Origin: Plesiomonas shigelloides
Lineage (GTDB): Bacteria; Pseudomonadota; Gammaproteobacteria; Enterobacterales; CAMTGL01
NCBI RefSeq assembly: GCF_900087055.1
Contig: NZ_LT575468.1
Coordinates: 1,240,001-1,304,000, forward strand
DNA: 64,000 nucleotides
Reading direction: 5' to 3'
Positions 1 through 64,000 of this stretch are shown one piece after another. Within the stretch, counting starts at the first letter, position 1. The number at the start of each line of letters is the position of its first letter. The notes below the pieces were generated by a model. That model had not been told where the DNA came from. It did no database searches and saw nothing but the letters and a program-made list of their open reading frames with translations. The translations under genes and the position numbers were made by a program.

Positions 1-1
1 G

Positions 2-1237
2 CGTGAAGTGGGCACCTTTGCGCACCGTCTGCCAGCAGACATGGTGGTGACCAATGAAAAACACCGCCAGATCACCGAACAGCAGTGGAACGTACCGGCC
101 GGTACCATCCCAGAAAAAGTGGGTCTGCACGCCGTGGCGCAAGACCGCGCGCTGAAAGATGGCAAGCTGAATGCCTACTGGGTGATGTGTAACAACAACA
201 TGCAGGCCGGTCCGAACATCAATGCCGATCGGATGCCGGGCTGGCGTGATCCGCGCAACTTTATCGTGGTTTCCGATCCGTATCCAACCGTCAGTGCGCT
301 GTCTGCCGACCTGATCCTGCCAACCGCGATGTGGGTGGAGAAGGAAGGGGCTTACGGTAACGCTGAGCGTCGTACGCAATTCTGGCACCAGCAGGTGAAA
401 GCGCCGGGTGAGGCTAAATCTGACTTGTGGCAGCTGATGGAGTTTTCCAAGCGCTTTACGGTGGATGAAGTTTGGCCTGCCGACTTGTTAGCTAAACAGC
501 CAGAACTTAAGGGCAAGACCCTGTTTGACGTGTTGTACGCCAATGGCAAGGTCAATGCCTATCCGCTGAGCGAGATCCCAGACGATCGTCTGAACGATGA
601 AGCACGCGCGTTTGGTTTCTATGTGCAAAAAGGGCTGTTTGAAGAGTACGCCTTCTTTGGCCGCGGCCATGGTCACGATTTAGCGCCGTTTGATACTTAT
701 CATCAAGTGCGCGGCATCCGCTGGCCGGTGGTCGATGGGAAAGAAACCCTGTGGCGTTACCGCGAAGGGTTCGATCCGTTTGTTAAAGCCGGTGAAGGGG
801 TACGTTTCTACGGTCATAAAGACGGTAAAGCGGTTATTTTTGCGTTGCCGTATGAGCCGGCAGCAGAAAGCCCAGATGAAGAGTATGACCTGTGGTTGTC
901 GACCGGTCGTGTGCTGGAGCATTGGCATACCGGTTCAATGACCCGCCGTGTGCCAGAGCTGCACCGTGCCTTCCCTGAAGCGGTGACGTTTATCCATCCA
1001 TTGGATGCGAAAGCGCGCGGCCTACGCCGTGGCGACAAGGTGAAAGTGATCTCGCGTCGCGGTGAAGTGATTTCGATTGTGGAAACCCGTGGCCGTAACC
1101 GCGTGCCGCAGGGCTTGGTGTATATGCCGTTCTTTGATGCGGCCCAGCTGGTGAATAACCTGACGCTGGATGCGACCGACCCGCTGTCGAAAGAAACCGA
1201 CTTTAAAAAGTGCGCAGTTAAGCTCGAAAAAGCGTAA
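2..1237 (+). CDS. napA: Periplasmic nitrate reductase catalytic subunit NapA, C-terminal half (5' end outside window)
   Basis: NapA reduces nitrate to nitrite in the periplasm at a Mo-bis-MGD centre and takes electrons from NapB. About 411 residues are present, roughly the second half of a protein that is usually about 828 residues, and the reading frame is already open at the window edge. The segment reads as NapA throughout, including [27 protein letters not shown] and the C-terminal molybdopterin dinucleotide-binding domain ending KCAVKLEKA. The N-terminal Tat signal and [4Fe-4S] cysteines lie upstream and cannot be checked. It heads napA-napG-napH-napB-napC, the order known from E. coli napFDAGHBC, so napF and napD are expected just outside the window. 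Confidence 0.97.
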
Positions 1238-1321
1238 CTCGTTGTCTTTGCAATAGTCGTCGCAAGAAATATGCATCAAACAGCGTCACACGTAACAGAG
1301 TAAGACGGAAGGAAGTACCGG

Positions 1322-2074
1322 ATGTCAGAACCACGGGATAAAGGACCAGCACGGCGTCGATTTTTACGCGACGCGGTGCGCAGCGCAGGTGGCTTGGCCG
1401 GATTGGCCTTGCTGCTGGGGCTGCAACAAAAGCAATCTCAGGCAAAAGATGGGCTGGCGCTGCGTCCGCCTGGCGCGTTGCCGGAGGGGCGCTTTGAGGC
1501 GGCCTGTATCCGTTGTGGGCAGTGCGTGCAGGCTTGCCCGTACGACACGCTGCATCTGGCAACGTTGTTGTCGCCATCATCGGCGGGAACGCCATACTTC
1601 ATCGCGCGGAAAACGCCGTGCGAGATGTGTGATGACATTCCTTGTGTGGCGGCATGCCCAAGCGGGGCGTTGGATCCTGATCTGACCAATATCGACGATG
1701 CCCGTATGGGGTTGGCGGTGTTGCTGGATCATGAGAACTGCCTGAACTGGCAGGGCTTGCGCTGTGATGTGTGCTATCGGGTGTGTCCGGCGATTGATAA
1801 GGCTATCACGCTGGAGCTGCATCAGAACACGCGCACCGGTAAGCACGCCAAGTTCTTGCCGACCGTGAACAGTGATTACTGCACCGGTTGTGGCAAGTGC
1901 GAACAGGCGTGCGTACTGGAAGAGTCGGCCATCAAGGTGCTGCCGTTATCGCTGGCGCGTGGTGAGCTAGGCCATCATTACCGGTTGGGGTGGAAAGAGA
2001 AGGAGAAAGCCGGTCACGCGCTGATCCCTTCACAGCCACAATTACCGGTACGCACACCGCAAGGAGGTGAGTGA
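1322..2074 (+). CDS. napG: Ferredoxin-type protein NapG (Tat-exported, four Fe-S clusters)
   Basis: NapG is a periplasmic iron-sulfur protein that with NapH passes electrons from quinol towards NapC/NapB/NapA. The 250-residue product starts with a twin-arginine signal (RRRFLRD, residues 11-17) followed by a hydrophobic stretch. It then has four cysteine clusters: [11 protein letters not shown] at residue 62, [17 protein letters not shown] and [11 protein letters not shown], the pattern for four [4Fe-4S] centres. The start is fixed by a GGAAGGAAG ribosome site just upstream. An 84-base gap separates it from napA, wider than in E. coli. Its stop overlaps the napH start (TGATG). Confidence 0.96.
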
Positions 2075-2940
2075 TGGCTAATCCCGTTGCGAAAGCCGGT
2101 CACGATGCGCGGCAACGTCATGGTTGGTTGCATGCCCATCGTTGGTTGTTACTGCGTCGGGCTTGTCAGCTGACGGTGCTGCTGATGTTTTTGAGCGGCC
2201 CGTGGTGGGGGATTTGGCTGCTGCGAGGTAACTACAGTGGCAGTTTGCTGCTCGATACCGTACCGATGACCGATCCGCTGGTGCTGCTGGAAAGTCTGGC
2301 GGCGGGCCACTGGCCGCTACTGACCACATGGTTAGGGGTTGGCGTAGTACTGCTGCTGTATGGCCTGTTGGTGCGCCGCGGCTTTTGTGCGTGGGTCTGT
2401 CCGCTGAACCCGGTGACGGATTTGGCCGCTTGGCTGCGTCGACGCTTGAATCTACGTCAATCAACCGTGCTGTCACGCAATCTGCGCTATGGGCTACTGC
2501 TGATGATTTTGGTCGGTAGCGCCGTTAGCGGCACCTTGCTGTGGGAATGGCTTAACCCGGTGGCTTTACTGGGGCGCAGTCTGCTGTTTGGTGCGTTTAG
2601 CGGCTTGTGGCTGATCTTGGCGATTTTCGTTTTCGATCTGCTGGTGACCGAGCACGGTTGGTGTGGGCATTTGTGTCCACTGGGTGCGCTGTATGGCGTC
2701 GTGGGCAAACCGGCGTTGATCCGTGTAAGTGCGGTGAAGCGCGAGCAGTGCACTCGCTGTATGGATTGCCTACACGTGTGCCCAGAGCCACAGGTCTTAC
2801 GTGGACCGCTGTTTGATAAAACTCATAAGCCGCAGGTGACTGACAATGCGTGCATGACCTGCGGACGCTGCATGGATGTATGTGCGGAGCACGTACTGGA
2901 ATTTAAAACACGATTTCATCGTTCGGGAGATAAAGAATGA
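2074..2940 (+). CDS. napH: Membrane ferredoxin-type protein NapH
   Basis: NapH is the inner-membrane quinol-oxidising partner of NapG. The protein has about four membrane segments and two CxxxCP motifs facing the cytoplasm (CAWVCP at residues 105-110, CGHLCP at 197-202). Two C-terminal [4Fe-4S] sites follow (Cys226/229/232/236 and Cys260/263/266/270). I chose the ATG at 2074 over the in-frame GTG at 2071, because AGGAGG at 2062-2067 lies 6 bases before the ATG but only 3 before the GTG. The start overlaps the napG stop, and the TGA overlaps the napB start (ATGA), so the three genes are translationally coupled. The product is 288 residues, near the usual length. Confidence 0.95.
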   Translation: MANPVAKAGHDARQRHGWLHAHRWLLLRRACQLTVLLMFLSGPWWGIWLLRGNYSGSLLLDTVPMTDPLVLLESLAAGHWPLLTTWLGVGVVLLLYGLLVRRGFCAWVCPLNPVTDLAAWLRRRLNLRQSTVLSRNLRYGLLLMILVGSAVSGTLLWEWLNPVALLGRSLLFGAFSGLWLILAIFVFDLLVTEHGWCGHLCPLGALYGVVGKPALIRVSAVKREQCTRCMDCLHVCPEPQVLRGPLFDKTHKPQVTDNACMTCGRCMDVCAEHVLEFKTRFHRSGDKE

Positions 2941-3395
2941 AGAGTCATCCCCTGAAAACGCGGTTCTCCCTGAGAGTGCTGCTCGGTCTGGTTGCCGTAG
3001 TGGCTTCCCTGATGGCGAATGTGAGTTTGGCCAATGTTGATCTGACTCAGTCACCGGAAGTGTCCGGCACGGCAGAAGGTCAGGTGCGTATGCCAAAACA
3101 ACAAGAGCGTATGGCGCTAAATTATGTGAATCAGCCGCCATTGATCCCGCACAGTATTGACGGCTATCAGATCTCGAAAAACACCAACCGCTGCTTGCAG
3201 TGCCACGGGGTTGAGAACTACCGCACCACCGGTGCAATGCGCGTGAGCCCGACACACTTTATTGATGCCAGCGGCAAAATGTTGGGGCAGGTAGCACCAA
3301 ACCGTTACTTCTGTTTGCAGTGCCATGTACCGCAGACCGATGCTGCGCCAATTATCGATAACTCGTTCAAGCCATCCAGCGGATTCGGTCAGTAA
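2937..3395 (+). CDS. napB: Diheme cytochrome c NapB, small subunit of periplasmic nitrate reductase
   Basis: NapB is the diheme electron-entry subunit that binds NapA in the periplasm. The 152-residue product has a Sec signal peptide with a hydrophobic core at about residues 12-28 and cleavage near SLA-NVD. Two CLQCH heme c motifs sit at residues 86-90 and 126-130. His72 (PPLIPHS) and His107 (SPTHF) are plausible distal ligands from family knowledge. The ATG overlaps the napH stop codon by four bases. Heme attachment would need the Ccm system, which is not in this window. Confidence 0.96.
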   Translation: MKSHPLKTRFSLRVLLGLVAVVASLMANVSLANVDLTQSPEVSGTAEGQVRMPKQQERMALNYVNQPPLIPHSIDGYQISKNTNRCLQCHGVENYRTTGAMRVSPTHFIDASGKMLGQVAPNRYFCLQCHVPQTDAAPIIDNSFKPSSGFGQ

Positions 3396-3409
3396 GTTAA
3401 GGAGCCGTT

Positions 3410-4027
3410 ATGACTCAACAACATCAAGCACCGGAAGGCAAAAAGCCGGGACTGCTACGTCGATTGTGGCAGTGGTGGCGTCGGCCTAGCCGTTTGGCGC
3501 TCGGCACGCTGCTGATTATCGGTTTTATCGCTGGCGTCTTATTCTGGGGTGGCTTCAACACTGGCATGGAAATGGCGAATACCGAAAGTTTCTGTATTAG
3601 TTGCCATGAAATGAAAGACAACGTGTATGAGGAGTACATGGAAACCATCCATTACTCCAACCGCAGTGGTGTGCGTGCTACATGCCCAGATTGTCACGTC
3701 CCGCACGAGTTTGTGCCTAAGATGGTGCGTAAAATCAAAGCCAGTAAAGAGTTGTATGCGAAAGCACTGGGCTTGATTGATACGCCGCAAAAATTTGAGG
3801 CGCACCGGCTGCAAATGGCGCAAAACGAGTGGGCGCGGATGAAGGCGAACAACTCGCAAGAGTGCCGAAACTGCCATAACTTCGATAGCATGGATTTGTC
3901 GGTACAAAAAACGGTAGCCTCGAAAATGCACGTCCAAGCGATGGATGCGGGTAAAACCTGTATCGATTGCCATAAGGGGATCGCGCACAAGTTACCGGAT
4001 ATGAGCGGAGTGCCGAGTGGCTTCTAA
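3410..4027 (+). CDS. napC: Tetraheme cytochrome c quinol dehydrogenase NapC
   Basis: NapC is a NapC/NirT-family membrane-anchored cytochrome that oxidises quinol and reduces NapB. The 205-residue product has one N-terminal membrane anchor at about residues 28-47. Four heme motifs follow: CISCH (62-66), CPDCH (92-96), CRNCH (152-156) and CIDCH (184-188). The ribosome site AAGGAG is just upstream, 14 bases after napB. It is the last gene of the operon here, since a strong terminator follows at 4081. In E. coli the ccm genes come next; here they do not. Confidence 0.96.
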   Translation: MTQQHQAPEGKKPGLLRRLWQWWRRPSRLALGTLLIIGFIAGVLFWGGFNTGMEMANTESFCISCHEMKDNVYEEYMETIHYSNRSGVRATCPDCHVPHEFVPKMVRKIKASKELYAKALGLIDTPQKFEAHRLQMAQNEWARMKANNSQECRNCHNFDSMDLSVQKTVASKMHVQAMDAGKTCIDCHKGIAHKLPDMSGVPSGF

Positions 4028-4080
4028 TTTCATTCGTCTCTATATGCTTTGATGCGTTGAGATGTCTGTCAGCATAAAAA

Positions 4081-4109
4081 CCGGTGCGGTGAATCGCACC
4101 GGTTTTTTT
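4081..4109 (+). terminator. Rho-independent terminator of the nap operon
   Basis: A perfect 8-bp stem (CCGGTGCG/CGCACCGG) with loop GTGAAT is followed by seven T residues, 53 bases after the napC stop. It closes the nap transcript before the ERIC element and the tRNA gene. Confidence 0.9.
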
Positions 4110-4139
4110 ATATTAGTGATTTGTTGCGGGGGTTGCTGC

Positions 4140-4279
4140 TATACCCTTCCTACTTGAAGTTGCAGCGGTTGGCTACGCTCGTTCACTCCAATCACATAAT
4201 TTGCACATAGTTTGCCTATGCTCATGGGGATTCACTCACTTGCCGCCTAACTGCAACTCCAAGTCGTTTGGGTATATAT
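4140..4279 (-). repeat. ERIC (enterobacterial repetitive intergenic consensus) element
   Basis: This is an imperfect palindrome of about 140 bases. Its ends (ATACCCTTCCTACTTGAAG and its counterpart ending GTTTGGGTAT) are inverted copies of each other. Read on the minus strand it shows the recognised ERIC core: GTGAATCCCC, then an ATGAGCATAG arm, then GTGAACGAG and GCAGCCAAC-like blocks, close to the published 127-bp element. It fills most of the 4028-4416 gap between napC and the tRNA gene. It would form a long hairpin in RNA. No other full copy was found in the window. Confidence 0.85.
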
Positions 4280-4416
4280 CAAGCATGGGGAATGAAATTG
4301 GCCAATAACTCGCCAAACAAATAAAATAAGCCATTAATTGACTGAAAATAAAGCAATTGAATCGCGCGGTGCTTTACAAGCCTCAGTGAGATGATTATAG
4401 TACGCCACACAAATAC

Positions 4417-4504
4417 GGAAGAGTGGCCGAGTGGTTGAAGGCACCGGTCTTGAAAACCGGCGACGCGAAAGCGTTCTAGAGTTCGAATCTCTACTCTTCC
4501 GCCA
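4417..4504 (+). tRNA. serT: tRNA-Ser (anticodon UGA)
   Basis: The gene is 88 bases including an encoded CCA. The acceptor stem GGAAGAG pairs with CTCTTCC. The anticodon loop CTTGAAA gives TGA, there is a long variable arm typical of serine tRNAs, and a T loop GTTCGAATC. It is nearly identical to E. coli serT. It decodes UCA and other UCN codons. An intrinsic terminator follows within 10 bases, so it is transcribed alone. Confidence 0.97.
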
Positions 4505-4513
4505 AATTCAAAT

Positions 4514-4545
4514 AAACCCGCGCATGTCGCGGGTTTGTTGTTTTC
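4514..4545 (+). terminator. Terminator of tRNA-Ser
   Basis: AAACCCGCG pairs with CGCGGGTTT around loop CATGT, followed by TGTTGTTTTC. It lies 10 bases after the tRNA CCA end. Confidence 0.8.
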
Positions 4546-4626
4546 AGCGTTTGGCAAATGTTATGTGCTTATCTGGGCTCTTATCACGGAGCTTGTGATT
4601 GTTTAGCTAAGCCTGCTGAATCCAAA

Positions 4627-4658
4627 AGAAAAACAGCGCCTATTGGCGCTGTTTTTTT
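4627..4658. terminator. Terminator for the ABC importer operon (bidirectional shape)
   Basis: AAACAGCGCC pairs perfectly with GGCGCTGTTT around loop TATT. Seven T residues follow on the plus strand and an A/T-rich run on the minus strand. It sits 43 bases beyond the last gene of the minus-strand ABC operon. Confidence 0.85.
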
Positions 4659-4700
4659 GTCTGTAGTTTATCCCTCAAATCTTACTGAAGCTTTACGTTG

Positions 4701-5636
4701 TTAGCCCTTGTAGATTTTCGGGTTGAACACATCGCGCAGCCAGTCACCCAGCAAGTTAATCACCAGCACCAGCAGCACCAAGCACACGCCGGGGAAGGCG
4801 GTGATCCACCACGAGCCCGAGAAGATGTAGTTAAAGCCAACGCTGATCAGCGAGCCCAGCGACGGTTGGTCAACCGGCATCCCTAAGCCCAAGAACGACA
4901 GCGCCGCTTCACTCATGATGGCGTTTGCCACCTGTACAGTGGAGATCACCAGAATCGGCGACAAGCAGTTTGGCAGAATATGGCGGAACATGATGCGCGG
5001 GGCGCGAAAACCCATTACCTTGGCCGCTTCCACGTACTCTTTTTTCTTCTCCGCCAGCACCGAGGCGCGCACCGTACGGGCGTATTGCGGCCATTCGGCC
5101 ACCCCGATAATCACCACCAGCATCACAATGGCGTATTTAGAGAAAAACTCGGAGCCAAAGGTCGCCTGAAAGATTGCCGAGATGATGATGGCCACCATCA
5201 TGGTGGAGAACGACAACTGTACATCGGCAAAACGCATCAGTAAGTTGTCGATTCGGCCACCGGAGTAACCCGCGGTCAGCCCGATCACCACTCCCAGCAG
5301 CATCTGCAGAGCTACGGCAAAAATGCCGATCGCCAGTGAGATGCGTGAGCCATACAAAATGGTGCTCCAGATGTCACGCCCTTGGTTGTCCGTGCCGAGC
5401 CAAAAACGCGGATCGCCACCGTCGAGCCATGATGGCGGCATTTCGGCATCCATTAGGTCAAAACTGGTTGGGTCATACACGTTGTGCGGTGCAATCCAAG
5501 GTGCCAGCATCGCCGCCAGCACATACACCAGAAAGACCACGAAACAGAACATCGCCACTTTATCGCGCAGGAAGTAGTACACGATGTCGGAGTTTTTAAA
5601 GCGCGCCCAGCGGCTGGTGGTTACGGCTTGAGTCAT
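4701..5636 (-). CDS. Peptide-type ABC transporter permease (DppC/GsiD-like)
   Basis: This is an inner-membrane permease of the DppC/OppC group. The 311-residue product has an N-terminal membrane segment, then the conserved loop WLGTDNQGRDIWS at about residues 79-91, then a five-helix permease core. An EAA loop at about residues 199-221 (EYVEAAKVMGF) contacts the ATPase. It lies 2 bases after the DppB-like gene and is the last gene of the operon, with a terminator after it. Gene order ATPase-binding protein-DppB-DppC matches E. coli gsiABCD, but sequence alone does not fix the substrate. Peptides or glutathione-like compounds are the family norm. Confidence 0.9.
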   Translation of the reverse strand: MTQAVTTSRWARFKNSDIVYYFLRDKVAMFCFVVFLVYVLAAMLAPWIAPHNVYDPTSFDLMDAEMPPSWLDGGDPRFWLGTDNQGRDIWSTILYGSRISLAIGIFAVALQMLLGVVIGLTAGYSGGRIDNLLMRFADVQLSFSTMMVAIIISAIFQATFGSEFFSKYAIVMLVVIIGVAEWPQYARTVRASVLAEKKKEYVEAAKVMGFRAPRIMFRHILPNCLSPILVISTVQVANAIMSEAALSFLGLGMPVDQPSLGSLISVGFNYIFSGSWWITAFPGVCLVLLVLVINLLGDWLRDVFNPKIYKG

Positions 5637-5638
5637 AC

Positions 5639-6613
5639 TTACCCCTTGGCGGTCAGGTTAACAGTTGGGTTGATGAAGCCGTATAGCAGGTCGACCAGCG
5701 TGTTGGTCACCACAAACAGCAGTCCGACAAAAATCACGTAGGCAGTAATCAACGGGGTATCCACGCGGTGGATAGCTTCCAAAAACAGGAAACCGGTGCC
5801 CGGCCACTGGAAAACACTTTCGGTCAAAATGGTGTAGGCCACCATGGTACCAATCTGCACGCCACCCACGGTGATCACCGGCAGCATGGTGTTTTTCAGC
5901 GCGTGGCGGTAATACACCTGATGATCATTGAGCCCTTTGGCGCGGGCGAATTTCACGTATTCCGATGACAGCTGTTCCAGCATCTCAGAGCGCACCAAGC
6001 GGATAAACAGCGGCAGCATGATAGAGGAGAGAGCAATGCTTGGCAGGATCAGGTGTTTAATCCCATCCCACGTAAAGAAGCCCGAATCCCAGCCCAGCAC
6101 ATTGGCGGTTTCCCCACGCCCATAGGCCGGTAGCCAGCCGAGTTGAATCGAGAACACATACATCAGCATGATGGCGGTCAGGAATACCGGAATGGAGATG
6201 CCGATACTGCTGGTGGCCATGATGAATTTGGTCAGCATGCTGCGTGGGCGGATCGCCGAGTACACACCAAGTGGGATGGAGACAAAAATAATCAGCAACG
6301 TAGCGCCGAAAACCAGCTCCAAGGTGGCGACCAGCTTATCCAGAATCACTTCCAGAGCGGGGCGCTTAAAGAAATAGGAGGTGCCCAGATCGCCATGAAT
6401 GGCGCCTTGCAGAAAACGGGTGTATTTCACCAAAAAAGGATCATTCAGCCCCATCTGATCGCGCAGGATCTGGCGCTGCGCCTCGGACACTGATTGGCCC
6501 ACCATTTCACGCAGTGGATCGCCGAGATTGTCCTGAATGGCAAAAGCCACCAGACTGATCACGAACATCACGATCACCGCCTGATAAAAACGTTTGAGCA
6601 GAAATGTAAACAT
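5639..6613 (-). CDS. Peptide-type ABC transporter permease (DppB/GsiC-like)
   Basis: This is the second permease of the importer, 324 residues, with six predicted membrane segments and the DppB-type N-terminus (FLLKRFYQAVIVMF). The EAA loop EYVKFARAKGLND precedes the last helices. It pairs with the DppC-like product encoded 2 bases downstream. A gap of about 108 bases with a strong stem-loop separates it from the binding-protein gene. That arrangement often lets the binding protein be made in excess. Confidence 0.9.
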   Translation of the reverse strand: MFTFLLKRFYQAVIVMFVISLVAFAIQDNLGDPLREMVGQSVSEAQRQILRDQMGLNDPFLVKYTRFLQGAIHGDLGTSYFFKRPALEVILDKLVATLELVFGATLLIIFVSIPLGVYSAIRPRSMLTKFIMATSSIGISIPVFLTAIMLMYVFSIQLGWLPAYGRGETANVLGWDSGFFTWDGIKHLILPSIALSSIMLPLFIRLVRSEMLEQLSSEYVKFARAKGLNDHQVYYRHALKNTMLPVITVGGVQIGTMVAYTILTESVFQWPGTGFLFLEAIHRVDTPLITAYVIFVGLLFVVTNTLVDLLYGFINPTVNLTAKG

Positions 6614-6661
6614 ACGCGTCCCTTTATATGGCCTGCTTTATCGATGCAGGCTTTTACAGCG

Positions 6662-6685
6662 GGCGGAGACCTTGCGGCCTCCGCC
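6662..6685 (-). other. Intercistronic stem-loop between binding protein and permease genes
   Basis: In the minus-strand RNA a 10-bp stem (GGCGGAGGCC/GGUCUCCGCC, one G-U pair) closes on a GCAA tetraloop. There is no T run, so it is unlikely to be a full terminator. By analogy with malE-malF it may protect the upstream binding-protein message from decay. A second, weaker stem (GCCTGC/GCAGGC) lies at 6631-6651. Confidence 0.6.
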
Positions 6686-6721
6686 GTTTCCCTGGTGGTC
6701 ACAGACCCATGCGGGCGGACC

Positions 6722-8278
6722 TTATTGCTTGATCACCAGATCGCCAAAGTACGGGAAGTTCATCACGTTCATGACAGGCTTGATGTCAGCATTTTTCTTC
6801 GCGCCATAGGCCAGATTTTCCCAGTGCAATGGCACGAACGGGGCATCATCGGCCAAAATGGCTTCTACTTTCTGCAGCATGGCTGCGCGCTTGGCCGGAT
6901 CGGTTTCGTTATTGGCATCGACCACCAGTTTGTCCGCTTCGGCATTGGCGTAACCGGAGCAGTTGTACTGGCCCATGCCGGTTTTGGCATCTTTGGTGAA
7001 GGTCAGGAATTCGAAGAAGTTGGCGCTATCTTCGGTATCTGAGTGCCAGCCAATCATCTGCATATCTGCCGCGCACTTGTCGAACTCCGGCCAGTACTGG
7101 GCTACCGGCATCGTTTTCAGATCCACTTTGATGTTGATCTTCGACAGCATGGCGGAGATGGCTTGCGCGATTTTCACGTCGTTCACGTAACGTGCCGATG
7201 GGGCGATAAAGGTGACTTTAAAGCCATTTTCATAGCCGGCTTCTTTCATCAGCGCCTTAGCTTTATCCAGATCGTGACGTGGCGTCAGCGCTTCGTTATG
7301 ACCGGCATAGCCTTTCGGGCTCAACTGACCGGCTGGCGTACCGAAGCCTTTGTTGATCTTCTGAACAATCGCTTCTTGGTTGATGGCGTATTCAATTGCT
7401 TGACGCACACGCTTGTCTTTCAGCGCTGGGTTGGTGTTTTGGTTCAGCTCGACCACAATGGCGCGGGTACCCGGCAGGGTCACCAGTTGGGTATTTTGAC
7501 CTTTCTCTACACGCTCCAGATCGTTTGGCGCAACTGGATAGATCACGTCCACATCGCCACCCAGCAGGGCTGCTACACGGGTGGCATCTTCTTTGATGGG
7601 CACCAGGGTCAGGTTGTCGACGTTACCCTTGGAGGTTTTATCCCAGTAATTTGGGTTACGGGCATACTCCAGCTTCACGCCTTGCTCACGGAATTTAACG
7701 GTAAAAGGACCGGTACCGGAAACGTTGGTGGAGGCAAATGACGCGCCGTTTTTGATGATCTCATCTTTCGGCTTACCGTTAGAGGCGGTGCCGCTGTAGA
7801 ACTTAGAGTCCATCGGGAAGATATAGGTCGCGGTTTGCAGCACCAGCGGATAAGGCTTGCTGGTGATCAGATCCACGGTGTAATCATCCACCTTTTTGGC
7901 TTCGGCGATCGGGTCGAAAATCGCTTTGTAGTCTGGGGAGTTTTTCAGACGGTTAACCGTCCACACCACATCATCAGCGGTAAAGTCGTTACCGGAGTGG
8001 AATTTCACCCCTTTGCGCAGGTGGAAGCGCATGGTTTTATCGTCGATACGCTCATATTTTTCGGCCAGACGCGGGTCGAATTGCAGCTCCTGATTCCAGC
8101 GGATCAGCGGATCGAACACCAGATGCGACATTTCCAGCGTCTGATTCGACAGCTGCTCTTGCGGGTCCAGTGAGGTTGGATCGGAGGCTACGGCCACCTT
8201 GATGTCAGCGGCGGCAACGTTAAAGGCCATTCCGGCTGCCAGCAGCGCCAGCGCAATTTTAGATAATCCTTTTTTCAT
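6722..8278 (-). CDS. Periplasmic solute-binding protein of the peptide ABC importer (SBP family 5)
   Basis: This is an extracytoplasmic family 5 binding protein (DppA/OppA/NikA fold), 518 residues. It has a Sec signal peptide (MKKGLSKIALALLAAG, cleavage near AAA-DIK). The mature part carries the family pattern TSLDPQE, FHLRKGVKFHSG and YAINQEAI. I place the start at 8278, where GGAG lies 7 bases upstream; the frame extends 9 codons further without a ribosome site. It lies 35 bases after the ATPase gene. The ligand is unknown; the protein is not a close GsiB or DppA match by eye. Confidence 0.88.
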   Translation of the reverse strand: MKKGLSKIALALLAAGMAFNVAAADIKVAVASDPTSLDPQEQLSNQTLEMSHLVFDPLIRWNQELQFDPRLAEKYERIDDKTMRFHLRKGVKFHSGNDFTADDVVWTVNRLKNSPDYKAIFDPIAEAKKVDDYTVDLITSKPYPLVLQTATYIFPMDSKFYSGTASNGKPKDEIIKNGASFASTNVSGTGPFTVKFREQGVKLEYARNPNYWDKTSKGNVDNLTLVPIKEDATRVAALLGGDVDVIYPVAPNDLERVEKGQNTQLVTLPGTRAIVVELNQNTNPALKDKRVRQAIEYAINQEAIVQKINKGFGTPAGQLSPKGYAGHNEALTPRHDLDKAKALMKEAGYENGFKVTFIAPSARYVNDVKIAQAISAMLSKINIKVDLKTMPVAQYWPEFDKCAADMQMIGWHSDTEDSANFFEFLTFTKDAKTGMGQYNCSGYANAEADKLVVDANNETDPAKRAAMLQKVEAILADDAPFVPLHWENLAYGAKKNADIKPVMNVMNFPYFGDLVIKQ

Positions 8279-8313
8279 CTTGTTCTCCATGCTTTTGTGT
8301 GTCACTTGCGGTT

Positions 8314-10038
8314 TCAGCTTGCGATATCCAGTCCCTCACGGGACATTCCCTTGAACTCCGGCATCAGCGAGATCAGCTTGCGGCTGTACTCATGCTCGGC
8401 ATTGGTAAACAGTTTTTCGGTTTCCGCCACTTCCACCAGATGACCGTGGCGCATCACGCCGATGCGGTCACACATTTGGCGGATCACCGGCAGGTCATGG
8501 CTGATGAACAACATGGTCAGCCCCAACTCTTGTTGTAAATCTTTCAGCAGGTTCAGGATCTGCGCCTGTACTGACACATCCAGCGCCGAGGTCGGCTCAT
8601 CACAGATCAGAAAACGTGGACGGGTAGCCAAGGCGCGGGCAATCGAGATCCGCTGGCGTTGACCGCCAGAAAACTCATGTGGGTATTTCACCCCCGCATT
8701 GCGGCCTAAGCCTACGTGATCGAGCAAATCCCCAACAATCTGCTCAATTTGGCGCTCAGAGCTGGCCAATCGGTGAAAGCGAATTGGCTCGGCGATGATG
8801 TCACGCACCTTCATGCGCGGGTTCATCGAAGAGTAGGGGTTTTGGAACACCATCTGCATTTGGCGGCGTAATGGGCGGCGTTGCTGCTCATTTTTCAGCG
8901 CGGTCAGATCAATCCCTTCAAAGACGATACGGCCATTATCAGGCGGATATAATCCGGTCACCGCGCGGGCGATAGTGGATTTTCCTGACCCGGATTCGCC
9001 CACCAGACCAAACGTTTCCCCTTCGAAAATCTCGAAGCTGATATCACTACAGGCCTGCACATATTCGCGCCGCGATGGGAAAAACGAATCTTTGGTGACG
9101 AATTTCAGATTCACGTGCTCAACGCGCAGCAGGGCGCCTTCATAAGCGCGCTGATCTTGGCTTTGGCCAAGCCAGTGGGTTTTCAGATCAATGTGCGTAT
9201 CTGGCGTGCCAGCATCTTCGATATACGAAACCAGTGGGAAGCGCACCAGTTTGACGTCAGAGCGCGGCACCGCCGAAATCAGGCTACGTGTATACGGGTG
9301 CGATGGCGTGCCCAGCACTTGGGTAGTTGTGCCGAACTCCACCAGATCGCCGCGGTACATGACTGCCACTTTATCGGTGATATTGGCCACCACGCCCATG
9401 TCGTGGGTTACCAGCATGCAGCCGACTTGCCGCTCTTTGCACAAGCGGCGGATCAGTTGCAGGATTTGATCCTGAATCGACACATCCAGCGCCGTGGTTG
9501 GCTCATCGGCAATAATCAGCTCTGGATCGCCGGACAGCGCGATCGCAATCACCACCCGCTGGCGCATCCCGCCGGAAAATTGGTGTGGATACTGCTTGAT
9601 ACGCAGCTCCGGCTGCGGAATCCCCACGGCTTGCATCAGCTCCAGTGCTTTGGCCAGCGCTTGCTGATGATTGAGCGAGGTATTGGCTAATATGGTTTCC
9701 ACCAGTTGCTGCTCTACCGTGAACAGCGGATTGAGCGATGTCATCGGGTCTTGAAAGATAAAACCGATGTGCGAGCCGCGGATCGCCTGCATCTCTTTTT
9801 GTGTTTTGCCAGAAATCAGCTCGCCGTTCAGATAGATATCCCCCCGAGCAATGTGGCCGGGTGGGCTGAGCAAATCGATAACAGCATTACCAATGGTGGA
9901 TTTACCGGCGCCGGATTCTCCGACTACGCCGACGATTTCCCCTTTTTCAATGGAGAATGAGAGATCCTTAACAGCGGCGTGTACCCCGTAGCGGGACGGG
10001 TACTCGATCCGCAGGTTCTTTACTTCGAGCAAGGACAT
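8314..10038 (-). CDS. Fused double ATP-binding protein of the peptide ABC importer (GsiA-like)
   Basis: This is an ABC ATPase with two complete nucleotide-binding domains in one 574-residue chain, like GsiA or YejF. The first domain has Walker [10 protein letters not shown] (about 40-48), signature SGGMRQR and Walker B LIIADEPT. The second has [16 protein letters not shown] and FLICDEPT. The OppD/DppD-type C-terminal peptide motif HPYTRSL follows the first domain. The start at 10038 has AGAGGT 5-9 bases upstream; an in-frame ATG 7 codons earlier lacks one. It is the first gene of the operon, transcribed leftwards from the 10.04-10.7 kb gap. Confidence 0.9.
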
Positions 10039-10711
10039 GGTTACCTCTGCGGGGGACATCCGTCCCTGACAAATTCATCCGTAAACTGACCACAGATGCC
10101 GGTTATTAGCAGGCTTTAACAGGCTCACTTCCTGTGAAAGACAAACCAGCGATCCGCGCGGGTTTTTTGCATTTTTTTGGAATAACCCGCCTGTAACGTA
10201 AACTGTTTGCCGTAGGCTGTAAATGATGCTCTGATACAATTCATCAACAGTTAGTGTGATTTAACTCACTTCAACTAGTCGAAAATGTGATTCATAGCAG
10301 CATGAATAGTTAAAAACACCAATAAAATTCTGTTTACCAAAGATGTGATTCAACATTTAATCAACAAGCAGCAGCTCGCGTTTTTTTACTACCAGAGGAA
10401 TTTGTTGCACTAACAGTGAATTTTTATGCATACCAGATCTTCGGTAGCACAATCCTCGATAGAACAAATAATCAACAGAAAAATACGGGGAAGATGAAAG
10501 CAGAGGGCAAGCTGAACAGAAGATGAATAGTTCCCTCATTTCCGATTAAGTAGTAAAGGGGTTTACTCTGATAATCCGAACAGGCCCGCGGTATTGTTTT
10601 GCGTAGTAAATTGCGCTGTGTGGGCTTTTTTGCGGTCAATCAACGGCAGCGTCAGTGACTCTGATACACTGCCGACAGTCCAACACTCTAGCTAAGTAGA
10701 CAGGTTGTGTT
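10039..10711. other. Intergenic region between the ABC operon and the PepSY gene
   Basis: This A/T-rich divergent promoter region of about 670 bases has no convincing gene. A 60-codon minus-strand frame at 10357-10539 has no ribosome site. It holds a CRP-like box (10255-10270) and, at 10156-10199, an inverted GCGGGTT/AACCCGC pair spanning a T-rich loop. No clear sigma70 hexamer pair could be assigned for either flanking gene. Confidence 0.5.
10253..10272 (-). promoter_or_regulatory. CRP-like binding site upstream of the ABC importer
   Basis: TGTGA-TTTAAC-TCACT at 10255-10270 matches the CRP consensus TGTGA-N6-TCACA at 9 of 10 core positions. It is about 225 bases before the ATPase start, so the transcript would have a long leader. 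Catabolite control of peptide uptake would be reasonable. Confidence 0.5.
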
Positions 10712-11104
10712 ATGAACAGGATTGGGCGGTGGTGTGCCGTCACTTTGACAGTGCTAATGATGACGGGGTTTGTGGCCAGCCAAACCGGCGCCGATCCGCT
10801 CCCCGAGTTAGAGCTGGATGATGACGTGCAGGATACGGCGCTGGCGGCAACCCAAGCCGGACTGATTCAGCCATATAGCCTGTTATTACAGCAGGTTGAG
10901 CGTGATCTGAATGGCCGGATCATCGAAGTGGAGTTGGATGAGGATGACGGCGTTTGGGAGTACGAGCTAAAGCTGCTGGGGGCGGCCAACAACGTCATCA
11001 AGGTCAAATACAATGCCACCACGCTGAAAATTCTCAAAATTAAAGGCCATGATCTGGATAGCGTATTGCGTCATGGCGTGGATTTGAGTCAACTGGACGA
11101 TTAG
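10712..11104 (+). CDS. PepSY-domain periplasmic protein next to a two-component system
   Basis: This small exported protein has 130 residues: a signal peptide at about 1-27 (hydrophobic core LTVLMMTGFV) and one PepSY domain at about 50-120. The typical pattern is present: a helix followed by GRIIEVELDEDDGVWEYELKL and the final segment ending HGVDLSQLDD. PepSY proteins of this size are often encoded beside PhoP/PhoQ-type systems in Vibrio and relatives and are thought to modulate the sensor. It ends 130 bases before the response regulator on the same strand, so co-transcription is likely. Its biochemical function is unknown. Confidence 0.85.
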   Translation: MNRIGRWCAVTLTVLMMTGFVASQTGADPLPELELDDDVQDTALAATQAGLIQPYSLLLQQVERDLNGRIIEVELDEDDGVWEYELKLLGAANNVIKVKYNATTLKILKIKGHDLDSVLRHGVDLSQLDD

Positions 11105-11233
11105 CAATATCCGAGTTGCAGAGTATTGTTGCTTATGGCACTCAGTGGCTAATACCACAATCAAACACTCAGTTAAAAACCGTTCAGAATCAGTAAAATA
11201 ACAATAAATGCACCAGAGCCAACGGACAGCCAG

Positions 11234-11893
11234 ATGAAAGCCCTAATTGTTGAAGACGACACCTTACTGGCGCGCCAGATAGAAACGGCGCTAGAGCAGC
11301 AACAGTGGATTTGCGACATTGCCCGCGATGGCATTGACGCCTTATACCGCGCCACCAGTGAAAACTGGGATGTGATTGTGCTGGATTTGGGCCTGCCTAA
11401 GCTCGATGGGCTGACGGTGCTGCGCAGTTTGCGTCAAGAGGGCAATACCACGCCGGTGATTATTCTCAGCGCCCGTGGCGAGTTGCATCAGCGCATTGAA
11501 GGGCTCAATGCGGGCGCGGATGATTACCTGACCAAGCCGTTCGAGATGGCTGAATTATTGGCTCGGCTGTCGGTGCAATTGCGCCGCTCTTCTGGGCAAG
11601 CTGCGCCACAAGTGCAGGCGGGCGATTTAACGCTGGATTTGAGCGCCGCACGGGTGTTCTGGCAAGGTCAGCCGATTGAGCTGACATCGCTTGAGTACAA
11701 AGTGCTGGTGTACCTGATGCAAAATAAAGGTCGGGTGATTTCGCGCACCGAGCTGGTGGAAAGTATCTATCGGCAGGATTTTGATCGCGACTCCAACACG
11801 GTAGAAGTGTTTATTGGTCGTATCCGGCGTAAAACTGACAGCCGAATTATTCAAACCGTGCGCGGCTTAGGATATCGGATCAATGCAGATTGA
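11234..11893 (+). CDS. OmpR-family response regulator (PhoP/VprA-like)
   Basis: This is a two-component DNA-binding regulator of 219 residues. The receiver domain (1-115) has acidic residues EDD at 7-9, phospho-acceptor Asp51 in VIVLDLGLP and Lys in YLTKPFE. The winged-helix output domain (about 125-217) includes ELTSLEYKVL, a RDSNTVEVFIGR recognition segment and TVRGLGYR. The last 11 bases overlap the kinase gene. OmpR-family regulators usually bind direct repeats at 11-base spacing. It belongs to the PhoP/QseB/VprA group; which signal it answers cannot be told from sequence. Confidence 0.93.
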   Translation: MKALIVEDDTLLARQIETALEQQQWICDIARDGIDALYRATSENWDVIVLDLGLPKLDGLTVLRSLRQEGNTTPVIILSARGELHQRIEGLNAGADDYLTKPFEMAELLARLSVQLRRSSGQAAPQVQAGDLTLDLSAARVFWQGQPIELTSLEYKVLVYLMQNKGRVISRTELVESIYRQDFDRDSNTVEVFIGRIRRKTDSRIIQTVRGLGYRINAD

Positions 11894-13217
11894 TCGCTTT
11901 AGCCTGCGTCAGCGGGTACTCGGTGCGACCATGGGCTGGCTGCTACTGGTGTTGGTCAGTGCGGGTATGGTGGTGCCGGAGATTTTGCGCCACTATTTGC
12001 AGCAAGAAGCCAGTCGGTCGATGCGGTTGTATCTGGATGAGCTCAGTGCGCGGCTGGAAGTGAACAGCCAAGGCGTGCCGGAAGTTAGCGGTTTACTGAG
12101 CGACCCGCGTTTTCGTCAGCCTTACAGCGGGTTGTACTGGCAAGTTACATCACCGGCTGGGGTGCTGCGCTCGCGCTCGTTGTGGGATAGCGGCATGCAG
12201 GAAAGCGAAGGGCAGTGGACCGGCCCCAAAGCGCAGCCTCTGCTACGTGTCAGTCGAGCGTTGACCTTACCAGATTACCCGCATCCCTTAACGTTGGTGA
12301 TCGCCCAAAGCGAAGTGCCGTTACACCAAACCTTGGCGCGGTTAACGCATCTGTTTTGGGGCATTTTAGCCGTTACTGGGATGGGGATCTTGGCCATTAT
12401 CGGCGTGTTGATTGGTTGGTCGCTCAAACCGTTACGCCGCGTGCAACAGCAACTGACGCAAGTGCGGCAAGGTCATCAAACCCAGCTAGAAGGCGCGTTA
12501 CCCAAAGAGTTAGCCCCATTGGCGGCGGATCTGAATGCGCTGCTGTTTCACTATGGCGAGTTGCTAAATCGCGCCCGTCATCATACCGGTAATCTAGCCC
12601 ATGCATTGAAAACTCCGCTGGCGGTGCTGAATAACCAGATAGCGCTGTTACCGCCCGCGGAACAAGCGCAGTTACAAGCCCCTCTTAAACAGCTACGTGA
12701 GCAGATTGAAAGTCATTTGGCGCGTGCACGCATCGCTGGGGCTAGCAATATTTTGGCGGTGCGCTGTCAGCCGGCACTGCGCGTCGATCGCATTGCACTG
12801 GCGATGTCGAAAGTGTATGCCGCCCGTGACGTTGAGCTGATTAACGAGCTCGACAGTGAATTGCAGCTGGCGGTATCAGAAGATGATTTTGATGAGATGG
12901 CCGGAAACTTGATTGAAAATAGTTTCAAGTGGGCCACCTCGCTGATCCGGGTTCATCTGCAAGCGTCCAACGATACCAGCGCACAGAGCGCCATGCTGAC
13001 GCTGCTGATTGACGATGATGGCTGCGGCATTGCCGATGCGGATCGGGAGCGGGTATTACAGCGTGGCGTGCGTTTGGATGAAACCACCCCGGGGAGCGGA
13101 TTAGGGCTGAATATCGCTTATGAGATGGCCCTGTCGTATCGCGGTGATTTGCGTTTGCAGCCTTCCCCATTGGGCGGTTTACGGGCTGAGTTAACGCTGC
13201 CTGCAGTGAGGCGATAG
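11883..13217 (+). CDS. Sensor histidine kinase, PhoQ-like
   Basis: This is the membrane sensor kinase partnered with the preceding regulator, 444 residues. It has two membrane segments (about 15-34 and 155-180) around a 120-residue periplasmic domain, then HAMP and kinase domains. The phospho-acceptor is His240 in GNLAHALKTPL, typical of the PhoQ group. The N box (NLIENSFKWA), G1 (DDDGCGI) and G2 (GSGLGLNI) are intact. The start overlaps the regulator by 11 bases. The periplasmic domain lacks an obvious acidic cluster like that of enterobacterial PhoQ, so magnesium sensing should not be assumed. Confidence 0.92.
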   Translation: MQIDRFSLRQRVLGATMGWLLLVLVSAGMVVPEILRHYLQQEASRSMRLYLDELSARLEVNSQGVPEVSGLLSDPRFRQPYSGLYWQVTSPAGVLRSRSLWDSGMQESEGQWTGPKAQPLLRVSRALTLPDYPHPLTLVIAQSEVPLHQTLARLTHLFWGILAVTGMGILAIIGVLIGWSLKPLRRVQQQLTQVRQGHQTQLEGALPKELAPLAADLNALLFHYGELLNRARHHTGNLAHALKTPLAVLNNQIALLPPAEQAQLQAPLKQLREQIESHLARARIAGASNILAVRCQPALRVDRIALAMSKVYAARDVELINELDSELQLAVSEDDFDEMAGNLIENSFKWATSLIRVHLQASNDTSAQSAMLTLLIDDDGCGIADADRERVLQRGVRLDETTPGSGLGLNIAYEMALSYRGDLRLQPSPLGGLRAELTLPAVRR

Positions 13218-13274
13218 TGAGACGATAATGAGGCGATAAGTTCGTGAATCAGTTCGGCAGTAAGAGTGGAAATC

Positions 13275-13302
13275 AGAGCCTATCGCGATAGGGATAGGCT
13301 CT
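13275..13302. terminator. Stem-loop between convergent kinase and MATE genes
   Basis: AGAGCCTATC pairs perfectly with GATAGGCTCT over an 8-base loop. It lies between two convergent genes and probably ends both transcripts, but neither strand has a good T run. Confidence 0.5.
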
Positions 13303-13311
13303 CGGTCAGAA

Positions 13312-14694
13312 TTATTCCAACATGCCACGCGCCGGATGGCGGTTTTCATTTTTCATCTGCCACAGCATCCAGATACACAATAAGGTGCTGCATGCCGGCA
13401 AGGCCATCCAGACGCCATTTACGCCCCACCAACGCGCAAAGACAAACAGGAAACCACCAATCAGCAGGAGTTTACCGCCAGTTAGGGTAGAGGCTATTAC
13501 CGGTTTATTGACCGATTGGAAATAGGTCGCGCCCACCAGCAGCAAACCTTCCATCGGTAGCCCCCAGAAATAGCGATAAATCCCGTTAACGGCTTCTTTG
13601 GTCAGCCCCGGATTGTCACCGGCAAACATGAAGGCCACATACTGCGGAAACAGATACAGCGCGATCATGCCGCTAATACCCAGTCCTGCGGTGATGCCAA
13701 GCCCTAAATTACGAATTTTACGCACTCGCTCTTCAAGACCGGCTCCCGCGTTAAAGCTGGTGATGGGCTGAATGCCCAAGGCAATCCCTTCAAAAATCAG
13801 ATAGAAAAACGCCTCGGCATAGCTGACGATTCCGTAAGCGGCCACATGCAGCGCACTTCCCACGCTCATAAAGGCTTTGTTGTGAAAGGCCAATACTACC
13901 GACAGATAGAGATACATCAGCAAACTCGAGGTACCCAATCGCAGGATTTGCAGCAGTAGTGTCAACTTTGGCCGCAGCGCCGCCCATGTCAGGCGCAATT
14001 GACTGCGACGCGAGCAAAAGTGCGACAGGCACAAACCGCCGGTGACCACTTGCGACAGCATGGTTGCCAGACCTACGCCGGCAAGCCCCATTGGAAATAC
14101 CGCCAAAAACAGGTAATCCATGATCACGTTCAGGGTGCCGCCCAGCACCATGATGTAGGTGACGCGCTTAGGCTGGCCGTCATTACGCAGTAGCGCGGAA
14201 AAACTCATCGACAATAACGCGGCGCTACCCAGCATAAAATACCAGCGTAGATACTCCATGCCCGCGCTATAAATCTCACCCTCGGCACCCAGCCAGCGCA
14301 GCATATGGCCGCCATACAGCAAGCCCACCGAGCCGATAATCAGCGCGGCCAAAATCACCAGCAGCAGGGCATTCCCGACAATCCCACGGGCGCTTTGCAG
14401 ATCACCGCGCCCCATATTCAGGGAAACCAGCGAAGAGGCGCCCATACCAATCATCGCGCCCACGGCGTACAGTACCGAGCCGACTGGATAGGCCAGCATC
14501 ACTCCAGCCAGCCCTTGCTCACCAAGAAAATGGCCGACAAAAATACCGTCAATGGTGACGTAAATGCCGCTGATCACCATCGCAGTAATGGTCGGAATGG
14601 TATAGCGCCAGAACAGGCTCAGCAGCGGCGCAGTGGCCAGTGAGGTATCCTGGATTTCGGTTACGGAACTGTTGGTGGTCATGGGGGAACTCAT
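13312..14694 (-). CDS. MATE-family multidrug/sodium antiporter
   Basis: This is an inner-membrane efflux protein of the MATE family, in the MepA/DinF-like branch, about 460 residues with twelve predicted membrane segments in two halves. Recognisable segments include YVTIDGIFVGHFLGEQGLAG in the first helix pair, SMSFSALLRNDG and GVNGVWMALP. MATE proteins export cationic drugs and dyes in exchange for sodium or protons. I use the ATG at 14694. A TTG 7 codons upstream and an ATG 4 codons downstream remain possible, since no clear ribosome site marks any of them. It is a single gene, convergent with the sensor kinase. Confidence 0.85.
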   Translation of the reverse strand: MSSPMTTNSSVTEIQDTSLATAPLLSLFWRYTIPTITAMVISGIYVTIDGIFVGHFLGEQGLAGVMLAYPVGSVLYAVGAMIGMGASSLVSLNMGRGDLQSARGIVGNALLLVILAALIIGSVGLLYGGHMLRWLGAEGEIYSAGMEYLRWYFMLGSAALLSMSFSALLRNDGQPKRVTYIMVLGGTLNVIMDYLFLAVFPMGLAGVGLATMLSQVVTGGLCLSHFCSRRSQLRLTWAALRPKLTLLLQILRLGTSSLLMYLYLSVVLAFHNKAFMSVGSALHVAAYGIVSYAEAFFYLIFEGIALGIQPITSFNAGAGLEERVRKIRNLGLGITAGLGISGMIALYLFPQYVAFMFAGDNPGLTKEAVNGIYRYFWGLPMEGLLLVGATYFQSVNKPVIASTLTGGKLLLIGGFLFVFARWWGVNGVWMALPACSTLLCIWMLWQMKNENRHPARGMLE

Positions 14695-14907
14695 CGAGAT
14701 AATCGGCGCAAACAATTGCCTACACCGGCAGAGAATAACAAATTCTCATCATAAGTCGCTAAATAAGCGCGTAAAAAAATCGAATCGGTTCAGAATAAAG
14801 CGCTGTGGGCTTGCGGTGACAACAAAAAAGTGATCTGTCAGTAAATTAGGAAAAAAGCCGCAGGTAACACGCTGTGATCCACCAAGGCGCACGGTATGAT
14901 GTCAACA

Positions 14908-14923
14908 CTGTGATATCTCACAG
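14908..14923 (+). promoter_or_regulatory. Dyad upstream of rimJ resembling a CRP site with a short spacer
   Basis: CTGTGA-TATC-TCACAG is an inverted repeat ending 56 bases before rimJ. CRP needs a 6-base spacer between TGTGA and TCACA; here it is 4. It may be an operator for another regulator. It lies between the divergent MATE and rimJ starts. Confidence 0.3.
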
Positions 14924-14979
14924 GAAAACCGATTTATTGTTAAACGGATTCAATATTGACCTGACTCTGGGGTAATCAC

Positions 14980-15567
14980 ATGTTTGGCCGTCTTACCGCA
15001 CCGCAGGTTCGACTGTGCAGCGAGCGACTGATTGTGCGACTGGCACAGGAAAAAGATGCGGCGAAAATTGCCGATTACTACACCCTGAATCGGGCGTATC
15101 TCAAGCCGTGGGAGCCAGCCAGGGATGAAAGCCATTTTCGCCCTTCGGGCTGGGAGATGCGTCTGTCATTGATCACGCAGTTGCATCGTCAGGGCAATGC
15201 GTTTTGTTTTATTTTGCTCGATCCACAAGAAAGCGAAGTGTTGGGGATTGCCAATTACAGTAACGTGGTGCGCGGCGTATTTCACGCGTGCTATCTGGGG
15301 TATTCGCTGGGCGAGCTGCATGTGGGCAAGGGGCTGATGTATGAAGCCTTGTGTCAAACCAATCGCTATATTTTTGAACAGCAACATCTGCACCGGATCA
15401 TGGCCAACTACATGCCACATAATCAGCGCAGTGGTAACCTTTTGAAACGGCTTGGATTTGAGCGTGAAGGCTTTGCGCGCGATTATCTACTGATTGACGG
15501 TCAATGGCAGGATCATGTGCTGACGGCGCTGTGCAATCCACGTTGGCGTGCGCCAGAGCGTGCGTGA
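14980..15567 (+). CDS. rimJ: Ribosomal protein S5 N-acetyltransferase RimJ
   Basis: RimJ is a GNAT-fold acetyltransferase that acetylates the N-terminal alanine of ribosomal protein S5. The 195-residue product is close to E. coli RimJ (194). It shares [19 protein letters not shown]-like [42 protein letters not shown] and [17 protein letters not shown]. The GNAT acetyl-CoA loop corresponds to the [10 protein letters not shown] region. A GGGGTA ribosome site precedes the ATG. It is followed after 47 bases by yceH, as in E. coli. Confidence 0.95.
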
Positions 15568-15614
15568 CATGATTTCGCGACAACAAGCAACACTAGGGAA
15601 CAAGAGAGGGTAAC

Positions 15615-16292
15615 GTGAAAATCCAACTGACGGTAAAAGAAGCTCGGGTTATCGGCTGCTTGCTGGAAAAGCAAATCACCACCCCAGAGCAGTATCCGCT
15701 GTCACTGAACAGTCTGACTACCGCCTGCAACCAAAAAACGAACCGTGAGCCGGTGGTGGAGTGGAGCGAAGCCGATGTGCAGGATACGGTGGATGCGTTA
15801 CTGAAAAAACGCTTACTGCGTGATTTGTCCGGTTTTGGCAATCGGGTCGTGAAGTACGAACACCGTTTTTGTAATTCAGAGTTCGGTAACCTGAAGCTCT
15901 CGGCGCAGGAGTTAGCGCTGGTGTGCGTATTGTTGCTGCGCGGCCCGCAAACAGCCGGTGAACTGCGTACCCGTACGGCCCGTTTGGCCGAATTTAGTGA
16001 TGTGCAGCAAGTCGAAGCGGTGTTAGAAAAGCTGGCGGCACGTGATGATGGCCCGTTTGTGATGCGTTTGGCGCGTGAGCCTGGGAAGCGTGAATGTCGC
16101 TATGCGCAGTTGTTTTGTACCGATGACTCCTTAACCGCTGACAGTGCAGAATCTACCGCCACGGCTGACGCGTTGGGCGATCCGGTACGCGTGGCGGAGC
16201 AAGAGGGCCGCATTCAGGCGTTGGAAGATGAAGTGGCCGCCCTGCGCGAACAATTGGCTGCATTAGACGCGCGTTTAAGTGCGCTGGAATAA
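15615..16292 (+). CDS. yceH: YceH family protein (DUF480)
   Basis: This conserved protein has no assigned biochemical role. It has 225 residues: tandem winged-helix-like domains at about 1-170 ([23 protein letters not shown] at the start, then [22 protein letters not shown]) and a C-terminal coiled coil at about 190-225 ([20 protein letters not shown]). The structure of the family suggests nucleic-acid binding. Ribosome site GAGAGGGTAACG precedes the ATG. It shares an operon with rimJ and is closed by a terminator at 16344. Confidence 0.92.
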
Positions 16293-16343
16293 GCCACTGA
16301 TTTATATCCGATGTATAAAAAGCACCGCTAAAAACGCACTAAT

Positions 16344-16373
16344 AAAAAAAACCACCCCGCAGGGTGGTTTTTT
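16344..16373. terminator. Bidirectional terminator between yceH and argS
   Basis: AAAAAACCACCC pairs with GGGTGGTTTTTT around a CGCA loop, with A and T runs on each side. It can end both convergent transcripts. Confidence 0.88.
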
Positions 16374-16401
16374 ATGCGTGCTATCCAAACGGATGTTCGA
16401 C

Positions 16402-18135
16402 TTACATACGGTCGACAGTTTGGATACCCAGCAGATCAAGACCTTGTTTCAGGGTCTTCGCGGTCAGCAACGACAGCTTCAGACGGCTGTTACGCACATC
16501 TTGATCATCGCTGTTCAGGATTGGGCACGCTTCGTAGAAGCTAGAGAACAGACCGGCCAGCTCATACAGGTAAGCACACATCAGGTGTGGTTCACCTTCA
16601 CGTACAACGCTGTATACCGCTTCTTCGAATTGCATCAGCTTGGTTGCCAGTGCTTTTTCGCGGTCATCGGTCAGCACAATCTTACCGGTCAGCTGTGATT
16701 CATCCACACCGGCACGCTTGAAGATAGACGCAACACGGGTATAGGCATACTGCATGTAAGGGGCAGTGTTACCCTCAAAGCTCAGCATGTTTTCCCAGTC
16801 GAAGATGTAGTCTGTGGTCCGGTTTTTGGACAGGTCAGAATACTTCACGGAGCCCATCGCGACAGCGTTAACTACCGCCGCGCGCTCTTCGTCGCTCAGA
16901 TCTGGGTTCTTGTCAGCAATCAGCTTCTCAGCACGTTCGGTAGCTTCATCCAGCAGTTCAGCCAGTTTCACGGTACCGCCAGAACGGGTCTTGAACGGAC
17001 GACCGTCTTTACCCAGCATCATACCGAAAGCGCAGTGCTCCAGCGTCATCTCTTCTGGGATATAACCGGCTTTACGTACGATCGCCCACGCTTGCATCAG
17101 GTGCTGATGCTGACGGGAGTCGATGAAGTACAGAACACGGTTCGCTTTGAAGTTGTCCCAACGGTACTTGGCACAGGCGATATCGGTGGTGGTGTACAGG
17201 TAGCCGCCATCGCTCTTTTGCACGATAACGCCCATGGCTTCGCCATCTTTGTTCTTGAACTCGTCAAGATACACGACCTGCGCGCCTTCACTTTCTACAG
17301 CCAGACCACGTGCTTTCAGATCGTTAACGATCTCAGGCAGCATTGGGTTGTACAGGCTTTCGCCCATCACGTCTTTGCTCTTCAGGCTGACGTTCAGACG
17401 ATCGTAGATGCGCTGGTTTTGCTCCATGGTGATGTCAACCAGCTTACGCCACATGCTCAGGCAGTATGGGTCGCCACCTTGCAGTTTTACTACGTAGCCA
17501 CGAGCGCGAACCGCAAACTCTTCGTCTTCGTCGTAGCATTTTTTCGCTTCGCGGTAGAAGCCTTCAGCATCAGACAGGGCTAAGTCAGCATTCTCGTCGT
17601 TCTGGATTTTTTCCAGATAAGCAATCAGCATCCCGAACTGCGTACCCCAGTCACCCAGGTGGTTGGCACGGATAACATTGTTACCCAGAAACTCCAGAGT
17701 ACGCACCACGGCATCACCAATAACGGTGGAACGAATGTGGTGAACGGCCATCTCTTTGGCCACGTTTGGTGCAGAGTAGTCCACCACAATGGTCTGAGCC
17801 GGTAAGGTTGGCGATACGTTCAGCTTGCTGTCAGACAGCGCTGCTTCCGCTTGTTCGGCAACCCACTGCGGATTCAGGAAAATGTTGATAAAGCCGGGAC
17901 CGGCGATTTCGGTTTTGCTGGCGATAGCACCCAGATCCAGATGCTCAAGCACTTTCTCCGCCAGTTGTCGCGGAGCCATGCCCAATCGCTTAGCAGCAGC
18001 CATCACGCCATTTGCCTGATAGTCACCGAACTGCGCTTTTGCAGACTGACGAACCATAGCGTCGCAATCTGCAGGAGCACCCGCTGCGATCAGCGCTTGG
18101 CTGACCTTGTCGGAAATAAGAGCCTGAATATTCAC
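16402..18135 (-). CDS. argS: Arginyl-tRNA synthetase
   Basis: ArgS charges tRNA-Arg with arginine (class I synthetase). The 577-residue product matches the E. coli length. The N-terminal additional domain occupies about 1-110. The HIGH-like signature lies in [20 protein letters not shown] at about 120-139, and the Rossmann fold includes [12 protein letters not shown]. The C-terminal DALR anticodon-binding domain contains [12 protein letters not shown] and ends QTVDRM. It is divergent from yecM, as in E. coli, with about 200 bases between them that must hold both promoters. Confidence 0.97.
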
Positions 18136-18335
18136 CTGATTACCTTTAATCTAATTATTGTGCACAGAGACGAATAGCGATGAAATCATGGCCATTGCCA
18201 AGCCTTATGCAGAAAGAATAATGCGTGAAACCGTGCACAGAGATAAATGTACTGAGTATCATACCTGTGCGGCAGATTCATGAAAACCCCACAAGCAGCG
18301 CGAACGCGCATGTGATGATGTTTTGAGGATAAAAG

Positions 18336-18941
18336 ATGTCAACCCCCATTGCATGGATTAATGAGTTAACAGATCTTTCTGACAGCCTGACTGATTTTGC
18401 GGAGGAGATCACTCTTTTTGCGCAACAGCTTGGCATCTCAGTCGAAGATTATCAGGCAGATCATATTGCTGTGCGTTGTAACAGTGTGGCAACCGCCGAT
18501 CGCTGGCGTAACGGTTTTTTACGTTTTGCTGATTTGTTGTCAGAAAAACAGATTAATGGCCGACCTATCTGCTTGTTTTCCCTGCATGAACCTTTGCAGG
18601 TTGGCCCATGGCAGATTGATTGCATCGAACTGCCGTATCCGAGCAACAAGCACTATGCGCGCGAAGGGTGGGAGCATCTGGAGCTGGTGGTGCCAAGTAG
18701 CGCACAAACTATCCCTGAGTTAGAACAGGCGATACAAGAAACCCTGCCTTCGCTGACGGCAGTGATGGCCGATCCTGCCGCCCACGGCGTGCGCTATAAA
18801 GCCAGTTCACCGCAAGCCGAAGATGAACAATTGGCTAACCCAACCTTGGCATTTAGCCGTGAGCATCTGACGCTGAAAATCCATCCATTATCGATTCGCG
18901 CGGTGATTGAAAACAAAAAAACAAGCTTTGTGACAAATTAG
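18336..18941 (+). CDS. yecM: YecM family protein (vicinal-oxygen-chelate fold)
   Basis: This is a conserved protein related by fold to metal-dependent vicinal-oxygen-chelate enzymes, with no proven activity. The 201-residue product shows YQADHIAVRCNS, PYPSNKHYAREGWEHLELVV and a conserved His in DPAAHGVRYKASSPQAEDEQ. The two His regions and a downstream Glu are the likely metal ligands. A TTTTGAGGATAAAAG ribosome region precedes the ATG. Its position beside argS is the same as in E. coli. Confidence 0.9.
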   Translation: MSTPIAWINELTDLSDSLTDFAEEITLFAQQLGISVEDYQADHIAVRCNSVATADRWRNGFLRFADLLSEKQINGRPICLFSLHEPLQVGPWQIDCIELPYPSNKHYAREGWEHLELVVPSSAQTIPELEQAIQETLPSLTAVMADPAAHGVRYKASSPQAEDEQLANPTLAFSREHLTLKIHPLSIRAVIENKKTSFVTN

Positions 18942-19047
18942 TCATCGCTTTTCTGAGTGCTGCTTGCCACCGTATCCACAGTAAATTTTTCTTATTTTTG
19001 CCGGTGTCGATAGTCAGGTACCGGCGCAGTTTACTGAGGTAAAAGGC

Positions 19048-19548
19048 ATGCGCTATTCACGATATTTCTCTTGCTCTGCGGTCGTTATGGGAATGCTGGC
19101 CCTGAGTGGTTGTGCCAATACAGATATGTATTCCGGCGATGTGTTCTCCGGTCAAGATGCCAAAATGGTGCAAAACATCAGCTATGGCACCATCATTTCG
19201 GTGCGTCCGGTGAAAATTCAGGGCGGTCAGCAAGGTCCAGGATTGGGCGCGATTGGTGGCGCGGTGATCGGCGGCTTGCTGGGCAGTGAAATTGGTGGTG
19301 GCGTAGGTCGCGATCTGGCGACTACCGCCGGTGCACTGGCTGGTGGCGTAATTGGTAATAACGTGGGTAATCTGGCTAACCAGACTAACGGTCTGGAGAT
19401 GGTGATCCGCAAAAATGATGGCCAGCAAGTGGTGGTCGTACAGCAAGCTGCGCCGGGCTTTGTACCGGGTGCGCGCGTACAGCTAGTCGGTAACGGCGGT
19501 CAGGCTACCGTTTCGCTGATTGGTTCGTCTTACCCGTATGGCGCTTAA
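19048..19548 (+). CDS. Outer-membrane lipoprotein, SlyB/glycine-zipper family (copy 1)
   Basis: This is an exported lipoprotein with lipobox LSGC (Cys22). The 166-residue product carries the SlyB signature YGTIISVRPVKIQGG, then a glycine-zipper stretch at about 65-110 (GAIGGAVIGGLLGSEIGGGVGRD) and a C-terminal beta domain. SlyB in E. coli stabilises the outer membrane under stress and is PhoP-regulated. GAGGTAAAAGGC precedes the ATG. A terminator follows at once, so it is monocistronic. A second copy lies 490 bases downstream, with about half of the positions identical by eye. Confidence 0.9.
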   Translation: MRYSRYFSCSAVVMGMLALSGCANTDMYSGDVFSGQDAKMVQNISYGTIISVRPVKIQGGQQGPGLGAIGGAVIGGLLGSEIGGGVGRDLATTAGALAGGVIGNNVGNLANQTNGLEMVIRKNDGQQVVVVQQAAPGFVPGARVQLVGNGGQATVSLIGSSYPYGA

Positions 19549-19578
19549 GTACTGAGCAAATTTCACACTTTTTCTGCC

Positions 19579-19612
19579 AAGAGCAGTCCGTTATGCGGAC
19601 TGCTCTTTTTTC
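19579..19612 (+). terminator. Terminator of SlyB-like copy 1
   Basis: A perfect 12-bp stem AAGAGCAGTCCG/CGGACTGCTCTT with loop TTATG is followed by TTTTTT. Confidence 0.92.
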
Positions 19613-20037
19613 GTTTAGCACCCTTAATCGGTTTGATGTTGAGCCGCACGTAATCTCTCGTCTTGTTTAATGCCCAGTTAAGTTTACCCACTTATGATGT
19701 TCCGCTCGTCTTCGCTTGTCTTGCTGACCGAGTCGGTTGGCTGGAGAGGAAAGATGAGAAAAAACAGTACATCGACCCCTTTTCGTCAGTTGGTCACCTA
19801 TACTGAGCAGGTGACGGTTGCATAGTGTTGTATTGATTCTGCCGAGAGTGTCGGGTTAGGCTTATCCTGTGTTGATTAAATATTCAGCAATAGGTGACAC
19901 AGGGTTTTGTCGGATGTGCTTTGCTGAAAGTGAAGTCAAAACCGTTACCGGATCAGCCCAATTAGGGGCCACAGGTAAAGAATTTCACTGCAAACTACAT
20001 CACTGGAAATTACAGTGAGTGATGCTATGGAGGTCGT
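19613..20037. other. Gene-free leader between the two slyB copies
   Basis: These 425 bases have no supported gene. They must carry the promoter of the second copy. A weak PhoP-like pair (TGTTTA and CAGTTA spaced 11 bases) occurs at 19664-19680, too poor to call. The last 9 bases before the start include GGAGGT. Confidence 0.5.
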
Positions 20038-20499
20038 ATGGGTATGCGTTTAGGTGTTTTAGCGCTCATGGTAACTGCGCTGGCCGGTTGTGCGAACACC
20101 AGTACATTGTCGGGTGATGTGTACTCCAGCAGTCAAGCGAGAACCGCGCAATCAGTTCAGTTCGGCACCATTGTGTCGGTGCGTCCGGTGCGTATTCAGG
20201 CAGAAAGCTCGGGTATCGTCGGTGGTTTGGGTGGCGCTGTCGTCGGTGGCTTGCTGGGTAGTACTATTGGTGGCGGTACCGGTCAAGATATCGCGACTGC
20301 CGGTGGTGCGATTGCCGGTGCGGCGGTCGGTAAACGTATCGAAGACAGCATGAATCAGGTCGATGGTGTGGAGATGGAGATTCAGCGTGAAGATGGCAGT
20401 CGCATCGTCGTCGTACAGCGCGCCAATCCACGTTTTCAGCCGGGCGTGCGCGTCAGAATGGTGGGCAGCAACAGCAATATGACGGTTTCCCCACTGTAA
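20038..20499 (+). CDS. slyB: Outer-membrane lipoprotein SlyB (copy 2)
   Basis: This is the second SlyB/Pcp-family lipoprotein, 153 residues, lipobox LAGC (Cys18 from this start). NTSTLSGDVYSSSQA and the ending MTVSPL are closer to E. coli SlyB than copy 1 is. The glycine zipper is at about 60-100 (GGLGGAVVGGLLGSTIGGGTG). GGAGGT at 20029-20034 is 3 bases from the ATG at 20038 and 9 bases from a second in-frame ATG at 20044. The latter may be the true start; either gives a valid lipoprotein signal. Confidence 0.9.
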   Translation: MGMRLGVLALMVTALAGCANTSTLSGDVYSSSQARTAQSVQFGTIVSVRPVRIQAESSGIVGGLGGAVVGGLLGSTIGGGTGQDIATAGGAIAGAAVGKRIEDSMNQVDGVEMEIQREDGSRIVVVQRANPRFQPGVRVRMVGSNSNMTVSPL

Positions 20500-20545
20500 G
20501 CGTATGCGCCTAAAGAATTTAGGTGCTGACTAGCAAACAAATCGC

Positions 20546-20622
20546 AAAAAGCCGCAGTTCATCACGCTATGGCCACTAATACCAATGATGGTGGCTTTGG
20601 GATGATGAAACTGCGGCTTTTT
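20546..20622. terminator. Long bidirectional hairpin terminator between slyB and malY
   Basis: An outer stem of about 19 bp (AAAAAGCCGCAGTTCATCA with its complement, one bulged A) encloses a 38-base branch that has its own GCCAC/GTGGC stem. Flanking A and T runs make it a terminator on either strand for convergent slyB and malY. It is unusually long and structured. Confidence 0.8.
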
Positions 20623-20679
20623 ACTGCGGGCTATTTTGGCCCGCCGAGTGTAGCTATCTGATTTATAAGCTTTGCTCTG

Positions 20680-21846
20680 TTATAAACCTTGTACAGCGCT
20701 TGCCATGCGATCCAGCGCTTCACGCAGTAATGTGCGGCGACAACCAAAGTTTAACCGCACAAAACGGTCATTACCGAAATCGGTGCCCGGAGAGAGGCCG
20801 ACGCCCGCTTGTTCAAAAAAGCGATGTGGGTTTTCTACCGGTAGCGCACTGCAATCAATCCATGCAAGATAAGTCGCTTCAGTATGCGCCATCTGCAAGC
20901 CCGGGATCTGCGCAATCTGACTTTCCACCAGATCACGGTTCGCGCGCAAATAGTCTAGCTGTGCCTGTAACCAGGGTTCGCCTTGGGTGTAGGCCGCTTC
21001 TGCCGCGACATACGCCAGAATATCAACCCCCGGCACAATGCCGGCGCGAGTGCGGACAAATTCGCGACGCAAACGCTCATTCGGGATAATCGCGATTGAC
21101 GCACCGAGTCCAGCGATATTAAAGGTCTTCGACGGTGCCATCAGCGTAATGCTACGTTGCTCGGTATCGGCATCCAATGAGGCGATCGGAATATGCGGGT
21201 GTGCATCGAGCAGCAGATCGCAGTGGATTTCATCGCTGCAGATAATCAGATTGTGCTCACGGGCAAACTCGGCTTGTGCCAGCAACTCTTCACGGCGATA
21301 AATAGTGCCGCCCGGATTTTGCGGATTGCACAGCAGCAGCAGTTTTTCATTGCCCTGTAGCTGCGCTTTTGCGGCCGCCAGATCCAGAACCCAACGTCCA
21401 CTTTGTAGCGTCACCGGTGCGGCTAACTGCTCAATACCAGCAAAAGCGGAGGATTTGGCAAAAGGCGGATAAATAGGGCTTGGTGCAATGGTGCGATCTC
21501 CGGCCTGGGTGTAGGCACGCACCGCCAAATTCAGCCCACACACTAGCCCTGGCAAAAAGACCAACCATTCCGGCTGGATGCGCCAGTTATAGCGCTCTTG
21601 CATCCGCGCCACAAAGGCATCAATCAACGTCGGTGACGCGCCATAGCCATAACCAAACACACCATGCGCCACGCGCGCTTGTAGCGCGTCAATGACGGCT
21701 GGCGGTGAGCGAAAATCGGTGTCCGCGACCCACATCGGCAAAATATCGCGGTTGGCATATTTGTGCCATTTTTCGCTGTCGCTATTGGCGCGCGCGATCT
21801 CTTCATCGAAATTAAACAGTGCTGTATGTTCCTGTGTTGCGTACAT
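20680..21846 (-). CDS. malY: Cystathionine beta-lyase-type PLP enzyme, MalY/PatB family
   Basis: This is a pyridoxal-phosphate aminotransferase-fold enzyme that cleaves C-S bonds of cystathionine and related amino acids. E. coli MalY also represses MalT. The 388-residue product shows LPMWVADTDF near residue 36, NPQNPGG at about 175, SDEIHCDL at about 205 and the PLP lysine in SKTFNIAGL at about 237. The C-terminal Arg is in FVRLNFGCRR. It is a single gene. Three ATCGAA hexamers at 11-base spacing sit 75-102 bases upstream. Ribosome site GGAGCCCCG lies just before the ATG. Confidence 0.92.
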   Translation of the reverse strand: MYATQEHTALFNFDEEIARANSDSEKWHKYANRDILPMWVADTDFRSPPAVIDALQARVAHGVFGYGYGASPTLIDAFVARMQERYNWRIQPEWLVFLPGLVCGLNLAVRAYTQAGDRTIAPSPIYPPFAKSSAFAGIEQLAAPVTLQSGRWVLDLAAAKAQLQGNEKLLLLCNPQNPGGTIYRREELLAQAEFAREHNLIICSDEIHCDLLLDAHPHIPIASLDADTEQRSITLMAPSKTFNIAGLGASIAIIPNERLRREFVRTRAGIVPGVDILAYVAAEAAYTQGEPWLQAQLDYLRANRDLVESQIAQIPGLQMAHTEATYLAWIDCSALPVENPHRFFEQAGVGLSPGTDFGNDRFVRLNFGCRRTLLREALDRMASAVQGL

Positions 21847-22194
21847 CGGGGCTCCTTGCCGGTGACCTGAACAAGACCGGAATACTTAGTAGAAAATCAC
21901 CATACCAGCAGCCTGTTTAAATCGAAACACTATCGAAATAATATCGAACGAATAAAACCGGCTATCCAATCTCACACTGCGCATAAGTGGCCGCACCGAA
22001 TACTCGCGCGCGATAGACGCGATAGAACAGTGAGCGACATGGGCATCTTTTACCGTTATTTTCTGTAGGGATAGTACGCTGCACCTACGAGAAAATAGCG
22101 CGGATGCGCGGCTGATCACGCACTGTCTTTTGTATTACTGCCGCTCGTTGAAAACGCTGGTATTCTCAAGGGATAGAGCAAAGGAGAACGTAAG
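21847..22194. other. Divergent promoter region between malY and cutC
   Basis: The 348 bases have no supported gene. They contain the three-hexamer array at 21921-21948. The cutC ribosome site AAAGGAGAACG lies at the right end. A minus-strand frame of 77 codons at 21886-22119 has no ribosome site and unusual composition. Confidence 0.5.
21921..21948 (-). promoter_or_regulatory. Three exact hexamer direct repeats at 11-base spacing upstream of malY
   Basis: ATCGAA occurs at 21921, 21932 and 21943 (TTCGAT on the malY strand). An exact 11-base period is one helical turn, the pattern bound head-to-tail by OmpR/PhoB/PhoP-family regulators. The regulator is unknown. Confidence 0.5.
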
Positions 22195-22953
22195 ATGCGA
22201 CGCCTGTTGGAAATCAGTTGTTATAGCGTGAGCTGCGCCATCAAGGCACAGCAAGGGGGCGCAGATCGCGCCGAGCTGTGTGCCGGTCGTCTGGAAGGCG
22301 GCACAACGCCTGCCTATGGTTCGCTGGTGGCGGCCAGAGAGTTGCTGAGTATTCCGATATTTCCGATTTTGCGTCCACGCGGTGGTGATTTTTGTTATTC
22401 GCGCCAAGAGTTTGCCGAAATGAAATCGGATCTGGCACTGATGCGTGAGCTTGGTTTTCCGGGCGTGGTCACTGGCATGTTGACCGAAGATGGTCAGATT
22501 GATTTAGCGCGCATGCAAGAGATCATGGCACTGGCTGGGGACATGTCGGTCACTTTCCACCGTGCGTTCGATATGGGCGCCGATCCGATGCTGATGTTGC
22601 AGCAGCTTACCGATCTGGGGGTCGATCGCATTCTGACTTCTGGTCAGCGTGATACGGCGGAGCAGGGTTTACCGCTACTGGAAAAACTGCTGGCCGCCAC
22701 CCAAGGCCCGATCATTTTACCGGGCTCCGGTATTCGCCTGAGCAATATGCAGCTGTTCTTGGACGCTGGCGCGACCGAATTGCACAGCTCAGCATCGCAC
22801 GCTGTGCCATCTAACATGCGTTACCGTCAGCCCGGCGTGAGCATGAACCGAGATGGTGGGATGGACGAATATGCGCGCGTTGAGGTTGATGCGGCGGTGG
22901 TTACTCAGATGAAGGCGCTGATGCGGGATACAGCGCATGATCCGCTTGCGTAA
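22195..22953 (+). CDS. cutC: CutC family protein (TIM-barrel)
   Basis: This is a conserved TIM-barrel protein first linked to copper tolerance in E. coli, although that role is disputed. The 252-residue product matches the family length: LLEISCYSVSCAIKAQQGGADRAELC at the N-terminus, ILRPRGGDFCYS, VTFHRAFDM and LTSGQRDTAEQG. AAAGGAGAACGTAAG precedes the ATG. The last 53 bases overlap the convergent LysR gene. It is close to cmoA/cmoB and argS, as in E. coli. Confidence 0.95.
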   Translation: MRRLLEISCYSVSCAIKAQQGGADRAELCAGRLEGGTTPAYGSLVAARELLSIPIFPILRPRGGDFCYSRQEFAEMKSDLALMRELGFPGVVTGMLTEDGQIDLARMQEIMALAGDMSVTFHRAFDMGADPMLMLQQLTDLGVDRILTSGQRDTAEQGLPLLEKLLAATQGPIILPGSGIRLSNMQLFLDAGATELHSSASHAVPSNMRYRQPGVSMNRDGGMDEYARVEVDAAVVTQMKALMRDTAHDPLA

Positions 22954-23815
22954 TTAAGCTCGCCAGTGCCCGGGCTCCCGGGCCGGTTTGCTCGCCGCGC
23001 GGTAACATCATTTGCGCGGTTAAACGCCGTTCACCACCAAACTGCACCGGTAAGCGGTGCAGTCGTCCAGCCGCCAGATCGTCGGCCACCAGATGATCCG
23101 GCAGCCATGCAAAGCCCATCCCTTCGAGCAATAGACTGCGCGCTTCGTAAAAGTGGCTGACACTCCAGCGTTGTCCGGCTTTCAGCCAGCCGATTTCCAT
23201 GGTTGGTTGCTGGGCATTATCCATAATCACAATCTGCAGATGCCCGACCAGATCTTGCTCGGTCAGTGCGCTGAGTTCTGTCAGCGGATGTTGTGGATGA
23301 CAATATGGATGCAGTGAAATCCCACACAGCGGGGCACTGAGAAAACCGGTCGGGACGTGCGGGGTGATCACCAGATCCCAGCCATCACGAATGGCTTCTT
23401 GGGTGGCAGTCAGAATAGTTTCTTTGAGGATCACGCGGCTACCACGACTTTGCGGATAAAACTGCGCAATGGCTTGATACAGCGGTGCCCGCGGATAGAT
23501 AGCTTCTACCGCAACGCGGATCTCCGCTTCCCAGCCCTGATCCAAATTGGCCGCCAGTTCTTCGAGCGCCAAGATCTGGCCGGTCAGCTGACGGCTACGG
23601 TGCAGGATAATGCGTCCGGCATCGGTTAAGAACGCTTTGCGTCCACGCACTTCCAGCAATTGCACGCCGAGCATATCCTGCAGTTTGGTTACCGCATGGT
23701 TGAGCGACGATTGGCTTTTATTGAGCTTATCGGCCGCTTGGGCGTAACCGCCGCAATCCACGACGGCTTGAAACATCCGCCACTGCTCAAGGGTAGTTTT
23801 GGGTCTGGCTGACAT
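22901..23815 (-). CDS. LysR-family transcriptional regulator
   Basis: This is a LysR-type regulator of 304 residues. A winged helix-turn-helix occupies about 9-68 (FQAVVDCGGYAQAADKLNKS, SSLNHAVTKLQ, GRKAFLTDAGR). A periplasmic-binding-like effector domain follows at about 95-295. The effector is unknown. Its 3' end overlaps the cutC 3' end by 53 bases on the opposite strand, so the two messages are mutually antisense there. The gap of 69 bases to cmoB, on the same strand but upstream of this gene, leaves little room for a separate promoter. It may be read through from cmoAB or have its promoter inside cmoB. Confidence 0.9.
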   Translation of the reverse strand: MSARPKTTLEQWRMFQAVVDCGGYAQAADKLNKSQSSLNHAVTKLQDMLGVQLLEVRGRKAFLTDAGRIILHRSRQLTGQILALEELAANLDQGWEAEIRVAVEAIYPRAPLYQAIAQFYPQSRGSRVILKETILTATQEAIRDGWDLVITPHVPTGFLSAPLCGISLHPYCHPQHPLTELSALTEQDLVGHLQIVIMDNAQQPTMEIGWLKAGQRWSVSHFYEARSLLLEGMGFAWLPDHLVADDLAAGRLHRLPVQFGGERRLTAQMMLPRGEQTGPGARALASLITQADHALYPASAPSSE

Positions 23816-23883
23816 AACTCTCTTTTTACTCCCTGTTCCCTGATAGCGTCCTTGCCAAGCACTGGCGGCGTACCGACACGCGA

Positions 23884-24855
23884 TTAGCGGTTTTGGGCAA
23901 TAATCACCGCGCGAGTAGGCGCTGGGTAGCCTTCAATGGTTTTGCTCGGATCCAGTGGGTCGAGGAAATCGGCTAAGGATTCGGTTACCATCCACTCGGT
24001 ACGGCGCTGCTCATCCAGAGAGGTGATATCCACATCGACTACGCGCACATCGCTAAAGCCGCATTTCTCCAGCCATTTTACCAGCGCGGCAGCCGACGGA
24101 ATAAAGTACACATTACGCATTTTGGCGTAACGTTCACCCGGTACCAGAACGGTATTTTCATCGCCAGGCACCACCAGCGTTTCTAGGATCAGCTCACCTT
24201 CGCTGTTCAGCTGTGATTTCAGCTGCAGCAGGTGATCGAGCGGTGAGCGGCGGTGATAAAGCACGCCCATCGAAAACACAGTATCGAACGCTTTGAGCTC
24301 TGGCAGCTGCTCAATGCCGAGCGGCAGCAGATTTGCCCGTGGGTCATTGCCCAGTAGCTTACGTACCGCTTCAAATTGGCACAAAAACAGCGGAGTAGGA
24401 TCGATACCCACCACCATCTGCGCGCCTTCGCCGACCATTCGCCACATGTGATAGCCACTACCGCAGCCCACATCCAGCACAGTACGTCCAGCTAATGGGC
24501 TAATGTGCGGCAGCACGCGATCCCATTTCCAATCAGATCGCCATTCGGTATCGATGTGGATCCCGTGCAGATGGTACGGGCCTTTACGCCACGGCATCAG
24601 CTCTTTGAGGATATGGGTGATGCGCTTTTGCTCGCCTTCACTGATCCCCTCGGCGGTATTAGCCGCAACGGCGGTTTTCAGGTTCAGATCGGTCACCGCC
24701 AGCTCAGGCAAAAACTCCACAGACTTTTCCCAGCGTGGGAATGAGCCGTGATGGTTTTCTTTGCGCCATGTGGCCAGTTGCGCAGGCAACGTTTCTAACC
24801 AATGTGCCAATGGGCTTGCCGCGAGGCGGGCATAAAATGGGTTAAAGTCGATCAT
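23884..24855 (-). CDS. cmoB: tRNA U34 carboxymethyltransferase CmoB
   Basis: CmoB transfers the carboxymethyl group of carboxy-SAM to 5-hydroxyuridine 34, giving cmo5U in tRNAs that read four-fold codon boxes (including the tRNA-Ser(UGA) of this window). The 323-residue product equals the E. coli length. It shows the SAM-fold motif [15 protein letters not shown] at about 125, [16 protein letters not shown] near the N-terminus and [18 protein letters not shown]. The ATG follows the cmoA stop with no intervening base, so the genes are tightly coupled. Confidence 0.96.
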
Positions 24856-25722
<867 letters not shown>

Positions 25723-25749
25723 TTAACGCCGGGCAGATCAGCACGCGTA

Positions 25750-26142
25750 TTACAGATAAAAAATCTGTGACCACGGCAGGTAATAGAGATTACCGATAAT
25801 CATAATGATTAAGGATGCATAGGTTGCGCCCATGCCGCCTTTGCGCCAGCGCAGTTCGCGTTCATGCAAGCCGAAATAGTGCAGAATGCGGCCAATCAAA
25901 AGCATGGCACCACACAAATGCAGCAGCCAGCCGCTTGCGCCGTTCATTTCCATCACAATCAGTAAGATGATCCCGATAGGAATGTATTCCACCGCATTAC
26001 CGTGGATCCGGATTGCAGTTTGCAGCTGATAGAACCCGCCATCGCCAAAGGCCACTTTGTACTGAAACCGAAGTTTTACCACATCAAGGGAAAACTTAAT
26101 CAGTAACAGCGCACCAAGTACCGCATACAGGGCGCTAATCAT
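25750..26142 (-). CDS. yecN: MAPEG-family membrane protein YecN
   Basis: This is a small inner-membrane MAPEG protein of unknown substrate (relatives include glutathione transferases). The 130-residue product has four membrane segments. It carries the family block AIRIHGNAVEYIPIGIIL and YGDGG-like FGDGGFYQLQ, with an overall match to E. coli YecN (131). The start at 26142 has GGAG 9 bases upstream; the frame opens 15 codons earlier without one. It is upstream of cmoA, the same neighbour as in E. coli. Confidence 0.9.
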   Translation of the reverse strand: MISALYAVLGALLLIKFSLDVVKLRFQYKVAFGDGGFYQLQTAIRIHGNAVEYIPIGIILLIVMEMNGASGWLLHLCGAMLLIGRILHYFGLHERELRWRKGGMGATYASLIIMIIGNLYYLPWSQIFYL

Positions 26143-26280
26143 CCTGATTTGCTCCAAAGATAAACACAGAGAATAAAAAAATATCACTCATCATAGCTTT
26201 GTGTGATGAATGTGTCTTGGGCTAAATGGGATACCGCAGCATTTAGTCTCTTATGCGCAAATTGTAACATGGCTCGCGGG

Positions 26281-28197
26281 TTAAGAAACCACCTCTTGCA
26301 TATCTCTCAGATAAGTGTGATTGAGCATAAACAGGTTGATTCCTTCAGCGGGCAAGGCTCGGCAGAAGTGATCACCTTGCACCCAATTGGCAGAGATCAT
26401 GCTGGAGATCGATTGGAACTGACGCGACGTATTGATCTGGTCAAAAATAATCCGAATATTTAAGCGTCGCGCTATTTGTAAAATCCCGCGCAGCAAAATT
26501 TGCTGCTTACGATTGCGCGTTAGCTCGGTATAGAGCGTGCAATCAATTTTGATGTAATCAAGCAATACGCGTTGGAAGGCCACCAGTGAGGCCGGATTAC
26601 GGCCAAAGCCGCCTAAAGCCAGTTTCAGCCCCATCTTGTGCAGGTTGTACAACACCGCCGTCATGGCATCGCTCGGATTATCACCATCGATTTGCAGCGT
26701 CACCCGATCTGGATTGATTTCATAGGTTTTCAGCAATTCAGCCAGCAGAGGTGGTAACTCCGGATACAGCAAGTAATTGCTGATCGGAATACACAGCGCC
26801 AGCGGTTGCTGTGGAAACTCAGCATGCCATTGTTGCAGCTGTTGCAGGCTTTTGTTCAGCATCCAGTGACTAAGTGGCCGAGTCAGAGAGCTGTTTTCCG
26901 CCAGCTGCCACAACTCACGGGTGCTCACTTGACCAAAGCGTGGGTGATACCAGCGTGGGCTGGCTTCTACCATCCGCACTTGTTGAGTACAAGCATCCAG
27001 AATCGGTTGGAAGTGCAGCGTGAGGGCTTCTTGCTCCAGATCTTGGCGCAAGGTCTCTGACAGCGCGCGTAACCGCTCGGTTTTGTGCGCTTGCAGTGGA
27101 CGGGTAAAAGTGACGATCCCCGTTCGGTGTTGCTGGCGTGCTTCGGTCAGTGCCATCTCCGCCGATTGCATCAAAGCTTCTTGCTGACGTTGAGGATTGC
27201 TGATCGCCGCGCCGCAGCAAAACAGCACTGAGGTTCGCTGAGGTAAGTAGTGACTCATCGCCCGCAGTTTTTCTTGCAGTTGCGAGGCAATTTGCTGCAA
27301 TTCGGTATCTTTGTGTACCGGCAGCAGCAGGGCAAACTCATCATTGCCAGTGCGGAACAGCTGGCTATCCGCCGGACGCACTTTATTCAAACTGTGGGTG
27401 GTTAGGCGTAGAACCAGATCGCCGGTTTCAAAGCCAAGACTGCCGTTAATCATGCGAAATGATTCAATATCAAACAGCATCAAACCGACCCGCTGGTGGT
27501 CGTAATCAATGTGATGCAGCGTATCCAGCAATTGTGCGCGCTTGGGTAAGCCGGTGACAGGGTCTTGCGTGGCGCGCAGACGCTCGGCGCGTAATTGGCG
27601 TGCCAGCAGGTAAAAGCCGGTTAGCGCAATGATCAGCGCGGCAGCCAGTGTTACGCCCAGCAGACGGCTGGCCAGCAGCGTGCTGTCATTACCGGTTAAC
27701 TGATAGTAGCGATAGACATGGAAAAATTGGTTTATCAGCCGGTCGAGGCTGGTCACGTGGCGATCGAGAACCTGCTGCACCTGCTGCAAATTGAGTTCAC
27801 TGAGCGTATCTTGGTTAAAGAGCGGCTCTAGCGTTTTGAAATCGGTGAAATAGTCACGAATAACATGGTCGGCACCGGTTACCTGATCAACGGCTTTGCG
27901 CTCTTCGCCTTCCAGCAGCACCGGAAAACGGCTCCACATCACTTCATAGCGCAAGTACAGTTCATCAATGTCGGCTTGACCGGAGCGGTACAGTTTGAGC
28001 GCCGATTGCATTTTTTGCTGCTCCATTTGCAGCTGCATCAGCGCCCATGAACTGTTGGAATGGGTGATCTTGAGCGATCCCACTCCCAGCGTGAACAATA
28101 TGATTGATAGCAGGGCAAAAACAGCAAAGGCCGCTCCTAGCGCCCAGAGCCATTTATTGCTTTTTGACCAGGTCATCCCAACCCTCATTTTAGCCAC
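26281..28197 (-). CDS. Membrane protein with degenerate GGDEF and EAL domains
   Basis: This 638-residue signalling-type protein has membrane segments at about 17-40 and 179-198 around a periplasmic helical sensor, then GGDEF (about 205-365) and EAL (about 375-630) domains. The GGDEF signature is TGNDEF (283-288), with the second glycine changed. In the EAL domain the EAL triplet is EAS (411-413), the DDFG metal site is GGFG (529-532) and the later catalytic Glu is missing. Cyclic-di-GMP hydrolysis is therefore unlikely. A ligand- or protein-binding role, as for CsrD, fits better. The GTG start has AAGGA 6 bases upstream. It lies 2 bases after the next gene. Confidence 0.85.
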   Translation of the reverse strand: MAKMRVGMTWSKSNKWLWALGAAFAVFALLSIILFTLGVGSLKITHSNSSWALMQLQMEQQKMQSALKLYRSGQADIDELYLRYEVMWSRFPVLLEGEERKAVDQVTGADHVIRDYFTDFKTLEPLFNQDTLSELNLQQVQQVLDRHVTSLDRLINQFFHVYRYYQLTGNDSTLLASRLLGVTLAAALIIALTGFYLLARQLRAERLRATQDPVTGLPKRAQLLDTLHHIDYDHQRVGLMLFDIESFRMINGSLGFETGDLVLRLTTHSLNKVRPADSQLFRTGNDEFALLLPVHKDTELQQIASQLQEKLRAMSHYLPQRTSVLFCCGAAISNPQRQQEALMQSAEMALTEARQQHRTGIVTFTRPLQAHKTERLRALSETLRQDLEQEALTLHFQPILDACTQQVRMVEASPRWYHPRFGQVSTRELWQLAENSSLTRPLSHWMLNKSLQQLQQWHAEFPQQPLALCIPISNYLLYPELPPLLAELLKTYEINPDRVTLQIDGDNPSDAMTAVLYNLHKMGLKLALGGFGRNPASLVAFQRVLLDYIKIDCTLYTELTRNRKQQILLRGILQIARRLNIRIIFDQINTSRQFQSISSMISANWVQGDHFCRALPAEGINLFMLNHTYLRDMQEVVS

Positions 28198-28199
28198 GG

Positions 28200-28715
28200 T
28201 TAATCCTTAACCGCCCGGATGCTTTTTATCTGCCATGCCATTTGAGCATAGAATAAGGATTTGTGTAATACCGGATATTGATCCAACGGTAAAATTAACC
28301 ACAACGGTCCTTTATCCCGAATTCGCATTGGTTTGCCGTCTATTTCTGTCGCCAGTATCGGAGCATACGGGGAGAGGTCCGCGGGAGACAGTGTGATTTG
28401 GTAACCGTTGATTGCCTGAATTTCGATGCGCTGACTGTAAATACCGGCTTGTGCCAGCACTTGCGACAGCTTCGGCCCAGAAAAGGTATGGCGCTGCTCT
28501 GTCCACGGCGTACAGGTGCTGATGCTAAATTGCGGCATCGCGTTGAGCTGCGTCATGGATAATTGCGTCGTCTTTCCCTGCCCATTGGTGAGTTGCAGCA
28601 CGTGAGATGCGTAGGCAGGCTGAGTGACCGCCAGCGCGCTCAAGAGCAGCATGCTACATAAGCAAAAAGAGAAAGTGATCCGGCAACGGAGAGAACTGAC
28701 GCAGCGGTTGTCCAA
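28200..28715 (-). CDS. Periplasmic protein with oxidoreductase molybdopterin-binding-like fold (COG3915-like)
   Basis: This is a small exported protein upstream of, and almost touching, the GGDEF/EAL gene. I propose the TTG start at 28715, which has AAGGA 7 bases upstream and yields 171 residues with a signal peptide (core LCSMLLLSALAVT, cleavage near AYA-SHV). The frame is open 27 codons further. The mature part has the sulfite-oxidase-like pattern STCTPW near the N-terminus, then GPKLSQVLAQAG and RIRDKGPLWLILP. Whether it binds molybdopterin is uncertain; it may be a sensor partner of the GGDEF/EAL protein. Confidence 0.65.
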   Translation of the reverse strand: MDNRCVSSLRCRITFSFCLCSMLLLSALAVTQPAYASHVLQLTNGQGKTTQLSMTQLNAMPQFSISTCTPWTEQRHTFSGPKLSQVLAQAGIYSQRIEIQAINGYQITLSPADLSPYAPILATEIDGKPMRIRDKGPLWLILPLDQYPVLHKSLFYAQMAWQIKSIRAVKD

Positions 28716-29017
28716 AAGAACGATCCTTGTGTTATTTTTTATGATGTACAGAGCACAAATTTGAGTTGACGTTAATTTTAGGCAAAAAAGACACAAATAG
28801 AAACAATGCAGTCATTCGCAGGCTTACAATGCAACTTGCATAAATGCGCAATCAGGTTAACTTCTTGTATATCTGAAGGTCTGGCGGAAAATCGGCTCAA
28901 CAAAATCAATCAATCGATTGTGTTGAGGAGAAAAGCGACATCATCGGCGTGGTAAACCTGCTTATGGTGACACGGCGACTTCCGGCAGACAACAAAACAG
29001 TGAAAGGGTGACGGATT
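28716..29017. other. Divergent intergenic region upstream of the BI-1 gene
   Basis: About 300 bases without a supported gene. It holds the divergent promoters of the 28.2-28.7 kb gene and the BI-1 family gene. AATCAATCGATTG at about 28912 is a small dyad. No sigma70 hexamers could be assigned with confidence. Confidence 0.4.
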
Positions 29018-29722
29018 ATGTATCCAAATTCAAATGGTGCGCTCGTTGAACGAGCAAAAGGTGGTATCCAGGCGTATCTGGCACAAGTCTATGGATGGAT
29101 GACCTGTGGCTTGCTGTTAACTGCGTTTGTGGCGTGGTATGCGGCCAGCTCTCCAGCTGTCCTTAACTTTGTTTTCTCCAGTAACATCACGTTCTTCGGG
29201 CTGATTATCGCTCAGTTAGCACTGGTGTTTGTGCTCTCCGGTATGTTGCAGCGCTTAAGTGGCGCGATGGCAACCTCACTGTTCATGCTCTATTCGGCGC
29301 TGACCGGCTTGACCTTGTCCAGCATCTTTATCATGTATACCGCAAGCTCCATCGCCTCGACTTTCTTGGTGACTGCCGGTATGTTCGGAGCGATGAGCCT
29401 GTATGGTTACACCACTAAGCGTGATTTGAGCGGTTTTGGCAACATGCTGTTCATGGCGCTGATTGGTATCGTGCTGGCGTCACTGGTTAATATGTGGCTC
29501 AAGAGTGATACCTTGATGTGGGTGATCACCTACATTGGTGTGGTGCTGTTTGTCGGCTTAACTGCCTATGACACTCAGAAGCTGAAAATGATCGGGGAGC
29601 AGTTATCTGTTGACGATAAAGAGAACTTCCGTAAGTACTCCATTGTCGGTGCGCTGACCCTGTATCTGGACTTCATCAACCTGTTCTTAATGCTGCTGCG
29701 GATCATGGGCAACCGCCGCTAA
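29018..29722 (+). CDS. Bax inhibitor-1 (BI-1)/YccA family membrane protein
   Basis: This is an inner-membrane protein of the BI-1 family (YbhL/YccA group), 234 residues with seven predicted membrane segments and a charged C-terminus. Family marks include VYGWMTCGLLLTAFVAW, FVGLTAYDTQKLK and YLDFINLFLMLLRIMG with the conserved Asp. Some relatives conduct calcium ions and YccA guards FtsH substrates; the role here is unknown. AAAGGGTGACGG precedes the ATG. A terminator follows, so it is a single gene. Confidence 0.92.
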   Translation: MYPNSNGALVERAKGGIQAYLAQVYGWMTCGLLLTAFVAWYAASSPAVLNFVFSSNITFFGLIIAQLALVFVLSGMLQRLSGAMATSLFMLYSALTGLTLSSIFIMYTASSIASTFLVTAGMFGAMSLYGYTTKRDLSGFGNMLFMALIGIVLASLVNMWLKSDTLMWVITYIGVVLFVGLTAYDTQKLKMIGEQLSVDDKENFRKYSIVGALTLYLDFINLFLMLLRIMGNRR

Positions 29723-29761
29723 TACAGATTTTGAACACTCAGCACACATTCAGCATCATTG

Positions 29762-29790
29762 GCCCCGATTAATCTCGGGGCTTTAGTTTT
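29762..29790 (+). terminator. Terminator after the BI-1 gene
   Basis: GCCCCGA/TCGGGGC stem with loop TTAATC is followed by TTTAGTTTT. Confidence 0.8.
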
Positions 29791-29816
29791 ATTGGATAGT
29801 CATTATCCTTTATAAT
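29787..29816 (+). promoter_or_regulatory. Probable sigma70 promoter of the aspS operon
   Basis: An exact TATAAT is at 29811-29816 with TTTTAT about 18 bases upstream. This places transcription about 180 bases before aspS, giving a long leader. The leader contains GTTTACGGATG and TGTAAACGAG blocks that can pair (29859-29889). Confidence 0.5.
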
Positions 29817-30000
29817 ACTCGCCTTTTGTCAAAGGCCATAAGGTCGGTTGGTTTGCCTCGTTTACGGATGCCGATGTCTGTAAACGAGACAAACTCAGAG
29901 TTGGTACGAAAATTAAAAGCGAGTGATTTCGGCGAACATAACAGGCTGTAAAAACCTCACAGCGTCGGCATTGCTTCGTTTTACCAAAAGGATGTAAACC

Positions 30001-31770
30001 ATGCGCACCGTATATTGCGGACAATTAAATCGCACCCACGAAGGGCAAGAAGTGACCCTGTGTGGCTGGGTACACCGCCGTCGTGATTTGGGCGGCCTGA
30101 TCTTTATCGACATGCGTGACCGTGAAGGTGTTGTGCAGGTTTTCTTCGATCCGGATCATCAGGAAGCATTCCAGCAAGCCTCTGAGCTGCGTAATGAGTT
30201 TTGTATTCAGATTAAAGGTATTGTGCGCGCTCGTCCGGACAGCCAGATCAACAAAGATATGGCGACCGGGGAAGTGGAAGTCTTCGCCCAATCCCTGAAC
30301 ATCATCAACCGCGCTGAGCCTCTGCCGCTGGACTTTAACCAGACCAACACCGAAGAGCAGCGTCTGAAGTTCCGCTATCTGGATCTGCGTCGTCCAGAAA
30401 TGGCCAGCCGCCTGAAAATGCGTGCCAAAGTGACCAGCTTTGTTCGTCGCTTTATGGATGACAATGGCTTCCTCGACATCGAAACTCCGATGCTGACCAA
30501 AGCCACACCAGAAGGTGCGCGTGACTACTTGGTGCCAAGCCGTGTGCACAAAGGCAAATTCTATGCGCTGCCACAGTCGCCACAGCTGTTCAAACAGCTG
30601 CTGATGATGTCCGGCTTTGACCGTTACTATCAGATCGTGAAGTGCTTCCGCGACGAAGACTTGCGTGCTGACCGTCAGCCAGAATTTACCCAGATCGATG
30701 TGGAAACCTCCTTCATGAGTGCCGAGCAGGTGCGTGAAGTGATGGAGCGCATGGTGCGTGAGCTGTGGAAAGACGTGAAGGGGGTGGATTTTGCTCCGTT
30801 CCCAATCATGACTTGGGCCGAAGCTATGCGCCGTTTCGGCTCTGATAAGCCGGATCTGCGTAACCCACTGGAAATCGTTGATGTTGCTGATCTGGTAAAA
30901 GACGTTGATTTCAAAGTCTTCTCAGGCCCAGCCAACGATCCAAAAGGCCGCGTTGCAGCTATCTGCGTACCTAAGGGTGCCGAGATGAGCCGTAAAACCA
31001 TCGACGAATACACCCAGTTCGTGGGCGTATACGGCGCGAAAGGTATGGCATGGCTGAAAGTGAACGATCGCGCTGCCGGTCTGGAAGGCGTACAAAGCCC
31101 AATTGCAAAATTCCTGAACGCTGAAGTGTTGGAAGGCATTCTGAGCCGTACTGGCGCGCAGAGCGGCGATATCGTTCTGTTCGGTGCTGACAGCTGGAAA
31201 GTGGTAACTGATGCACTGGGCGCACTGCGTATCAAACTGGGCCGTGATTTCGGTCTGACTGATCTGCAAGGTTGGGCGCCACTGTGGGTTATCGACTTCC
31301 CAATGTTTGAAGAAGATGACGAAGGTGGTTTGGCTGCTATGCACCATCCATTCACCTCGCCACGTGACATGAGCCCTGCAGAGCTGAAAGCGAACCCTCT
31401 GACTGCGACAGCGAACGCGTATGACATGGTCATCAACGGCTACGAAGTGGGCGGCGGTTCTGTGCGTATTTACAGCAGCGAAATGCAGCAAACTGTATTT
31501 GGCATTCTGGGGATCAACGAACAAGAACAGCGTGAGAAGTTTGGCTTCCTGCTGGATGCGCTGAAGTTCGGTACGCCTCCACATGCGGGTCTGGCTTTTG
31601 GTCTGGATCGTCTGGTGATGCTGATCACCGGTACTGACAACATCCGTGATGTTATCGCCTTCCCGAAAACCACAGCTGCCGCCTGTTTGATGACCGAAGC
31701 GCCAAGCTTTGCCAATCCAGCAGCACTGGCTGAACTCTCTATTGATGTTGTAAAAAACATCAAGGAGTGA
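30001..31770 (+). CDS. aspS: Aspartyl-tRNA synthetase
   Basis: AspS is a class IIb synthetase that charges tRNA-Asp. The 589-residue product has the bacterial length. The N-terminal OB-fold anticodon domain (1-105) starts [20 protein letters not shown]. Motif 2 lies in [18 protein letters not shown] and motif 3 in [15 protein letters not shown]. The bacterial GAD insertion domain lies at about 290-410. AAAAGGATG precedes the ATG. It leads the group aspS-nudB-yebC-ruvC, as in E. coli. Confidence 0.97.
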
Positions 31771-31772
31771 TC

Positions 31773-32213
31773 ATGAAGTTTAAGCGCCCGGAATCGGTAC
31801 TGGTAGTCATTTATTGTTCCCAAACCGGACGGGTGCTTATGCTGCAGCGCAAAGACCACCAGGCTTACTGGCAGTCCGTCACCGGAAGTCTAGAGGCTAA
31901 CGAAACGCCGCAGCAAACTGCACTGCGTGAAGTCAGGGAAGAAGTGGGTATCGATATACAGGCCGAAGGATTAACGCTGACCGATGTCCAACGCTGTGTG
32001 GAATTTGAGCTTTTTGAGCATTTACGCCACCGTTACGCACCCGGTGTGACCCACAATCAGGAGCACTGGTTTATTCTGGCTTTGCCAGAAGAGCGTGAGG
32101 TGGTCATTTCGGAACATCTTGCCTACCACTGGTTACCAGCCGCTGAGGCGGCCGCACTAACCCGCTCATGGAGCAACCGGCAGGCAATTGAAGAGTTCGT
32201 AATTGGGTGCTGA
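31773..32213 (+). CDS. nudB: Dihydroneopterin triphosphate diphosphatase NudB (Nudix)
   Basis: NudB removes pyrophosphate from dihydroneopterin triphosphate in folate synthesis and also hydrolyses dATP. The 146-residue product carries the Nudix box [20 protein letters not shown] followed by VG. The ATG at 31773 has AAGGAG 5 bases upstream and lies 2 bases after the aspS stop. An in-frame GTG two codons earlier overlaps that ribosome site and is rejected. It is downstream of aspS and upstream of yebC, as in E. coli. Confidence 0.94.
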
Positions 32214-32268
32214 CGCTGGTCAATCCGACTGGTATTTGCACCAACATAAGATTAAAGCGGAGATTGTT

Positions 32269-33012
32269 ATGGCAGGTCATAGTAAATGGGCCAACATTAA
32301 GCACCGTAAGGCAGCACAAGATGCCAAGCGTGGCAAGATTTTTACCAAGCTGATTCGTGAGCTGGTGGTCGCAGCAAAAATGGGTGGCGGCGATGTTGCT
32401 AGCAACCCGCGTCTGCGCGCTGCAGTGGATAAAGCACTGTCCAATAACATGACCCGCGATACGGTCAACCGTGCCATTGCCCGCGGTGTGGGTGGTGACG
32501 ACGATAGCAACATGGAAACCATCGTATACGAAGGTTACGGTCCAGGCGGCACTGCTGTTATGGTTGAATGTCTGAGTGACAACCGTAACCGTACCGTATC
32601 TGAAGTTCGTCACGCGTTCACTAAGAGCGGTGGTAACTTGGGTACTGATGGTTCCGTATCTTACCTGTTTACCAAAAAAGGCGTGATCTCTTACCCAGCG
32701 GGTCTGGATGAAGATACCGTGATGGAAGCAGCACTGGAAGCCGGTGCCGATGACGTTGTTGTGAACGATGACGGCTCTATCGACGTATTCACCAGCCCTG
32801 AAGATTTCGGTAGCGTGAAAGATGCGCTGGATGCGGCCGGTCTGGAAGCAGAAATGGCAGAAGTATCTCTGATCCCATCCACCAAAGCTGAGCTGGATCT
32901 GGAAACTGCACCTAAGTTGCTGCGTCTGATCGACATGCTGGAAGACTGCGACGACGTGCAGGAAGTGTATCACAACGGTGATATCTCCGACGAAGTGGCT
33001 GATCAGCTGTAA
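32269..33012 (+). CDS. yebC: YebC/TACO1 family protein
   Basis: This is a conserved protein of the YebC family. Recent work links family members to translation of proline-rich stretches; older work calls them transcriptional regulators. The 247-residue product begins [20 protein letters not shown], the universal family start, which fixes the start at 32269 although the frame opens 22 codons earlier. The acidic face ([25 protein letters not shown]) is conserved. It lies 3 bases before ruvC. Confidence 0.96.
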
Positions 33013-33015
33013 TCA

Positions 33016-33537
33016 ATGTCGATCATTTTGGGGATCGACCCCGGCTCGCGGATCACCGGTTATGGCGTGATCCGCCAGCAGGGCAGACATCTGGAGTATC
33101 TGGGCAGCGGTTGTATTCGCACGGCAGTCGATGATTTACCGAATCGTCTGCGACTGGTGTATGCCGGTGTTTGCGAAATCATTACCCAGTTTCGCCCAGA
33201 TGTGTTTGCCATTGAACAGGTTTTCATGGCGCGCAATGCCGATTCAGCGTTAAAGCTCGGTCAGGCACGCGGCGCGGCAATCGTTGCTGCGGTTAACCAT
33301 GATTTGCCGGTGTTCGAATATGCCGCACGGCAGGTTAAACAGACAGTCGTCGGTACAGGTGCTGCCGAGAAAGTTCAGGTGCAGCACATGGTTAAGACGA
33401 TCCTCAAACTGCCGGGTAGCCCGCAGGCAGATGCGGCGGATGCGCTGGCGATCGCCATGACGCATGCGCAGATTTGTCAGCATGCCATCAAGCAGCGAGA
33501 TCCGCGCTTGCAAATCACGCAAGGGCGTTTTCGTTAA
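33016..33537 (+). CDS. ruvC: Holliday junction endonuclease RuvC
   Basis: RuvC resolves Holliday junctions during recombinational repair as a dimeric, Mg-dependent nuclease. The 173-residue product has the acidic active site: Asp7 in [13 protein letters not shown], Glu in [11 protein letters not shown] at about 66, and the [12 protein letters not shown] block at about 138-149. It starts 3 bases after yebC. Unlike a simple ruvCAB operon, a hairpin with a short T run lies between ruvC and ruvA, as in E. coli where ruvC is apart from ruvAB. Confidence 0.96.
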
Positions 33538-33557
33538 CCCGTCGCGGTAACCTTTAT

Positions 33558-33588
33558 AAAAGGCTGGATATTCATCCAGCCTTTTCGT
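33558..33588 (+). terminator. Terminator between ruvC and ruvA
   Basis: A perfect 12-bp stem AAAAGGCTGGAT/ATCCAGCCTTTT with loop ATTC ends in CTTTTCGTT. It should separate the aspS-ruvC and ruvAB transcripts at least partly. Confidence 0.75.
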
Positions 33589-33634
33589 TATTCTATGCCG
33601 TATCGCAGCAACAACAGATAACAAGGGGATAAGC

Positions 33635-34258
33635 GTGATAGGACGTTTACGTGGCTTGGTTGTGGAAAAACAACCTCCGGAAGTACTGCTGGATGTTAAC
33701 GGTGTGGGTTATGAAATCCAGCTGCCGATGACCTGCTTCTACGATTTGCCGGATATCGGCCAAGAAGCGATCATCTTTACTCACTTTGTGGTGCGTGAAG
33801 ATGCCCAGTTGCTGTTCGGTTTCAATAACAAGCAAGAGCGCGCCTTGTTCCGTGAGCTGCTGAAAACCAATGGCGTCGGACCAAAATTGGCGTTGGCCAT
33901 TTTATCTGGTATGTCTGCCGCGCAGTTTGTTGGCGCAGTAGAGCGCGAAGACATCAGTACACTGGTAAAATTACCGGGTGTGGGCAAGAAAACGGCCGAG
34001 CGTTTGATCGTCGAAATGAAAGATCGCTTCAAAGGCATGGCGACCTTCGATCTCTTTACCCCTGCCGATGATTTGGCCGGTGCGGTGGCGCAATCGGCGC
34101 AAGTGGTTAAGCAAGCCGATGTGGAAGAAGAAGCCGCGTCAGCACTGGTGGCTTTGGGCTATAAGCCGCAAGAAGCTAGCCGCATGATCAGCAAAGTGGC
34201 CACCGAAGGTGCCGATTGCGAAACCCTGATCCGTAATGCTTTGCGTGCGGCACTCTAA
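33635..34258 (+). CDS. ruvA: Holliday junction branch migration protein RuvA
   Basis: RuvA is the tetrameric DNA-binding subunit that targets RuvB motors to junctions. The 207-residue product has domain I ([20 protein letters not shown]), helix-hairpin-helix domain II ([27 protein letters not shown]) and the flexible C-terminal domain III ([13 protein letters not shown]). The GTG start has AAGGGG 6 bases upstream. Its ribosome site lies after the ruvC terminator, so ruvAB should have their own promoter; in E. coli ruvAB is SOS-controlled. I saw no clear LexA box here. Confidence 0.96.
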
Positions 34259-34330
34259 AGTAGCGTGGCAAAACAGATAAACCGATTAACTCCCAGTGAC
34301 CATCAAACAGCGTACAACAAAGGCTAACGG

Positions 34331-35344
34331 ATGATAGAAGCAGACCGCCTGATTTCCCCTGTGCAGACCGTTCGTGAAGAAGAGGTCATTGACCGTGCGA
34401 TTCGGCCACGATTACTGAATGAATACGTCGGTCAGGACCATGTACGGGCGCAAATGGAAATATTCATTCAGGCGGCGCGTATGCGTGCCGATGCGCTGGA
34501 TCACGTGTTGATTTTTGGCCCTCCCGGGTTGGGCAAAACTACGCTGGCTAACATCATCGCCAACGAAATGGGCGTGAGTATCCGCACGACCTCTGGCCCG
34601 GTACTGGAAAAGGCCGGTGATTTGGCGGCCATGCTAACCAACCTTGAGCCGCATGATGTGCTGTTTATCGATGAAATCCATCGCCTGTCACCGGCTGTTG
34701 AAGAAGTGCTCTATCCAGCGATGGAAGATTATCAGCTGGATATCATGATCGGGGAGGGGCCTGCGGCGCGCTCAATTAAATTAGACTTGCCGCCGTTTAC
34801 CTTAATTGGTGCCACTACTCGAGCAGGCTCACTGACATCACCGCTACGCGATCGTTTTGGCATTGTGCAGCGTCTGGAGTTTTACAAGGTCGAAGATCTA
34901 ACCGATATCGTGCGTCGCAGTGCGCGTTGCCTTGGTTTGAATATGCAAGCAGAAGCGGCGCTGGAAGTAGCGCGCCGTTCACGTGGTACACCACGGATTG
35001 CGAACCGTCTTTTGCGTCGAGTGCGTGATTTTGCGGAAGTGAAAGGGTGCGGTGATATCGAGCTGGATGTGGCCGGTCGTGCTCTCGATATGCTGGACGT
35101 CGACACCGAAGGCTTTGATTTTATGGATCGCAAACTGCTGCTGGCGGTGATTGATAAGTTTATGGGCGGTCCGGTTGGTCTGGATAACCTCGCAGCAGCG
35201 ATCGGTGAAGAGCGTGACACGATTGAAGATGTGTTGGAGCCGTATCTGATTCAGCAGGGCTTTTTACAGCGCACGCCACGCGGGCGTATTGCTACACAAC
35301 GTGCTTATCAGCATTTTGGTTTAGAAAAACCAAGCGATCAATAA
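34331..35344 (+). CDS. ruvB: Holliday junction helicase RuvB
   Basis: RuvB is the AAA+ motor that drives branch migration. The 337-residue product shows [14 protein letters not shown] near the start, Walker [11 protein letters not shown] at about 60, Walker [11 protein letters not shown] at about 110, sensor [19 protein letters not shown] and the C-terminal winged helix ending [17 protein letters not shown]. It lies 72 bases after ruvA and is followed by a bidirectional terminator. Confidence 0.97.
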
Positions 35345-35387
35345 GTTAGAGTTCAATAAGCGTTTCGTTATTCCTTTCCCCTAAAAC

Positions 35388-35414
35388 AAAAGGCCCGGAT
35401 TATCCGGGCCTTTT
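35388..35414. terminator. Bidirectional terminator after ruvB, also serving the small minus-strand gene
   Basis: AAAAGGCCCGGA pairs with TCCGGGCCTTTT over a 3-base loop, with A and T tracts on both sides. It lies 43 bases after the ruvB stop and 20 bases beyond the stop of the 26-codon minus-strand frame. Confidence 0.92.
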
Positions 35415-35434
35415 GCTATCAATTAACTAATCAC

Positions 35435-35515
35435 TTATTTGTTTTGCATCATAAACAAGTCACTGAATAATTTGGTGTAAGTTTTTGCGAACTTGTTAAA
35501 TAATGTGGTGCGCAT
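35435..35515 (-). CDS. Probable 26-residue small protein
   Basis: This short frame encodes a basic, amphipathic peptide beginning MRTTLFNKFAKTY and ending MMQNK. It is supported by three signals. GGAG lies 5 bases before the ATG, a consensus TATAAT lies about 80 bases upstream at 35595-35600, and a strong terminator lies 20 bases after the stop. This would give a transcript of about 200 bases holding little else. Two tiny frames (5 and 6 codons) precede it in the same leader. I do not recognise a family. It may instead be the coding part of a dual-function small RNA. Confidence 0.6.
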   Translation of the reverse strand: MRTTLFNKFAKTYTKLFSDLFMMQNK

Positions 35516-35594
35516 ATCTGCTCCGCAGTGATGATGGTCAAATTTTTTAGATTGCGGCAGGCTTCATTGTCACTGCCTCAATTTCATGGCGCAA

Positions 35595-35600
35595 ATTATA
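35595..35600 (-). promoter_or_regulatory. Candidate -10 element for the 26-codon gene
   Basis: An exact TATAAT on the minus strand with TGCA just upstream; the -35 region (TTCTGT at 17 bases) is poor. Predicted start of transcription is near 35588. Confidence 0.45.
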
Positions 35601-35840
35601 TGCAGGTCGGAATAAAAACAGAAACGACAAAAACTAAGGGATTTGCATTAGATTAAGTAATGTCATGTTGTGACGATGTTCAGATATATCAAACTGTATC
35701 AATTTCAATGTGCTTTTTATGTAAAGCGCAATGTTAAATAACGGTGTGTTATTTGCCATGGGCAATATGCATGCCGATGGGTGCTAGATGGGGAAAAAGA
35801 ATAATTATCATTGCATGCTGTAGAAAAGTGTCATAACCCT

Positions 35841-35864
35841 GAATTAATTAAACAATGCATTAAC
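35841..35864 (-). promoter_or_regulatory. ArcA-like box upstream of cydA
   Basis: On the minus strand GTTAATGCATT and GTTTAATTAAT are direct repeats with 11-base spacing, the ArcA pattern (GTTAA-N6-GTTAA). ArcA activates cydAB in E. coli at low oxygen. Confidence 0.45.
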
Positions 35865-35889
35865 ATATTTTGCTTTATTTTATCCGTAA

Positions 35890-35903
35890 TTGAGCTGCAT
35901 CAA
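35890..35903 (+). promoter_or_regulatory. FNR-like box upstream of cydA (distal)
   Basis: TTGAG-CTGC-ATCAA differs from the FNR consensus TTGAT-N4-ATCAA at one position. It is 43 bases from the better box at 35933. Confidence 0.5.
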
Positions 35904-35932
35904 TTTTCGTTTGCGAGTATTATTTAATGGTA

Positions 35933-35946
35933 TTGATGGTGATCAA
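35933..35946 (+). promoter_or_regulatory. FNR box upstream of cydA (perfect match)
   Basis: TTGAT-GGTG-ATCAA matches the FNR consensus exactly. Two FNR sites spaced about four helical turns apart fit anaerobic repression of cydAB as in E. coli. Confidence 0.7.
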
Positions 35947-36151
35947 TTTTTGCCGTCTCGTCAGCGAAAAAATAGATTGATCTGACAGCAAAAAATATAA
36001 CTTGAATCACTAAAAAACTTATTCCGTATAAGGGATTAGAGGCGTAATATTTAGTCAGCCTGTCATTTAGGTTGCTGTTATGTGATGACTTCGTTCATAA
36101 AATGAGTGCGTAACTTTTTATGAACGCAGAAATTGAATAGTCTGGGGCTCA

Positions 36152-36184
36152 TATATCGTTACACCCCGTGGTGGTAACGATATA
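36152..36184 (+). promoter_or_regulatory. Stable stem-loop in the cydA leader
   Basis: TATATCGTTACACC pairs with GGTGGTAACGATATA (14 bp, one bulged G) around a CCGT loop, 70-100 bases before cydA. There is no T run, so it is not a terminator. It may stabilise or regulate the cyd message, or be an operator dyad. Confidence 0.5.
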
Positions 36185-36253
36185 CAAAACGATCTTGGCA
36201 ACGGAGTTGAGGGTCGAGAGTCGGAGTCTTCCTGCAAGAAGCAAGGAGTCGTG

Positions 36254-37828
36254 ATGTTAGATGTCGTTGAACTATCAAGATTGCAGTTTGCACTAACTGC
36301 AATGTATCACTTCCTGTTTGTTCCACTCACATTGGGCATGTCATTTTTGCTTGCCATAATGGAGTCGGTCTATGTCATGACCAACAAACAGATTTACAAA
36401 GATATGACCAAATTCTGGGGCAAGTTGTTTGGTATCAACTTTGCTCTGGGGGTAGCTACCGGTCTGACCATGGAGTTCCAATTCGGGACTAACTGGTCTT
36501 ATTATTCCCACTATGTAGGGGATATCTTCGGTGCGCCTCTGGCGATTGAAGGCCTGATGGCTTTCTTCCTGGAGTCTACCTTTGTTGGTATGTTCTTCTT
36601 TGGCTGGGATCGCCTGTCTAAACGTCAGCACCTGATGGTGACATGGTTGACAGCGATTGGTACCAACATGTCCGCACTGTGGATCTTGGTTGCCAACGGC
36701 TGGATGCAGAACCCAGTAGGAGCCGAATTTAACTTTGAAACCATGCGTATGGAGATGGTCAGCTTCGCTGAGCTGGTGATGAACCCCGTTGCGCAGGTTA
36801 AATTCGTTCACACTGTGGCTGCCGGTTATGTTGCAGGTTCCATGTTCGTACTGGGTATCAGTGCTTACTACCTGCTGAAAAAGCGTGATATTCCATTTGC
36901 GCGCCGCTCGTTTGCGATTGCTGCCAGCTTTGGTATGGCCTCTATCCTGTCTGTAATGGTACTGGGTGATGAGTCAGGCTATGAGCTGGGTGATGTGCAG
37001 AAAGTGAAGTTGGCGGCTATCGAGTCCGAGTGGGAGACTCAGCCACCTCCAGCATCCTTTACCCTGTTCGGTATTCCGAATCAGGAAGAGATGCGTACTG
37101 ACTTTGCTATCAAGATCCCGTATGCGCTGGGTCTGATTGCCACGCGCTCACTGGACACGCCGGTAATTGGTCTGCGCGATCTGCTGAAAGAGCACGAAGT
37201 TCGCATTCGTAACGGTATGGTGGCTTACGATCTGCTGCAAAAACTGCGTAATGGCCAAGATACCCCGGAAATTCGTGCGCAGTTTGATGCCGCGAAGAAA
37301 GATCTGGGTTATGGCCTGCTGCTGACTCGCTATACCAGCGATGTTGCCAACGCGACCGAAGCACAGATCCAACTGGCGGTAAAAGATTCTATTCCGCAAG
37401 TGGCGCCTCTGTTCTTCAGCTTCCGTATCATGGTGGGTGTGGGCTTTGTGCTGCTGTTCATCATCGGTATGGCGTTCTTCCAGACTTGCCGTCATAAGAT
37501 TGAGCAAAAACCATGGCTGCTCAAATTGGCACTGTGGGGTATCCCACTGCCATGGATCGCCATCGAAGCTGGCTGGTTCGTTGCTGAGTACGGTCGTCAA
37601 CCATGGGCGGTGGGTGAGATCCTGCCTGTCACCTCGGCAGCCTCTGCCATCGGTGCCAGCGATGTGATCTTCTCCATGCTGCTGATCTGTGGTCTGTATA
37701 CTCTGTTCCTGATTGCAGAAATGTACCTGATGTTCAAGTTTGCCCGTCTGGGCCCAAGCAGCCTGAAAACTGGCCGCTATCACTTCGAACAGACCCGTGC
37801 ACCAGTCGCAGAAGATGCCAAGGCATAA
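36254..37828 (+). CDS. cydA: Cytochrome bd-I ubiquinol oxidase subunit I
   Basis: CydA is the heme-bearing subunit of cytochrome bd oxidase, which reduces oxygen to water with quinol at high oxygen affinity. The 524-residue product closely follows E. coli CydA. His19 (heme b595 ligand) is in AMYHFLF, the quinol-binding Q loop is long, and GRQPW lies in [13 protein letters not shown] chose the ATG at 36254, which has AAGGAG 5 bases upstream, over the GTG at 36251. It heads cydA-cydB-cydX-ybgE with the FNR and ArcA-like boxes described upstream. Confidence 0.97.
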
Positions 37829-37843
37829 GCAGGAGCCTGAAAC

Positions 37844-38983
37844 ATGATTGATTATGAATTTTTGCGTTTTGTCTGGTGGTTGCTGGTCGGTGTACTGCTG
37901 ATCGGTTTTGCGATTACCGATGGTTTTGACATGGGGGTAGGGGCTTTGCTGCCTATCCTCGGTAAAACCGACAACGAGCGTCGGGTAATGATTAACACCA
38001 TTGCCCCTCACTGGGATGGTAACCAAGTTTGGTTGATTACCGCGGGTGGTGCGCTGTTTGCTGCATGGCCAATGGTATATGCCGCTGCCTTCTCCGGTTT
38101 TTACATCGCCATGATCTTGGTGCTGGCCGCCTTGTTCTTCCGTCCGGTCGGTTTTGACTACCGCTCTAAGATTGAAGATGCGCGCTGGCGTGCAATGTGG
38201 GACTGGGGTCTGTTCATCGGTGGTGCTGTTCCGGCACTGGTGTTCGGTGTCGCCTTCGGTAACCTGCTGCAAGGTGTTCCGTTTGAAGTCGACAGCCTGC
38301 TGCGTCTGGAATACAAAGGAGGCTTCTTCGGCCTGCTGAATCCGTTTGGCCTGCTGTGTGGCGTGGTCAGCCTGATGATGCTGGTGATGCAAGGTGCAAC
38401 TTGGTTGCAGATGAAGACCTCCGGTGAGCTGCATGTGCGTGCTCGTGCGGCGGCACAAATCACTGCGCTGGTGACTTCAGTATGCTTCGCATTGGCTGGT
38501 CTGTGGGTCATGAAGGGCATTGGTGGTTTTGTTATCACCTCGGTGATTGATACCGCAGCACCGTCTAACCCATTACATAAAGAAGTTATGGTGGAAGTGG
38601 GCGCGTGGATCAAGAACTTCAATACCTATCCAGTATTGTGGGCTATCCCAGCCGTTGGTGTGGTTATGCCACTGTTGACGGTACTGGCATCACGCTTTGA
38701 GCGTTGTGGTTTTGCGTTCCTGACCTCTTCACTGGGGATCGCGGCGATTATTTTAACCGCGGGTGTGACTATGTTCCCGTTTGTGATGCCATCTAGCATC
38801 CTGCCGGCACACAGTCTGACCATGTGGGATGCCACATCTAGCCAGAAGACTCTGGGTATCATGCTGGGTGCTGCAGTGATTTTTGTTCCGATTGTGTTGG
38901 GTTACACCGTTTGGTGTTACTACAAGATGTTTGGTCGTCTCGACACCAAATTTATCGAAGAAAACAAAAACTCATTGTACTAA
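37844..38983 (+). CDS. cydB: Cytochrome bd-I ubiquinol oxidase subunit II
   Basis: CydB is the second structural subunit of the bd oxidase. The 379-residue product is the E. coli length, with eight or nine membrane segments and the family blocks YEFLRFVWWLLVGVLLIGFA, GFDMGVGALLP, HWDGNQVWLITAGGA and TMWDATSS. It lies 15 bases after cydA with AGGAG before the ATG. Confidence 0.97.
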   Translation: MIDYEFLRFVWWLLVGVLLIGFAITDGFDMGVGALLPILGKTDNERRVMINTIAPHWDGNQVWLITAGGALFAAWPMVYAAAFSGFYIAMILVLAALFFRPVGFDYRSKIEDARWRAMWDWGLFIGGAVPALVFGVAFGNLLQGVPFEVDSLLRLEYKGGFFGLLNPFGLLCGVVSLMMLVMQGATWLQMKTSGELHVRARAAAQITALVTSVCFALAGLWVMKGIGGFVITSVIDTAAPSNPLHKEVMVEVGAWIKNFNTYPVLWAIPAVGVVMPLLTVLASRFERCGFAFLTSSLGIAAIILTAGVTMFPFVMPSSILPAHSLTMWDATSSQKTLGIMLGAAVIFVPIVLGYTVWCYYKMFGRLDTKFIEENKNSLY

Positions 38984-39057
38984 TCAGAGCGAGTCGATAA
39001 CTCAGGCAAGCAGAAGGCTGGTTAGCCCTAGACTGACCAGCCAAGGAGAGCAAAACG

Positions 39058-39162
39058 ATGTGGTATTTTACCTGGATTCTCGGTGTGTTACTGGCCTGCT
39101 CATTTGGCATTATCAATGCCCTGTGGCTTGAGCAGTCTGAAACCATGGATCACGACGACTAA
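39058..39162 (+). CDS. cydX: Cytochrome bd-I accessory subunit CydX (34 residues)
   Basis: CydX is a single-helix subunit needed for stable, active bd-I oxidase. The 34-residue product begins MWYFTWILGVLLACSFG and ends in an acidic tail (MDHDD), matching the CydX/YbgT family. AAGGAGAGCAAAACG precedes the ATG. It is 74 bases after cydB and one base before the ybgE start. Confidence 0.96.
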   Translation: MWYFTWILGVLLACSFGIINALWLEQSETMDHDD

Positions 39163-39163
39163 G

Positions 39164-39451
39164 ATGCTGGATAAATTATTCCGCTTCACAGACAAGAGCC
39201 CGATGCGGGCTCTTGCTTTAATTCTGGCTCTGGTGAGTGCCTTTAGCCTGATTTGGAGCCCGGAGGCTACCGCGCGTAGCAGCCAGCTTTATCTGTGGCA
39301 GGCAGTAGTTTTCCTCTGGGCGGTGATCAGTGCTTTGGTGCATGGTGTAGGGTTTAAACTCTCAGGCGTGTGGCGCTGGGTGTTTTGTGCCCCCTTGTCA
39401 TATCCTATTCTTTGCGCTGTTTTATATTATTTTTATATTGCAAGGGGCTGA
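39164..39451 (+). CDS. ybgE: Cyd operon protein YbgE
   Basis: This small inner-membrane protein of 95 residues is conserved in the cyd operon; its function is unknown. It starts MLDKLFRFTDKSPMRALAL and has three membrane segments (about 14-30, 42-61, 69-91). The true start is the ATG at 39164, one base after the cydX stop, rather than an open-frame extension upstream. Its stop codon lies inside the hairpin that ends the cyd transcript. Confidence 0.92.
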   Translation: MLDKLFRFTDKSPMRALALILALVSAFSLIWSPEATARSSQLYLWQAVVFLWAVISALVHGVGFKLSGVWRWVFCAPLSYPILCAVLYYFYIARG

Positions 39452-39463
39452 TGGCCCCTTTTC
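39442..39463 (+). terminator. Terminator overlapping the ybgE stop codon
   Basis: AAGGGGC pairs with GCCCCTT over loop TGATG, followed by TTCATCATTTT. The TGA stop of ybgE lies within the loop. It probably reduces readthrough from cyd into ybgC-tol. Confidence 0.65.
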
Positions 39464-39563
39464 ATCATTTTATTTCTTCCGTCACACTTGTCCTGCCCAT
39501 TCCCAAGAACAAAACACTTGAGTATAGTATCGCCTTGTATACGCCAGAACATCGGAATGTAAG

Positions 39564-39974
39564 GTGAGCAGTAAAGTATCTCAATGGCCCGTTCGCGTTT
39601 ATTATGAAGACACGGATGCAGGAGGGGTCGTCTATCATGCACGTTATGTGGCTTTCTTCGAGCGCGCCCGGACCGAAATGCTACGCAGCCTCGGCCAACA
39701 GCAGCAGACTCTATTGCAGCACAATGTCGCCTTCGTGGTACGTCGTATGACCGTGGATTATCGATCTCCTGCGCGGCTAGACGATCTGCTTTCAGTCGAA
39801 ACTGAAATCTCCTCATTCCGGGGGGCGTCCGTAACCTTTAATCAACGAATCATCCATCAGGATGGTCGAGTCCTATGCACCGCCGAGGTCTTGGTGGCGT
39901 GTATTGATTTGGCCAAAATGAAACCTGTTGCGCTTCCAGCTGAGTTAGTCGCGGAGTTTACCTGTGTCTGCTGA
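39564..39974 (+). CDS. ybgC: Acyl-CoA thioesterase YbgC
   Basis: YbgC is a hot-dog-fold thioesterase associated with the Tol-Pal operon. The 136-residue product shows the catalytic block [19 protein letters not shown], with the active-site Asp in YEDTD. It also has [19 protein letters not shown]. The GTG start is the family start; the ribosome site is weak. Its 3' end overlaps tolQ by 11 bases. A TATAGT at 39523-39528 could be its promoter -10. Confidence 0.93.
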
Positions 39975-40653
39975 AATGAACCTTCTTGACCTTTTCTTAA
40001 AGGCCAGTTTCATGGTTAAGATCGTAATGATGATCTTGATCGGTTTTTCTATTGCTTCCTGGGCGATCATTATCCAGCGAACTCGGGTCCTGAATGCGGC
40101 TACCCGTGCGGCGGATGCCTTTGAGGACCGTTTTTGGTCTGGTATCGATTTGGCGCGTCTGTATCAAGAAACGTCAACTCGCCGCGATGATCTGTCCGGT
40201 ACGGAACAAATCTTTTATTCAGGTTTCAAAGAGTTTGCCCGTTTACACCGTGCTAATGGCCATGCGCCAGAAGCGGTGATTGAAGGGGCCTCGCGTGCGA
40301 TGCGCATCTCCATGAACCGTGAACTGGAAAGTCTGGAAAACCACATCCCGTTTTTGGGTACGGTCGCCTCGATCAGTCCGTATATCGGTCTGTTTGGTAC
40401 CGTGTGGGGGATTATGCACGCCTTTATCGCATTGGGTGCGGTAAAACAAGCCACGTTGCAAATGGTGGCTCCGGGTATTGCGGAAGCGCTGATTGCAACG
40501 GCAATCGGTCTGTTCGCAGCGATCCCTGCGGTAATGGCGTATAACCGTCTGAACTTGCGTGTGTCCAAGCTGGAACAGAATTACGGTAACTTTACCGATG
40601 AATTTACTGCCATTTTACACCGTCAGGCATTTGCCGCTGACGCGAAGCAGTAA
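39964..40653 (+). CDS. tolQ: Tol-Pal system inner-membrane protein TolQ
   Basis: TolQ forms the proton-driven motor with TolR, homologous to ExbB/MotA. The 229-residue product has three membrane segments and near-identity to E. coli TolQ across [48 protein letters not shown] and [24 protein letters not shown]. The GTG start lies inside the end of ybgC, as in E. coli. Confidence 0.97.
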
Positions 40654-40670
40654 GTGAGGAGTGTGACAGC

Positions 40671-41102
40671 ATGGCGTACTCACGGCGTAAGCGCCACGAC
40701 ATGAAGTCTGAAATCAACATCGTACCGTTTCTGGACGTGCTCCTGGTACTGTTGTTGATTTTCATGGCCACCGCACCGATTATCAGTCAAAGCGTACAGG
40801 TTGACTTGCCTGACTCTACCGAGTCGAGCAGTGTTGAAACTAAAGATGACCGTCCTCCGGTAATTTTGGAGGTATCTGGTATTGACCAGTACGCAATGTC
40901 TATTGATGGTAAGCGGGAAGAAAACCTCAGTGCTGATCAGGTGATGCAAAATGCCCGCCTGAATCTGGGAACCGCCGAGCAGAAAACCACCTTCTTGGTG
41001 GGCGGCGCAAAAGAGGTTCCTTATGAGGAAGTCATCAAGGCACTGAATTTATTGCATGAGGCCGGAGTGACATCTGTCGGTCTGATGACTAACCCGATTT
41101 AA
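40671..41102 (+). CDS. tolR: Tol-Pal system protein TolR
   Basis: TolR is the second motor subunit (ExbD-like). The 143-residue product has one membrane helix at about 18-38 containing the essential Asp22 (PFLDVLLVLLLIFM) and a periplasmic domain. GAGGAGTGTGACAGC precedes the ATG, 17 bases after tolQ. Confidence 0.96.
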   Translation: MAYSRRKRHDMKSEINIVPFLDVLLVLLLIFMATAPIISQSVQVDLPDSTESSSVETKDDRPPVILEVSGIDQYAMSIDGKREENLSADQVMQNARLNLGTAEQKTTFLVGGAKEVPYEEVIKALNLLHEAGVTSVGLMTNPI

Positions 41103-41117
41103 GAGATAGCCGTACTG

Positions 41118-42284
41118 ATGGATAACAACAACAAGAAAAACAAGCTGACAAAATCGGTTGTTGTCTCCGTTATTTTGCACGTGCTCGTGATTGCTTTACT
41201 GATTGTTGGCTCCCTGTATCAGGAGATCCCTGCCGGTGGCGGCGGGGGCGGGGGCGCAATTGATGCAGTGATGGTCGATCCGGGAGCCATGGCACAGCAA
41301 TATAACCGCCTGCAGCAACAAAATGAGGATGCGCGTAAAGCGGAAAATGAACGCAAGCGCAAACTGCAACAGCAAAAAGAGGAAATGCAGCAGAAACAGC
41401 AGGCTGAAGAAGAGCGTTTACGCGATCTGGAAAAAGAGCGCTTAAAAGCGCAAGAAGAAGCGAAACGCACCGAAGAAGCCCGTCAGCAAGCCGAAGAACA
41501 AAAACGCCAAGCACAAGAAGAAGCGCGCAAGGCCGAAGAAGTTCGCAAGCAAGCTGAGGATGCTAAGAAAAAAGCCGAACAAGCTAAAAAACAGGCTGAA
41601 GAAGCCAAGAAACAAGCTGAAGCCGAAGCGTTAGCGGCAAAAGCCAAAGCAGAAGCTGAAGCTAAGAAACGGGCCGAAGCCGATGCAAAGAAAAAGGCAG
41701 AAGCCGAAGCGAAAAAGCAGGCTGAGCAAGCAGCAAAAGCGGCTGAAGAAGCGAAAAAGAAAGCTGAATTAGACGCGAAGAAGAAAGCGGAAGCGGATGC
41801 CAAGAAAAAGGCTGAGGCCGACGCTAAGAAAAAAGCTGAAGCAGATGCGAAGAAGAAAGCCGCTGCTGACGCCAAAGCTGCTGCCGCTCGCGAAGCTGCA
41901 CAAAGTGAAGCGGCGTTAGACGATTTGTTCGGTGGCTTATCCGAAGAGGCCAATGCCCGTGAAGGACAAGCCGGAGGCGGCGGTAGTGCTGGCTCTGGTA
42001 AAGCCGGCGCGCCAGGCCCTGAAGGGGATAAGTACGGCGGGTTAATCAAGCAGGCAGTCAGCCGTAATATGTATGACACCAGCTTGTACCGTGGGAAAAC
42101 CTGCAGTATTAAGATTAACTTTGCACCGGATGGTTTGATTCTGAGTTCGAGTGTGGTTGGCGGGGATCCTTCCTTATGTCAGGCGGCAGAGCGGGCAATA
42201 AAGATCACTCAGAAGTTGCCAAAACCACCTTCTGATGCTGTGTACAATAAATTTAAGAATGCCGTTTTAGAGTTTACCTTCTAA
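41118..42284 (+). CDS. tolA: Tol-Pal system protein TolA
   Basis: TolA links the inner-membrane motor to TolB/Pal at the outer membrane. The 388-residue product has an N-terminal membrane anchor at about 14-33 with the conserved SxxxH (SVVVSVILHVLVIALL). A glycine hinge (GGGGGGG) follows, then domain II, a long Ala/Lys/Glu coiled helix of about 210 residues. The C-terminal domain III contains the conserved disulfide pair (CSIKINF and SLCQAAERAI). It lies 15 bases after tolR. The helix repeats make its length variable between strains. Confidence 0.96.
   Translation: MDNNNKKNKLTKSVVVSVILHVLVIALLIVGSLYQEIPAGGGGGGGAIDAVMVDPGAMAQQYNRLQQQNEDARKAENERKRKLQQQKEEMQQKQQAEEERLRDLEKERLKAQEEAKRTEEARQQAEEQKRQAQEEARKAEEVRKQAEDAKKKAEQAKKQAEEAKKQAEAEALAAKAKAEAEAKKRAEADAKKKAEAEAKKQAEQAAKAAEEAKKKAELDAKKKAEADAKKKAEADAKKKAEADAKKKAAADAKAAAAREAAQSEAALDDLFGGLSEEANAREGQAGGGGSAGSGKAGAPGPEGDKYGGLIKQAVSRNMYDTSLYRGKTCSIKINFAPDGLILSSSVVGGDPSLCQAAERAIKITQKLPKPPSDAVYNKFKNAVLEFTF
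41772..41867 (+). repeat. 24-base tandem coding repeat within tolA
   Basis: Four in-frame units of eight codons encode DAKKKAEA (the last DAKKKAAA). The DNA units differ at wobble positions, so they are old rather than recent slippage products. Confidence 0.85.
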
Positions 42285-42317
42285 AACGACAGTGCGGATT
42301 GTGAACTAGGAGAGACA

Positions 42318-43610
42318 ATGAAGCCGGTCTTAAAATTGTTTGCCGGGTTAATGATGCTGGTGACGGCTGTCGCCAGCGCAGAAGTCCGGATCGTGATTGA
42401 TCAGGGTGTGGATACCGCGCGTCCGATTGCGGTCGTTCCTTTCAAATGGACCGGCAGCGGTAATCCGCCGGATAACGTTGCTGAAATTGTGGCGGCGGAT
42501 TTGCGTAACAGCGGTAAGTTTAATCCTATCCCGCCTGCGCGCATGCCACAGCAGCCAACCAGTGCCTCGGAAGTCAATCCAGCACTGTGGTCTACAATGG
42601 GTATCGATGCCATTGTGGTGGGGCAGGTGCAAGCCGGTGCCGATGGTAACTACCTGATTTCGTACCAGTTGGTCGATACTGCGGGTTCACCGGGTACTGT
42701 GCTGGAAAGTAACCAGTATCGCGTGACCAAGCAGTGGATCCGTTATGCCTCTCATACCATCAGTGACATGGTTTTTGAGCGCCTGACTGGCATCAAAGGT
42801 GCGTTCCGTACCCGTATTGCGTATGTCGTGCAAACTAACGGCGGCCGCTATCCGTATGAGCTGCGCGTTTCTGACTACGATGGCTTTAACCAGTTTGTGG
42901 TGCATCGTTCTCCAGAGCCAATCATGTCTCCGGCGTGGACCAAAGATGGCCGTAAGCTGGCGTACGTCACCTTTGAAAACCGTCGCTCGCAGCTGATGTT
43001 GCAGGACCTGAGTACCTCTCAGCGTAAAATCCTGACCTCATTCCCGCGTCACAACGGTGCTCCGTCATTCTCTCCAGACGGCTCTAAGATGGCTTTTGCG
43101 CTGTCAAAAGACGGTAGCCTGAAACTGTACGTGATGGACATCGCTTCTGGTCAGATTCGTCGCGTGACTGAAGGCCGCTTTAACGATACTGAGCCGAGCT
43201 GGTATCCCGATAGCCAGAGCATTGCCTTTACCTCCGACCGCGGCGGTAGACCACAGATTTATAAATTAAATTTAGCTTCTGGTGCGGTCGAGCGCTTGAC
43301 TTGGGAAGGTGCTCAGAATCAAAATGGTGAAATATCTCCGGACGGTAAAGCCCTGTATATGGTGAGCTCTACCGGCTCAGGACAACATATTGCAAAACAA
43401 GATTTGGATACTGGTTCAGTGGAAGTACTGACCAATACATTTCTTGATGAAACTCCAAGCGTTTCGCCAAACGGTATCATGCTGATTTATGGCTCAACCC
43501 AAGGTCTTGGCAGGGTATTAAATTTAGTGTCAACGGATGGACGTTTCAAAGCGCGTGTTCCGGCTACCGATGGTCAGGTCAAATTCCCGGCATGGTCGCC
43601 GTATCTGTGA
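42318..43610 (+). CDS. tolB: Tol-Pal system periplasmic beta-propeller TolB
   Basis: TolB is the periplasmic protein that cycles between Pal and TolA. The 430-residue product has a signal peptide (core [12 protein letters not shown], cleavage near ASA-EVR), an N-terminal alpha/beta domain and a six-bladed propeller. WD-like repeats read [32 protein letters not shown] and [26 protein letters not shown] precedes the ATG. Confidence 0.97.
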
Positions 43611-43646
43611 TGATAATGAAGTAAAATAATTAAAGGATACAATAAA

Positions 43647-44144
43647 ATGCAACTGAACAAAGTACTGAAGGGACTGATGTTAGCTCTGCCAGTAATGGCT
43701 GTAGCAGCTTGTAGCTCTAACAAGAGCAACGACAACGCAGATCAGATGATCAACTCTGGCGACAGCAATGGCAGCATGTCCGCTGAAGAGCAAGCTCGTA
43801 TGATGATGCAAGAGCTGCAAAAGAATAACATCGTTTACTTCGGCTTTGACAAATACGACATCCAACCAGAGTTCGCTCAGATGCTGGATGCTCACGCTGC
43901 GTTCCTGCGTGACAACCCATCTTACAAAGTTGTTGTAGAAGGTCACGCGGATGAGCGTGGTACTCCAGAATACAACATCGCTCTGGGTGAGCGTCGTGCC
44001 AATGCAGTTAAAATGTACCTGCAAGGTCGTGGTGTAAATGCTGACCAAATCTCTATCGTTTCTTACGGTAAAGAGAAGCCAGCAGTTCTGGGCCATACTG
44101 AAGACGCGTACGCTAAAAACCGTCGCGCAGTACTGGTTTACTAA
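43647..44144 (+). CDS. pal: Peptidoglycan-associated lipoprotein Pal
   Basis: Pal is an outer-membrane lipoprotein that binds peptidoglycan and TolB. The 165-residue product has lipobox VAAC (Cys22), a flexible linker and an OmpA-like domain at about 55-165 with [20 protein letters not shown] and [25 protein letters not shown] precedes the ATG. Codon use is strongly optimised, as expected of an abundant protein. Confidence 0.97.
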
Positions 44145-44156
44145 TAAGGATATCGC

Positions 44157-44957
44157 ATGAACCGTAACTACAGACCGATTATCAGTCTGTCGTTACTGGT
44201 ACTCGCAGCCGTGTCTGGCACGGCTGCGGCGCAAGCTCCTGTATACGAGGCGGGCTCCGGATCTCTTGAAGATCGGGTGACTCGCCTCGAACGTATGATG
44301 GAAGCGCGTAACCAGTTACTGACAGAAACCCAGCAGCAGTTAATGTCTCTGCAAGGCGAGATGGATCAGTTACGTGGTTCGCTTGAGCGCAGTGAATATC
44401 AGCTAAATCAGGCGGTTGAACGCCAGCGTCAGCTCTATCAAGAGCTCGATAATGTCTCTGCTCAAAACAAGCAAGCGGCTGATACCGCAACCACTGATGC
44501 GACAGCGCCAGCCGCAGCAACCGCACCAGCTGCAAAAGCCGCCGCGCCTGCTAAAGATGTTGTGGTCAGTGATAATGCGGTAGAAAACCAAGCCTATGAT
44601 GCAGCAGTTCAGCTGGTATTGCGTGATAAGCAATACGATAAAGCGATTACTGCGTTTCAGGACTTTATCGCGAAGTATCCAAAATCGGTTTACCGGCCGA
44701 ATGCGCATTACTGGTTAGGGCAGTTACTGTTCAGTCAGAAGCGCACCGATGAGGCAGCGGCGCAATTTGCCGCGGTGGTAAAAGATTTTCCAAAGTCACC
44801 CAAGCGGGCCGATGCCATGCTTAAACTGGGTGTGATTGCTCAGGAGAAAGGTGATGTGGCGGGAGCCAAAACGGTGTTCCAGCAGATTATCTCTGCTTAT
44901 CCAACATCGTCATCAGCCAAAATGGCCAAATCCCGTCTGGCAGCATTGGGTGGTTAA
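44157..44957 (+). CDS. cpoB: Cell division coordinator CpoB (YbgF)
   Basis: CpoB couples outer-membrane constriction by Tol-Pal with PBP1B activity at the septum. The 266-residue product has a signal peptide (cleavage near TAAA-QAP), a trimerising coiled coil at about 35-100 (RVTRLERMMEARNQLLTE), an Ala/Pro/Lys linker and three TPR-type repeats (AITAFQDFIAKYPKS, AAAQFAAVVKDFPKS, KTVFQQIISAYPTS). It is 12 bases after pal and ends the operon before a strong terminator. Confidence 0.95.
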   Translation: MNRNYRPIISLSLLVLAAVSGTAAAQAPVYEAGSGSLEDRVTRLERMMEARNQLLTETQQQLMSLQGEMDQLRGSLERSEYQLNQAVERQRQLYQELDNVSAQNKQAADTATTDATAPAAATAPAAKAAAPAKDVVVSDNAVENQAYDAAVQLVLRDKQYDKAITAFQDFIAKYPKSVYRPNAHYWLGQLLFSQKRTDEAAAQFAAVVKDFPKSPKRADAMLKLGVIAQEKGDVAGAKTVFQQIISAYPTSSSAKMAKSRLAALGG

Positions 44958-45003
44958 ACCTAGCGCTGTAGCTTATCCAATTCAGCTTTAATCAGTTTTT
45001 TAT

Positions 45004-45031
45004 AGCCCGTCCATTAGACGGGCTTTTTTTT
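45004..45031 (+). terminator. Terminator of the tol-pal operon
   Basis: An 8-bp stem AGCCCGTC/GACGGGCT with loop CATTA is followed by eight T residues. The rest of the 44958-45270 gap is A/T-rich leader for tcyP with no gene seen. Confidence 0.92.
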
Positions 45032-45270
45032 ATCCTGAAGTCAGGCAGTTGGCACGGATAAGTGGCTATGAGGAGGCGGTTGGAAGCGTAGTTGCTGAGG
45101 CTGGCATACGGGCTTATTCAGTTTCCTCATTTTTCTTTATGCTTTTTTCTCATATATATCGAAATTAATGAACTTTTCCATTTCCCATATATTAAGTGAT
45201 GATAGGCATCAGTAAACTTTATGTAAATAAAAGCAGACTCAGGGTCGCACCTGCGCTTAGGGAAGGAAGT

Positions 45271-46650
45271 ATGAACTGGTTAGTGCTTGGCAACGTTGCC
45301 ATCTTTGTAATTATTGCGCTGTTTTTGTTCCGCTACCAACGTAGCGGTGTGACGCTATCGCGTGCCGTGTTTGTTGGTTTGGTACTGGGGATTGTGCTGG
45401 GCTCGGCATTACACTTTGTCTATGCCCATTCTGAAGGGGTGATCAGCGAGACATTGGGTTGGTTAAACATTGCCGGTAACGGTTATGTGAACTTACTGCA
45501 AATGATTGTTATGCCGTTGGTGTTTGTGTCTATTTTATCGGCAGTTACACGTTTGAGTGATGCCAGTTCGTTGGGCAGTATCAGTTTCTCGGTATTGGCG
45601 GTATTACTGCTGACTACCGCGGTGGCTGCGGCAATTGGTATCGGCGTAACCGAAGTGTTTGGGTTGTCGGCTGAAGGTCTGACGCAAGGCGCGCGTGAAA
45701 TTGCGCGTGGCGAGATGATGGTGACCAAAAGCAGTGAGATTGCCAGCCTGACATTCCCGCAGATGTTGGTGTCCTTTATTCCAACTAATCCGTTTGCGGA
45801 TCTGGCCGGTGCTCGCTCAACGTCGATTATCAGTGTGGTGATCTTTGCCGCCTTCTTAGGTGTGGCTGCACTGAAATTGAAAGCCGAAAAGCCAGAGCAT
45901 GGCGAGCGTATTGCCGGTGCGATTGATACTCTGCAGACTCTGATTATGCGTCTGGTTCGCATGGTGATCCGCTTGACGCCGTACGGTGTGATGGCGCTGA
46001 TGACCAAAGTGGTGGCGACATCCAATGTGCATGACATCATAAACCTGCTGGGCTTTATGGTGGCATCATATGTAGCGATTGGCTTGATGTTCGTGGTGCA
46101 TGGTGTGTTGCTGGGCGTGTTTGGTGTTAACCCGCTGCACTACTACCGCAAGGTATTACCGGTACTGACTTTTGCCTTCACATCACGCTCCAGCGCAGCA
46201 ACCATTCCGTTGAACGTGGAAGCGCAAGTGGACAAGCTGGGTGTACCGCCAACTATCGCTAACTTTGCAGCGTCCTTCGGTGCCACCATTGGTCAAAACG
46301 GCTGTGCTGGGATTTACCCAGCGATGCTGGCGGTAATGATTGCACCAACCGTGGGTATTAACCCGATGGATCCAAGCTTCCTGATGACACTGATTGCGGT
46401 AGTGACTATCAGCTCCTTCGGGGTAGCCGGTGTCGGTGGTGGTGCGACATTCGCTGCTATCATCGTACTGTCGACCATGAATCTGCCGATTGCTCTGGCT
46501 GGCTTCCTGATCTCTATCGAGCCGCTGATTGATATGGCGCGTACTGCGCTGAACGTAAACGGTGCGATGACGGCAGGGGTCGTCTCTAGCCGAGCGTTAG
46601 GGCAGACCGACATGGCAGTGTTTCGTAGCGCCGATGAAGTCGATGCCTGA
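45271..46650 (+). CDS. tcyP: L-cystine/sodium symporter TcyP (YdjN family)
   Basis: TcyP is a dicarboxylate/amino acid:cation symporter family member that imports cystine. The 459-residue product closely follows E. coli Tcy[56 protein letters not shown] and [24 protein letters not shown] directly before the ATG at 45271 fixes the start; the frame opens 25 codons upstream without support. It is monocistronic, with a terminator at 46699. Confidence 0.93.
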
Positions 46651-46698
46651 TGAGATAAGTCAGTGTTGAGTGCGTAACTCAGCGACACATCAGATTGT

Positions 46699-46729
46699 AA
46701 AAATCGCCACCAAAGTGTGGCGATTTTTA
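46699..46729 (+). terminator. Terminator of tcyP
   Basis: AAAAATCGCCAC pairs perfectly with GTGGCGATTTTT over loop CAAAGT. Confidence 0.9.
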
Positions 46730-46878
46730 TTTGTGTGGAATTAATTGCGTTGCAAAGGACTCATAATAGAAAGAGGTTTCCATTGTGTGTTTGTTCCTAC
46801 ACCGGTTAAGTGCGTTGGGATAAGCCCGTATCACATGTGCCTGTTGGGCCAGTAATCAGAAGTAGTAAGAGGTAGTCT

Positions 46879-47631
46879 ATGACCCCGCAAGAAAAAATGA
46901 TGATTGAGGGTGTGGCCGAGCGATTGCGTGCACATACACTGACCAGTAAAGATCCGCAGGCCGAACAGCTGATTAGCCAAAGTATTGCGACCCAGCCTGA
47001 TGCCTTGTATCGCCTGACTCAGAGCAATATTTTGCAGGAAGTGGCGTTAAATGAAGCGAAGAATAAAGTCGCGGCTTTAGAGCAGCAATTGGCCGCTTAT
47101 CAAAACCAAAGCATGTTCGATCGGGTTCGTGGTGCGGCGCCACAACAAGTTGCTCCGCCGGTATCGAGCTATCAACCGTCTATGTTTGGTAGCTTTATGA
47201 AAACCGCTGCGGCGATGACGACTGGGGTGGTTGCTGGGAATTTGATTTCCGATGCGTTAAGTGGCCTATTTAGCTCCGGTGAGCGGGAAGGGGCATGGGG
47301 CGCCGCAGGGGCGGCTCCTGAGGTGGTGGAGAATATCACCAATAACTTTATCGATCCGGCTTCAGCTGCGGGATTAACCTCGGACGATGCTAATTCGTTT
47401 TTAGCTAACTCTGATTCATTAGCACAGATGAGCAATACCGATGGCAGTAACCCGTTTGGGTTGAGTCAGGATATCAATGATCCGTGGAGTGATGCGGGTA
47501 ACAATGGTGCATTTACGGATAACGGCAACGATAACAGTAATGACAACGGTGATTTTGGTGGTTTCGGTGCCGATGATAATAACGGCGGCGGTTTTTTTGA
47601 TGACGATGATGATAACAACGGCTTTTTATAA
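46879..47631 (+). CDS. DUF2076 family protein
   Basis: This conserved protein of unknown function (DUF2076, COG3416) has 250 residues. It has an N-terminal helical domain at about 1-75 (MTPQEKMMIEGVAERLRAH) and a hydrophobic segment at about 105-130 (KTAAAMTTGVVAGNLISDAL). A long Asn/Asp/Gly-rich low-complexity tail of about 60 residues ends DDDDDNNGFL. There is no signal peptide. The ribosome region GTAAGAGGTAGTCT precedes the ATG. The acidic, glycine-rich tail might bind divalent metal, but that is conjecture. It is monocistronic. Confidence 0.88.
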   Translation: MTPQEKMMIEGVAERLRAHTLTSKDPQAEQLISQSIATQPDALYRLTQSNILQEVALNEAKNKVAALEQQLAAYQNQSMFDRVRGAAPQQVAPPVSSYQPSMFGSFMKTAAAMTTGVVAGNLISDALSGLFSSGEREGAWGAAGAAPEVVENITNNFIDPASAAGLTSDDANSFLANSDSLAQMSNTDGSNPFGLSQDINDPWSDAGNNGAFTDNGNDNSNDNGDFGGFGADDNNGGGFFDDDDDNNGFL

Positions 47632-47752
47632 GCGTTACGTTATGTAATGTCTTGACTGACAGTGTGCTGTCACACCGTAAAAATGCTTTCCTCGAGAGGT
47701 GTGTTTATCGCTGCAATATAGTCGGTAAGCAATCGTTAGTATAGGTATAAGA

Positions 47753-47784
47753 AAAGCCCGTTACGTATCACGTAACGGGCTTTG
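47753..47784. terminator. Bidirectional terminator between the DUF2076 gene and alx
   Basis: A perfect 13-bp stem (AAAGCCCGTTACG and its complement) with loop TATCA lies between convergent genes. Confidence 0.88.
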
Positions 47785-47859
47785 TTATGGATTATCGGTC
47801 AGATGGTGAAACGGTGTATTACATTACACGTTGCGTATTCTGCCTATTACGATCCAGTC

Positions 47860-48822
47860 TTAGTGACTGGCACGTCCTTGACGAGCACTGTAGATCAGGC
47901 TGGCAATGACGGAGATGGCTAAAATGGCGCCCACGATACCCAGCGACAGCAGAATTGGCAGCTTGTACCATTCCACAATCAGCATCTTGATACCGATAAA
48001 GACTAAGATCACCGCCAAACCATACTTCAGCAGGGCAAAGCGATCGGCGAAGTCTGCCAGCAGGAAGTACATCGCTCGTAAGCCCATGATCGCAAAGATG
48101 TTAGATGTCAGGACAATAAACGGATCGGTGGTCACGGCAAAGATAGCCGGGATACTGTCGACCGCAAAAATGATGTCACTGATTTCAACCAGCACCAAAG
48201 CAAGGAACATCGGGGTGGCAAAACGGATCCCGTTACGCACGGTAAAGAAATGTTCGCCATCGAGTTCGTGGGTGACGTTGAAGCGGTTACGGATCCAGCG
48301 CAGCAGTGGGTTCTTGTCAAAGTCGCCCTCATCCTCGCTGCTCTTGAGCATCTTCAGGCCGGTCAACACCAAGAAGGCACCGAAGATATACAAGATCCAG
48401 TGGAATTGGGTGATCAGCCAGCTACCGGCGAAGATCATACCGGTACGCAGAACGATAGCGCCCAGTACCCCGTATAGTAGCACGCGGCGTTGCAATTCTG
48501 CCGGAATGGCAAAGTAACCGAAAATCATCAACCAAACAAAGACGTTATCGACCGCCAGTGCTTTTTCAATGACATAACCGGTTAAAAATTCGAGTGATTT
48601 TTGGTTGGCCAGTTCACGGCCAAGGTTGGCATCTAGGTAATACCAGATCCCCAAATTGAACAGCAATGCCACGGCAATCCAGATTAATGACCATGTTGCT
48701 GCTTCTTTCAGTGAGACTTTGTGGTTTTTGCCGCCCTTCAGCACCAGTAAGTCAACCAACAATAGGCCGACCACCAGAACAAAGAAGGCAATCCACATCC
48801 ATCCGTTACCGACAGTTTCCAT
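47860..48822 (-). CDS. alx: TerC-family manganese exporter-like protein Alx
   Basis: Alx is an inner-membrane TerC-family protein; in E. coli it is controlled by a Mn2+/alkaline-pH riboswitch and affects manganese export. The 320-residue product has about nine membrane segments and conserved membrane acids in [12 protein letters not shown] and [20 protein letters not shown], the likely metal path. It has high similarity to E. coli Alx (321). AGGAG lies 13 bases upstream of the ATG, rather far. A yybP-ykoY element and terminator occupy its leader. Confidence 0.94.
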
Positions 48823-48844
48823 AGTGATAGTATGCTCCTAAAAC

Positions 48845-49000
48845 AAAAAAACCGAGTCCATAAGGCTCGGTCAATCTATTTTAGAGGGATCGACTTTGCC
48901 TTACGGCAAGGTCTCACTTACAACATATCAGCATGCTGCCTGAATGCCGGGTGAAAACACCGTAATGACGACAATTCAGCTTTGAAGTTACTCCCCTTGT
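48845..49000 (-). promoter_or_regulatory. Manganese-sensing yybP-ykoY riboswitch with terminator, leader of alx
   Basis: The minus-strand leader carries both hallmark segments: ACAAGGGGAGTAAC at the 5' end (48988-49001) and AGTGAGACCTTGCCG at 48904-48918, separated by paired arms. Downstream, ACCGAGCC/GGACTCGGT closes a hairpin followed by TTTTTTT (48845-48871), 22 bases before the alx start. This is the arrangement for Mn2+-dependent antitermination upstream of alx and mntP-type genes. Pairing was checked by eye only. Confidence 0.85.
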
Positions 49001-49006
49001 ACCGCA

Positions 49007-49012
49007 ATTATA
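49007..49012 (-). promoter_or_regulatory. -10 element of the alx riboswitch promoter
   Basis: Exact TATAAT on the minus strand, placing transcription start near 49000, at the first base of the riboswitch. The -35 region (TAGCAG at 17 bases) is weak. Confidence 0.6.
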
Positions 49013-49041
49013 TTCGATACATATTGATTCTGCTAGGAAAA

Positions 49042-49206
49042 TTACGCGCCACCGCACCCACAGCCACAATCAGGTTTGCTGCGTTTACGTAAGTTATAAC
49101 CCACCAGCAGTACCAGAAAAACAACTGCCAGTGTAACAGGCCAACTCCAGTACAGCGCGCTGATAATTGCAACGGCAATAGCCAGTATTATCAGTAAATA
49201 TTTCAT
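49042..49206 (-). CDS. 54-residue membrane protein with Cys-Gly tail
   Basis: This small gene encodes two membrane helices (about residues 2-17 and 20-41), a basic turn (NLRKRSKPD) and a C-terminal CGCGCGGA with three cysteines. GAGG lies 6 bases before the ATG, a good ribosome site. It is upstream of and co-oriented with alx; no terminator separates its stop from the riboswitch promoter 30 bases on. A Fur-box-like sequence lies 35-53 bases before it. The Cys tail suggests metal or redox binding; I do not recognise a named family. Confidence 0.75.
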   Translation of the reverse strand: MKYLLIILAIAVAIISALYWSWPVTLAVVFLVLLVGYNLRKRSKPDCGCGCGGA

Positions 49207-49240
49207 CTTTAGCCTCTCAATCAGTGCTCAGCGCAAAACG

Positions 49241-49259
49241 TTAAATGATAATAATAGTT
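49241..49259 (-). promoter_or_regulatory. Fur-box-like sequence upstream of the Cys-rich small gene
   Basis: TTAAATGATAATAATAGTT shares 12 of 19 positions, including ATGATAAT, with the Fur consensus. It overlaps a possible TATTAT -10 element. The match is moderate and the area is A/T-rich. Confidence 0.35.
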
Positions 49260-49391
49260 ATTTCTTTTTAATGCGAGTGCCGATATGACCTCAGGCGGTA
49301 TGAGCGCGTGTGGAGAACGAAGACCATTAAGGCGGGGAATAGGGGAATGTCAGGGGGGAAATCAGTTGTCGGTGGTGTTGAGTGTGGTATT

Positions 49392-49410
49392 GCCGCCCAG
49401 TGTGGGCGGC
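49392..49410 (-). terminator. Stem-loop after cls
   Basis: A perfect 8-bp stem GCCGCCCA/TGGGCGGC with a 3-base loop, 16 bases beyond the cls stop. No T run, so termination is uncertain. Confidence 0.5.
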
Positions 49411-49425
49411 AGTAGTTCGCAATAG

Positions 49426-50904
49426 TTAGAGTAGTGGGGTGAAGAAATAGAAGAACTTCTCCGCAATGCGATGACGTAATGGGCGCTGCAACCACTGGCC
49501 GATATTCAGTTGGGTGGAGCGAGCAATGTAGTCATCTTGCACAAAGCCCAGTTTTTCACCAAAACTGGTGTCATCAATGGCGATGGTGACTTCAAAGTTA
49601 AGCCACATGCTACGAATATCCAGATTAACCGTGCCCACTAAACTGAGATGATCATCAATGAGCAGGCTCTTGGCATGTAGCAGACCGCCTTCAAACTGGT
49701 GGATCCGCACGCCGGCAGCCAACAGTTCATCAAAAAAGGCGCGGCTGGCCCAGCCGACCATCAGGGAATCATTATGTTTCGGGATCACGATATCCACCTG
49801 CACACCCCGCGAGGCGGTAGAGCACAGCGCCAGCATCAGACTGTCGTCAGGGATAAAATAAGGCGTGGTCATCACGATACGCTTACGCGCTGCGAAAATC
49901 GCCGTGGACAGAGCTTGTGGAAGCAAATCTTTCGGAAAACCCGGCCCAGAAGCCAGTACTTGCACGGCATGCGCATTTTCCTGCGTGACGGGCAGGATAG
50001 GGCAACTTGGCAGCGATGGCAGGTGGCGCTCGCCGGTTTCCACTTCCCAATCCCACGCAAAAATACAGTTGAGCGCTGATGCTGCTGGTCCTTCAATGCG
50101 TACCATCATATCGACCCACTGACCCACGCCGGCATCTTGTTTGAAATAACGTGGGTCGACCATGTTCATGCTGCCGGTATAGGCGATGTCATTATCGATA
50201 ATGACAATTTTGCGATGTTGGCGCAGATCCATGCGACGTAAGAAAACCCGCAGCGGGTTTACGTGCAGGGCTTCCACTAAGTCGATTTGTGCATGGCGGA
50301 ACAGCTCAGGGTAACGGCTACGGAAGAAACGTAAACTGCCGACCGAGTCCAGCATCACTCGACATTTGACACCACGTTTCGCCGCTTCAATCAGCGCATT
50401 GACCACATGTTCAACTAAACCGCCGTTATTCCAGATGTAAAACACCATGGAGATATGATGTTGGGCGAGATTAATGTCGCGCACAATGGCACTGAGGATG
50501 TCATCTGTGGTGGTGAACAGATGTAATTGGTTGCCATTGATGCACGGCGTTTTCAGCCGTCGTCGGCATAAATTAAAGAGTGGTGCTGCCGTATGGCTGG
50601 ATTTCATATTCACCAGATGATCGCACTGGCTTAAAGAGTTGAACCAGTCAGAGAACGGTTTCCACATGGCTTGTGAACGCGCAGCGCGGCGCGATCCCAG
50701 ATAAAGCTCGCCAAAAAGCAAGTATGCAATGATGCCGACCAAGGGAACAATATAGATAACCAGCAGCCAAGCCATAGAAACAGCGACAGTTCGGCGCTTC
50801 ATCAGCACGCGCACCGTTACGGCGGCTACAATCAGCCAATAGCTAAAAATAAGGATCCAATCCACGATATGAGCTATGTCAGAAATATACGTCATCCTGG
50901 CCAT
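49426..50904 (-). CDS. clsA: Cardiolipin synthase A
   Basis: ClsA condenses two phosphatidylglycerol molecules into cardiolipin at the inner membrane. The 492-residue product has two N-terminal membrane segments (about 13-33 and 43-66) and two HKD motifs: His230/Lys232/Asp237 in [20 protein letters not shown] and His410/Lys412/Asp417 in [20 protein letters not shown]. It ends FYFFTPLL like E. coli ClsA. An alternative start three codons in (50895) cannot be excluded. Confidence 0.96.
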
Positions 50905-51050
50905 CTTTATTATCTTTCACTGTTGTAGTTTAAGGACTTTCTGTCATCAGTGGAATTCAGCACTGACGGTAAACTATGTGAAATTGTTAATTCTTCATGT
51001 TGATCCGCAAACGACGGAGGTATACTTTCGGCCCCAATTGTGAGGTATTC

Positions 51051-51776
51051 ATGTTTCCTATCGTTTTTCAGCATCCGGATTTTGTGGTTATTAATAAGCC
51101 TGCCGGGATCAGTGTGCACCGTGATGACAACCTGCACGGTTTAACCGCTCAAGTGGCTGAGCAACTGGGGGTTTCCCAAGTTTGGTTGGTGCATCGTTTG
51201 GATAAAATGACATCAGGTCTTCTTATCTTAGCACTGAATGCCAAGGCAGCGGCTGAATTATCCGGTCTTTTTGCACAACGAAATGTTGAAAAATTTTACA
51301 TCGCGCTTTCAGATAAGCAACCGCGTCGTAAGCAGGGAAAAATCTGTGGCGATATGGCGCGCTCGCGCCGTGGAACATGGAAATTACTGGCCTCGCAACA
51401 AAATCCTGCGGTTACCCAATATTTCAGTGCAGGTACTGGCGCAGGCTTGCGTTTATTTCTTCTGCGTCCAGCGACCGGTAAAACGCATCAGATTCGGGTA
51501 GCACTAAAGAGTGAAGGTGCGGCGATTTTAGGAGACCCTCTATACGGTAGCGCGGAATATGGGCAAGGTGAGTTAGCCGATCGCGGTTACTTGCATGCTT
51601 GGCAATTGCGTTTTACCTATCAGGGGATGGAATATCAGGTCAGTGCATTGCCCGAAGCGGGACAATGTTTTGCACTGAGTGGTGTATTACAACAGCTGGC
51701 ACAATGGGCAGAGCCATGGACGCTTCCTTGGCCGGCTGTGCGGGTTCCCGCCGCCACTGATGATGAGTCAGAGTAA
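51051..51776 (+). CDS. RluA-family pseudouridine synthase (TIGR01621-like)
   Basis: This RNA pseudouridine synthase has 241 residues without an S4 domain. The catalytic motif is HRLDKMTSGLL with Asp51, preceded by INKPAGISVH and followed by LRPATGKTHQIRVAL. The frame opens 18 codons upstream, but GAGGT 5 bases before the ATG at 51051 fixes the start. The lack of an S4 domain and the length point to the Haemophilus-type Rlu subfamily rather than RluA/C/D. The target base is unknown. Confidence 0.88.
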   Translation: MFPIVFQHPDFVVINKPAGISVHRDDNLHGLTAQVAEQLGVSQVWLVHRLDKMTSGLLILALNAKAAAELSGLFAQRNVEKFYIALSDKQPRRKQGKICGDMARSRRGTWKLLASQQNPAVTQYFSAGTGAGLRLFLLRPATGKTHQIRVALKSEGAAILGDPLYGSAEYGQGELADRGYLHAWQLRFTYQGMEYQVSALPEAGQCFALSGVLQQLAQWAEPWTLPWPAVRVPAATDDESE

Positions 51777-51864
51777 CACGACGGGATAACGCCAGTTTCT
51801 GGCCGGTCGTCTGATGATCGGCACTGGCGCAATAACAGCGTTATTAATCAGGTAGTATCTTATA

Positions 51865-52074
51865 ATGCGAAAATCTCGAACTGCAACCGTCCGCTGGCGC
51901 TTGCTACGCCGGGTGCGTTTGCACCAGCGCAAAAATGATATCCATGCGCGCCGTTACCGACATATCTATCGTTTACGTCGTGAAAGTCATCTGCAGTACC
52001 ATGCGTCACTGGTGTATTACGTGATACAGCGTGGGTTACCGCGCTATCATCAGTGCGGGCGCTTCCTGAACTGA
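51865..52074 (+). CDS. yciY: Small basic protein, YciY-like
   Basis: A very basic 69-residue protein, rich in Arg, His and Tyr, beginning MRKSRTATVRWRLLRR. This resembles the start of E. coli YciY (SRTxxxRWR), and yciY lies near cls in E. coli, so position agrees. Function is unknown; the charge suggests RNA or ribosome binding. The ribosome site (AGGTAG) is distant. Some doubt remains that it is expressed. Confidence 0.55.
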   Translation: MRKSRTATVRWRLLRRVRLHQRKNDIHARRYRHIYRLRRESHLQYHASLVYYVIQRGLPRYHQCGRFLN

Positions 52075-52108
52075 CGCAGTCTTATTTCTCTGTGGTTGCT
52101 TATTGATT

Positions 52109-52138
52109 CACGCCGCCGATCTTAATGTTGGCGGCGTG
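52109..52138. terminator. Stem-loop between convergent yciY and lipoprotein genes
   Basis: A perfect 9-bp stem CACGCCGCC/GGCGGCGTG with a 12-base loop. There is no strong T run on either side. Confidence 0.5.
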
Positions 52139-52173
52139 CTAGTAAAAGGCGGTAAGTAAACCCAATTGCGTGC

Positions 52174-52566
52174 TTATTGGCAGCTCTCTTTGCTCAAGCG
52201 CAACTGGGCCGGTGTTTGTTGCTGTAGCGTATTGACACTGATTTGGTAGGTGACGCCTTGGTTGAGTATTAGCCGGATAGCACTGTCAGCACACATACGT
52301 GTGCGGTAGGCGTCGAGAAACGCAGCCGGTGTTTGCTGTGGTCCGTTATTATTTTGATTATCCTGCACAAAAACCAGTTTGATCTCTGACGACAATTTAC
52401 TGGCCATGACCAAGGTATAGCCATTGCCTTGCATTGGCAGATAATTACGTAGGCGATTAACCTGCTGCTCAGCCAGCTGTTCGGCTTGCGAATCACTTTG
52501 GTTCATCGCGCAACCGGTTAGGCTTAATACGATCCCCAGCGCCGCCAGTGCGGTGACTAACTTCAT
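52174..52566 (-). CDS. Small lipoprotein, possibly GspS/AspS pilotin-like
   Basis: A 130-residue exported lipoprotein: signal peptide with lipobox LTGC (Cys19), then a helical segment and a domain with two further cysteines (RMCADSAIRLIL and the C-terminal KESCQ). A helix followed by GVTYQISVNTL and a final Cys resembles the GspS-beta/AspS pilotin family, which guides secretins to the outer membrane. No type II secretion genes are near. The assignment is tentative; the lipoprotein nature is clear. Confidence 0.6.
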   Translation of the reverse strand: MKLVTALAALGIVLSLTGCAMNQSDSQAEQLAEQQVNRLRNYLPMQGNGYTLVMASKLSSEIKLVFVQDNQNNNGPQQTPAAFLDAYRTRMCADSAIRLILNQGVTYQISVNTLQQQTPAQLRLSKESCQ

Positions 52567-52627
52567 CCTTGCATCATCCTTTTCTTATTCTTGTATCCGT
52601 ACCCGTGCTTTCGTGTGATGTGTTCCG

Positions 52628-52927
52628 TTAGGGTAAAACGCGGCGAAAGGGTTTTACGGTTACCTGACGATAGACTCCCGCAGCCACATAAGGGTCAGCT
52701 TCCGCCCATTGTTTGGCCTCTTCCAGTGAGGAGAATTCGGCGATGACTGTCGAGCCGGTAAATCCAGCGTCGCCTGGATCGACACTATCGATGGCTGGGT
52801 TGGGGCCAGCAATAATCAGGCGCTGTTGTGCCGCCAGCGCTTGCAAACGCGCTAAGTGTGCTGGGCGAGCGTGTAAACGTGCCGCCAGACTATTTGGGTG
52901 ATCTTCAGCAAAAATGACATACAACAT
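52628..52927 (-). CDS. yciI: YciI family protein
   Basis: A small alpha+beta barrel protein of 99 residues, very close to E. coli Yci[47 protein letters not shown] and [12 protein letters not shown]. The conserved His/Asp pair suggests an enzymatic role, but none is proven. It is 61 bases upstream of the small lipoprotein gene on the same strand. Confidence 0.93.
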
Positions 52928-53211
52928 AGCGCGTAATTCCTTTTTTGTCGTTAAGCCTTTCTAATCGCGAAGCGTAGATTTCACTCTTTATGCTCGCTGC
53001 TTTCGCGTCGAGAACAACACATCAGCGTTTCCATATTCGCATGATATGCAAGAAATACAATGTTGAGAGGCTCAGCTTGCCTCGGAGATAGCATTTTTTC
53101 GAGTGATGGTTGGATTTAATGCATTAGCTGCTGAGTATTAGCAACGTATTAAGAAGGCAAGGAAAAGCCGGTGTAGGTTTAAAGATAATTTACCGAGAGG
53201 TATTGACTGAC

Positions 53212-53247
53212 AATAAAAACAAACAGACGGCGCGATGCACCGTCTGT
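53212..53247 (-). terminator. Terminator of the HdeB-like gene
   Basis: On the minus strand ACAGACGGTGC pairs with GCGCCGTCTGT (one wobble) over a 3-base loop, followed by TTGTTTTTATT. Confidence 0.85.
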
Positions 53248-53271
53248 AAGCATTCTGCACATATCAGAGGA

Positions 53272-53607
53272 TTATTTCTGAGTAGCAACCGCTTTAGCTT
53301 GTTCGTGGATTTTGGCTTTCATGCTACCCACAGTTTGCTCAGGGTGCTTTTGACACTCTTGGATGATCATTGGTGTGATAGAACCCACTACTTGTGCATC
53401 AACATAGTCACCGTGTTTGTAATCGGTGTCGTAGTTCGCTACCCAGAATGCCATTGGAGTCTGTGCTTTCGGGTTCAGCAGCAGGAAATCCTTACAGGTC
53501 ATATCTTGTGGTGCTGGCGTGGTGGTTGCTGGCGCGGTAGCGGCAAAGCTGGCACCGGAGAAACATAATGCAGCGAAAGTTACACCAAGCAGAGTTTTCT
53601 TGTTCAT
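53272..53607 (-). CDS. HdeA/HdeB-family periplasmic acid chaperone
   Basis: A small periplasmic chaperone that would protect proteins at low pH. The 111-residue product has a Sec signal (core LLGVTFAALCFS, cleavage near SFA-ATA), a Thr/Ala/Pro-rich spacer and an HdeB-like domain. Its marks are DMTCKDFLLLNPKAQTPMAFW and a second Cys in IIQECQKHP, giving the family's single disulfide. NPKAxTPxAxW is closer to HdeB than HdeA. Ribosome site GAGGTACG precedes the ATG. It is monocistronic with a strong terminator. Confidence 0.9.
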   Translation of the reverse strand: MNKKTLLGVTFAALCFSGASFAATAPATTTPAPQDMTCKDFLLLNPKAQTPMAFWVANYDTDYKHGDYVDAQVVGSITPMIIQECQKHPEQTVGSMKAKIHEQAKAVATQK

Positions 53608-53979
53608 TTTCGTACCTCGTGTACGCAGTGGACTTAATAAGAATGGATGACTTTATCTCATGTCATCTGACTGCTCTAACAGTAATCCCTAAGGAAGTAT
53701 AGCCGCAACGCTGTAAACGCTAACAAACTGTATTCTTTGTGTATAAAAATGTCAGAGTGTGAGGGATTGGCGTTGGTGGCAATACTTATCGATTTGGACG
53801 GCTATGACGCGAGGTTTAGTTATAAGAATGATATGCAAAAAATGTCGTAAAATTAATGAGCTATAAAACTGAGCGCGTGAAACCGTTAACCGACTCCCGA
53901 GTCGTAAACGGTTTCACAAGCACTGATTATGATTGCCAATTTCTGGAGCGACTTTGCGTCTTTATTACGCGACCACGAA
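53608..53979. other. Gene-free stretch with a long perfect inverted repeat
   Basis: These 372 bases are the upstream region of the HdeB-like gene. The main feature is GTGAAACCGTT/AACGGTTTCAC (53877-53917), whose interior holds a second stem CGACT/AGTCG. No T run follows on either strand. Confidence 0.5.
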
Positions 53980-54138
53980 TTACTTTGATTTCTCGTCAGT
54001 TGATTGAGGTGCGGTAGTTGCGGCGTTTTCCGTACCTGACTGACGATTTTTATCGGAATGCTGTGGCGGACGAACAAAACCATGACGTACGCGGGAAGAG
54101 CTAGGACGGCTTCGGTGGCAGGCAGGAAGTGGACTCAT
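53980..54138 (-). CDS. Candidate 52-residue hypothetical protein
   Basis: A short frame with GAGG 5 bases before the ATG encodes a hydrophilic, probably disordered peptide. It starts MSPLPACHRSRPSSSR and ends TAPQSTDEKSK. Possible promoter elements TTAACT and GATAAA (17-base spacer) lie just upstream on the minus strand. The composition (basic N-terminus, Thr/Ser/Gln-rich C-terminus) looks more protein-like than the longer overlapping frame at 53886-54083. No family is recognised. Confidence 0.4.
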   Translation of the reverse strand: MSPLPACHRSRPSSSRVRHGFVRPPQHSDKNRQSGTENAATTAPQSTDEKSK

Positions 54139-54530
54139 AAATGCCTCGGCTTATAGTCTGATTTATCAGTAAAATGAGGTTGTCAGTTAACCCAGTATTA
54201 ACATGAGAGCAGTGTACTCCGGTGGCACAATCTTTTGAATGGGGTAGAGCACAAATTCACGGTAAAAAAGCGTGCTTTTTCGCTGTATCCGAGATGAATG
54301 GCAGACTGAATATGCTGCTTTTTATAGTGCAACTGGTAGAACGAGAAAGTTAAGGAATAAGACCGCGTTGGTGAGTGGTCGATCCTATACTGCCGATGAT
54401 ATTAAAAGAAGAAATTGTTATGAAACCTGCGGGGCACTTGCGGTAGAAAAAGAGGTGTAATGAAGGCGATCTTAATAAGAAAAAATCAATAAGAAAAGCG
54501 CAATAAGTGAAGAACAATAAAAAACACAGA
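54139..54530. other. A/T-rich stretch without a supported gene
   Basis: About 390 bases. A 62-codon plus-strand frame at 54272-54460 starts with GTG, lacks a ribosome site and uses many rare AGA codons, so it is not called. Nothing else stands out. Confidence 0.4.
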
Positions 54531-54531
54531 T

Positions 54532-54632
54532 AAAAGAAAAGGGGGGATGACTCCCCCTGAATATCATTTGCAATGACACGCGAATATCATAAAACGATGC
54601 AGACGGGCTGCATCAAGCGGTGACCCAACACA
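54532..54632 (-). ncRNA. Candidate small regulatory RNA of about 100 nucleotides
   Basis: Minus-strand promoter hexamers TTGACT and TAGTTT are spaced exactly 17 bases (54639-54667). About 75 bases after the predicted start comes an intrinsic terminator GGGGG-AGTCAT-CCCCC followed by CTTTTCTTTT (54531-54558). Between them is a perfect hairpin GATGCAG/CTGCATC (54596-54614) and a TCATT/AATGA stem; ATGATATTC occurs twice. The 5' end, TGTGTGTTGGGTCACCGC, is unpaired and could be a seed. No open frame of note lies inside. It does not match an sRNA I recognise. Confidence 0.55.
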
Positions 54633-54638
54633 CATATA

Positions 54639-54701
54639 AAACTAGTTGAGCATGACGTGGCAGTCAACGGAAATTTACATTCCGTTAACGTAAGCGTTAA
54701 C
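54639..54701 (-). promoter_or_regulatory. Promoter and dyad operators of the candidate sRNA
   Basis: -35 TTGACT is at 54662-54667 and -10 TAGTTT at 54639-54644. Abutting the -35 are two overlapping perfect dyads: AACGGAA-N7-TTCCGTT (54666-54686) and GTTAACG-TAAG-CGTTAAC (54684-54701). They look like binding sites for a dimeric regulator. Confidence 0.5.
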
Positions 54702-54853
54702 CCATCATGTGTAAATATCATGAGATAGTATTAATCGGTAGTCTGGTATGCTGATTAAATTCTCTTTATGCAGTGTATTGTTATTTTCATCTTCGTAAAA
54801 AGACTGCCGTTGTAGGGAGCCCTTACCTTTATTGGGGTGAATGATGTTGAGGC

Positions 54854-54884
54854 AAAAAAACGCCCACGAGATTCCGTGAGCGTG
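54854..54884 (-). terminator. Terminator of the yej operon
   Basis: On the minus strand ACGCTCACG pairs with CGTGGGCGT (one T-G pair) over loop GAATCT, followed by TTTTTTT, about 60 bases after the yejF stop. Confidence 0.88.
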
Positions 54885-54942
54885 TAATCAATAGTCGGTG
54901 AGCTACGGTTGTCAGCCCGCGCTGATAATAGCTGTCTCGCGC

Positions 54943-56580
54943 TTAATAACGTGCCGCATTGAGCAGCATTTGGGTATACGGATGCTGAGGTTGGCGGAAC
55001 AGTGATTCAGTTGGCCCGGCTTCTACAATCTTGCCATCTTTCAACACCATCACTTGGTGGCACAGTGCACGTACGACATGCAGATCGTGACTGATAAAGA
55101 GATAAGCCAAGCCGTGACGAGCTTGCAACTGCTTGAGTAGCGACAAGATTTGCGCTTGTACCGTACGATCCAGTGATGAAGTGGGTTCATCCAAGATCAG
55201 CAGCTCAGGGCGCAGGATCAAGGCACGGGCAATGGCAATCCGTTGGCGCTGGCCACCGGAGAACTCAAAAGCGTAGCGGTGGCGGCTTTCTGGGTCTAAC
55301 CCAACCTCTTGCATGATGCTGATCACCTGTTGCTCGCTTTCTTGCGCCGATAAACGCGCGTGCAAACGCAACCCTTCCGCAATGATGTCACCGACAGGCA
55401 TGCGTGGGCTGAGTGATGAGAACGGATCTTGGAAAATTACCTGAATGCGTGAGCGATAGGGCAGCATTTGCTTGCGGTTTAGGCGATTGAGATCAGCCTC
55501 ATCAAAACGGATTTCCCCTTGTGATGGTAACAGGCGTAGCAATGCCAATCCGCAGGTACTTTTGCCCGAGCCACTTTCGCCGACCAAGCCAAGGCTTTCG
55601 CCCCGATTGACGCTGAAACTGACATCATCCACCGCTTTAACATGGTCAACCGTGCGTTTGAGTAACCCGCGCTTAATCGGGAACCAAACCCGTAAGGCTT
55701 CCACGTTGAGTAACGTTTGCGCCGGCGTTGGTGCTGGCACCGGCTCGCCTTTAGGCTCGCTGTCGAGCAATTTTTGAGTGTAAGGATGCTGCGGCTGGCT
55801 GAATAACTGTTGGGTGGGCGCGGTCTCCACCAGCTCACCTTGGCGCATCACGGCTACGCGATCCGCTAGACGGCGCACAATGCCTAAATCATGCGTGATG
55901 AACAGCATGGCCATGTTCATTTCGCGTTGCAACTGCTGTAGCAAAGTGAGGATCTGGGCTTGTACCGAGACATCCAATGCCGTGGTCGGCTCGTCGGCAA
56001 TCAAAAGGTCGGGAGCATTTAGCAGAGCCATGGCGATCATCACCCGCTGGCGTTCGCCACCAGACAGCTGGTGGGGGAATACATCAAGCTTGGTGTGTGG
56101 ATTACGCAGACCCACTCTCTCTAGCCATTCCAATACCCGCTGCCGTGCAGCGGCGCTGCTCAGCGCCTGATGGATAATCAACGACTCACTTAACTGACGG
56201 ACGACCGTGTGTAGCGGGTTAAGCGATACCATTGGTTCTTGGAAGATCATGCTAATCCGGTTGCCGCGTAGCCCTCGGAGGTGATTGGCGGACGCGGTTA
56301 GCAGGTTTTCGCCGCGATACACGATCTCGCCGTGTGGGTAGCGGATGGTGTCAGGGTGTAAGCCCAAAATCGACAAGGCAGATACCGATTTACCTGAGCC
56401 ACTTTCACCAACCAGTGCCAGCGTTTCACCGGGCATGATTTGCAGCGAGAGGTCTTTGACCAGCGTGGTAGCGCGTTCACCTTGATGAACCGCTACGCTG
56501 AGGTGGCGAATATCAATCAACGGCGCGTTATCGCTCATGTGTGAAGACTCATTCGGATGGTTTGCGGTTTGCTGCGCCAT
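54943..56580 (-). CDS. yejF: Peptide ABC transporter ATPase YejF
   Basis: YejF energises the YejABE oligopeptide importer, which in E. coli also takes up microcin C. The 545-residue product is a double ATPase: Walker [10 protein letters not shown] at about 58 and GESGSGKST at about 335, signatures SGGERQR and SGGQRQR, Walker B LLIADEPT and LLILDEPT. The start at 56580 lies 3 bases after yejE; an ATG 14 codons in (MSDNAPLIDI, 56538) better matches E. coli YejF length and may be the real start. It is the last gene of the operon. Confidence 0.93.
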   Translation of the reverse strand: MAQQTANHPNESSHMSDNAPLIDIRHLSVAVHQGERATTLVKDLSLQIMPGETLALVGESGSGKSVSALSILGLHPDTIRYPHGEIVYRGENLLTASANHLRGLRGNRISMIFQEPMVSLNPLHTVVRQLSESLIIHQALSSAAARQRVLEWLERVGLRNPHTKLDVFPHQLSGGERQRVMIAMALLNAPDLLIADEPTTALDVSVQAQILTLLQQLQREMNMAMLFITHDLGIVRRLADRVAVMRQGELVETAPTQQLFSQPQHPYTQKLLDSEPKGEPVPAPTPAQTLLNVEALRVWFPIKRGLLKRTVDHVKAVDDVSFSVNRGESLGLVGESGSGKSTCGLALLRLLPSQGEIRFDEADLNRLNRKQMLPYRSRIQVIFQDPFSSLSPRMPVGDIIAEGLRLHARLSAQESEQQVISIMQEVGLDPESRHRYAFEFSGGQRQRIAIARALILRPELLILDEPTSSLDRTVQAQILSLLKQLQARHGLAYLFISHDLHVVRALCHQVMVLKDGKIVEAGPTESLFRQPQHPYTQMLLNAARY

Positions 56581-56583
56581 AAT

Positions 56584-57612
56584 TCAATACGCCTTATGCG
56601 GATCGTAAGCATCACGCAGGCCTTCACCGATAAAGACCAGCAACGAAAGCAGCACCGAGAGCACCACGAAAGAGGAGATGCCAAGCCACGGCGCTTGTAA
56701 GTTGGCTTTACCTTGCGCCAACAATTCACCGAGTGATGGTTCACCCAGAGGCAGACCAAAGCCGAGAAAATCCAGCGAGGTCAGTGTGGTGACGGAGCTA
56801 CTTAAAATAAACGGCAAAAAGGTGAGGGTAGCGACCATGGCATTCGGCAAAATGTGACGCCACATGATGAGCCGGTCAGGGATCCCCATAGCATGTGCTG
56901 ACCGAATGTAGTCAAAATTACGGGCACGTAAAAACTCAGCACGGATCACGCCCACCAGACTCATCCACCCGAATAGCACGGTGATCCCAAGCAGCCACCA
57001 GAAATTCGGCTCAACAATACTGGAAAGAATAATCAGCAAAAATAGCGTTGGCATGCCGGACCATACTTCGATAAACCGTTGGCCGAGCAAATCAATATAG
57101 CCGCCGTAATAGCCTTGTAGCGCACCCGCCGCAATACCTATCAGGCTAGAGAAAAAGGTCAGGGCAATCCCGAACAACACTGAGATCCGAAAGCCATAAA
57201 TAATGCGCGCTAGCACATCTCGCCCTTTGTCGTCAGTGCCAAGCCAATTAACGGAGGATGGCGGTGAGGGGGCAGGTCCATCGAGGTTATAGTTGATGGT
57301 GTTGTAGCTAAAGCGAATGGGCGGCCACAGCATCCAGCCGTACTGATCGATTTTATCGGCGATGTAGCGGTCACGGTAGTCGGCTTCGGTTTCAAAATCG
57401 CCACCGAACGTGGTTTCCGTGTAGTTAAACAACACCGGACTATAGAGGTGCCCTTGATAATAGACTAACAGCGGTTTGTCATTGGCGATCAGTTCGGCAC
57501 CAAGGCTCAGAATAAACAAGCACATAAAGAGCCACAGTGACCAAAAGCCGCGCTTATTGGCTTTAAAGCGTAACCAGCGCTGTCTGGCGATAGGGTGAGT
57601 AAACAGCTTCAT
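56584..57612 (-). CDS. yejE: Peptide ABC transporter permease YejE
   Basis: YejE is the DppC-type permease of the Yej importer, 342 residues, with an N-terminal membrane segment (WSLWLFMCLFILSLGAELI), an extended periplasmic insertion typical of YejE and the loop NWLGTDDKGRDVLAR. The EAA loop is FDYIRSAHAMGIPD. Its ATG overlaps the yejB stop (TGATG). It is followed after 3 bases by yejF. Confidence 0.95.
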   Translation of the reverse strand: MKLFTHPIARQRWLRFKANKRGFWSLWLFMCLFILSLGAELIANDKPLLVYYQGHLYSPVLFNYTETTFGGDFETEADYRDRYIADKIDQYGWMLWPPIRFSYNTINYNLDGPAPSPPSSVNWLGTDDKGRDVLARIIYGFRISVLFGIALTFFSSLIGIAAGALQGYYGGYIDLLGQRFIEVWSGMPTLFLLIILSSIVEPNFWWLLGITVLFGWMSLVGVIRAEFLRARNFDYIRSAHAMGIPDRLIMWRHILPNAMVATLTFLPFILSSSVTTLTSLDFLGFGLPLGEPSLGELLAQGKANLQAPWLGISSFVVLSVLLSLLVFIGEGLRDAYDPHKAY

Positions 57613-58694
57613 CAGCGCGCCTCAAAATCAATACGGGGATCGACCAAGGTGTAGGTGATATCGCTTAAGATCCCCAGCAATAATCCCAGCAGAGTAAAGA
57701 TATACAAGGTACCGAACATGACCGGATAGTCGCGTTGCATGGTCGCTTCAAAGCCGAGCAGCCCAAGACCTTCCAGCGAGAACATCACTTCTATCAGCAT
57801 GGAGCCCGTGAAGAACATGCTGATAAAGGCCGCTGGAAAGCCGGCGATAATCAGCAACATGGCATTACGAAAGACGTGCTTGTACAGCACTTTGGATTCG
57901 GTCAGCCCTTTGGCGCGCGCTGTCACCACATACTGTTTGCGGATCTCATCGAGAAACGAGTTTTTAGTCAGCATGGTGAGGGTGGCAAAACCGCCGATGA
58001 CAGTGGCGGTAATGGGTAGCACTAAGTGCCAGAAATAATCTGCAATTTTGCCGTACCAAGGGAGGCTAGCAAAATCGGGGGACACCAGACCGCGCAAGGG
58101 AAACCAATCAAAGTAACTGCCGCCAGCAAATAACACGATTAATAAGATGGCAAACAAAAAGCCAGGAATAGCATTGCCGATGATGACTAAGCTACTGGTC
58201 CAGATATCAAAACGGCTACCGTGGTATACCGCTTTGCGGATCCCAAGGGGGATTGAGATCAGGTAAATGATCAGGGTGCTCCATAAACCGATCGAGATAG
58301 AAACCGGCATGCGATCCACGATCAAGCTGATCACAGAACCACCTTTGAACAGACTGTTGCCAAAGTCAAAACGCAAGTAATCCCACAACATGGTGAAATA
58401 GCGTTCATGCAGTGGTTTATCGAAACCAAAGCGGGTTTTAATTTCGGCAATCACTTCTGGATCTAAGCCCCGCGAGCCGCGATAGCTGGTATCGGTTTTA
58501 CTCACCTGTACTTCTGCGCCGGCTTTACCATTAAAGCGCCCGAGCACATCGGCATCTTGTTGCAGCTCAATGGCGGCAATCGCTTGGTCCACCGGCCCAC
58601 CAGGGGCGACCTGCACGATAAAGAAATTGACGGTAATGATCGCCCACAACGTGGGGATGATTAACAGCAGTCGCCGTAGTAAGTATGCCGCCAT
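57612..58694 (-). CDS. yejB: Peptide ABC transporter permease YejB
   Basis: YejB is the DppB-type permease, 360 residues, with six membrane segments and the YejB-specific periplasmic stretch near residues 50-75. The EAA loop is [16 protein letters not shown], and the end is [17 protein letters not shown]. It lies 20 bases after yejA and shares one base with the yejE start. Confidence 0.95.
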
Positions 58695-58714
58695 AGGTGA
58701 TTCCTTATAACGCG

Positions 58715-60532
58715 TTATTGCCGAGCCTTGGGCAGTTTGGCGGCTTTATTAATGTCCACCCACCAAGTGTCAAAACCGAGCCCGTAAGCTGGGCGAACTG
58801 CCGGTTTACCGAATTTGTTCCAGTACGCGACGCGAAAATTGCTCAGGTGCCACTGCGGGATCACGAACATATTCCATTGCAGCACGCGATCGAGCACTTT
58901 ACCGAGCGCCAGCAGTTTCTCCGGATCGCTTTGTGCGCGGTCAATCTCTTCTGTCAGAGTATCAATCACATGATCGGTCACGCCGGCTAAGTTATAGGTG
59001 GAGTCTAAAAACTTAGAGTGCCAGGCTAGCTTCAAATCAGGGCTTGGGAATGGCGCAGCGGCATAGCCGCTGGCAATAATGTCGAAATCCCGTTTACGCA
59101 GGCGATTGATGTACTGTGAGGTATCCACGACACGAATGTTCATGGTGATCCCAAGACGCGCTAAGTTTTGTTTTAGCGGCGCCGCAATGCGCTCATTACT
59201 GCTGCTGTATGTCAGCAGTTCAAAGATAAACGGCTGTCCGGTTTCTTTATTGACCAGCTTGCGATCGCGGATCTCCCAACCAGCTTGTTCAAGCAATTCC
59301 ATGGCTTTACGCAGGTTAGGGCGATTATTGCCGGAGCCATCGGTTTTCGAGGGCTGGTATTCATCGGTAAAGACTTCTTCTGGAACCTGCTGGCGGAAGG
59401 GCATTAAGACCATCAGCTCTTGCTCGGAAGGCAATCCTTTGGCTTCATAAGGCGTATTTTGGAAGAAGCTGCGCGTCCGGGTGTACTGGTTATAAAACAT
59501 GGTCTTGTTCAACCATTCAAAATCGAAGGCCAGATTGAGCGCTTCACGGACATTACGGTCTTTGAACAAGGGATTTTGCGTGTTGAACACCAAGGCTTGC
59601 ATCCCTTGGGGGATGCTGTGCGGGATATTTTCGCGAATGATGTAGCCTTTGGTGAAATTGGGGCCGGTATAGAGTGTTGCCCAGTATTTGGCGACGTACT
59701 CCTGCCGAAAGTCGTATTCACCCGCTTTAAACGCTTCCAGCGCGACGGTATCGTCACGGTAATAGTCATAGCGGATAGTATCGAAGTTATAGCGTCCACG
59801 GTTGACAGGCAGGTTAGCGGCCCAATAATCGGCAACTCGCTGATAGACCACATATTGCCCCATGGCATAGTCGGTAATTTTATACGGGCCACTGCCGACG
59901 GGCGGCGTCATGAGCGGTTCGGCTAAATTACGATTTTCCCAGAAGTGCTTGGGCAATATTTGCAGGCCGCCAATTAGGCTAAGCAGCAAGGCGCGATCGG
60001 GAGACTTAAGCTCGAAACGAACCGTAAGCGGTGTTAGAGCTTCCACCGTTTTTACGTTTTGGTAGTAGGTCTTAAATTGTGGAACGCCTTGTTGCATGAA
60101 TTTGTTAAACGAGAACACCACATCGTCTGCGCGAATTGGTTTGCCATCTTGAAAACGGGCATTGGGATTGATGCGCACTTCCATCCAGCTGAAATCATCG
60201 GGATAACGGGCGAATTCCGCAATCAGTGGATAATAACTTTGGATTTCGTCGGCTGACGAGGTGAAGAGGGTGTCATAAAGCGTTGAGCTATCGCTGGCAG
60301 GGACACCGCGTTGGGCATACGCATTGAAATTATCGAAGGTGCCGATAGCGTGCAACGTGACATTGCCGCCTTTAGGTGCGGCTGGATTGACGTAATCGAA
60401 ATAGCTAAATTCTGCGGCGTATTTAGGAGAGCCGATGGCAGCGAAGGCATAGCCTTCGTTGATTTGCGCGTGTGCCGTAAATAATGGCGCGGCAGTCATT
60501 AAGACTGCCACACAGACCTGCCGAAGACCCAT
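58715..60532 (-). CDS. yejA: Oligopeptide-binding protein YejA
   Basis: YejA is the periplasmic family 5 binding protein of the Yej importer; E. coli YejA (604 residues) is needed for microcin C uptake. The 605-residue product has a signal peptide ([17 protein letters not shown]). The mature part has [43 protein letters not shown] and [22 protein letters not shown] lies 6 bases before the ATG. It is the first gene of yejABEF. Confidence 0.95.
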
Positions 60533-60608
60533 TGGTCACTCCTTTCGTTAGGCTTCTTGTCATGCACGGGTGCACTAAGATTTTATAACGAAAAGAGCGA
60601 ACGAAATA

Positions 60609-61178
60609 TTAAGTCGCTTCGTTAACGGAAATCACACGGCGTGCCTGACGGTAACGGTTTTTCCAATAACCATCGTTCATGCTGGAAATCATCACACCTG
60701 AACTGGTGGAAGCATGTACGAACTTGTTGTTACCAATATAGATACCAACATGACGCCCTGTCGAGCCGGCACGGAATAAAACTAAATCGCCCGGTTCCAG
60801 TTGCTTCTTGTTGATGGCGGTGCCGGTGGTTTGCTGGCCGCTGGTGGAGCGAGGCAGCTCAATACCGAATTGTTCTAAGAACGTGCGTTGAACGAAGGCT
60901 GAGCAATCAATGCCTTTCTTGCTGTTACCGCCTAAACGATAACGAACGCCACGCCATTCTGAGTATTGATCCAAAATTTTGGTTTTTACGTTGGCATTAC
61001 GGACTAATTCTTCGAACTCAGCCTGAGATGCTTGTTGCACCTGAGACAACTGGGTGCCGGCGTTCTTGTCAGTACCCTTATGTGCCGTGGTAGTGGTACA
61101 AGCCGAAAGTAGAAGCATCAGGGTTGCCATTGGCAGTGTTCTTAGGACCTTTTTAAAGGTCGATGGAGCCTCTGTCAT
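60609..61178 (-). CDS. mepS: Peptidoglycan DD-endopeptidase MepS (Spr), NlpC/P60 family
   Basis: MepS is an outer-membrane lipoprotein that cuts D-Ala-mDAP crosslinks, letting the wall expand. The 189-residue product has lipobox LSAC (Cys27). The NlpC/P60 catalytic triad is Cys92 in GIDCSAFVQ, His143 in GRHVGIYIG and His155 in [11 protein letters not shown]. It is upstream of yejA on the same strand (76 bases apart), as the two genes neighbour each other in E. coli, but probably has its own transcript. Confidence 0.95.
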
Positions 61179-61917
61179 TGGTAACTTTTCCTTTTGTTCA
61201 TTCCATTGAGTGTTGTAATTAATCAGTCAAACGCATGCCAGACTACGAATTGCCCACTCTTAGGGCAAACTAAAGTTTGCTGAAACGTGCACTGGAACAC
61301 ATTTATACCCTGCTGGCAGCGCGTCAGCGTGATTTTTATTCAGCAAGAAATGCATGAACTGGTCTGCGCAGCGGGCGTAAGGTTACCGAACTTTTCGGTC
61401 TATTTCGAGCTTTGTTTATGCAATTTGTTGTGCTTGGCTATTCATTGACCACAAAAGGGACGTGTTGTTGTCATTATGTTTTGTTTTCTGTTAACGAAAT
61501 AGCCGATGTTTTTCAGCTTGTTACTGAGCTACGGGGTGTCAGCATTTTGCTGCGTGGAATAAAAATTTATTGGTTATAAAAAATTAAAAATAAGCTATTC
61601 ACAATTGTGCATAAAAAAGCATCTTTGCGGGGGAGGCAAGGGCGTGATTACGTTGCTATCCGGGCGAGAAAATGTCGTCTCAACGCAGGCAAACAGGGGG
61701 TTTTACGTGGTTCAGCGTCAGAAAATAACAAGAAAGAGGTGTGTTGTATTTATCCCTCTATTGAGATGCGGCGCATTAGGCTTGATGCGTTAGGTTCGAA
61801 GTGGAGGTTAGGCCGGAAGTGATGGGGCGGAACAATATACGCACCATCAAAATATGCAATATAAGTATGAGTACAACCCAAACCTCGGCCTGTCGTTCAC
61901 CTCGTTAACGATTGTGG
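61179..61917. other. Gene-poor region between the alpha/beta hydrolase and mepS
   Basis: About 740 bases with no supported gene. Two overlapping plus-strand frames at 61605-61822 (62 and 71 codons) have poor starts and no conserved look. It contains a 16-base palindrome at 61265-61280 upstream of mepS and long A/T-rich tracts around 61560-61620. Confidence 0.45.
61265..61280. promoter_or_regulatory. Palindrome upstream of mepS
   Basis: GCAAACT-AA-AGTTTGC is a perfect dyad 87-102 bases before the mepS ATG. It may be an operator; no regulator is recognised. Confidence 0.35.
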
Positions 61918-62682
61918 TTAGCGTAGCGCTTGGTATAGCAAATGCTGCAGCAGTTGATTGCAGCGCTCTGGTGATTCTGCGGGGGCGGCATGATGAAGGC
62001 CGGGCAAAGTATGAAAACGCGAATAACTTAGTGGAGCAAATAAACGACGACGACGCGCTTCACTGAGATAATCGAGCTCACTGCTGACGATATCGACGGG
62101 AACGCAGTTTCGTTGCATCAACTCAGCGGAGGCTTGCCAATTTTGTAGGCTGTACAGTAGGCGCAGATATTGGGCTTTCGAGTTTAGGCTGAGCTGCTGG
62201 ATAAAGCGTTCACGTACCGCATGCAATTGCGGATCCGGAAACAGCAAGGGAGCGGCCGCTTTAGCCATATTCTCCACGCCAAATAAGCGAACAAACCAGA
62301 TGCGTTGGGTGAAAAATCGGCTGACATCCTGATCCGTTAAGCGCAGATCGGTCGTGCCGTTGATCAAAATGGCATGCAGCACTTGATGTGGATGTTTGAG
62401 CAATAACTCCAATCCCACCAATGCACCGAGTGACAAACCTATCACAATCACCGGCCCGCAATTTTGTGTCAGTAACCAGCGCGACAGGGCACGGGTCATT
62501 TCCGGAATACCGCGGTGTGATGTCAGTGGCTCGGATTGCCCATGTCCGGGTAAATCCGGCGCGAGGACACGATAATAAGGGGAAAACGCACTGAGTTGCG
62601 GTTGCCAGTCTGTAGAGTTGGTTCCAAGGCCGTGCAGGAACAAAAGTGTGGGTTTGGTGTGACCGTAACACAGTGCATGCAT
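61918..62682 (-). CDS. Alpha/beta-hydrolase
   Basis: An alpha/beta-hydrolase-fold enzyme of 254 residues with the nucleophile Ser84 in the elbow GLSLGALVG, the oxyanion block LFLHGLGTNSTDW, DLPGHGQSEP and a C-terminal His in LPGLHHAAP. This resembles the BioH/3-oxoadipate enol-lactonase branch, but the substrate is unknown. I use the ATG at 62682, which has GGAG 8 bases upstream; an in-frame ATG seven codons earlier has none. It is divergent from the secreted amidohydrolase, with about 217 bases between starts. Confidence 0.85.
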   Translation of the reverse strand: MHALCYGHTKPTLLFLHGLGTNSTDWQPQLSAFSPYYRVLAPDLPGHGQSEPLTSHRGIPEMTRALSRWLLTQNCGPVIVIGLSLGALVGLELLLKHPHQVLHAILINGTTDLRLTDQDVSRFFTQRIWFVRLFGVENMAKAAAPLLFPDPQLHAVRERFIQQLSLNSKAQYLRLLYSLQNWQASAELMQRNCVPVDIVSSELDYLSEARRRRLFAPLSYSRFHTLPGLHHAAPAESPERCNQLLQHLLYQALR

Positions 62683-62795
62683 GGCGATGGCTCCAACATC
62701 CAAAAAAGGGGCATTCCCTCAGAATAGACCTAAACAGGGAAAGACCGACAACAGGGGATATATAAAGCCTAGTGCGTATTGTTTTATTTGCTAGT

Positions 62796-62811
62796 CGTGA
62801 AACAGATCACG
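62796..62811 (+). promoter_or_regulatory. CRP-like site upstream of the amidohydrolase
   Basis: CGTGA-AACAGA-TCACG keeps the 6-base spacer and 8 of 10 CRP core positions. It is 89 bases before the ATG and about 17 bases upstream of the PurR-like box. Confidence 0.45.
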
Positions 62812-62827
62812 CATCTTAAAACTGGTT

Positions 62828-62843
62828 GCGTAAACGTTTGCCT
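62828..62843 (+). promoter_or_regulatory. PurR/CytR-like operator upstream of the amidohydrolase
   Basis: GCGTAAACGTTTGCCT matches the PurR consensus ACGCAAACGTTTGCGT at 13 of 16 positions, with the central AAACGTTTGC intact. It overlaps the likely -35 (TATCAT at 62860-62865 would be the -10), a repressing position. Confidence 0.5.
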
Positions 62844-62899
62844 GTGTTTGCGTGGTCAGTATCATATTGCCACTTTCTGCCCAGCCGTTTGAGGTAACT

Positions 62900-64000
62900 A
62901 TGCCGTTCTCTAAGTCGTCATTCTCCAAGTCTGTGCTTGCACTGACGATTGCCGCAGTCTCTTTTTCTGGTTATGCCGCTCAGCAAGCGGATCTGATGAT
63001 CACTGATGGTACGGTTCTGACCATGAACCCGCAAAATCAGGTCTTTGAGCAAGGCACTGTTGTGGTTAAAGGCAACAAGATCATTGCCGTTGGTGGCCCA
63101 GAGCTGGCTAAGCAATATAAGGCAGATAAAGTGCTGGATGTGGACGGTGACATTGTGATGCCCGGTCTTATCAATACCCACACGCATGCGTCGATGACCG
63201 TGTTCCGCTCGCTGGCAGATGATGTGCCGGATCGTTTGCACCGCTATATCTTCCCTCTGGAAAACAAGATGGTGTCCCGTGACATGGTGCGTGTCGGCGC
63301 GAATCTGGCCAACGTAGAAATGGTCAAAGGCGGTGTGACCACCTATGCCGATATGTACTACTTCGAAGATGAAGTAGCAAAAACCGTGGATAAAATCGGT
63401 ATGCGTGCCGTGCTGGGTGAATCAGTGATTAAATTCCCGGTTGCGGATGCTAAAAATGCGGACGAAGGCATTCAGTACGCGGTGAACTTTATCAACGAAT
63501 ATAAAGATCACCCACGTATTACACCGGCTTTTGCGCCACACGCGCCGTATACCAACACGACCGAGCATTTACAGCAGATTGCTAAATTGTCACAGGAGCT
63601 GGATGTGCCGGTGATGATCCACTTGGCTGAAACCGACCGTGAAGTGGAAGAGATTGCAAAACGCACTGGCGGTAAGAGCCCAGTGCAGTACATGGCGGAC
63701 ATTGGCGCGCTGAACAACAAAGTGCTGGCTGCTCACGCCATTGAAGTGAACGACAAGGACATGGATCTGCTCAAGCAGTATGACGTGGGCGTGGCGCACA
63801 ACATGAGTGCTAACATCAAGTCCGCTAAAGGTGTTGCGCCGGTGACGACGATGCTGGAAAAAGGCATTCGTGTAGGTCTGGGAACAGATGGCCCGATGTC
63901 AGGTAACACTATCACCACCATGGATGAATTAGGTCAGGTGGCGAAAGTGCATAAACTGGCGACCAAAAACCGCGCGGCGATGCCTCCACTGACGGTGGTT
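62900..64000 (+). CDS. Secreted amidohydrolase, TRZ/ATZ (SAH/MTA deaminase-like) family, N-terminal part
   Basis: A metal-dependent amidohydrolase whose frame runs off the window; 367 residues are visible of an expected 450-480. It has a Sec signal peptide (VLALTIAAVSFSG, cleavage near GYA-AQQ), unusual for this mostly cytoplasmic family. The barrel metal ligands are present: THTHAS (HxH), HLAETD, AAHAIEV and GTDGPMSG. IMPGLINTHTH-like wording is the family mark. Relatives deaminate S-adenosylhomocysteine, methylthioadenosine or guanine-type bases. GAGGTAACT precedes the ATG. A PurR-like box upstream supports a purine link. Confidence 0.88.
   Translation, partial: MPFSKSSFSKSVLALTIAAVSFSGYAAQQADLMITDGTVLTMNPQNQVFEQGTVVVKGNKIIAVGGPELAKQYKADKVLDVDGDIVMPGLINTHTHASMTVFRSLADDVPDRLHRYIFPLENKMVSRDMVRVGANLANVEMVKGGVTTYADMYYFEDEVAKTVDKIGMRAVLGESVIKFPVADAKNADEGIQYAVNFINEYKDHPRITPAFAPHAPYTNTTEHLQQIAKLSQELDVPVMIHLAETDREVEEIAKRTGGKSPVQYMADIGALNNKVLAAHAIEVNDKDMDLLKQYDVGVAHNMSANIKSAKGVAPVTTMLEKGIRVGLGTDGPMSGNTITTMDELGQVAKVHKLATKNRAAMPPLTVV

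Follow-up and report, generated by a model that had tools for sequence, protein, structure and literature searches.

On the minus strand of Plesiomonas shigelloides, downstream of yejF, lies a short cassette consisting of a promoter, hairpins, and a terminator. In our judgment there is roughly an even chance that it is a short independent unit giving a non-coding RNA of ~100 nt, most likely a lineage-specific, trans-acting sRNA that depends on Hfq. As sequence, the sRNA-like unit is real and reasonably well formed, but as a small RNA specific to the species it is an unproven candidate of an ordinary kind. The elements of the cassette and its surroundings within the window (the whole 64-kb stretch of DNA analyzed) are as follows.

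54883-54860, minus strand: terminator of yejF itself, a 10-bp stem followed by six T, upstream of the candidate unit
54701-54684, minus strand: dyad 1, GTTAACG-N4-CGTTAAC (GTTAACGcttaCGTTAAC), a perfect 7-bp dyad 5' of the -35 element; putative operator
54686-54666, minus strand: dyad 2, AACGGAA-N7-TTCCGTT (AACGGAAtgtaaatTTCCGTT), a perfect 7-bp dyad reaching the first bases of the -35 element; putative operator
54667-54662, minus strand: -35 element TTGACT, from sequence and weighted score
54644-54639, minus strand: -10 element TAGTTT, matching the consensus at 3 of 6 positions, from sequence and weighted score
54532-54632, minus strand: candidate small RNA of ~100 nt, the transcript predicted from the promoter and terminator unit and the three hairpins
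54614-54596, minus strand: hairpin 1, GATGCAG/CTGCATC, from sequence and folding
54590-54582 and 54567-54559, minus strand: the doubled sequence ATGATATTC
54579-54561, minus strand: hairpin 2, GTGTCATT/AATGATAT, from sequence and folding
54557-54532, minus strand: predicted intrinsic terminator, stem GGGGGA-GTCA-TCCCCC (54557-54542), then CTTTTCTTTT

The -35 and -10 elements are separated by a 17-bp spacer, the three hairpins fall within about 105 bases 3' of the -10 element, and dyads 1 and 2 overlap by 3 bp. The terminator of the candidate is strong, with a hairpin of -11.2 kcal/mol. The neighboring ABC transporter genes of the peptide-transporter operon yejABEF were confirmed by Pfam; yejF ends at 54943, and its terminator lies ~300 nt upstream of the candidate unit. 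Thus, the promoter, the three stem-loops, the doubled sequence, the dyads abutting the -35 element, and the separate terminator of the yej operon are all present where the earlier note had placed them.

The promoter by itself is not convincing evidence. It matches the consensus at 8 of 12 positions, sites that good occur at ~2.5 per kb per strand, and a standard promoter consensus scan does not list it. By a weighted sigma-70 score (rough, built on base frequencies from general knowledge, and used for ranking only), only one site on the same strand of the 1.24-kb intergenic region ranks higher; across the window, sites scoring at least as well occur at 0.14 per kb. We defined a unit as a promoter at a threshold of 9.0 bits followed by a terminator 50 to 220 nt downstream. 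Across all 64 kb of the window, the scan found only two such units, the candidate and one at 4.4 kb that belongs to a tRNA gene and served as an unplanned positive control. Shuffled intergenic sequence yielded a unit in 0.7% of trials, a figure that is somewhat flattering because the threshold was set post hoc, just under the candidate's own score of 9.06. These figures make it plausible that the candidate is a short transcription unit of its own, and to this extent the earlier note's claim of an independent unit stands, as a prediction with a moderate promoter that does better than chance. Three perfect dyads of at least 7 bp within 125 bp were found in 0.05% of intergenic dinucleotide shuffles, and two perfect dyads within 25 bp in 1%, both tests having been chosen after the pattern was seen. 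The predicted fold of the 100-nt RNA stands out only modestly against shuffled sequence (z = -1.94); 8 of the 200 shuffles equaled or exceeded it in stability. On balance, we counted the rarity of the paired promoter and terminator, the clustering of hairpins and dyads, the strong terminator, the separate yejF terminator, the presence of hfq in the genome, and the negative results for Pfam domains and ribosome-binding sites (below) in favor of an independent sRNA; we counted against it the 8/12 promoter, the post hoc threshold, the fold z score, the failure of every search to find a homologue, a paralogue, or an Rfam match, and the fact that the literature searched held no expression data.

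The sRNA reading has two main rivals: that the cassette is the structured 3' part of yejF, or that it arose by chance. The cassette might be part of the yejABEF transcript, with hairpins, including the two dyads as RNA, that protect it or back up the termination of yejF read-through; there would then be no independent promoter, or the RNA would be a fragment derived from the 3' UTR. The candidate does lie on the strand of yejF and downstream of it, both dyads are able to form RNA hairpins, the terminators at 54860 and 54542 stand in tandem, and the -10 element is weak. However, the first of those terminators is strong, with its 10-bp stem and six T, and the gap beyond it contains the second-best promoter score of the strand, and we regard this explanation as possible if doubtful. 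It is unlikely that the cassette came together by chance and has no function, 1.2 kb of non-coding DNA happening to hold a sequence that resembles a weak promoter, dyads of random origin, and a hairpin similar to a terminator. The searches showed no conservation, 8/12 promoters are common, and the folding z score is just -1.94, all of which would fit such an assembly, but the joint occurrence of promoter and terminator in so few shuffles argues against it, as does the rate of terminator-like hairpins at the scan threshold, 0.1 per shuffle.

A further alternative is that the region is translated, as a leader peptide or attenuator or as a small membrane protein. Inside and beyond the candidate, at 54613-54472 on the minus strand, MQPVCIVL, MIFACHCK, and a hydrophobic peptide of 31 amino acids (54567 to 54472) are encoded by three short frames, each joined to the next through an ATGA overlap. 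Their abutting arrangement is what speaks for a tiny coding gene; on the other side, no Shine-Dalgarno sequence precedes any of the frames, and the 31-amino-acid frame extends through the terminator. We found no ribosome-binding sites ahead of these mini-ORFs and rejected the small-ORF reading for that lack. A leader role is also countered by the HdeA-family gene that comes next on this strand, since it starts ~930 bases further on and has a promoter-like site of its own. Altogether, translation of these frames seems hardly probable. The neighboring gene itself (53607-53272, minus strand) encodes an acid-stress chaperone of the HdeA/HdeB family (Pfam PF06411, E = 2e-20), and its promoter-like site is CTGACA-17-TACAGT at 53755-53727. 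Between it and the candidate there is about 0.85 kb of non-coding DNA (53640-54500). A pseudogene reading of this intergenic DNA was dismissed, as three of its longer open frames, compared with Pfam, had no match.

If the candidate is an sRNA, a sigma-70-type promoter would start transcription near 54632, and transcription would end near 54535-54532 at the intrinsic terminator. The resulting RNA would comprise two hairpins and the terminator hairpin with its U-rich tail. The tail is of a kind that Hfq binds, and Hfq, which is encoded in the P. shigelloides genome, could bind it here; pairing with target mRNAs might involve UGUGUGUUGGGUCACCGCUU, the 5' segment left unpaired, or GUUUUAUGAUAUUCGC, which links hairpins 1 and 2. 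For the 5' arm of hairpin 2, the upstream copy of ATGATAT (54590-54584) is an alternative partner, predicted at ~6% compared with ~90% for the downstream copy. Because the predicted ensemble favors the downstream copy to this extent (about 0.9 versus 0.06), a switch is not indicated. A more elaborate version, in which a Plesiomonas-specific sRNA is under a dedicated dimeric regulator at the two overlapping dyads and contains an inner bistable hairpin whose GUGUCAU pairs with either ATGATAT copy and so exposes or hides the pairing segment, is one that we hold to be quite improbable.

The suggestion in the earlier note that a dimeric repressor or activator controls the promoter was not supported. 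Each dyad is unique as a perfect copy in a genome-wide search, from which no clear regulon emerged, and the candidate has no regulator gene beside it. Near-matches to dyad 1 in the genome were fewer than for its control (26 versus 42); those to dyad 2 were slightly more numerous (12 versus 7), several of them being copies of one dispersed repeat. The 21-mer AACGGATGGGCTTTTTGCGTT occurs at G000:C1 538754, 662058, 3084277, and 3302826, with a one-base variant at 3101780, and its scattered copies suggest a dispersed repeat in the P. shigelloides genome. Known types of site were also considered. Direct repeats of the ArcA/PhoP type have an expected spacing of 11 bp, and this reading of dyad 1 was rejected since its GTTAA repeats lie 12 bp apart. 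Hairpin 1, read as a DNA dyad (GATGCA-N7-TGCATC), was rejected as an NsrR site, its center being GCCCGTC and not T/A-rich. Among genome matches to the hairpin 1 dyad with at most one mismatch, there were no sites of the TTT-N-AAA type.

Relatives of the candidate were sought by several routes. No Rfam 15 covariance model matched at E ≤ 1 over 2.2 kb around it, and a scan of the whole window at the gathering score gave no match there either, with E values up to 10 returning noise only. These results bear out the earlier note's statement that the unit could not be matched to a known enterobacterial sRNA, as no family scored above the gathering cut-off. Elsewhere in the window, the Rfam model of the CpoB/ybgF intercistronic RNA thermometer (RF02782) matched strongly, with 103.5 bits, at 44045-44186 on the plus strand. 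We found no second copy or paralogue in the P. shigelloides genome. DNA searches of 40 and then about 395 genomes of the order returned no homologue, the matches being short scraps, mostly of 16 to 40 bases, the best of which had an E value of 4e-4 per genome, or ~0.16 over all genomes. A single-sequence covariance model run over 198 genomes gave six weak matches and no homologue. The four top-scoring of these were aligned, and the contexts of five (L039, L040, and L042-L044) were examined. L040 and L042 are terminators directly after unrelated reading frames, and L039 lies at a contig end and overlaps a long reading frame; given these contexts, we judged the weak matches to be due to chance. 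The core pattern of the candidate was absent from the viral contigs and GTDB genomes searched, and blastn against plasmids, phages, and E. coli found no homologue.

Among 80 yejF orthologues in Enterobacterales and Vibrio, none was followed by anything similar, a reversed control giving comparable noise, and an unfiltered search of 13 further yejF loci found nothing resembling the candidate. In the sole congeneric genome compared, which is 75% complete, no orthologue of yejF was detected, the best match having 49% identity. A conserved enterobacterial sRNA would be expected to have a homologue in related genera or 3' of yejF elsewhere; neither was found in these sequences, and by this measure the candidate is not one. 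The literature searched contained no sRNA survey for this lineage and no expression data or transcript for the candidate.

In its layout, the candidate resembles the enterobacterial Hfq-dependent trans-acting sRNAs: it is intergenic, ~100 nt long as predicted, and has a candidate sigma-70-like promoter of its own and a predicted intrinsic terminator with a U-rich tail. The predicted promoter, moderate in strength, and the predicted terminator lie within the ~50 to 200 nt of each other that mark this class in intergenic regions. The candidate differs in that neither its sequence nor covariance models linked it to an Rfam family. It is also like the 3' UTR-derived sRNAs, as it follows a gene of its own strand and would end at an intrinsic terminator, but it differs from them in having a strong terminator between it and yejF and a candidate promoter of its own. 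Bacterial genomes commonly contain lineage-specific sRNA candidates of this type, and this one by itself leaves the general picture unchanged. Should it prove to be transcribed, a lineage with no sRNA survey in the literature searched would have an sRNA, one whose lack of relatives would illustrate, on a small scale, how such RNAs arise anew in intergenic DNA.
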